Origin: a virus
Strand: one strand, 5' to 3'
IMG/VR virus record: IMGVR_UViG_3300028197_000153
Coordinates: 1 to 24,847 of that record
DNA: 24,847 nucleotides
Part shown: positions 1 to 24,847 of the stretch, piece by piece
How the letters are laid out: every line of letters begins with the position of its first letter
How positions within the stretch are numbered: position 1 is the stretch's first letter
Program-made: the position numbers and the translations under genes
The notes under the pieces: model-generated
The model's input: only the letters and a program-made list of their open reading frames with translations
What the model was told of the DNA's origin: nothing
Database searches by the model: none

Positions 1-1323
1 CAATATTTTAAATGTTGGAAACCTAAGACTGATACCTCCCTGCTGATTCTTAGTCTCTTCAAAATACTGTACTGTTATAATCTTACCTAAGATAGCATCA
101 GGATTTTTATAAAAGTCTTGTCTTTGCTCTATACTAAATCCACTACCGACTCTGACAAGGTGATCTTTATGCTTAATATAAACACAGGATAACATTTCTT
201 CTTCACATTCTTTACCATTTAATGTAAGAGGAAACATACCTGCTTCAGTATCTAATACCTCATACTCAGCATCATGGAAAGTTTTTACTTTAAGTAAATC
301 TTTACTACGCTTACCTTTATATTCAACATTCTTGCGGAGCATAACTCCTTCCCAACCATCATCATCTGCTTTAGATACCCACTGTTGGAAATGGTCGTCA
401 TCATTTACTATCTCCATTTCTAATACAGATAGGCAGGGACACTCGTTGTCCTCCATTGTAAACAATAGTTCTTTATATCTTTGATAAAGATTATCATTAC
501 TTTTCTTTGCCTTAAACTCATCTTGAGTCATCATGTCAAAGATTTTATAAGAAGGATTCTCAATAGTATGATCTTTCTTACGAAGTTGCTTCATAATACC
601 TTGAAAGTCTTCGTTACCATCTTCATCAATTAAACAGAGTTCTCCATCCAACACAACATCAGATAAACCAAGACTTGTAATCCCATCGGCAACAACACCC
701 AAGGTAGTAAATTCTTTGCCTGTTCGGGAGTAGAAAGTAATATTGCCAAAATGATCGACAATAGCCAAACATCTAACCCCATCAAGTTTACGAGATACAA
801 ACCACTCATCTTCCCACTCCACTAATTTAGGCTGATATTTTTCTGCTAGAGCGACACTGAACTCTGGAATAAAATCAGGTATAACTTTATTGATAAGTTT
901 TACACCAACCTTAGTTTTGAGGTCTTTGTCTAAGATACAATGTACAAGTTCTTCTTGTTCAGGGAATTTATTAATATAAGTATTAACAATTCTGATAGCA
1001 TCATGTCCTGTATATCTACCTAATTTTAAATCACTAAACAGTTGACACAAACCATATCCCGGTTCACAATCTCCGAAGAATAATTCTGGATGCTTCTTAA
1101 CTTGGCTACTGGTCAAACCATACATAAGATAGTCATTGTGCGCTAGATTCAATACGTTTCTAGCATGTAGCTGAAATCCGTTATCTTCTTCTTTACCTGC
1201 TTTACAATACTTGGCAATGATTTCCTGCTTGGCTGTAGTACTGCTGTTGTTACGCAGTTCAACAATCATAGCTATCGCGTGTAATGTAGCAGTTCTGCAT
1301 CCTTGTGGGAATTTATTATCCAT
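1..1323 (-). CDS. ATP-dependent DNA ligase (C-terminus cut by window edge)
   Basis: Seals nicks in duplex DNA through a covalent lysine-AMP intermediate, serving replication and repair. I translated 441 residues from the ATG at 1321-1323, and the frame is still open at base 1. Nucleotidyltransferase motifs appear in order: motif I KLDGVR (catalytic Lys179), SRTGKE (199-204), LDGEL (225-229), EGVMLRK (325-331) and motif V with LLKVKTF (343-349). An OB-fold-like region follows, with VRVGSGF (390-396). Residues 1-150 match the N-terminal helical domain position of viral and archaeal-type ligases. An AGGA Shine-Dalgarno lies 7 nt before the start, and a consensus promoter lies just upstream. Only the extreme C-terminus should be missing. 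Confidence 0.93.
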   Translation of the reverse strand, partial: MDNKFPQGCRTATLHAIAMIVELRNNSSTTAKQEIIAKYCKAGKEEDNGFQLHARNVLNLAHNDYLMYGLTSSQVKKHPELFFGDCEPGYGLCQLFSDLKLGRYTGHDAIRIVNTYINKFPEQEELVHCILDKDLKTKVGVKLINKVIPDFIPEFSVALAEKYQPKLVEWEDEWFVSRKLDGVRCLAIVDHFGNITFYSRTGKEFTTLGVVADGITSLGLSDVVLDGELCLIDEDGNEDFQGIMKQLRKKDHTIENPSYKIFDMMTQDEFKAKKSNDNLYQRYKELLFTMEDNECPCLSVLEMEIVNDDDHFQQWVSKADDDGWEGVMLRKNVEYKGKRSKDLLKVKTFHDAEYEVLDTEAGMFPLTLNGKECEEEMLSCVYIKHKDHLVRVGSGFSIEQRQDFYKNPDAILGKIITVQYFEETKNQQGGISLRFPTFKIL

Positions 1324-1359
1324 TTGTATATCCTGTGTTCTGTAATTACTGTTTCCTAC

Positions 1360-1388
1360 AGTATACATCATCGTCATTATGGTGTCAA
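1360..1388 (-). promoter_or_regulatory. sigma-70 type promoter for the DNA ligase
   Basis: On the minus strand TTGACA (1383-1388) is followed by a 17-nt spacer and TATACT (1360-1365), 37 nt before the ligase start. The -35 box overlaps the TGA stop of the upstream gene (1385-1387). Five of six bases match the -10 consensus and all six match the -35 consensus. Confidence 0.85.
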
Positions 1389-1651
1389 GTCTTTAGATTT
1401 GATCTGTATATATTTTTAAATTTTTCCATTTTAGATTTCAACTCTAACCATTCATTCTGATCTGTAAAAACTTTATTTAATTTATTAGTTAGTTTGCCAC
1501 CAGCAAGACCAAAGTATGCCGGTATTAAAGAATGCAATATAAGTAATAAACCATAGTAGATACAATTAACACCATAACTTGAGGCAAACCTAAAGTGTTC
1601 CCAATATGTCATGTCATTATCTTCCAAATGTTTAATTGTTTTTTTGAACAT
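1385..1651 (-). CDS. DUF6356-like small membrane protein
   Basis: An 88-residue protein starting MFKKTIKHLEDND. The N-terminal pattern of H-L-x(5)-M-T-Y-W-E-H-x(3)-A followed by one hydrophobic span (about residues 26-52, with LHSLIPAYFG) resembles DUF6356 proteins, which begin with a motif like HPxSVGxTYxEH before a membrane segment. That match is from memory. A longer frame opens at 1690, but its ATG has no Shine-Dalgarno, whereas the ATG at 1649-1651 has AAAGGT about 9 nt upstream. Function is unknown. It lies between the tmRNA-linked ORF and the ligase, and its stop codon overlaps the ligase promoter. Confidence 0.65.
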   Translation of the reverse strand: MFKKTIKHLEDNDMTYWEHFRFASSYGVNCIYYGLLLILHSLIPAYFGLAGGKLTNKLNKVFTDQNEWLELKSKMEKFKNIYRSNLKT

Positions 1652-1704
1652 TGAGGTGTACCTTTCCAAGTTATAATGCTGCTGCAACATTATATTTATA
1701 CACC

Positions 1705-1986
1705 TTATGTTTCTATAAACTTAATATACCTCCAAGTAATTGTGTGATGTAAATGAAAATTCTCAGAAAATATATATATGTTCATAGATTGAAAAGCGGC
1801 AGAATCTTTTCTTATCTCTGGTTCGATAACTTCAATTTCAATATGTGTAAACATAAATGTAGTATGAAAATATGTTACAGTCTTTGGTCTGCCATCTATT
1901 AAAAATCTAAGTATCTGATTGTGCCGAAATAATTCGACACTGTTTAAGATTAATAATAACGATAATAGGATTACTTTAGTTTTCAT
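1705..1986 (-). CDS. membrane-anchored or exported protein just downstream of the tmRNA
   Basis: A 93-residue ORF beginning MKTKVILLSLLLILN, which is an N-terminal hydrophobic segment suited to a signal anchor or signal peptide. A polar, beta-rich remainder follows, with several aromatic and His residues. The family is not recognised. The start codon is only 3 nt beyond the tmRNA discriminator base (1990), and the upstream sequence is the tmRNA 3' acceptor, which offers no Shine-Dalgarno. Translation would therefore need an unprocessed tmRNA precursor or another start signal. A longer reading frame extends into the tmRNA (to 2034), but I reject that start because it lies inside the structured RNA. 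Confidence 0.5.
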   Translation of the reverse strand: MKTKVILLSLLLILNSVELFRHNQILRFLIDGRPKTVTYFHTTFMFTHIEIEVIEPEIRKDSAAFQSMNIYIFSENFHLHHTITWRYIKFIET

Positions 1987-1989
1987 AAG

Positions 1990-2330
1990 TGGAGGCGAGG
2001 GGAGTCGAACCCCTGTCCAGTGTAAATTCCACATAAACTTCTACATCGTTATTCTGTTGTTATTAATACTACAGACAAAACTATCAGTCTTTCCTGCGTC
2101 AAAGTGATTACACTTATCGACCTTCTTAATTCAGGTAGGACAACCCTATCCGATTATCGGAGTCAGCATAATTGGGTAAAAAGGTTTATACAACCCCTCT
2201 CACCTAAGCGGAGAGTGCTAATACAGAAGTATCGGCAATTAAAAACATAATCTCTTTTTATACTAGCCAAGAGATCAACTAGTCGATGCGATCTATATTT
2301 CTATCTACCTGTCGAAGCCTTTACGCCCCC
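1990..2330 (-). ncRNA. ssrA: tmRNA (transfer-messenger RNA)
   Basis: Rescues stalled ribosomes by adding a degradation tag, with SmpB as partner (no smpB in this window). The 5' end GGGGGCG pairs with CGCCTCC at the 3' end, leaving discriminator A at 1990; the CCA is not encoded. The 5' block GGGGGCGTAAAGGCTTCGAC fits the tmRNA consensus, and the T-arm is AGGGG-TTCGACT-CCCCT. A clear H-type pseudoknot (PK1) comes before the tag: ACTAG/CTAGT interleaved with ATCTCTT/AAGAGAT. The tag frame reads, most likely from a GCC resume codon, A-D-T-S-V-L-A-L-S-A then TAG, close to the usual ALAA-type ending. The length of 341 nt is normal. The exact resume codon is inferred. Confidence 0.95.
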
Positions 2331-2390
2331 AATGATTAGTTGTGCTAGTAATACACCAGCAGTTATTTCAAGTATATTAAATAAATTCAT
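2301..2390 (-). CDS. 29-aa hydrophobic mini-protein running into the tmRNA 5' end
   Basis: ATG at 2388-2390 overlaps the stop of the upstream ORF (ATGA), and the frame codes for a 29-residue peptide with a hydrophobic core (about residues 3-22, ending in QLIIGG). It stops at TAG (2301-2303), about 30 nt inside the tmRNA. The upstream sequence AAGGG can act as ribosome binding site. The overlap with a structured RNA is odd: either the peptide is made from a precursor transcript before tmRNA processing, or the frame is accidental. The ATGA coupling and hydrophobic composition favour a real gene, but evidence is limited. Confidence 0.45.
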   Translation of the reverse strand: MNLFNILEITAGVLLAQLIIGGVKASTGR

Positions 2391-2560
2391 ATAACCCTTT
2401 CTTCTGGTGCTTGATCGAAAAATTCTATATTTTGTCTAATTATAACAGGTGCTAGAGATTTTTCAAGTTTTTGTATTTGATAACTTTGTACAAAATTTGT
2501 TGCTATACTAGCCATAAGTAATAACCACAATATGTAAGTTGCAGGATGTATTCTGTCCAT
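2387..2560 (-). CDS. 57-aa single-span membrane protein upstream of the tmRNA
   Basis: MDRIHPATYILWLLLMASIA gives a short N-terminal tail and one membrane span (about 8-26). A polar C-terminal half with charged helix-forming residues follows (QKLEKS, then EFFDQAPEERVI). The family is not recognised. Its TGA overlaps the next ATG by 4 nt. With the 29-aa ORF and the tmRNA it seems to form one transcription unit starting from the promoter-like sequence at 2584-2611. No strong Shine-Dalgarno is visible. Confidence 0.6.
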   Translation of the reverse strand: MDRIHPATYILWLLLMASIATNFVQSYQIQKLEKSLAPVIIRQNIEFFDQAPEERVI

Positions 2561-2583
2561 TGTACTTTACTGCGTTTGAGATT

Positions 2584-2611
2584 AGTATGTTATAAAAATA
2601 GCGGCAGTCAA
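2584..2611 (-). promoter_or_regulatory. possible promoter of the tmRNA unit, embedded in a terminator
   Basis: On the minus strand TTGACT (2606-2611), a 16-nt spacer and CATACT (2584-2589) precede the 57-aa ORF. The -35 box and spacer lie within the distal arm and U-tract of the terminator of the HTH gene, so one sequence may end one unit and begin the next. The -10 box is only a 4/6 match. Confidence 0.4.
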
Positions 2612-2661
2612 TGAGGAACACAACAAACAACAACACTTGGAGTGAAAGACTGCCGCTATTT
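2596..2661 (-). terminator. large stem-loop terminator behind the HTH gene
   Basis: Two perfectly complementary 14-nt arms (2596-2609 and 2648-2661, core GCGGCAGTC/GACTGCCGC) flank a 38-nt loop that itself contains CACT-CCA-AGTG. In the minus-strand transcript the distal arm continues into a U-rich run (UUUUUAUA). It begins 11 nt after the stop of the HTH-like gene. The unusually large loop leaves room for a second role. Confidence 0.75.
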
Positions 2662-2672
2662 AATTAGCTTAC

Positions 2673-2900
2673 CTACTTAGTTCTACTTCTAGATTTCTTT
2701 TTTACGACAGATACTCCGTATCTTGTCTCTCCATATCTGCCTGTGGATCGCACAACATTGTATCCTTGAGATTTTAATGTAGAACGAATATCACTAATAG
2801 TAGCACGAAGATTACCTACTTCAAACATAGAGTATGCACTATCTTGACTTAGTGTTTTGCCTTTTGTCAAATAGTTAATAACACGATCTTGTTTAGTCAT
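2673..2900 (-). CDS. small helix-turn-helix-like protein
   Basis: 75 residues, starting MTKQDRVINYLTKGKTLSQ. The layout (an N-terminal helix, 'GKTLSQDSAYSMFEVGN', then 'RATISDIRSTLKSQGYNVV' and a basic tail) resembles small phage winged-helix or HTH proteins whose N-terminal domain reads N-Y-L-x-x-G-x-x-L-(S/T). The C-terminus KKKSRSRTK could help bind nucleic acid. It may be a DNA-binding regulator. AAGGA lies 10 nt before the ATG. It has its own promoter (2980-3010) and terminator (2596-2661), so it is a monocistronic unit. Confidence 0.65.
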   Translation of the reverse strand: MTKQDRVINYLTKGKTLSQDSAYSMFEVGNLRATISDIRSTLKSQGYNVVRSTGRYGETRYGVSVVKKKSRSRTK

Positions 2901-2942
2901 TATTTATTGTCCTTGAAAAAAGATGGCATCTTATCTCATAAA

Positions 2943-2970
2943 TGAACTACCGCCATCAGTAAGTAGTTCA
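2943..2970 (-). repeat. 5'-UTR hairpin of the HTH gene transcript
   Basis: Inverted repeat TGAACTAC (2943-2950) and GTAGTTCA (2963-2970) with a 12-nt loop. It lies just after the expected transcription start of the promoter at 2980-3010, so it would cap the mRNA 5' end. Further downstream AAGAT-GCC-ATCTT followed by a T run is a weak second hairpin. Confidence 0.45.
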
Positions 2971-2979
2971 ATTAACTTT

Positions 2980-3010
2980 ATTATAGTAGCTGGTTAGTAT
3001 GATTTGTCAA
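2980..3010 (-). promoter_or_regulatory. sigma-70 type promoter for the HTH gene
   Basis: Minus strand TTGACA (3005-3010) and TATAAT (2980-2985), both perfect, with a 19-nt spacer. Alternative -10 frames (CTATAA, TACTAT) give spacers of 18 or 16. The spacing is longer than in the other promoters here. Confidence 0.6.
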
Positions 3011-3048
3011 TTAATTATTTCCAATCAGGAAAACAATATTTTAATTAG

Positions 3049-3474
3049 TTATACCGCACTGAATGTTTTGTTTTTATTAAGTTGTTTTGATTGCATTTTA
3101 GCAAGCCTGTGTTTTGTTCTCCAAAGCCCAGTTAGTTTGCTATGTTCATCCTTCCCCATCCATATATGGCAGAAGCCTCCTTCTTTTGCTCCATAGGCTA
3201 TTATGCCGTTCTTATCAAGACCTAGCACCGTAAACTTACCTCTACATCCCATAGGAATAAACTCGCCGTCTACAACAGAGTATGGGCCTCCAGTAGCTTT
3301 AATTCTATCACCCTTCTGTAATTCTCTCCAATCAAATTTTCTAATCATCTTAGTTGTTTTCCGTTCTTTACTCTGAACAGCAAACATAAAAGGATGTTGG
3401 CACTCTGAACACATATATGCTCTTGGGCCACACTGATGTCCACACTTCTCGCAAGTCTTTTTTCCTTTTGGCAT
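3049..3474 (-). CDS. zinc-ribbon protein of unknown function
   Basis: 141 residues from the ATG at 3472-3474. An N-terminal zinc ribbon is formed by C8-x2-C11 and C22-x2-C25, with an extra C15. A basic linker follows, and then a domain containing FDWRELQKGDRIK, GGPYSV, PMGCRGKF and YGAKEGGFCHIWMG. The second part looks like a small beta-barrel domain, but I cannot name the family. The frame is open up to 3534, yet the consensus promoter (3506-3534) lies in that extension and AGGAG sits 7 nt before the chosen ATG, so the shorter start is strongly preferred. Possible roles include binding nucleic acid. Confidence 0.75.
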   Translation of the reverse strand: MPKGKKTCEKCGHQCGPRAYMCSECQHPFMFAVQSKERKTTKMIRKFDWRELQKGDRIKATGGPYSVVDGEFIPMGCRGKFTVLGLDKNGIIAYGAKEGGFCHIWMGKDEHSKLTGLWRTKHRLAKMQSKQLNKNKTFSAV

Positions 3475-3505
3475 AATCAGTCTCCTGTGAAAGATTGTTT
3501 TTACT

Positions 3506-3534
3506 AGTATAACATACTTATCGTCATATGTCAA
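3506..3534 (-). promoter_or_regulatory. sigma-70 type promoter for the zinc-ribbon gene
   Basis: Minus strand TTGACA (3529-3534), 17-nt spacer, TATACT (3506-3511). It lies back to back with the plus-strand protease gene. Confidence 0.85.
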
Positions 3535-3587
3535 GATCGAATTTAGTTTATTTCGGTATTTGGTGTATGATATGTGGAGATAAAATT

Positions 3588-4370
3588 ATGTATAAAATAT
3601 TAGCATTATTATTATTGTCTTATTTTTCTTTGTTCTCTGTTGTTTCTGCTGGAACTATAGACCCAAGTAATTCTGACAAACAATATCTAGAATATGGTGC
3701 AAAGCACGAGTGTGTTTTACCCATCATGGGTGTCTTAGGAGATGAATTAAATTCTGTCTTTCGAGGTTCTTGCGTTATTATAAATGAAAATTATGTATTA
3801 ACTGCTGCCCATGTTGTATCTAATTCTATTAATCAGTTTGTAATATATAAAGGAAAAACATATCCTGCCGCAATATCAGCAATACACGCTTTATATGACC
3901 CCAAAACATTTGGCAAACATGATATAGCATTAGTTAGACTACAAAGACCAATAAAATTAGATTTTTATCCACAATTATATGAAGAACAAGACGAAAATAA
4001 AAAAATATGCAGCATATCTGGTTTTGGATATTATGGAGATTTTAAAAAAGGTTATGGGTCTAAAAACTTCGACAATAAAAGACGAGCAGGTTCAAATGTA
4101 ATTAATAGAATAAGAGATAATATCTTAATATGCTCCATAGTTGATTCTCCAGTAACATCTCTTGAGTTTTTAATATGTTGTGGAGATAGCGGAGGAGGTC
4201 TATTCATTGACAATAAACTAGCAGGAATAAATTCATGCGTTTTTTCCGAGGACGGTAAAGCTGACTCTGATTATGGCGACTATAGTGGTCATACCAGAAT
4301 AAGCGATTACCATTTATGGATAAAAAGCACGATGGTTATAATAGAAAAAGTTTTTGTTAAATCTGATTAG
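3588..4370 (+). CDS. exported trypsin-like serine protease (S1 family)
   Basis: 260 residues with a signal peptide (MYKILALLLLSYFSLF, likely cleaved near residue 21). The catalytic triad sits in standard contexts: LTAAH (His75), HDIAL (Asp112) and CGDSGGG (Ser201). Cys198 or Cys197 and Cys217 match the trypsin 191-220 disulfide; the disulfide flanking the active-site His is absent. TRISDYHLWI near the end fits the final strand and helix of the fold. The start at 3588 follows GGAGA at a good distance and gives a clean signal peptide, whereas the frame upstream to 3528 lacks both. It is one of only two clear plus-strand genes, divergent from the zinc-ribbon gene and convergent with 4357-4605 (14-nt overlap). 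The substrate is unknown; an envelope, periplasmic or virion-processing role is inference. Confidence 0.9.
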   Translation: MYKILALLLLSYFSLFSVVSAGTIDPSNSDKQYLEYGAKHECVLPIMGVLGDELNSVFRGSCVIINENYVLTAAHVVSNSINQFVIYKGKTYPAAISAIHALYDPKTFGKHDIALVRLQRPIKLDFYPQLYEEQDENKKICSISGFGYYGDFKKGYGSKNFDNKRRAGSNVINRIRDNILICSIVDSPVTSLEFLICCGDSGGGLFIDNKLAGINSCVFSEDGKADSDYGDYSGHTRISDYHLWIKSTMVIIEKVFVKSD

Positions 4371-4605
4371 TCTTTTGTTCACCATAAATTATATTTAAAG
4401 ACTTACCTTTATATTGACAAAAATAACTTGCGCATATTTTACGCTTAATTAACATCTCTCGCTTATCTTCTTCTTCGCAATATATATTGATTCTATATTT
4501 ATTAGAATAAACATTTATAACTTTTGTGGCAAAATGATTTTGTGGTTTTGCTACTTGTTTATATAGCAAATTCTCGATTGTAATTTCATTATCGTTGTCA
4601 TTCAT
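4357..4605 (-). CDS. unknown protein, paralogue of the gene at 21233-21451
   Basis: 82 residues starting MNDNDNEITIENLLYKQ; AAGGAG lies 7 nt before the ATG, which decides the start over the longer frame. About 60 residues align without gaps to the protein at 21233-21451, with conserved KP, N, INVYxNKYRIN, SYFC and L-x-I-I. The pattern suggests a compact beta-rich domain. The C-terminal codons overlap the end of the convergent protease gene. No function is recognised. Confidence 0.75.
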   Translation of the reverse strand: MNDNDNEITIENLLYKQVAKPQNHFATKVINVYSNKYRINIYCEEEDKREMLIKRKICASYFCQYKGKSLNIIYGEQKTNQI

Positions 4606-4659
4606 TTTATAACTCCTTTTAAAAAAACTCAATTTATTTATATTTGATCAATTCCAATT

Positions 4660-4866
4660 TTAAGTGTTATTTGTAGATTTTTTCCATTCCTTTCTAGATT
4701 CCTGATGCTTTGCAATAAATTTCCAAAAATCATTTTCTTTATTATCATTACTGGAGTAAACATCATCTTGCATTTTTTCTGGATATAAAGAAGGCATGGG
4801 TATTTTTTTTACCTCATTAGGTCTTGGGGTTTCTGGATCAAGAGGTATTTTTTCTGGTTCTTTCAT
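4660..4866 (-). CDS. proline- and charge-rich 68-aa protein
   Basis: Starts MKEPEKIPLDPETPRPNE. The N-terminal half is Pro/Glu/Lys-rich and probably disordered, and the C-terminal half has a likely amphipathic helix (FWKFIAKHQESRKEWKK). No signal or membrane segment is seen. A strong AGGAGAG Shine-Dalgarno lies 4 nt upstream. It follows the 48-aa membrane protein by only 9 nt, hence the same operon. Unrecognised. Confidence 0.7.
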   Translation of the reverse strand: MKEPEKIPLDPETPRPNEVKKIPMPSLYPEKMQDDVYSSNDNKENDFWKFIAKHQESRKEWKKSTNNT

Positions 4867-4875
4867 TTCTCTCTC

Positions 4876-5022
4876 CTATTTAGAGGCTAACATATATAAA
4901 CCTATGTTAGAAAAAGCATAACCCAAGTAAGCAATCGACATACCTGTATTACCTCGGTATATTTGTTCCAAACTTACATAAAAGTATATACACCCTGTAA
5001 GGGCTATTAACCAACCACTCAT
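4876..5022 (-). CDS. 48-aa two-span membrane protein coupled to uvsE
   Basis: The ATG (5020-5022) overlaps the uvsE stop as ATGA. Two hydrophobic segments (about residues 3-18 and 28-46) flank a short polar loop with YRGNTGM. This is a Gly/Tyr-rich small membrane protein of unknown role. Translational coupling to a repair enzyme need not mean related function. The C-terminal LASK-stop lies just before the next gene's Shine-Dalgarno. Confidence 0.7.
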   Translation of the reverse strand: MSGWLIALTGCIYFYVSLEQIYRGNTGMSIAYLGYAFSNIGLYMLASK

Positions 5023-5936
5023 AAGACTAATATCCCTTCATTATATTTGGCTATTGCTTTATCTTTCATCTTTAATTCCATATCTAAATCAAAGTCTAGG
5101 CCATAAGTATTAAAAGATTTAGAGGCATAATCTGCATGTTTACGAGGATTAGGATGGTCTGGTATATTCTCACTATAGTGAAATAAAGGACGGTATTCAC
5201 CCCACGCCATATAACAATCTTCTAAGGCATCTTGTTCTGACAATCCATCTGGATGGCAAGCATGATGTAAATAGTCAAATGTTATAGGGATGTTGGTTTT
5301 CGGATGAAAGTCTTTTATCAACTGCTTAACAGACCAGCAATTAAGTTTATCGTCATTTTCAATAACAATACGATTACGACAATTATCGTCAAGTCTATAG
5401 AAATTCTGCATAAACCTTTCCACAATCTCATCGTTACTTCCTTGTCGATTGTTGATATGTAAATTCATAGGCGAATTATAATCAGCAGGACAACCTATCC
5501 TGTCAAGGAAACTACTATAAAAATTTAGTTCTGTAACGGTTCTACTAACGGCATCGGTATTGTTAGATGCTAACACATTATACTCACTAGGATGACAACT
5601 AATGCGAACATTCGTTTGTTGTATTGTGTAAGCTATTTCATCGAATGAGGCATCAATCTCGTCGTAATTAGGCAGTTCATCCCATTCTATATTTGCTGCC
5701 GTATAGGTCATTAAAGGGAAAAGATCGCTACTGATGCGATAACACAAATTGTTATTTGAACAATACTGTATCGTTGCATTGGTAACAATCATATTGTTAA
5801 GTATACGTTCTCCTAATATAGTTAGTGCTTCATCCCTATCTAATTGATTAAATCTTTTAAATGTCATAGTCTTGAACCGTAAAGGTTGTTCAAGTTCTTG
5901 TAGGTCGATAGATATACAGCATAAGCCGAAACGCAT
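5019..5936 (-). CDS. uvsE: UV-damage endonuclease (UvsE/UVDE family)
   Basis: Cuts DNA 5' to UV photoproducts and some abasic lesions, starting an alternative excision repair pathway; the fold is a metal-dependent TIM barrel. 305 residues starting MRFGLCCISIDL, which matches the family N-terminus (M-R-x-G-Y/L-x-C-I-S). Seen in order: NNNLCYRISSDLFP, RISCHPSEYNVL, MNLHINN, RIVIENDDK, PITFDYLHHACHP and LFHYSEN with later HADY. These carry the His, Glu and Asp residues expected for metal binding. AGGAG lies 8 nt upstream. An in-frame extension to 5984 contains the promoter and is rejected. Confidence 0.93.
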   Translation of the reverse strand: MRFGLCCISIDLQELEQPLRFKTMTFKRFNQLDRDEALTILGERILNNMIVTNATIQYCSNNNLCYRISSDLFPLMTYTAANIEWDELPNYDEIDASFDEIAYTIQQTNVRISCHPSEYNVLASNNTDAVSRTVTELNFYSSFLDRIGCPADYNSPMNLHINNRQGSNDEIVERFMQNFYRLDDNCRNRIVIENDDKLNCWSVKQLIKDFHPKTNIPITFDYLHHACHPDGLSEQDALEDCYMAWGEYRPLFHYSENIPDHPNPRKHADYASKSFNTYGLDFDLDMELKMKDKAIAKYNEGILVL

Positions 5937-5955
5937 AATTAAACTCCTTGATAAG

Positions 5956-5984
5956 ATTATACATCGACCGAACAAGCCTGTCAA
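5956..5984 (-). promoter_or_regulatory. perfect-consensus sigma-70 promoter for uvsE
   Basis: Minus strand TTGACA (5979-5984), 17-nt spacer, TATAAT (5956-5961): full match in both hexamers and spacing. It drives uvsE and the genes down to about 4357. Confidence 0.9.
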
Positions 5985-6011
5985 CCTTAATAGAAATTAT
6001 ACCGATTATGT

Positions 6012-6533
6012 TTAGATTAGTTGTTGGCTTTCATGCCATTTTATAAACTTGTACATATCTCCTAATTTTTTATATTCAAGTTCATATCGACTTTGATCGT
6101 AGGTAAAATTATTAGTCTTATGTCCTGCTTCTTTTAACGTGGCTATTTGAAAGAATTTAGTTTTAGATGCTATTCCGCATATCCAAGCAACCGCAAAGTC
6201 GTTTTGTACTCTACTAAATATATAATAATCAGCATCTCTATTTTTTTGTTCCTCGTAAAGAGTTGCACTATAAAAATCTAATGGTTTGCTATTACATCCT
6301 TGTGCCTTGGAATCTATTGTATTAGAATCTAATATAAAATCTACTAGATAATCTTCACTATACTGTATCTGAGGAAAGGTGTGATGAATACATGCTTCAG
6401 CTAAATATCCTGTCATTCTTTGTCTTTCTTTATTTGTACGATGAGTACCAGAATGACCAAAACGATTAAAATATTCTTCATCTCGTTTTTTTGCTTCTGT
6501 TAATATTTCTGGAGTTATAATAACTTCAATCAT
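6012..6533 (-). CDS. putative PD-(D/E)XK nuclease-like protein
   Basis: 173 residues from the ATG at 6531-6533, which forms TAATG with the thyX stop; GGTGG lies 8 nt upstream. A GTG start 12 nt earlier is possible. The central region has the order GYLAEA (Glu), YLVDFIL (Asp) and TIDSKAQ (Asp-x-Lys), typical of restriction-endonuclease-like folds, followed by a strand and helix ('DYYIFSRVQNDFAVAWICGI'). Function is inferred only from this motif order. Coupling to ThyX places it in the nucleic-acid block. Confidence 0.6.
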   Translation of the reverse strand: MIEVIITPEILTEAKKRDEEYFNRFGHSGTHRTNKERQRMTGYLAEACIHHTFPQIQYSEDYLVDFILDSNTIDSKAQGCNSKPLDFYSATLYEEQKNRDADYYIFSRVQNDFAVAWICGIASKTKFFQIATLKEAGHKTNNFTYDQSRYELEYKKLGDMYKFIKWHESQQLI

Positions 6534-7177
6534 TAATTCATCCACCCTAATGCTTCAGATATAATAGGAAATCTTGTCATAAAAATATATTTACAACTTA
6601 ATGCTATGTCTTGATGTTCTTTTTGGGTTCCGTTTTCGCTTCGCAATTCTATATAATGAATCCAGTTACGGAGGCTACCACTCATATATAATCTTGTAGG
6701 AGTAGCCAGAGGCAATACAAACCTAGCACACTCTTTTGCTATTCCGTCTTTAATCATTTCATCATATAGTCCTTTTGCTCTAGCAAAATGCTCTCTTATT
6801 TGTCTATTCCATTTAAATACTATTTCCTGATCTACATTATCAATACTATTTTGTCTGTTTTTATTGTCCTGACTCCTTAAACTGAACATAGGTATCTCTT
6901 CTGCCAAATGTGTTGTATCAGCATATCTTTGACTAAATTCTTGAAAGGTAAAACTTCTATGTCTTAATATCTGTGCTGCTATACCTCTATTGGTATTAAT
7001 CTCAACAGTCATAAATGCCATCTCAAAGATAGACCAGTGCTTATGCTTAATACAATAACTTAGTAATCCTGATATATTATCACTACCTTGGTTGTTTGGG
7101 TTAGACACTCTAGCACAGTACGCTATGTTTTTTTCTGCATCTGGAGTAATACTTACAACTTTAATATTGTCGTTCAT
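6533..7177 (-). CDS. thyX: FAD-dependent thymidylate synthase ThyX
   Basis: Makes dTMP from dUMP with methylene-tetrahydrofolate, FAD and NADPH. 214 residues, normal for the family. The signature RHRx7S is present at residues 72-82 (RHRSFTFQEFS), and the preceding HKHWSIFEMAFMTVEI and following QRYAD segments fit. The C-terminal active-site region (R-x-Y-M-S-G-S-L-R-N-W) also matches. The ATG overlaps the upstream stop (ATGA), and the stop overlaps the next ATG (TAATG). Phages often carry thyX to supply thymidylate for AT-rich genome replication. Confidence 0.97.
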   Translation of the reverse strand: MNDNIKVVSITPDAEKNIAYCARVSNPNNQGSDNISGLLSYCIKHKHWSIFEMAFMTVEINTNRGIAAQILRHRSFTFQEFSQRYADTTHLAEEIPMFSLRSQDNKNRQNSIDNVDQEIVFKWNRQIREHFARAKGLYDEMIKDGIAKECARFVLPLATPTRLYMSGSLRNWIHYIELRSENGTQKEHQDIALSCKYIFMTRFPIISEALGWMN

Positions 7178-7830
7178 TTCTTATCTCTGTCTTTAAAATC
7201 ATAAAAATAAACTTCTTCATCTGATTCAGAAACCCATCTACTGCCGGTATGCTCACAACTGTATTCTTTGTCAAACACAATCCAGTCAGGTTTTTTATCA
7301 AATGTTTTACTAATAAAACTGCCTCCATCCATCCACAAAACTCTATTATTAGGTTGCATAAAATATTGTCCACCTTCACCCTCAAAGAAATGACCGCACT
7401 TATGACCAGCTGCCATTTCTCCATAACCAGATTTATACTGAGGGCCAAAACACCAATCTATTGTAAATAAATATTTGCATTTATGCATAGTGTGATCTTT
7501 TAGCATCACATTTGCTGCCCTGTTTTTTGTATACTCATTTATATTGTAAGAAGCATAGTAACTCATACTATCCCACAATTGTATCCAATCTAAATTATAA
7601 TCAGTACCCCCGTCTGAATCTGCTCTTAAATAGTGGATAGGCACTCTAGCGTGTTGGCTACCATATTCTGTCATAATTGAAAACATAGCACATCTTTGAG
7701 GTATGCTAGTGAAAGAGAATACCTCTATAGGTATTCTTTCATTCTCTATATTGGGACTTTTATTATGTAGAAATCCCGTATCTAAGAAACACCAGAATGG
7801 AGATATGTCCACGTTTAAATAATTGCTCAT
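7174..7830 (-). CDS. conserved-looking protein of unknown function
   Basis: 218 residues with no signal peptide. Notable segments: YGSQHARVPIHYL, IQLWDSMSYYASYN, KCKYLFTIDWC, AAGHKCGHFF and YFMQPNNRVLWMDGGSF. Several His, Cys and Asp residues could bind metal. The aromatic-rich pattern resembles a family of viral hypothetical proteins I recall with 'H-K-C-x-H ... QPNNR', but I cannot name it or give a function. Its stop overlaps thyX, so it belongs to the same operon. Confidence 0.75.
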   Translation of the reverse strand: MSNYLNVDISPFWCFLDTGFLHNKSPNIENERIPIEVFSFTSIPQRCAMFSIMTEYGSQHARVPIHYLRADSDGGTDYNLDWIQLWDSMSYYASYNINEYTKNRAANVMLKDHTMHKCKYLFTIDWCFGPQYKSGYGEMAAGHKCGHFFEGEGGQYFMQPNNRVLWMDGGSFISKTFDKKPDWIVFDKEYSCEHTGSRWVSESDEEVYFYDFKDRDKK

Positions 7831-7835
7831 TTACT

Positions 7836-7994
7836 TTATCCTTTGTTCCACCACTTCACTAGTTTGTCCCATACTGGCCTAAAGAAAAATAGAACAATAT
7901 AAGCAACAACAGCCTCTATAGCTTTACTTAAAATAGTGGTAATAGTTATTGATTGTTTTTTAATTGGCTTATCATCACCAAGATGATCTTTCAT
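7836..7994 (-). CDS. 52-aa single-span membrane protein
   Basis: Starts MKDHLGDDKPIKKQS (charged N-terminus), then one span (about 22-38, KAIEAVVAYIVLFFF), then a Trp- and Lys-rich tail (RPVWDKLVKWWNKG). It overlaps the end of the upstream gene by 20 nt. The basic tail would sit at the membrane surface. Function unknown. Confidence 0.65.
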   Translation of the reverse strand: MKDHLGDDKPIKKQSITITTILSKAIEAVVAYIVLFFFRPVWDKLVKWWNKG

Positions 7995-8238
7995 AATCTA
8001 TTTCTTTCTGTAGTTTTTCTTGTCTATATCTTTCTTGATGTTCTAAATGTTTGTTGTCTGTTATGTCATTATAAATATTCATAGCTATTTTACTCAAGCT
8101 ATTAGTAGTTCCATTTCTTTCAGGATTTTCTAATAACTTCCACTCATAATTATAAGGATTGGCTTCGTCGCCAGATTTCTCTCTATCAACTTTATATCCT
8201 TTGTCCTTAGCCCATCGTTTTATATTAGTCCAATTCAT
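7975..8238 (-). CDS. 87-aa hydrophilic protein, unknown
   Basis: Starts MNWTNIKRWAKDKGYKVD, which could be a short DNA-binding-like helical unit. It is followed by YEWKLLENPE and a long charged C-terminal helix (HQERYRQEKLQKEIDYER) with coiled-coil character. The start overlaps the previous stop by 4 nt. Unrecognised. Confidence 0.65.
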   Translation of the reverse strand: MNWTNIKRWAKDKGYKVDREKSGDEANPYNYEWKLLENPERNGTTNSLSKIAMNIYNDITDNKHLEHQERYRQEKLQKEIDYERSSW

Positions 8239-8522
8239 TTCTTATAACTCCTAGTTTCAGGATCGTACTCAGGTATATCCTTATCGTATCTTTTCCATGC
8301 CTCCATGTGTTTAACAGAAGTCATTTGTTTTTCTTGTTTCATCTGTCGGAACATTTGATGTTCTATCAATTTATACAGGTCATCAATGTGTCCTCTAATC
8401 TCGTTGCAATTACCTATACCATCAAGAACTTGTGAGATGTGTTGTCTTACTTCTGGTTGAAAACAAGCATACTTTAAAGGTAGCTTGTCTTTCTTGCTCA
8501 TTTGCTTGTATTCTTCAGACAT
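8235..8522 (-). CDS. 95-aa hydrophilic protein, unknown
   Basis: Starts MSEEYKQMSKKDKLP, predicted mostly helical, with two Cys (YACF, GNCN) and a Met-rich stretch (HQMFRQMKQEKQM). Overlaps its neighbours on both sides by 8 and 4 nt, as expected of a tightly packed operon started at 8780-8808. No domain recognised. Confidence 0.65.
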   Translation of the reverse strand: MSEEYKQMSKKDKLPLKYACFQPEVRQHISQVLDGIGNCNEIRGHIDDLYKLIEHQMFRQMKQEKQMTSVKHMEAWKRYDKDIPEYDPETRSYKK

Positions 8523-8751
8523 TCTTTAATCTTGGATATATTTCTAATACATTTTCTAATGCCGAAATAAGTTGGAAAAGATATACACTTTGAGTATTGT
8601 TAATATCGTCTATTTGATCTAAGTCTTCAAGCATATATTTAATTATATGTTCGTAACCATGCAAAACAACAAAAGATTTAATATCTTCTTTGGATTCAAG
8701 GTATACTATCTCTTTTTTATTTTTTATTTTTTGTTCTTGTTCTACTACCAT
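8515..8751 (-). CDS. 78-aa helical protein, first gene of its operon
   Basis: Starts MVVEQEQKIKNKKEI with acidic helices (YMLEDLDQIDDIN, LISALENVLEIYPRL). The ATG lies about 29 nt after the -10 of a strong promoter; GGAAT-type weak Shine-Dalgarno. Unrecognised. Confidence 0.65.
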   Translation of the reverse strand: MVVEQEQKIKNKKEIVYLESKEDIKSFVVLHGYEHIIKYMLEDLDQIDDINNTQSVYLFQLISALENVLEIYPRLKNV

Positions 8752-8779
8752 AAAACTTTTATTACATTCCTTTCATTAC

Positions 8780-8808
8780 AGTATAACACAAAAATATTTT
8801 TATGTCAA
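8780..8808 (-). promoter_or_regulatory. sigma-70 type promoter for the 8751->7836 operon
   Basis: Minus strand TTGACA (8803-8808), 17-nt spacer, TATACT (8780-8785). The spacer holds the self-complementary AAAAATATTTTT. It may also drive 7830 down to 6012, since no other promoter is apparent between. Confidence 0.85.
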
Positions 8809-8828
8809 GTTGGAGGAACAATGACTAT

Positions 8829-9053
8829 TTAATTAGACTCTGTAGCTTGTGGTTTAGAAAACAATTTCTGAAGTGATTCTAGTTTTGATGTATTGCTTTC
8901 TAACATATCCATATAATTATCGAGTACTTCAACTATATCTGGATGTTCGCCTATCCCCACAGATTTATTAATATATAATTCTAATACTGCCACCGACTCA
9001 TCTATCTTTGCTTTATATTTAGATTCCAAAGCCTTATAGAATAAATTATCCAT
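8829..9053 (-). CDS. 74-aa helical protein, unknown
   Basis: Starts MDNLFYKALESKYKAK; acidic and probably coiled-coil near the C-terminus (MDMLESNTSKLESLQKLF). Its ATG lies inside the last codons of the 37-aa ORF upstream (overlap 9046-9053), suggesting coupled translation. No family recognised. Confidence 0.65.
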   Translation of the reverse strand: MDNLFYKALESKYKAKIDESVAVLELYINKSVGIGEHPDIVEVLDNYMDMLESNTSKLESLQKLFSKPQATESN

Positions 9054-9159
9054 TTATAATTTCTCCGCTTATAATATATGTGAAAGTAAACTCTTGTTGA
9101 CCCTTGGGTATTTCTATAGTATCCTTAGAATCTTCTTTGTCAATTGATTTATCGTTCAT
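9046..9159 (-). CDS. 37-aa acidic mini-protein
   Basis: Starts MNDKSIDKEDSKDTIEIP, ends in a beta-like segment (QEFTFTYIISGEIING). The start lies 11 nt after the previous gene; no strong Shine-Dalgarno is seen. The overlap with the next start supports it being translated. Unrecognised. Confidence 0.5.
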   Translation of the reverse strand: MNDKSIDKEDSKDTIEIPKGQQEFTFTYIISGEIING

Positions 9160-9170
9160 AATGTAGTCCT

Positions 9171-9347
9171 TTATTCGTCAAATAAATATGCATCTATTTC
9201 TTTTGTTGTTTCCTTGGGAGTAATAATAGGAGTATAAATAATAGTTTCTTTATTATTGGTAGAAAATATTGAAACAATTATACATACTGATCCAACGAGA
9301 AAGAGTAATGATAATACTGTGAGTATCACGCATCCTGAAGTTTCCAT
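9171..9347 (-). CDS. 58-aa single-span membrane protein
   Basis: Starts METSGCVILTVLSLLF with a span at about residues 6-28 and an acidic, Thr/Pro-rich tail (TPIITPKETTKE). The start directly follows the stop of the Pro/Tyr-rich gene, with GAG about 8 nt upstream. A longer frame to 9431 runs through the coding region of that gene in another frame and is rejected. Function unknown. Confidence 0.6.
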   Translation of the reverse strand: METSGCVILTVLSLLFLVGSVCIIVSIFSTNNKETIIYTPIITPKETTKEIDAYLFDE

Positions 9348-9349
9348 GA

Positions 9350-9628
9350 TTATCTCACGTATAAAGGCTGATAATACCACTGTAATTGTGGCTGATAAGT
9401 AATTTGTCTTTCTTTTCTTAGAAACCAACAACGTCTTTCTGTTACTACTGGAACATTATAATAATAAGGAACCCATCCATAAACCACAGTCGGTGCTGGT
9501 AGCACATACGTAACAGCAGGAACAGGGGTTGTTACTATCATTGGTGGTGCTGGTACGCTCGCTACCCACTCACCAGTATAGCCTATTGAACCCCATAGTG
9601 CAACTGTTAAAAATAAAAACGTCCTCAT
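9350..9628 (-). CDS. exported Pro/Val/Tyr-rich protein
   Basis: 92 residues with a signal peptide (MRTFLFLTVALWGSIGYTG). A low-complexity Val/Pro/Ala/Thr region follows (VPAPPMIVTTPVPAVTYV), then VVYGWVPYYYNVPVVTERR, a basic patch (RKER) and a Tyr/Gln/Pro end (YQPQLQWYYQPLYVR). Such compositions occur in small exported planctomycete proteins, from memory. It may be a surface or periplasmic structural protein. The internal start is supported by AAGGA 7 nt upstream. Confidence 0.65.
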   Translation of the reverse strand: MRTFLFLTVALWGSIGYTGEWVASVPAPPMIVTTPVPAVTYVLPAPTVVYGWVPYYYNVPVVTERRCWFLRKERQITYQPQLQWYYQPLYVR

Positions 9629-9659
9629 GACATTATCCTTCTTGTTAAATTTTTTAATC

Positions 9660-10169
9660 TTATTCATTTTCCATGTCTTCCATGTCTCTCATCTCATCTC
9701 TGAGCCTGAAAGCCCTATCAGTATCTCGGCTATTTAGCGTCCCTTCCTTTAGATATTTTTCTATATCCTCACCACTCATTGGAATCCTAGCTTCATCTTC
9801 ATAATAATACTCCCAAGGTTTCCATCTAATTCTAACATGGTCTATCTTAGTTTTTGTATTACCACTTTTATCTGTGTAGGAAAACTTAACCCAATACCAT
9901 TCTTCTGCTGCCATCGCTTCTTCAATAATTCGCACATTACGGTATTCGCCCATTACTCCGAATACTTTTAATCTACCTCGACCATAAAGAAATTTCAGAA
10001 CACCTTCGTCTTCAAAATCAATCGGGTAAAATGTATTGTAAAAAGAATTTTGAACAATAGGATATTTCCATCCTACCCATTCCGCATTAACAATAAATCC
10101 AATAGATATTCCTACAAATAATAATAAAAACTGATAAAACAAAGTCCTGCAAACGGTTATAAGTATCAT
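9660..10169 (-). CDS. membrane-anchored protein, 169 aa, unknown
   Basis: Starts MILITVCRTLFYQFLLLFVG with one N-terminal span (about 8-30). A soluble domain follows with beta-like segments (GRLKVFGVMGEY, WYWVKFSYTDKSGNTKTKI, VRIRWKPWEYYY) and an acidic, Arg-rich C-terminal tail (RDEMRDMEDMENE). AGGT lies 8 nt upstream of the ATG. No family recognised. Its position before the exported Pro-rich protein suggests an envelope-related cluster. Confidence 0.65.
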   Translation of the reverse strand: MILITVCRTLFYQFLLLFVGISIGFIVNAEWVGWKYPIVQNSFYNTFYPIDFEDEGVLKFLYGRGRLKVFGVMGEYRNVRIIEEAMAAEEWYWVKFSYTDKSGNTKTKIDHVRIRWKPWEYYYEDEARIPMSGEDIEKYLKEGTLNSRDTDRAFRLRDEMRDMEDMENE

Positions 10170-10223
10170 AATAAAACCTGTGGTGCAATAAGGTATGAAT
10201 GAGCATGATGCTTTTATTTACAC

Positions 10224-10307
10224 CTATCTGTCATATCTGTTAAAATAATGGTGTGCAGCTACTTCTATAGCTATTAATAGCACTACAAATATAAAAAACT
10301 CTATCAT
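10224..10307 (-). CDS. 27-aa single-span micro-protein
   Basis: MIEFFIFVVLLIAIEVAAHH, followed by a short basic end (YFNRYDR). The start overlaps the previous stop as ATGA. This is almost only a membrane helix. One of a series of such micro-proteins in the window; role unknown. Confidence 0.55.
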   Translation of the reverse strand: MIEFFIFVVLLIAIEVAAHHYFNRYDR

Positions 10308-10489
10308 TTATTCAGCTTATTAATAACACTCATTATTCTTCTTGCTAACGCCGCTTGTCCGACAATTCTGCCGTCATCATAATCATTATAATAACCAGAA
10401 GTAGATTCATGTTTAAATTGTTTTTGAATTTTATCGTTACACAATCTGACAATTTCTTCTATTTTAGTATGTAATGATGGGTCATTCAT
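10304..10489 (-). CDS. 61-aa helical protein, unknown
   Basis: Starts MNDPSLHTKIEEIVR; contains CNDKIQKQFKHE and GRIVGQAALARRIMSVINKL. No Shine-Dalgarno is clear. It ends coupled to the 27-aa membrane peptide. Unrecognised; soluble and helical. Confidence 0.6.
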   Translation of the reverse strand: MNDPSLHTKIEEIVRLCNDKIQKQFKHESTSGYYNDYDDGRIVGQAALARRIMSVINKLNK

Positions 10490-10525
10490 TTTATATTTAC
10501 TTTTAAATCTACAACTAAGTAAGCA

Positions 10526-10795
10526 TTAAAAATTGTTCCAATATTTATCTGTAAATTGATCGGAGTATTTGCTTTTTAATAATTGTGCTACATGACCAGC
10601 GGTATGTTGTACAGTATTGCCTCCCCAGAAATACTTATTAATTAATTCAATAATTCTTTCAGAAGTTTCGCTTCTTTCAAAAAGATAAGCAATTCTTGGT
10701 TGATATTCAGCTAAAATATATGAATGAACATCCATATAAAAACATTGTTCTAATGCTCGCATTTTTGCTAAATGTAATTTCTTTTTATTTCTCAC
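10526..10795 (-). CDS. 89-aa basic protein, unknown
   Basis: Starts MRNKKKLHLAKMRALEQ; contains FYMDVHSYILAEYQPR, RIIELINKYFWGG and HTAGHVAQLLKSKY. Mixed helical prediction. Start overlaps the upstream stop by 4 nt. No family recognised. Confidence 0.65.
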   Translation of the reverse strand: MRNKKKLHLAKMRALEQCFYMDVHSYILAEYQPRIAYLFERSETSERIIELINKYFWGGNTVQHTAGHVAQLLKSKYSDQFTDKYWNNF

Positions 10796-10989
10796 GGATT
10801 TATCCTTAGCATAGCAATAATTTTATTTGCTGTTTTCTGAATATCATAACTATTGTTTTTAGAATCTGTTAGAATCTTATTTACGGTTTCTTTATTATGT
10901 TTTGAAGTAACTTTTTCAAACATTTTTGATCCATAATTTTCTGTAACAAAATTTAAAACTTCATTATTAAAATCAATTACTTCTGTCAT
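10792..10989 (-). CDS. 65-aa protein, unknown
   Basis: Starts MTEVIDFNNEVLNFV; hydrophilic helices with repeated Lys/Asn. The Shine-Dalgarno AAGGAG is within the last codons of the upstream 53-aa gene, and the starts and stops overlap (ATGA). Unrecognised. Confidence 0.65.
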   Translation of the reverse strand: MTEVIDFNNEVLNFVTENYGSKMFEKVTSKHNKETVNKILTDSKNNSYDIQKTANKIIAMLRINP

Positions 10990-11147
10990 ATCGACTCCTT
11001 ATTAGTAATAACACACTCGCCCAATAAACCAATAGCGGTTTCCAAAAAAACATCTGTAGTTGCCAAATCCGTATTGTCAATATCGTTTATCTGATTTTCG
11101 TAATCAATAATAAATTGTTCGACTCTCTGACGCAGTTCATCCTGCAT
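10986..11147 (-). CDS. 53-aa acidic protein, unknown
   Basis: ATG 11145-11147 preceded by AAGGAG. Starts MQDELRQRVEQFIID and continues in helical, acidic sequence ending LLGECVITNKESI. Couples to the next gene by ATGA. No family recognised, but codon structure, Shine-Dalgarno and overlaps support it. Confidence 0.65.
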   Translation of the reverse strand: MQDELRQRVEQFIIDYENQINDIDNTDLATTDVFLETAIGLLGECVITNKESI

Positions 11148-11157
11148 TATTACTCCT

Positions 11158-11655
11158 TTAATAACTATGAACAGTCCAAGTAGTTTCAGTAATAAATTCC
11201 ATCTCTAATGTCTTAGCAAGTTCTTTACCCAGTTTTGTCATTTTTGTTTCAAACAAATCGTAAGAATCAAACATGATATACAAAACATCAGTACTTATAT
11301 CATAACCAGTTTCTCTGTTGTTGTCAAATATTCTTATATTCCACTCTGGCAAATCATCAGCATCAATACCTGTATGTTCGCAAAATGTTCTGATCATAAT
11401 AGCATTACGTTCACGATCATTTTCATAACCAGATGAGTATTCGCCTTGCTCCATACTAAGTTCAGCAATAAATGTGTCAATGAATCCATCTCTGCTTTTA
11501 ATCATATTGGTAGCAGCGTCTTTATCTATATAATTATTATGTGAAAAGATGTTTGCAATTAATTCTCTACAGGCTTTCTTTTTAATTGCATTCCTACGAA
11601 GAAAGTCTACCATCTCAACAGCTACAGCACTTTCTGTATAAATATCACTTCCCAT
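11158..11655 (-). CDS. 165-aa protein, unknown
   Basis: Starts MGSDIYTESAVAVEMVDF. The N-terminal 60 residues look helical (RRNAIKKKACRELIANIF) and the C-terminal part alternates strand and helix (WNIRIFDNN, DVLYIMFDSYDLF, LEMEFITETTWTVHSY). No signal peptide or membrane span. The start overlaps the upstream stop (TAATG). Not recognised. Confidence 0.7.
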   Translation of the reverse strand: MGSDIYTESAVAVEMVDFLRRNAIKKKACRELIANIFSHNNYIDKDAATNMIKSRDGFIDTFIAELSMEQGEYSSGYENDRERNAIMIRTFCEHTGIDADDLPEWNIRIFDNNRETGYDISTDVLYIMFDSYDLFETKMTKLGKELAKTLEMEFITETTWTVHSY

Positions 11656-11828
11656 TATTGATCCTCTTCTTTAGCAAATCTATAGTACAATCTTTCTACT
11701 TCTTTTAAATTATAAGAATATGGAGCAACATTGTCTCCATTCTTATTGTTCCATCTCATGTCTTCATGCAAAGAATCAAGAGCATCAAGAACAATATCCA
11801 TATCATTATCTGCAATAAGATATCTCAT
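11655..11828 (-). CDS. 57-aa protein, possible relative of its upstream neighbour
   Basis: Starts MRYLIADNDMDIVLD; contains HEDMRWNN and ends RFAKEEDQ. The neighbour at 11825-12010 starts MRWNELYEYL and has DFRWNN, so both share a short (R/M)-W-N-N pattern, which may be chance. Overlaps at both ends (ATGA before, TAATG after). Unknown function. Confidence 0.6.
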   Translation of the reverse strand: MRYLIADNDMDIVLDALDSLHEDMRWNNKNGDNVAPYSYNLKEVERLYYRFAKEEDQ

Positions 11829-12010
11829 TCATTCTCTTCCAATCTAGTCAATACCAATCTATCTTGATCGGCACTATCTTTTATAATCCAAGTATCACAA
11901 ACAAACTCATCGTCTGTTTCCATATTGTGAACAACGATATGATTATTCCATCTAAAGTCTGGATTGTCTCGTTGATCTTTAAGATATTCGTATAATTCAT
12001 TCCATCTCAT
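11825..12010 (-). CDS. 61-aa protein, first gene of its operon
   Basis: Starts MRWNELYEYLKDQRDN. AGGAGG lies 6 nt upstream of the ATG at 12008-12010, and this decides the start; the longer frame to 12037 begins inside the -10 region. Beta-like C-terminal half (HIVVHNMETDDEFVCDTW, RLVLTRLEENE). Unrecognised. Confidence 0.7.
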   Translation of the reverse strand: MRWNELYEYLKDQRDNPDFRWNNHIVVHNMETDDEFVCDTWIIKDSADQDRLVLTRLEENE

Positions 12011-12028
12011 ATCTGTCCTCCTGTTGCC

Positions 12029-12056
12029 ATTATACATTAATTATCGTCAATGTCAA
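12029..12056 (-). promoter_or_regulatory. sigma-70 type promoter for the 12010->10224 operon
   Basis: Minus strand TTGACA (12051-12056), 16-nt spacer, TATAAT (12029-12034). A second TTGACG overlaps at 12045-12050. It is followed by AGGAGG and the first ATG. Confidence 0.85.
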
Positions 12057-12082
12057 GAAAATTCTTTAGGCTCATTGAGAGA

Positions 12083-12763
12083 TTACTTAATATATGCAGG
12101 TTGTCTATATACATAATTGGTTGTACTCAAAAGAGGAGTCCAATAATATTCGCTTTCAAAAAAGTAATGAGTAACTTGAGAGTGTCTAGTGGCTTGCTTA
12201 TCCTTTATTTCAGAACCACCATGTAATAAATTAGATGCCCATATAATAGCATATCCTTTTGGCATAATCCCATAAATTTTATTATAATCTTTTGTGTCTA
12301 TAATTTTTTGTAGCATAATTTCATATAAAGAATAATCGTCTGCGCCATTTTTTAAACCTAAATTTTGCATATTTAATTCTGGTTCTTTGTGAGAGCCGGG
12401 ATAATAAAATAAAGGGCCATTAATATCTGTTATATCTTCAAGAGCAATCCATACCCCACACATATTACCAGAAGGATAACTATTAAAATGAATAGTATCC
12501 GAATGTGTACGTTGTTGAGTTCCTTTATTGAAATTCAAAGTTTGAAAAGGCAAAGGTTCTTTATTATATAATTCTTTAATTTTTTTGAATATATTATCAT
12601 GTAAAGCTAATTGTTTTACATACTGATTCGTATGCCAAGCATCTTGTATTCTTGAATTATTTTTACAGTCAATTGTTTCTATTACAGAATTTATTAACTT
12701 AAAATCAATATTTGTATTAAATATTAAATATCCATTTTCTTTATAAAAATCTTTGTCTGTCAT
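12083..12763 (-). CDS. PhyH-type Fe(II)/2-oxoglutarate dioxygenase
   Basis: 226 residues, a usual length for the phytanoyl-CoA dioxygenase superfamily. It begins FYKENGYLIF, the common N-terminal motif. The iron facial triad is seen as H87-x-D89 (RTHSDTIHF) and H181 (NLLHGGS), and R193 (ATRHSQVTHYF) is suited to hold 2-oxoglutarate. VWIALEDITDINGPLFYYPGS is the typical strand before the substrate loop. The substrate cannot be read from sequence; phage members of this superfamily exist. Preceded by the 32-aa membrane micro-gene (3-nt gap). Confidence 0.88.
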   Translation of the reverse strand: MTDKDFYKENGYLIFNTNIDFKLINSVIETIDCKNNSRIQDAWHTNQYVKQLALHDNIFKKIKELYNKEPLPFQTLNFNKGTQQRTHSDTIHFNSYPSGNMCGVWIALEDITDINGPLFYYPGSHKEPELNMQNLGLKNGADDYSLYEIMLQKIIDTKDYNKIYGIMPKGYAIIWASNLLHGGSEIKDKQATRHSQVTHYFFESEYYWTPLLSTTNYVYRQPAYIK

Positions 12764-12766
12764 TAA

Positions 12767-12865
12767 TTAAGGCCCAACATTAATCCATATTAAACTTTGT
12801 ACTACAATAATACTAATTAGTGCTAATACAAGAAATAAAAAAATTTTTATGTTATCTGTATTCAT
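12767..12865 (-). CDS. 32-aa single-span micro-protein
   Basis: MNTDNIKIFLFLVLALISII then VVQSLIWINVGP. One membrane helix fills residues 8-26. The ORF sits between the Cys-rich exported gene and the dioxygenase, ending 3 nt before the dioxygenase start. Function unknown. Confidence 0.55.
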   Translation of the reverse strand: MNTDNIKIFLFLVLALISIIVVQSLIWINVGP

Positions 12866-12883
12866 TATTTCTACTGCCTTTAG

Positions 12884-12924
12884 ATAAAAATATGGGTTTG
12901 AAGTTATCTCCCCCTTTAAAATTA
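12884..12924 (-). terminator. 3' element behind the Cys-rich gene, copy 1
   Basis: Directly after the stop codon the minus strand reads TAATTTTAAAGGGG, then a small stem (GGAG-ATAA-CTTC), then CCC and ATATTTTTATC. The G-run/C-run pair plus T tract fits an intrinsic terminator. The same layout recurs at 13272-13314. Confidence 0.55.
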
Positions 12925-13257
12925 TCTGATATATCTTTTACAACAATACCACATTCCATATTTGCTCTGAGCATATCCAACATCTACTACAGACATACCG
13001 CTATTACTATAGCAACAATTTTTATATGCAGCATCCTGCGTCCAACCACTACCACAACCCTCATAAGAATTATGGTGTCCACCATAATGGGAAACACAAT
13101 TTCTTGATGCCATTGTATTCGCCACTCCTTGTGCAGAAGTATTATCTACTGAACTATATGTAGTATTAGTATACTTCTTATAGTATTTTCTGCGTTTAGC
13201 TTCACAAACACTGCTAATCATGACCAGAACAATCAAACAAACAATAATCTTTTTCAT
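12922..13257 (-). CDS. exported Cys-rich protein of planctomycete-like type
   Basis: 111 residues with signal peptide MKKIIVCLIVLVMISSVCEA. The mature part has a basic, Tyr-rich start (KRRKYYKKY) and a domain with AQGVANTMASRN, HYGGHHNSYEGCGSGWTQDAAYKNCCY and later YAQSKYGMWYCCKRYIR. The order A-x-x-x-A-x-x-x-A ... G-G ... YEG-x-G ... A-x-x-N-C-C-Y ... R/K-Y-G-W/M-Y recalls a class of short exported planctomycete proteins with 'RYEGVGFS' and 'NCCY' motifs, from memory. At least eight Cys suggest disulfides outside the cytoplasm. AAGGAGG precedes the ATG. Confidence 0.75.
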   Translation of the reverse strand: MKKIIVCLIVLVMISSVCEAKRRKYYKKYTNTTYSSVDNTSAQGVANTMASRNCVSHYGGHHNSYEGCGSGWTQDAAYKNCCYSNSGMSVVDVGYAQSKYGMWYCCKRYIR

Positions 13258-13271
13258 ATATTCCTCCTTGA

Positions 13272-13314
13272 ATAAAAATATGGGGATTGATGCTATCGCA
13301 CCCCTTTAAAATTA
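13272..13314 (-). terminator. 3' element behind the Cys-rich gene, copy 2
   Basis: Starts with the stop codon: TAATTTTAAAGGGG, small hairpin TGC-GATA-GCA, then CCCC and ATATTTTTATT on the minus strand. The GGGG/CCCC stem with a T tract acts as a likely intrinsic terminator. Nearly the same sequence occurs at 12884-12924. Confidence 0.6.
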
Positions 13315-13617
13315 CTTACAGTCGCAAGAGTTTCCGTTGCAAATTGTTCTGCTGAAACTTCTTGAGCGAAGAACCTTGTTACAACTATCCGTGACAGTCC
13401 AGTTTCTTGAGTATGTGCTGCCTGTTTTATTAGAAGCACATTCTGTAGAACGAGTAAAATATCTCCTGCCAAACAAGCCTCTCCGAACTCTACAGTCGCA
13501 TGTGCTACAGTCACAATCTGCCGATACTGTTGGTTGAGATTCAGATACTACTGGTGCTTCACCAGCAAAAGCAGTAACAACAAAACTCGATAAAATAAGT
13601 GCTAAAAATAGTTTCAT
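13312..13617 (-). CDS. exported Cys/Arg-rich protein
   Basis: 101 residues, signal peptide MKLFLALILSSFVVTAFAG with Ala-x-Ala-like cleavage near residue 19. The mature protein carries CDCSTCDCRVRRGLFGRRYF, later ECASNKTGS, DSCNKVL and a C-terminal ICNGNSCDCK. Nine Cys; the spacing CDC-x3-CDC and the end CDCK could be a metal site or a disulfide cluster. RRGLFGRR-type patches are seen in planctomycete exported proteins, from memory. GGAG lies before the ATG. It shares its 3' element with the other Cys-rich gene. Confidence 0.75.
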   Translation of the reverse strand: MKLFLALILSSFVVTAFAGEAPVVSESQPTVSADCDCSTCDCRVRRGLFGRRYFTRSTECASNKTGSTYSRNWTVTDSCNKVLRSRSFSRTICNGNSCDCK

Positions 13618-13664
13618 ATTTTCTCCATAAAATTAACTAACTAACATGCTATCGTAAAAACGTA

Positions 13665-13823
13665 TTACGATTTAAAGCAATCTTTAAAAAACTTGGTAAT
13701 ACTTTTGATTTTATATATAATATATGCAATTATAGGGCCACCGAATAATAACAAGTCCAGTAAATCAAAATGAGAATGACAACAAGGGCATAAACCTAAA
13801 AAATGTAATAAATTATTCCACAT
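13665..13823 (-). CDS. 52-aa membrane protein with CPCCHSH motif
   Basis: MWNNLLHFLGLCPCCHSHFD followed by a hydrophobic stretch (about 21-37, LLDLLLFGGPIIAYIIY) and a basic tail (KIKSITKFFKDCFKS). The Cys-x-Cys-Cys-His-x-His cluster may bind metal. It is coupled to the HhH-GPD gene (TAATG). After the stop, ATCGTAA/TTACGAT forms a 7-bp hairpin. Family unknown. Confidence 0.65.
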   Translation of the reverse strand: MWNNLLHFLGLCPCCHSHFDLLDLLLFGGPIIAYIIYKIKSITKFFKDCFKS

Positions 13824-14410
13824 TAATCAAGCCTTCCACTCATTTCTGTCCATATCATAAGGTCTGCTTGAGCCAGTGTCAAGCCGGGATAATGTGTCTC
13901 CATCAAATACTTGCACAGCCCTGCATACTTGGCATACTTTTCTGGAGTTTGTGGAGTATTTTTAGGAGCATCTTTGATATCACACTTAACTCTCATCCAG
14001 TTTAGAATATGAGTATCTAGAACAATCTCATCACAAAATTCTCTAGTATGTAACAAGAAAAATCGTGCGGTCTTCGGCCCAACACCATGAATATCCATAA
14101 GGTCATCTCTGGTGCAAGTTCTCAGGTCTACCTTAGCAGAGAAAAATAAAGCCTTGCGTATCCTATCATACTGACCTGTTTTATGTGCGGTTAAATAATT
14201 ATGTAATTCTTTTAATTTAAGACTACGAATAAATTCAAAAGGAGTTCTATTTCCTCTGTTTTTTAATAGCTTCGTAACTAATCTGGCAGTAGTATCGCTG
14301 TTCTTTCCTGCAACAAGAATACAAAATATCCAAAATGATTGTAGTTCAACGTCTGTGCGATTGTAATTAGTAATATCTTTAGGATCAATTAGAGTTTCTG
14401 TAGTAGTCAT
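13823..14410 (-). CDS. HhH-GPD family DNA glycosylase/AP lyase (endonuclease III-like)
   Basis: Base-excision repair enzyme. 195 residues. The helix-hairpin-helix LMDIHGVGPKTARFFLLHT (104-122) contains the catalytic-type Lys113, and LDTHILNWM carries the conserved Asp132. The N-terminal helix 'VELQSFWIFCILVAGKNSDTT' fits the family's first helices (S-D/T-T). The usual four-Cys 4Fe-4S loop at the C-terminus is absent, so it is not a canonical Nth. Substrate preference cannot be inferred. It starts a small operon with the 52-aa membrane protein, from a consensus promoter. Confidence 0.88.
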   Translation of the reverse strand: MTTTETLIDPKDITNYNRTDVELQSFWIFCILVAGKNSDTTARLVTKLLKNRGNRTPFEFIRSLKLKELHNYLTAHKTGQYDRIRKALFFSAKVDLRTCTRDDLMDIHGVGPKTARFFLLHTREFCDEIVLDTHILNWMRVKCDIKDAPKNTPQTPEKYAKYAGLCKYLMETHYPGLTLAQADLMIWTEMSGRLD

Positions 14411-14442
14411 TATTCAATCCTTGTTGTTAAGGTGATACAAGC

Positions 14443-14470
14443 ATTATATCGTAGTATCGTCTTATGTCAA
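14443..14470 (-). promoter_or_regulatory. sigma-70 type promoter for the HhH-GPD gene
   Basis: Minus strand TTGACA (14465-14470), 16-nt spacer, TATAAT (14443-14448), about 33 nt before the ATG. It lies directly behind the end of the cytochrome-ferredoxin operon. Confidence 0.87.
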
Positions 14471-14486
14471 CAGTAAACTTGAGATA

Positions 14487-14921
14487 TTATTTGCTACTAC
14501 GAGGATGACCTTTTGGCAATAAATCGTTGTCTTGCTTATACGCAGAATTTGACGGTCTACCTGTTCTGAGTAGTGTCAAAAAAGCATTTACCCTTGCTAT
14601 TGCCCAACCATCTCTACTCATTTTAGGAGCATGAGAAGATGAAAACGCACCAGAACCTCTTCTGTATACTGCTTTTAACATACCTAATGTAGCTTTACTA
14701 CCTTTTCCTTTTTTATTATGTTCACTAACTTTATTCTTTAGTTTCTCGATAGTGTTCTTACTAAAAGTAATCTTACTTTTATCATCCTTAGCACTATCGG
14801 GCTTATTTTTCTTGCTACCTTTTTTCTGATCTTTTTTAGGAGCCGGAGTTCTTCTGGGGTCTTTCTTTCCTGGCTTATCTGCTATTGTTTTTAATGCTTC
14901 TAAATATTTATTAGTTCTCAT
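14487..14921 (-). CDS. very basic protein with conserved C-terminal domain, phage-type
   Basis: 144 residues. The first 75 are Lys-rich and low complexity (PKKDQKKGSKKNKPDS). The C-terminal domain has TLGMLKAVYRRGSGAFSSSH, SRDGWAIARVNAFL, RTGRPSNSAY and ends DNDLLPKGHPRSSK. I recall a similar block (MLKxVYRRGxGAF ... WAxARVNxFL) in phage proteins, possibly DUF5824, but have not checked it. A role at DNA or inside the virion is possible given the charge. Last gene of the cytochrome operon; start coupled by ATGA with AAAGGAG upstream. Confidence 0.75.
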   Translation of the reverse strand: MRTNKYLEALKTIADKPGKKDPRRTPAPKKDQKKGSKKNKPDSAKDDKSKITFSKNTIEKLKNKVSEHNKKGKGSKATLGMLKAVYRRGSGAFSSSHAPKMSRDGWAIARVNAFLTLLRTGRPSNSAYKQDNDLLPKGHPRSSK

Positions 14922-15028
14922 AATCTTTTCTCCTTTTTAAAAGGATACACCATGAGTAAACATAAACATCTAGGTATAGATAATAAGAAATAAAGAATAC
15001 TTAATAAAAGTCTAATAATAATAGTCAT
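14918..15028 (-). CDS. 36-aa membrane micro-protein inside the cytochrome operon
   Basis: MTIIIRLLLSILYFLLSIPR then CLCLLMVYPFKKEKRL: one hydrophobic helix, two close Cys (C21, C23) and a basic end. Both ends overlap neighbours by ATGA (ferredoxin before, basic protein after), so it is probably translated. The last codons hold the Shine-Dalgarno of the next gene. It could be only a coupling ORF. Confidence 0.55.
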   Translation of the reverse strand: MTIIIRLLLSILYFLLSIPRCLCLLMVYPFKKEKRL

Positions 15029-15402
15029 TTTTTACCTTTTAAATCTGCTATATTCTGTGCTATGTCTACTAATCTATCCCAGTTTTCATCTATATATTTT
15101 TCTGGCCCACCCATATCGGCCTGTGCTACTGCAATCTCTTCGGTAGGAACCATCTCAATAGCATCCCAAGGACAAACTTTAACATCATACATTTTACCCT
15201 TGTTGCCGGGAACGTGTATACATTGTTCACAACCTATGCAAGTAGATAGATCAATCTCACACCATTGAGTTACTCCCTGTTTTATCTGGAATATACAATC
15301 AACAGGACATACTTCTAAGCAAGCCTCACATCCAGTACAATTATCTGCTTGAATAATTGCTAATTCTTTAGGAATTTTTTTTCTTGGTTTCTTGTTTGCC
15401 AT
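15025..15402 (-). CDS. 2x[4Fe-4S] dicluster ferredoxin
   Basis: Electron carrier with 125 residues. C22-x2-C25-x2-C28-x3-C32-P and C55-x2-C58-x2-C61-x15-C77-P give two clusters (22/25/28/77 and 55/58/61/32), with extra Cys at 36 and 48. The second motif has a long insert (HVPGNKGKMYDVK) before CPWDAIEMVPTEE. Similar inserts occur, from memory, in planctomycete ferredoxins. No signal peptide, so cytoplasmic. The C-terminal helix NWDRLVDIAQNIADLKGKK may contact a partner. The ATG overlaps the DUF1501 stop by one base (TAATG). The partner is unknown. Confidence 0.9.
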   Translation of the reverse strand: MANKKPRKKIPKELAIIQADNCTGCEACLEVCPVDCIFQIKQGVTQWCEIDLSTCIGCEQCIHVPGNKGKMYDVKVCPWDAIEMVPTEEIAVAQADMGGPEKYIDENWDRLVDIAQNIADLKGKK

Positions 15403-16697
15403 TATGCTATAATATCGTGTTGAATATTTCCAAATACATCAGTTAATCTAAAATCTCTACCACTATATCTGTATGTTAATTTACTATGGTCAATACCCAC
15501 TAGATGTAATATAGTAGCATGTAGATCGTGCATGTCCATTGAGTCTACTGCTTTATGTCCAAAGTCATCAGTAGAACCATATCTTATACCACCTTTAATA
15601 CCTCCTCCTGCCATCCACATAGAGAATCCACCATTGTTATGATCTCTGCCTGTAGCACCTTCTTTTATGCCGGGGGTTCTACCAAACTCACTTCCAAATA
15701 ATATAATTGTGTCTTCAAATAATCCAGAATCTTTTAAGTCTTGTATCAAAGCGGCGATAGGTTTATCAATAGCAGTTGTATTCTTTTTTAAATTATCATT
15801 AATATTCTGGTGCATATCCCAACCACCATGACCAATCTCTACAAACCTTACTCCTGCTTCACTAAATTTCTTAGCTAATAAACATTGTTTACCAAATTTA
15901 GCCGTGGCTTTATCGTTGATACCATACTTTTGTAAAGTTTCTTGTGATTCTTTTGATATGTCAACAGTATTAGGAACACTTGTCTGCATCCTAAAAGCTA
16001 ACTCATAACTCTCAATCAATCCTTCTAACCTACTGTTCTCCGCACCATCTTTTAGGTGCATCTGATTAAAGTCTCTTAATAAATCTAAATCTTTTCTTTG
16101 TCTATCTTTTGTTGTAGATTGATTTACCAAATTAGGTATAGGGCTTTTACTACCAGCATTAATAGCAGTACCTTGATATATTGCCGGTAAGAAAGAACTA
16201 CCATAATTATCAGGCCCAATACCAGCATCTATAGTTAGAAATCCCGGTAACTCTTTATTCTCTGTGCCTAATCCATACAATAACCAACTGCCCATACTAG
16301 GTCTACTGAATTGAAAATTACCAGTATGTAATAAACTTCTGGCTTGATTATGATTACCTGTTTTACTTTTCATACCATTAAGCAAACATAAATCATCTGC
16401 ATGTTTACGCAAGTGTGGAAAGTTTTCACTAATCTCTATGCCACTATCTCCTGCTGGAGTTAAAGGCACTGCCGGTTTCATAATCTTCCTGCCTTTACTT
16501 ACAGGATCATCTATACCCGCTTTTTCTACCATTAAAGGTTTATGATCAAAAGTATCTGTATGAGTCATACCACCATTCATATACATGAATATAACTCTTT
16601 TATTACTTTTCATAGCCTCTTCTGCCATCAATCCTTTTAAGGCTAACATGCCGAAACCGAAACTACTAGCCTGTAATAAATTTCTTCTATTTAACAT
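15402..16697 (-). CDS. DUF1501 family Tat-exported protein
   Basis: 431 residues, full length. The N-terminus MLNRRNLLQASSFGFGMLAL is a twin-arginine signal. DUF1501 proteins resemble alkaline phosphatase/sulfatase-fold enzymes and are abundant in planctomycetes; their reaction is unknown. Seen in order: VIFMYMNGGMTHTDTFDHKP, FPHLRKHADDLCLLN, HNQARSLLHTG, FVEIGHGGWDMH, FGSEFGRTP, GRDHNNGGFSMWMAGGGIKGG, DLHATILHLVGIDH and YSGRDFRLTDV. The His and Asp residues in GGWDMH and GRDHN are those expected for metal binding. It overlaps the cytochrome gene by 11 nt, as in planctomycete DUF1553-DUF1501 pairs. Confidence 0.95.
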   Translation of the reverse strand: MLNRRNLLQASSFGFGMLALKGLMAEEAMKSNKRVIFMYMNGGMTHTDTFDHKPLMVEKAGIDDPVSKGRKIMKPAVPLTPAGDSGIEISENFPHLRKHADDLCLLNGMKSKTGNHNQARSLLHTGNFQFSRPSMGSWLLYGLGTENKELPGFLTIDAGIGPDNYGSSFLPAIYQGTAINAGSKSPIPNLVNQSTTKDRQRKDLDLLRDFNQMHLKDGAENSRLEGLIESYELAFRMQTSVPNTVDISKESQETLQKYGINDKATAKFGKQCLLAKKFSEAGVRFVEIGHGGWDMHQNINDNLKKNTTAIDKPIAALIQDLKDSGLFEDTIILFGSEFGRTPGIKEGATGRDHNNGGFSMWMAGGGIKGGIRYGSTDDFGHKAVDSMDMHDLHATILHLVGIDHSKLTYRYSGRDFRLTDVFGNIQHDIIA

Positions 16698-19047
16698 TGC
16701 GAAATTCTCCTGTGCAGATTATAATTTGTATAAACTTAGCAAGATTGTCGCTTTGTTTAATAAACTCTATAGATTTTTTATTTTCTTGTTCTGTAGGTGG
16801 ACGACCTAAAAATTTAAGGAATATACTATTAACATTGTTACGATGTAATATATCAGGCATTGTTTTACCCATCTTTTTATTACTCTCAAGTAATATTTTT
16901 GCTTCTTCTTGTGCTAATGCTATGATCTTAGGATTGTTCATAAGAAATAATGCTTGAGTAGAAACTGTTGTTACGCTTCTTTCAGCATTAAGTAAACTAT
17001 TATCTGGTCTATCAAATATATCCAGTACCTCAACCTTATTATCTCTTAATGAAGGAATGTAAATTGATCTTGATTTTGTCTCACCAATATACTTTCTTAA
17101 TTGTTTGCTAGGATCTTTTATATCTTGTTGAAAATCACTGATGTTCTTATGCGATCCGTCTAGCTTACCTGATACAAATAATAATGAATCCCTAATTTGT
17201 TCAGCCTCTAATCTTTTCTCATTCATTCTCCAGAAATAAATATTGTCAGGATCAATCTCATAATTATGTTTATCAAACTTGCTACTACGCTTATACGCAT
17301 TACTCATAACAATAGTTTTAATAAGTCTTTTATTTGATAGTCTACCCGTAATAAACTTAGTAGATAAATAGTTCATAAGTTTAAGATTAGTAGGCTCTCC
17401 ACCTAGTATACCAAAGTTATCAAAACTGTCTAGTATACCCTTACCAAACAAATGTCTCCATACTCTATTTACATGAACCCTATAAGTAAGTGGATTAGTT
17501 TTATGAGTTATCCATTCTGCAAACTCATATCGTCCGCTGGTATTATCAAAATCAAGATTAGGTCTATCGCTAAATATTTCTGGTAATCTTCTTGGTACTT
17601 CATCACCTAGATTATTAACCTCTCCTCTGATAGCTAATTTAACTTCTGTCATCTTATCTTTATCTTTGACAGACATTACAGGTTCTAAATGTTCTAAGTA
17701 TTTTAAATACTCTTCTGATAACTTAGCCTTTGCTTCATCTAACTGTTTTTGTCTCCTTCCTAATTCTCTATTCAGTTGTTGTTCTGTTACTCTTTTATTC
17801 CATGTTTTAATAGACTCTATCTGTCTCTCTAAGTTTTTAATATCGCACAACAGAAACCATTCCTGTATCTTTTTCTTCTTATATAAACCTTCTGTCTCTT
17901 TTGTTACTAGATAGCCATAGTCTCCTAAATACCCTGTATTATTATTACCTCTGTAAAGACCATCTAAATTTTCAGTATTATTAAACACACCAGCAACACC
18001 ATAATAATCCTGCTGAGAAAAAGGATCAAACTTATGATCGTGGCATCTTGCACAACTTAAAGTCATACCTAGAAAACCTCTAGTAATAACATCTATCTGG
18101 TCATCATTACGATCTGCTACAAACTGTTTAGTTTGTGCCTGTATATTTTTAGTGCCTATTGTTAAAAAACCTGTAGCTATCCTATTCTTATTATATTCTT
18201 CATAACTTTTATGTGGCAATAGATCGCCAGCTATTTGTTCTTTTATAAATTGATCGTATGGTTTGTCATCATTAAAACTTTTAATAATATAATCTCTATA
18301 CCTCCAAGCATACGGACTAACTAAATTTCTATCTTGACCAGATGATTCTGCATATCTTGCAACGTCTAGCCAATGTCTTCCCCATTTTTCTCCAAATCCA
18401 TCGTCCTGCAATAAACCATCAACTAACTTCTCATACTTATCTTCTGATGTATTATTCGTATAATCTTTTATTTGTTCAATACTAGGTGGTAAGCCAATAA
18501 GATCGAAATAAAGCCTACGGACAATAGTATAATCATCTGCTACCTCTACTGATTTTAATTTGTGTTTTTCTATTTCTAAATTTAATATAGCATCTATCTC
18601 TGTACCATCGTCATATTTAGCTACAGGAGGTTTAGTTACCTTTTTAAATGCCCAGAAATTTCTAGCTTGTCTTAGTTCTACAGCCCTGTTCTCAGACTTA
18701 TATCTTGGGTCAGGCATACCCATTTTAATCCATTGTCTAAAATTGTTGACAACTTCTTCACTTAAAGGATTATCTGGTGGCATATCTCCAGACTCAATAT
18801 AGTCTAATAATAAACTCTCGTCCATCTTACCGGGAACAACTGATGGGCCAGAATCTCCACCATTTAATATTCCTTGTCTAGTATCTACAGACAATCCACC
18901 CTTAACATCTTTAGAATTAGAAGAATGACAAGAATAACATTGAGTATTTAAAACTGGTCGTATATTTTTCTCAAAAAACTTAATACCAGAATCTTGAGCG
19001 AATACTGATCCAGATAGTAATATAAAAAGAATACAGGAAAGTCGCAT
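16687..19047 (-). CDS. planctomycete-type cytochrome PSCyt1-DUF1549-DUF1553 protein
   Basis: 786 residues with signal peptide MRLSCILFILLSGSVFA. PSCyt1 domain (about 25-120): haem motif C37-YSC-H41, GGDSGPSVVPGKMDESLL and the axial-Met-like GDMPP. DUF1549/PSCyt2 (about 140-360): RRLYFDLIGLPPS, FGEKWGRHWLDVARYAESSG, YAWRYRDYIIKSFNDDKPYD, IAGDLLP, and a second CxxCH site LSCARCHDHKFDP. DUF1553/PSD1 (about 500-760): RYEFAEWITHKTNPLTYRV, VNRVWRHLFGKGI, AYKRSSK, LEAEQIRDSLLFVSGKLD and ALFLMNNP. It would need host cytochrome c maturation outside the cytoplasm. First gene of the operon; AGGAGG before the ATG. Enzymatic role unknown. The length is within the family's usual range. Confidence 0.95.
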   Translation of the reverse strand: MRLSCILFILLSGSVFAQDSGIKFFEKNIRPVLNTQCYSCHSSNSKDVKGGLSVDTRQGILNGGDSGPSVVPGKMDESLLLDYIESGDMPPDNPLSEEVVNNFRQWIKMGMPDPRYKSENRAVELRQARNFWAFKKVTKPPVAKYDDGTEIDAILNLEIEKHKLKSVEVADDYTIVRRLYFDLIGLPPSIEQIKDYTNNTSEDKYEKLVDGLLQDDGFGEKWGRHWLDVARYAESSGQDRNLVSPYAWRYRDYIIKSFNDDKPYDQFIKEQIAGDLLPHKSYEEYNKNRIATGFLTIGTKNIQAQTKQFVADRNDDQIDVITRGFLGMTLSCARCHDHKFDPFSQQDYYGVAGVFNNTENLDGLYRGNNNTGYLGDYGYLVTKETEGLYKKKKIQEWFLLCDIKNLERQIESIKTWNKRVTEQQLNRELGRRQKQLDEAKAKLSEEYLKYLEHLEPVMSVKDKDKMTEVKLAIRGEVNNLGDEVPRRLPEIFSDRPNLDFDNTSGRYEFAEWITHKTNPLTYRVHVNRVWRHLFGKGILDSFDNFGILGGEPTNLKLMNYLSTKFITGRLSNKRLIKTIVMSNAYKRSSKFDKHNYEIDPDNIYFWRMNEKRLEAEQIRDSLLFVSGKLDGSHKNISDFQQDIKDPSKQLRKYIGETKSRSIYIPSLRDNKVEVLDIFDRPDNSLLNAERSVTTVSTQALFLMNNPKIIALAQEEAKILLESNKKMGKTMPDILHRNNVNSIFLKFLGRPPTEQENKKSIEFIKQSDNLAKFIQIIICTGEFRNVK

Positions 19048-19063
19048 GACACCTCCTAAACGG

Positions 19064-19091
19064 TATATAAGAATACACCATACTATGTCTT
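19064..19091 (-). promoter_or_regulatory. possible promoter of the cytochrome operon
   Basis: Minus strand AAGACA (19086-19091), 16-nt spacer, TATATA (19064-19069), just before AGGAGG and the cytochrome ATG. It is weaker than the other promoters in the window, so I call it tentatively. Confidence 0.4.
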
Positions 19092-19143
19092 TGTTGTGTG
19101 TATCATTAGTGTCTAAAGCAAATAAGAAATTTACATTTATTCC

Positions 19144-19776
19144 TTAAATATACCCACTAATGTGTTCAGCCATTAATTCTAATCCTGTTCTATTAAAATG
19201 AGCACTATCAATCATGTAATCTTTCATGTTGTATTTACTTGGGTTAAAACATTTAATATTGTTCTTTCTGCATATATCCTCAACACTCTGTATAAATTCT
19301 GTTCTAGCTTTTGCTTGTGCATATTCAGTATGAGTAACTACCAAAAGATTTTTTGTTGACAATATATTTTTGATTTTAACTAAATCAGATTCGATTTCAT
19401 TTATTTCTTGTATTTTAATTTCCGCTGGTATTTTTTTAGGGTTCTTTTTGTTATTTTTTTCTGCTGCTAAATGATGTATATAAAATTCTTTGCTTATGTA
19501 TATTTTTTTAGAACATATCTCTATTAAAACATTGCGACAATTATCAAATTCTTTTTTACACTTAACAACACTAGCTTTCTTACTAGCAGTTAAAAACACA
19601 CCACGGAAAATATATCTTTCCATTTCTCTTGGTATGTTTATTTTTCCTGAAATATAATTTAGATATTGCAAAACTTCTTTAGTCGAATGAGTATGCAATA
19701 ATTTATGAGTATAAGAATTGTGTTGTAATCTTCCAAGTCTACATGATGACAATACTATATTTTCTTTTATATTCAT
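19144..19776 (-). CDS. SGNH-hydrolase-like protein
   Basis: 210 residues from the ATG at 19774-19776. The N-terminal IVLSSCRLGRLQ fits the block I strand-loop of SGNH-like proteins (WcbI-like group), and THSTKEVLQYLNYI follows. A middle block has NVLIEICSKKIY, then LLVVTHTEYAQ and the C-terminal IDSAHFNRTGLELMAEHI, where Asp-x-x-His fits the SGNH block V dyad. The nucleophile is not in the canonical GDS form; Ser in SSC would be the candidate. Possible acyl or sugar ester hydrolase or a non-enzymatic relative. It overlaps the CCxxGC mini-gene. Confidence 0.55.
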   Translation of the reverse strand: MNIKENIVLSSCRLGRLQHNSYTHKLLHTHSTKEVLQYLNYISGKINIPREMERYIFRGVFLTASKKASVVKCKKEFDNCRNVLIEICSKKIYISKEFYIHHLAAEKNNKKNPKKIPAEIKIQEINEIESDLVKIKNILSTKNLLVVTHTEYAQAKARTEFIQSVEDICRKNNIKCFNPSKYNMKDYMIDSAHFNRTGLELMAEHISGYI

Positions 19777-19882
19777 GTTTTGTAGAACCCTTTTGCCATT
19801 TTGGAATATACGGGCAATTCTTACATCCAGAACCACAACATTCTTTTCTAGCTAATAAAACTTCCTTTTTTATTGGTTCCAC
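19739..19882 (-). CDS. 47-aa Cys-rich mini-protein (DUF5522-like)
   Basis: Reading from GTG at 19880-19882 (M-E-P-I-K-K-E-V-L-L-A-R-K), the frame holds ECCGSGCKNCPYIPKWQK and ends KYSIVIM-stop. The pattern CC-x-x-GC-x-x-CPY is that of the short DUF5522 / oxidoreductase-like Cys motifs, probably binding a metal. The GTG overlaps the end of the upstream gene, and the 3' end overlaps the SGNH-like gene start by 38 nt in another frame. The start codon is uncertain, but the strong motif makes the gene likely. Confidence 0.65.
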   Translation of the reverse strand: MEPIKKEVLLARKECCGSGCKNCPYIPKWQKGSTKHEYKRKYSIVIM

Positions 19883-20079
19883 GGTTCATTACCATTATCA
19901 AAATTTTTACAATTTACTTTTGCTATTTTATGTTTATAGCCATAGGGACAATTTTTCGACACCCAATCTTCTGCCTCTTCTTTAGTATCAAGCCAACCAT
20001 ATACAATTTTATCCCAATCCAAACTATCAAAGTCTATTAAATTTGAATTATCGCAATTTATACATATAACAATATACAT
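19870..20079 (-). CDS. 69-aa protein, member of a tandem MYIV family
   Basis: Starts MYIVICINCDNSNLID from the ATG that forms TAATG with the upstream stop; the longer frame to 20139 lies within the upstream gene. Core: GWLDTKEEAEDWVSKNCPYGYKHKI. The pattern MYIV ... (G-x-F/W) ... EEA-E-x-WV ... C-x-x-x-Y is shared with the gene at 20079-20258. Small alpha/beta fold expected. Function unknown. Confidence 0.7.
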   Translation of the reverse strand: MYIVICINCDNSNLIDFDSLDWDKIVYGWLDTKEEAEDWVSKNCPYGYKHKIAKVNCKNFDNGNEPWNQ

Positions 20080-20258
20080 TATGTATCTGCCAATCTGATT
20101 ATAGTCCAGTACTTGCTTCCACAATGATTGTCCACCCATTCTTCTGCCATATACTTCTCTTCAAAAGGCCCGAATATTCTGTCGTCCCTATCTCCAATAC
20201 GAAAATTTTTTAACTCTACAGAATATTTACTCATATCGCTAGTAACAACAATATACAT
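20079..20258 (-). CDS. 59-aa protein, member of the tandem MYIV family
   Basis: Starts MYIVVTSDMSKYSVEL; contains GPFEEKYMAEEWVDNHCGSKY and ends in WTIIRLADT. Clearly related in layout to the downstream gene (MYIV, EEW-V-x-N/K-x-C, then a strand). Overlaps neighbours at both ends (TAATG). Function unknown. Confidence 0.7.
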   Translation of the reverse strand: MYIVVTSDMSKYSVELKNFRIGDRDDRIFGPFEEKYMAEEWVDNHCGSKYWTIIRLADT

Positions 20259-20449
20259 TAATAAATCTCCATATATTCTTTTCCGCTATCGCATAATTTT
20301 TTTACATCTCTAATATATTTCTCAGCTTCTACTCTACTATCAAATTCTACTTTTTTTAGTTTGATTAATTTGCAAGGAAGCAATAAAGGCTTATCTTTTT
20401 TATAGATAACAAACCTAGATTCATCTTCTTGTCGTATAGTATATTCCAT
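20258..20449 (-). CDS. 63-aa protein, possible third member of the tandem family
   Basis: Starts MEYTIRQEDESRFVIY; ends FDSRVEAEKYIRDVKKLCD. The beta strands followed by 'x-S-R-V-E-A-E-K-Y-I' recall the EEAEDWV helix of the two genes downstream, at lower similarity. AGGAGG lies 5 nt before the ATG, the strongest Shine-Dalgarno of the group, so translation may enter here and pass on by coupling. Confidence 0.65.
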   Translation of the reverse strand: MEYTIRQEDESRFVIYKKDKPLLLPCKLIKLKKVEFDSRVEAEKYIRDVKKLCDSGKEYMEIY

Positions 20450-20458
20450 GTTATCCTC

Positions 20459-20605
20459 CTACTTTTCATTAACTATCTTTTCCATTTTCTTTTCTATGCT
20501 TTTGATTGTTTTAATAACAGAAACAGAAAGTTCATAATCGTCTTTATATGCTATAACAGCATCTAAAATTCTCCACGCTTCTTGTTGTGTAATTTCTGTG
20601 GTCAT
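20459..20605 (-). CDS. 48-aa helical protein, unknown
   Basis: Starts MTTEITQQEAWRILDAVI and ends in charged helices (KTIKSIEKKMEKIVNEK). AGGAG lies 6 nt before the ATG at 20603-20605, within the end of the ASCH gene; an earlier ATG has no Shine-Dalgarno. Unrecognised. Confidence 0.65.
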   Translation of the reverse strand: MTTEITQQEAWRILDAVIAYKDDYELSVSVIKTIKSIEKKMEKIVNEK

Positions 20606-20606
20606 T

Positions 20607-21005
20607 TTAAACTCCTGATGGACTAACAACCCCAAAACAATCATTAGTAAAGATTATACCTTTTCTTAAAGGGGCATCATAATAATAATCAAAATGAAGA
20701 ACATTGGAAACTACCCAACCATACTTATCTTTATCATTCCATCCAAAAGTTTTATCTTCTTTACTTACTAAATGTCTATTATAATCATCTTTCCAAGTAA
20801 ACTCATCTGGATATTTAAAACAATGACTAAAAGTAATGACTCCTATGATCCTAGCTTTAAAATCTCCATCTTTACCGGGAGTCTCTATTAATCCTAAATC
20901 TTCACCTACATATTTTTCTGGCATAGGATACGATCTAGTTTCGACACACTTATCTCCTTCGATTAAAAGTCTCGACCAAGGAGATTGAATATTAATACCT
21001 GTCAT
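20607..21005 (-). CDS. ASCH domain protein
   Basis: 132 residues. The start INIQSPWSRLLIEGDKCVETR matches the ASCH (PUA-like) beginning, in which a strand and helix precede a conserved K-x-x-E-x-R; then YVGEDLGLIETPG and ARIIGVITFSHCF fit the following strands. ASCH proteins bind RNA or modified nucleosides, and some are amidohydrolases acting on acetylated cytidine. Which role applies here is unknown. Overlaps the gene before by 14 nt. Confidence 0.78.
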   Translation of the reverse strand: MTGINIQSPWSRLLIEGDKCVETRSYPMPEKYVGEDLGLIETPGKDGDFKARIIGVITFSHCFKYPDEFTWKDDYNRHLVSKEDKTFGWNDKDKYGWVVSNVLHFDYYYDAPLRKGIIFTNDCFGVVSPSGV

Positions 21006-21189
21006 TATCTGAGTTGATTAACTCCTGAAGGAATTTTTTTAAGACAATTAATTCTGAGATAGACATTGGATGCAACATATCTACATAACCCCATTGATCT
21101 TCTTTGTGTGATCGGTATATTTCTATACCGTAAATTTGTTGATTATCAGAATCTTTATGATCTTTTGTCTTAAATTTTATATAGTCCAT
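20992..21189 (-). CDS. 65-aa protein, unknown
   Basis: Starts MDYIKFKTKDHKDSDN from the ATG at 21187-21189 with AAGGT 5 nt upstream. Contains YGIEIYRSHKEDQWGYVDML and a C-terminal helix ISELIVLKKFLQELI. Just upstream, an 8-bp hairpin (GTTAACAT/ATGTTAGC, loop TCTT) precedes the ribosome binding site. Unrecognised. Confidence 0.65.
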   Translation of the reverse strand: MDYIKFKTKDHKDSDNQQIYGIEIYRSHKEDQWGYVDMLHPMSISELIVLKKFLQELINSDNDRY

Positions 21190-21232
21190 TATATACCTTG
21201 CTAACATAAGAATGTTAACAAGATACACCTTT

Positions 21233-21451
21233 TTATGCTATAATTGTAAGTTCATTATTTGTGATTCTGCAAAAATAACTTTCTGTTATTCTTACCCTAT
21301 CAAGATCATATATAGGGTCGTGATTTTTAGTATATACATTAATTCTATACTTATTATCATATACATTAATAGCCTTGCACATCTCGAAATTATTAGGTTT
21401 GTCTATCTTTTTAAATAGCATATAACATGCGTCTATTGGTAAATTTTTCAT
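21233..21451 (-). CDS. unknown protein, paralogue of the gene at 4357-4605
   Basis: 72 residues from the ATG at 21449-21451, with GGAG 9 nt upstream; longer frames to 21505 are possible but less supported. Shared with 4357-4605: KP-x-N, INVYxNKYRIN, a charged middle, SYFC and L-x-I-I, in a gapless 60-residue alignment. The two lie about 17 kb apart, so this is a dispersed gene family. Function unknown. Confidence 0.72.
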   Translation of the reverse strand: MKNLPIDACYMLFKKIDKPNNFEMCKAINVYDNKYRINVYTKNHDPIYDLDRVRITESYFCRITNNELTIIA

Positions 21452-21470
21452 TATATTTGTCTCCATACAG

Positions 21471-21653
21471 TTATTTAAGTTGTCCAATGTTGTAAAAACC
21501 ATCAAGAAAATTAATCATACTATCTATCTGATCAACAGTATAAGGTTGATAACCTGTACTCTTTTCCAGTTTTTTCATAACTTCACACATATACTCTAAT
21601 GAGTCTACAATCATAGTAATATCATGTTTATCTAATTCAACGTGCATACTCAT
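21471..21653 (-). CDS. 60-aa helical protein, unknown
   Basis: Starts MSMHVELDKHDITMIVD; contains LEYMCEVMKKLEKSTGYQP and DQIDSMINFLDGFY. Start overlaps the upstream stop by ATGA. The helical architecture is similar to the gene just upstream. Unrecognised. Confidence 0.65.
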   Translation of the reverse strand: MSMHVELDKHDITMIVDSLEYMCEVMKKLEKSTGYQPYTVDQIDSMINFLDGFYNIGQLK

Positions 21654-21871
21654 ACTGGCATTTTTCCTTTACTAAATCTATCCTCCAAATTAAACACTTT
21701 CCACATTTCCTTAGACAGTCTATCAATATCCTCCATTTTATAATCTTTACCCACATCAGGAAAACCATTTTCTTGGTCTTTTTTCATACCTGCACGTTTT
21801 TCCAAAAGAGCATCGTACAACATAAGATAGTCTTGGTCTGTAATGTCAAATAATTCGTTGAAATATTTCAT
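21650..21871 (-). CDS. 73-aa helical protein, unknown
   Basis: Starts MKYFNELFDITDQDYLML; contains LLEKRAGMKKDQENG and DIDRLSKEMWKVFNLEDR. Overlaps genes on both sides by 4 nt. Not recognised. Confidence 0.65.
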   Translation of the reverse strand: MKYFNELFDITDQDYLMLYDALLEKRAGMKKDQENGFPDVGKDYKMEDIDRLSKEMWKVFNLEDRFSKGKMPV

Positions 21872-22206
21872 ACTGTCACCTTTCCCCCTTTGTATAAATA
21901 ACCACCATTAGGTTGACACACTTCTAATATGTCATTGAAATCTCTTTCCAGATTGTATCTTGCTCCTTTAGCTGGAGCATTCCATGTTGCTGCTTTGAAT
22001 ATATCCAAATTACTATTATCTACAAAGGCATGAACACTATCGTTGCCATGATCTGTCTTAATAATCTTAGTATACTTTTTATTAATCTTAAAATGAAAGA
22101 ATATAGTCGGTTGTTCTTTAGACCATTTACCATGCTGGCGAGCAAATGCTTTACTCTCTAATACTTCGCACCATTCTTCTACAAAATTAATATACTCGTT
22201 AATCAT
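21868..22206 (-). CDS. 112-aa protein, unknown
   Basis: Starts MINEYINFVEEWCEVL. The ATG at 22204-22206 is chosen because it overlaps the upstream stop (ATGA) and follows AAGGAG; an earlier ATG at 22236 is weaker. Contains KEQPTIFFHFKINKKYTKII, DSVHAFVDNSN and a Gly-rich end (PNGGYLYKGGKVTV). Mixed alpha/beta. Unrecognised. Confidence 0.65.
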   Translation of the reverse strand: MINEYINFVEEWCEVLESKAFARQHGKWSKEQPTIFFHFKINKKYTKIIKTDHGNDSVHAFVDNSNLDIFKAATWNAPAKGARYNLERDFNDILEVCQPNGGYLYKGGKVTV

Positions 22207-22313
22207 ACTTTCTTTCTCCTTTTGTCTACTTTCCATTCTCTATAAGATGCCATGAAAAACCACGCAGTAGCCAAGATAGCTATGATATGTAGTATTCTAC
22301 CACACACCTCCAT
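22203..22313 (-). CDS. 36-aa single-span micro-protein
   Basis: MEVCGRILHIIAILATAWFF then MASYREWKVDKRRKKV: one membrane helix (about 6-21) and a strongly basic tail, so the tail should be cytoplasmic. Starts 5 nt after the previous gene and ends coupled to the next one. Function unknown. Confidence 0.58.
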   Translation of the reverse strand: MEVCGRILHIIAILATAWFFMASYREWKVDKRRKKV

Positions 22314-22318
22314 ATTAA

Positions 22319-22549
22319 TCAATCCCAAGATTCCACTTCCTTACCATACAACATTAAAGTAATTTTATTATTCTCACCTTTAGCCCAGTTGTTCCTATAA
22401 TGATTAGCCCACTTCTTACTATTAAAATAGTAGAGATTTTTACCACCGATAAGACCTTCAGCTAAAAACCCATACTTCCCCTTTTGTCTTTTTGTCCATA
22501 GTGTTTTATCCCCAATAGTTATAGGATCATTTCTAAATATACTAAACAT
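22319..22549 (-). CDS. 76-aa basic protein, unknown
   Basis: Starts MFSIFRNDPITIGDKTLW; contains QKGKYGFLAEGLIGGKNL, YYFNSKKWANHYRNNWAKG and ends LMLYGKEVESWD. Beta-rich with many Trp and Tyr. Start coupled to the upstream stop (TAATG). Not recognised. Confidence 0.65.
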   Translation of the reverse strand: MFSIFRNDPITIGDKTLWTKRQKGKYGFLAEGLIGGKNLYYFNSKKWANHYRNNWAKGENNKITLMLYGKEVESWD

Positions 22550-22719
22550 TATTTCTTTCTCTTCTTAGTCTTTATACCAAACCCTATACCACTCTTACTA
22601 TCTCTATAGTATAAATAATCAGGTAGACTATCATCATAATCACCCCTATAACCTTCCCTGAATCCTTGCACAAACGCCCAGATTATAGCGATCATAAATA
22701 AGGTAGATAGTATTTCCAT
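22549..22719 (-). CDS. 56-aa single-span membrane protein
   Basis: MEILSTLFMIAIIWAFVQGF gives one span (about 3-19), followed by REGYRGDYDDSLPDYLYYRD and a basic end (KTKKRKK). No clear Shine-Dalgarno. Coupling to the next gene (TAATG) and the coherent composition support it. Function unknown. Confidence 0.58.
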   Translation of the reverse strand: MEILSTLFMIAIIWAFVQGFREGYRGDYDDSLPDYLYYRDSKSGIGFGIKTKKRKK

Positions 22720-22744
22720 TTGATTTCATTTCATTTGTGGGTAA

Positions 22745-22930
22745 TTAGCCCCTGATTGTTTTGTCATTACTTGTTTTTGTGGGAATGGAACCCAATAAGG
22801 TTCTATCAATAATGTGCAGATTCTTAGCTTCTTGGTTCTTTATTTGCCTGAAACTGTTGTCTAAATAAGTGTGTAAAACCTTGCGTACTAGCTTGATTTC
22901 GTTCTCGGTGAGGAGTATGCTTTTATACAT
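22745..22930 (-). CDS. 61-aa protein, first gene of the leftward operon
   Basis: Starts MYKSILLTENEIKLVRKV with an N-terminal helix, then FRQIKNQEAKNLHII. AGGG lies 5 nt before the ATG. It follows a perfect promoter at 22972-23000, so it opens the run of small genes toward 19144. Unrecognised. Confidence 0.65.
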   Translation of the reverse strand: MYKSILLTENEIKLVRKVLHTYLDNSFRQIKNQEAKNLHIIDRTLLGSIPTKTSNDKTIRG

Positions 22931-22971
22931 TATTTCCCTAGTAAACTAACATTCTTACCCTTAGAAGTAAC

Positions 22972-23000
22972 ATTATACATCATACCAACCATACTGTCAA
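22972..23000 (-). promoter_or_regulatory. perfect-consensus sigma-70 promoter
   Basis: Minus strand TTGACA (22995-23000), 17-nt spacer, TATAAT (22972-22977): full match, as before uvsE. It probably drives the small-gene operon from 22930 leftward. Confidence 0.9.
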
Positions 23001-23258
23001 TATCGACTATCAGGATTACTAAACTTTAGTCTTTCTTCGCTTTCTTCCATATACCCATTTTTCACCACCGGCAGGGAAAGTAAGTGAAAAAATAAGAAAA
23101 CGCAAATGTAATGACTAATTTTATTGGATTTCTAGTATAAAATATACTATATTGAATCATTGATGCAGGAAAAGAGTGGCATAATGATAAGAAAGATACG
23201 AAAAGTGTGGGAAATTAATAGTTAATAATATAAAAACTTAATTAATATCCTATAATAT
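23001..23258. other. gene-free AT-rich stretch
   Basis: About 260 bases without a convincing reading frame on either strand; only frames of about 13 codons or less are seen. It contains TATAAA- and TATA-like runs (around 23137-23152) without a good -35 partner. It separates the operon from 22930 from the small genes at 23259-23603. I see no terminator or repeat in it. Confidence 0.5.
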
Positions 23259-23444
23259 TTAATTATCTAGTCTTTTAGGTTCAGATTGATGATGGTCTAT
23301 AGAGTGGGACACGCCTTTGATCTCTATATATATAATAGAGTCGGTGGGATCAAGTTGTCCAGACTTCTTATATTCCGTCACTAATTCTTGTACCTTTTGA
23401 CATAGTTGGTTACAATCCGTATTTAGTGATATTGCTCTAAACAT
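23259..23444 (-). CDS. 61-aa protein, unknown
   Basis: Starts MFRAISLNTDCNQLCQKV, with the first ATG coupled to the upstream stop (TAATG). Contains VTEYKKSGQLDPTDSIIYIE and a His-rich end (SHSIDHHQSEPKR). The His cluster may bind metal. Not recognised. Confidence 0.6.
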   Translation of the reverse strand: MFRAISLNTDCNQLCQKVQELVTEYKKSGQLDPTDSIIYIEIKGVSHSIDHHQSEPKRLDN

Positions 23445-23539
23445 TATTTTGGATTATAGAATAAATATCTATACCCAAATACAAACCAACAAATAATTAA
23501 AATGAATATCGTACCTTCTGTAAAATTACTAATAATCAT
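23444..23539 (-). CDS. 31-aa single-span micro-protein
   Basis: MIISNFTEGTIFILIICWFV then FGYRYLFYNPK: a short polar head, one membrane helix and a basic/aromatic tail. GGAG lies 6 nt before the ATG. Overlaps neighbours at both ends. Function unknown. Confidence 0.58.
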   Translation of the reverse strand: MIISNFTEGTIFILIICWFVFGYRYLFYNPK

Positions 23540-23603
23540 TTTCTTCTCCAATACACACATCGTTCATACTTATAGTAACTTTCTGATTCACAGCGTCAAG
23601 CAT
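23529..23603 (-). CDS. 24-aa acidic mini-ORF, first of its cluster
   Basis: Starts MLDAVNQKVTISMNDV and ends in GEENDY. No good Shine-Dalgarno. The frame is open further upstream but has no normal start codon there, so this could be the remnant of a longer gene. The last codons carry the ribosome binding site of the 31-aa gene, so it may act as a leader ORF. Confidence 0.35.
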   Translation of the reverse strand: MLDAVNQKVTISMNDVCIGEENDY

Positions 23604-23885
23604 CTTCTTACTAATCTTAAATAAGAAATTTTTTAATATTTTTCCACCTTGACACCTCCCTAGATTTCTGTTTAGTATTATGCAGAGGGGAGGTTGGAAA
23701 TTAGAGTGATAACTACTAAATATTTATTACTTTAGCTGGCCAACTATAATAGACGATAATAGGACAGTTTACCTAATACATATACTATTTAAAATTCTAC
23801 TTATCTCGGCATAAACAATACTATGGTGTAAGAATAATGTAGTTGGTTTTAATTTTAATTTGACTTTATAAAGGGAGAATTCTTT
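23604..23885. other. strand-switch intergenic region
   Basis: The minus-strand small-gene block ends here and the plus-strand gene begins. No ORF is supported. It contains the inverted repeat at 23641-23700. A plus-strand TTGACA (23649-23654) is followed after 18 nt by TAGTAT, a weak promoter candidate. Near the plus gene, TTGGTT and TTATAA spaced by 17 nt are a weak candidate, followed by AAAGGGAG and the ATG. Confidence 0.5.
23641..23700. repeat. interrupted inverted repeat at the strand switch
   Basis: TTTCCA (23641-23646) pairs with TGGAAA (23695-23700), and CCTCCC (23655-23660) with GGGAGG (23688-23693), giving an interrupted hairpin around an AT-rich loop. It could be a terminator for either strand, an operator or a structured leader. 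No U tract follows. Confidence 0.5.
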
Positions 23886-24341
23886 ATGGCTTTTACTCAT
23901 ACTAATGAGATTAGATATAAATATACCGCAGGTAGTACTGTGGTTGAGAAAACTGTTTCGGTAGTAGAAACTGATGGCGCTGAAATTAATGTTTCAGAGG
24001 CGATAGTGACAGATTCTAGTACTGAAACTGCTGATATTGATCTAGAATATTTTGAGTTTACTACTAAGGCACAGGCTAAAGCAGTATACTTAAGACTAGA
24101 TGGTTTTAATGGTGCTTTGTATGCAAATGGTAGTAGCAGCGGAACTAAAATGAAAGATTTAGATAATGGCATACCATATGTATGGTCTAGTAATAGTGCT
24201 GCTAATTTTCCTGATGGTGCTACTAATCCGATGGTAGATAGTACAACAAAGTTGACTGTCAAACCTGACGTTAATGCTGGCCTTGCTACTGCTGGAACTA
24301 TTATTGTTAAGGTTCTTTATGGCCCTGAAACGGCAGTGTAA
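23886..24341 (+). CDS. possible phage structural or decoration protein
   Basis: 151 residues, beta-rich, Ser/Thr/Asn/Val-rich, no Cys, no signal: MAFTHTNEIRYKYTAGSTVV, then VVETDGAEINVSEAIV, AVYLRLDGFNGALYANGSSS, GIPYVWSSNSAANFP and AGTIIVKVLYGPETAV. Such composition is typical of phage virion proteins (head decoration, tail or similar), but I cannot name the family. AAAGGGAG lies 8 nt upstream. Opposite orientation to the early-type genes suggests a late or structural unit. A stable hairpin follows 19 nt after the stop. Confidence 0.72.
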   Translation: MAFTHTNEIRYKYTAGSTVVEKTVSVVETDGAEINVSEAIVTDSSTETADIDLEYFEFTTKAQAKAVYLRLDGFNGALYANGSSSGTKMKDLDNGIPYVWSSNSAANFPDGATNPMVDSTTKLTVKPDVNAGLATAGTIIVKVLYGPETAV

Positions 24342-24360
24342 GCAGAACCTATCTCTAGAA

Positions 24361-24399
24361 CCCCAGCCCACGGTTTTCACTGACTGTGGGCATCTGGGG
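24361..24399 (+). terminator. two-tier hairpin behind the plus-strand gene
   Basis: CCCCAG (24361-24366) pairs with CTGGGG (24394-24399), and CCCACGG (24367-24373) with CTGTGGG (24384-24390), with a 3-nt bulge (CAT) and loop TTTTCACTGA. A very stable fold 19 nt after the stop. There is no U tract, so it may be an RNA-stabilising or processing structure and not a classic terminator. Confidence 0.55.
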
Positions 24400-24442
24400 C
24401 AAACTGATTAGATTAGGTAATACATAATTAAATAATTACCAC

Positions 24443-24548
24443 TTGCATCTGCCGGAATCCATGTTATAATATAGTAGAAGAACCATAGTATACACACACA
24501 TCGTACTATGATTTTTCACTGGCGGTCATTTTCACTGACTGTACTATG
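24443..24548 (+). promoter_or_regulatory. promoter-like site plus repeat-rich possible small RNA or attenuator
   Basis: Plus strand TTGCAT (24443-24448), 16-nt spacer, TATAAT (24465-24470). The predicted transcript begins with CATAGTA (24484-24490), which can pair with TACTATG at 24504-24510 (followed by ATTTTT, terminator-like) or with a second TACTATG at 24542-24548. Between them are two copies of TTTTCACTG (24513-24521, 24529-24537). The second extends to TTTTCACTGACTG, also found at 24374-24386 in the hairpin behind the structural gene. No ORF follows, so a small RNA or regulatory site is likely. Confidence 0.45.
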
Positions 24549-24610
24549 TAGGCGATAACTGGATATTTTAGGTAGTACAAATATATATTTTTAATTATAA
24601 ATTTTGCTAT

Positions 24611-24643
24611 AAAAAAATCCCCGAGTCTTTCGACCCGAGGATT
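24611..24643 (-). terminator. intrinsic terminator with GAAA tetraloop (minus strand)
   Basis: As minus-strand RNA, 24632-24643 and 24616-24627 form a 12-bp stem (two G-U wobbles) closed by a GAAA loop and followed by a U run. On the plus strand two pairs break, so the signal serves the minus-strand genes at 24650-24847. Confidence 0.88.
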
Positions 24644-24649
24644 AATTAG

Positions 24650-24694
24650 CTACATACTGAACACAAGTATTAAAGCGAGTATTACCAAAAGCAT
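24650..24694 (-). CDS. 14-aa hydrophobic micro-ORF before the terminator
   Basis: MLLVILALILVFSM, a purely hydrophobic peptide, coded between the end of the partial gene and the terminator. Only weak purine-rich sequence precedes the ATG. It fits the series of membrane micro-proteins but is very short and could be chance. Confidence 0.25.
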   Translation of the reverse strand: MLLVILALILVFSM

Positions 24695-24710
24695 AAATAT
24701 TCTTTCTAGA

Positions 24711-24847
24711 TTATGATAAGCACAATGAATCTTGATCTTCAACTACATATACCGAATTCCCTTCTGTTATTAAACTTACATAATTAGTATTATCCCAACT
24801 AAACTCCCCATCATCCCCAGACCTTCTCCAATGAACATCCCTAATCG
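24711..24847 (-). CDS. C-terminal end of a gene entering from the right edge
   Basis: 44 residues before TAA, ending with GEFSWDNTNYVSLITEGNSV then YVVEDQDSLCLS. The frame is open to the window edge. The beta-like, aromatic sequence is not recognisable from this fragment. Confidence 0.6.
   Translation of the reverse strand, partial: IRDVHWRRSGDDGEFSWDNTNYVSLITEGNSVYVVEDQDSLCLS

Follow-up and report, generated by a model that had tools for sequence, protein, structure and literature searches.

Trans-translation is established for the tmRNA family (PMC4131195, a review), and complete tmRNA genes were reported from large phages, namely the mycobacteriophages Bxz1 and Wildcat, Bacillus phage G, and the OM43 phage Melnitz (PMC4131195, PMC9004378). 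In addition to an earlier list of phage tmRNAs (PMC4131195), a 2022 survey found tmRNA genes in 402 of 18,146 phage genomes, about 2% (PMC9004378), so that the first-pass annotation of the present DNA, which held that phage tmRNAs are known only in some large phages, understated their occurrence. The stretch of DNA analysed here, referred to as the window, was a virus record of 24,847 bases. It contained a complete one-piece tmRNA gene (1989–2330, minus strand), which is an ordinary phage-encoded tmRNA and thus an already known kind of phage gene.

The tmRNA was the sole RNA gene called in the window by ARAGORN, with the tag ADTSVLALSA followed by a stop. The covariance model RF00023 matched positions 1987–2330 of the minus strand over its full length (model positions 1–374), with a score of 99.2 bits against a gathering threshold of 47 and an E-value of 6.1e-38. 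A complete phage-borne tmRNA with acceptor, T-arm, PK1, and tag reading frame had been claimed in the first-pass annotation, which gave no strand and named these two programs as the check; both agreed on the gene and placed it on the minus strand.

The acceptor stem was formed by the 5′ strand GGGGGCG (2324–2330), which includes G3, and the 3′ strand CGCCTCC (1991–1997), in which U70 pairs with G3. The discriminator was the adenine at 1990, and CCA was not encoded, ACTT standing in its place. An alanine-type tRNA-like domain was present, and the G3–U70 pair was kept in 20 of 20 phage tmRNAs. The T-arm, AGGGG-TTCGACT-CCCCT (1998–2014, minus strand), had five of five pairs invariant across the 20 sequences. 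The PK1 pseudoknot (2250–2283, minus strand), located upstream of the tag, was composed of the stems ACTAG/CTAGT and ATCTCT/AGAGAT, and both stems showed compensating changes among the 20 phage tmRNAs.

In the alignment of these tmRNAs, 96.7% of the cells in the acceptor, T-stem, and PK1 helices were paired. Double-sided changes were found in 20 cells of these helices, compared with 4.0 in shuffles and 0–2 in slid controls; the slid control carries the weight, because the kinship of the sequences inflates the shuffle comparison. All six pairs with double-sided changes were located within PK1. The letters of a PK1 stem differed by subgroup (ACTAG/CTAGT, ACTGG/CCAGT, and GGTAG/CTACC), and pairing was kept in each. 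Over the downstream pseudoknots PK2–PK4, the RF00023 match had low posterior values.

Relatives were fetched with DUF1501 and DNA-ligase queries, which gave 41 viral loci on contigs of up to 195 kb, and a tmRNA was found by ARAGORN and Rfam in most of the loci that reached this region. A degenerate tag pattern matched 39 viral contigs, of which 38 carried the tag family of the window; the remaining one (L094) read ADTTVFALAA and had no tmRNA call. A second, divergent tag type of the group, GETQLALAA, occurred in L033 and L038. The tmRNA of L041 (near 9017–9360, tag at 9112) was not called by ARAGORN, and its T-loop was GGCAGTA in place of TTCGACT, with the stem arms intact. No tmRNA match was obtained in a 171-kb relative (G006), which indicates that the gene is dispensable. 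When the tmRNA was compared by BLAST with 50,697 phage records, only the T-arm stretch was matched, with no closer DNA match.

A search of 84,980 bacterial and archaeal genomes with the degenerate tag pattern gave one match, a contig in a Flavobacteriales MAG (L059, NZWA01000052.1). This contig had its phage genes in common with the window and, judged by this gene content, is a phage contig misbinned into the MAG. The same tmRNA in a bacterial chromosome amid host genes, which the first-pass annotation had named as the case against a phage gene, was not found in these genomes. The virus record, the 38 viral contigs with the tag, and the misbinned origin of the single genome match assign the gene to the phage. 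It was also considered whether the window could be a bacterial chromosome or a prophage edge, with the tmRNA being the host's own ssrA. The ssrA gene is a common integration site, and the window has DUF1501 and PSCyt1/PSCyt2/PSD1 genes, which are typical of bacterial chromosomes. However, the genes around the tmRNA are phage genes, some 40 viral contigs of up to 195 kb share it, the tag was absent from the bacterial chromosomes searched, and the DUF1501 gene itself was 79–100% identical over 18 virus loci, which makes a host ssrA extremely improbable.

Apart from the tmRNA, the window carried mainly short ORFs of phage type that shared its strand, with many unknowns. The window also encoded ThyX, UvdE, a DNA-glycosylase-like protein, and a ligase with homology to DNA ligases annotated in phages. 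Ferredoxin-like, DUF1501, and PSCyt1-PSCyt2-PSD1 genes, a type of row typical of bacterial chromosomes, stood side by side at 15025–19047 (minus strand). The row was conserved in the virus group, had no match among the 50,697 phage records, and may possibly be an auxiliary metabolic operon.

The tag frame (2204–2236, minus strand, codons read from 2236 to 2204) encoded ADTSVLALSA and a stop, as the first-pass annotation had read it. As in the tmRNA family, the C-terminus of the tag was small and hydrophobic. The base that gives serine in place of alanine was located at window position 2212, the codon being TCC in the window and in one further contig (L097), and GCC in the nearest relatives, whose tag was ADTSVLALAA. 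Among the tag-bearing contigs, the ALSA ending occurred only in these two, which were 99.99% identical across 9,956 bases and are therefore two assemblies of one virus. A sequencing error was an unlikely source of the serine, the same base being present in L097, though the two samples may not be independent. The remaining variation of the tag codons among relatives was synonymous (TCT/TCC and GCC/GCT). The long tags reported by ARAGORN in several loci (ASLKIDQ...) did not represent a different tag but an alternative reading, because the ADTSVLALAA frame was also intact in those loci.

The first-pass annotation had suggested that the ALSA ending could give tagged proteins another fate. The ending was borne out by two assemblies, and ClpX contacts the tag in part through the penultimate alanine (PMC7652416); a serine at this position might shield tagged peptides from ClpXP or route them to another protease. 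This proposal did not hold up well and was considered highly improbable, marginally more so than the decoy role discussed below: the ending arose by a single GCC to TCC change in one virus, and ALAA was kept by all other relatives, which indicates that selection in the phage group favours the ordinary ending. In E. coli ClpXP, moreover, substitutions of the penultimate alanine (the substituting residues are not stated in the text of the source) raise KM and affect Vmax little (PMC7652416). By analogy, the serine is expected to be a recent point change that would modestly weaken ClpXP binding and degradation without a new function, and the ALSA change by itself has little importance.

SmpB was not found in nine related contigs of 117–195 kb, which are possibly incomplete, whereas the same search was positive in 10 of 14 control genomes. 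The RNA therefore most likely relies on host SmpB, AlaRS, EF-Tu, and Clp proteases, as in ordinary trans-translation, and we infer this activity for the tmRNA of the window. The tmRNA is quite probably a normal one-piece phage tmRNA in this sense. Host enzymes would trim it from the phage transcript and then add CCA, and host AlaRS would charge it. Host SmpB and EF-Tu would bring it to stalled ribosomes, where ADTSVLALSA would be added, and the tagged product would pass to host Clp proteases. Ribosomes would thereby be kept free during infection, as broken mRNAs accumulate.

The lack of a detected phage SmpB in the nine contigs would also suit a decoy that mainly competes with the host tmRNA for SmpB and blunts rescue, the tag being unimportant; a tmRNA-like fragment of phage DS6A was discussed as an SmpB-titrating inhibitor (PMC4131195). 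However, the tag codons of relatives showed only synonymous changes and the frame was also kept in the divergent GETQLALAA type, and a decoy would need neither. The retained frame argues, at the level of sequence, for real tagging rather than a mere decoy, which was regarded as very unlikely. A CLP_protease-family gene was present in six of the nine large contigs, but it was not counted as support for a phage-encoded ClpP as the tagging partner; a prohead protease is likelier, because the gene adjoins the terminase in one of them (G004). A group of large uncultured phages keeps a functional-looking tmRNA with a tag apparently under selection, the SmpB gene not being found in them. This fits the view that large phages provide the RNA parts of ribosome rescue and the host provides the proteins.

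A Flavobacteriales host inferred from the tag was rejected. The contig with the matching tag (L059) has the phage genes of the window, and the MAG that holds it has its own tmRNA tag, GENNYALAA; this contamination could mislead host prediction. Flavobacteriales tmRNAs ended in ALAA in 30 of 30 cases. Shine-Dalgarno-like sites preceded 49% of the phage genes compared with 12% in shuffles, whereas in Flavobacteriales loci the values were 6% and 7%, not above chance, which also speaks against a Flavobacteriales host. DUF1501 identity was non-discriminating as a host marker, reaching 48% in Bacteroidota genomes and 44% in a Singulisphaera (Planctomycetota) plasmid. A planctomycete host is possible.

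The gene upstream of the tmRNA varied between relatives and often ended exactly at the tmRNA. In the window, a small membrane-like ORF of 57 aa (2387–2560, minus strand) was located upstream, and in three relatives (L026, L031, and L042) the stop codon TAA of the same ORF directly abutted the tmRNA. In L011 and L017, DUF1501 was directly upstream, and the G of its TAG was base 1 of the tmRNA; an IMP-dehydrogenase-like gene (family read by eye) ended in the same way in L065 and L080. DUF1501 too had several different following genes in other contigs, which indicates that the reshuffling of single genes is widespread here and not necessarily specific to the tmRNA. A window-private insertion of about 60 bases created a 29-aa ORF, MNLFNILEITAGVLLAQLIIGGVKASTGR (2301–2390, minus strand), which overlapped the upstream stop codon and ended 30 bases within the tmRNA; it was absent from the relatives compared. 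A consensus-like promoter site for the tmRNA within the upstream ORF (2466–2439, minus strand) was a candidate only, the region having 4 such sites compared with 6.5 in shuffles.

L022 had a conserved leader (3735–3948) of about 214 bases that was shared by at least eight related loci. It lay immediately before the tmRNA in L022, L023, L025, L059, L074, and others, and before a phosphoribosyltransferase-like gene in L068. The L022 leader matched the manA RNA (RF01745) end to end, but at 21.5 bits the score was far lower than the gathering threshold of 55.2 (E-value 0.0012), and no match to this model was obtained for L059, L074, and L012.

Downstream of the tmRNA, a conserved small ORF beginning with MKTKVILL (1705–1986, minus strand; no Pfam match) had an ATG 4 bases past the discriminator. 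The listed version of this ORF was 109 aa long and started from an ATG inside the tmRNA, and the ATG 4 bases after the discriminator is more likely to be the real start. If the tmRNA were trimmed out, the mRNA of this ORF would be nearly leaderless. A small ORF at this distance was common among the relatives, and elsewhere that ORF came after other genes.

The ligase and tmRNA trees conflicted over L033, and so did the pairwise identities. When the ligase row of L042, which was out of frame, was disregarded, the DNA ligase of L033 was 87–91% identical to those of most of the group, whereas its tmRNA was only 61–63% identical. Conversely, the L033 tmRNA was 74% identical to that of L038, which shares its tag type, and the ligases of these two were 57% identical. 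A divergent tmRNA allele apparently replaced the original one at 5336–5686 of L033, the ligase and the downstream ORF belonging to the ADTSVLALAA group. In L024 (2020–2532) and L041 (8532–9032), the gene immediately upstream of the tmRNA encoded an HNH endonuclease; the L024 gene matched Pfam HNH_4 (2.5e-9), contained a helix-turn-helix, and had an end that overlapped the initial 26 bases of the tmRNA. Homing by the HNH endonuclease would be a reasonable guess from this arrangement. The tmRNA of the group might be a mobile gene, inserted exactly between the stop and start codons of differing neighbours, allele-replaced in one member, and spread by an adjoining upstream homing endonuclease; this reading was considered rather unlikely. 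If homing of the tmRNA were shown, the shifting position and the HNH neighbour would outweigh the ALSA ending in importance.

The tmRNA of the window shared with the one-piece tmRNA (ssrA) of RF00023 the acceptor with G3–U70, the T-arm, PK1, and the tag frame with its stop, in an end-to-end match. It differed in its tag, ADTSVLALSA, and in its lower score of 99 bits, compared with up to 177 bits for the best Flavobacteriales chromosomal tmRNAs. The tmRNA of Melnitz is located near thyX (PMC9004378), and the window also has ThyX. However, the Melnitz tmRNA is a two-piece molecule under a glutamine riboswitch, whereas that of the window is a one-piece tmRNA packed between coding genes.
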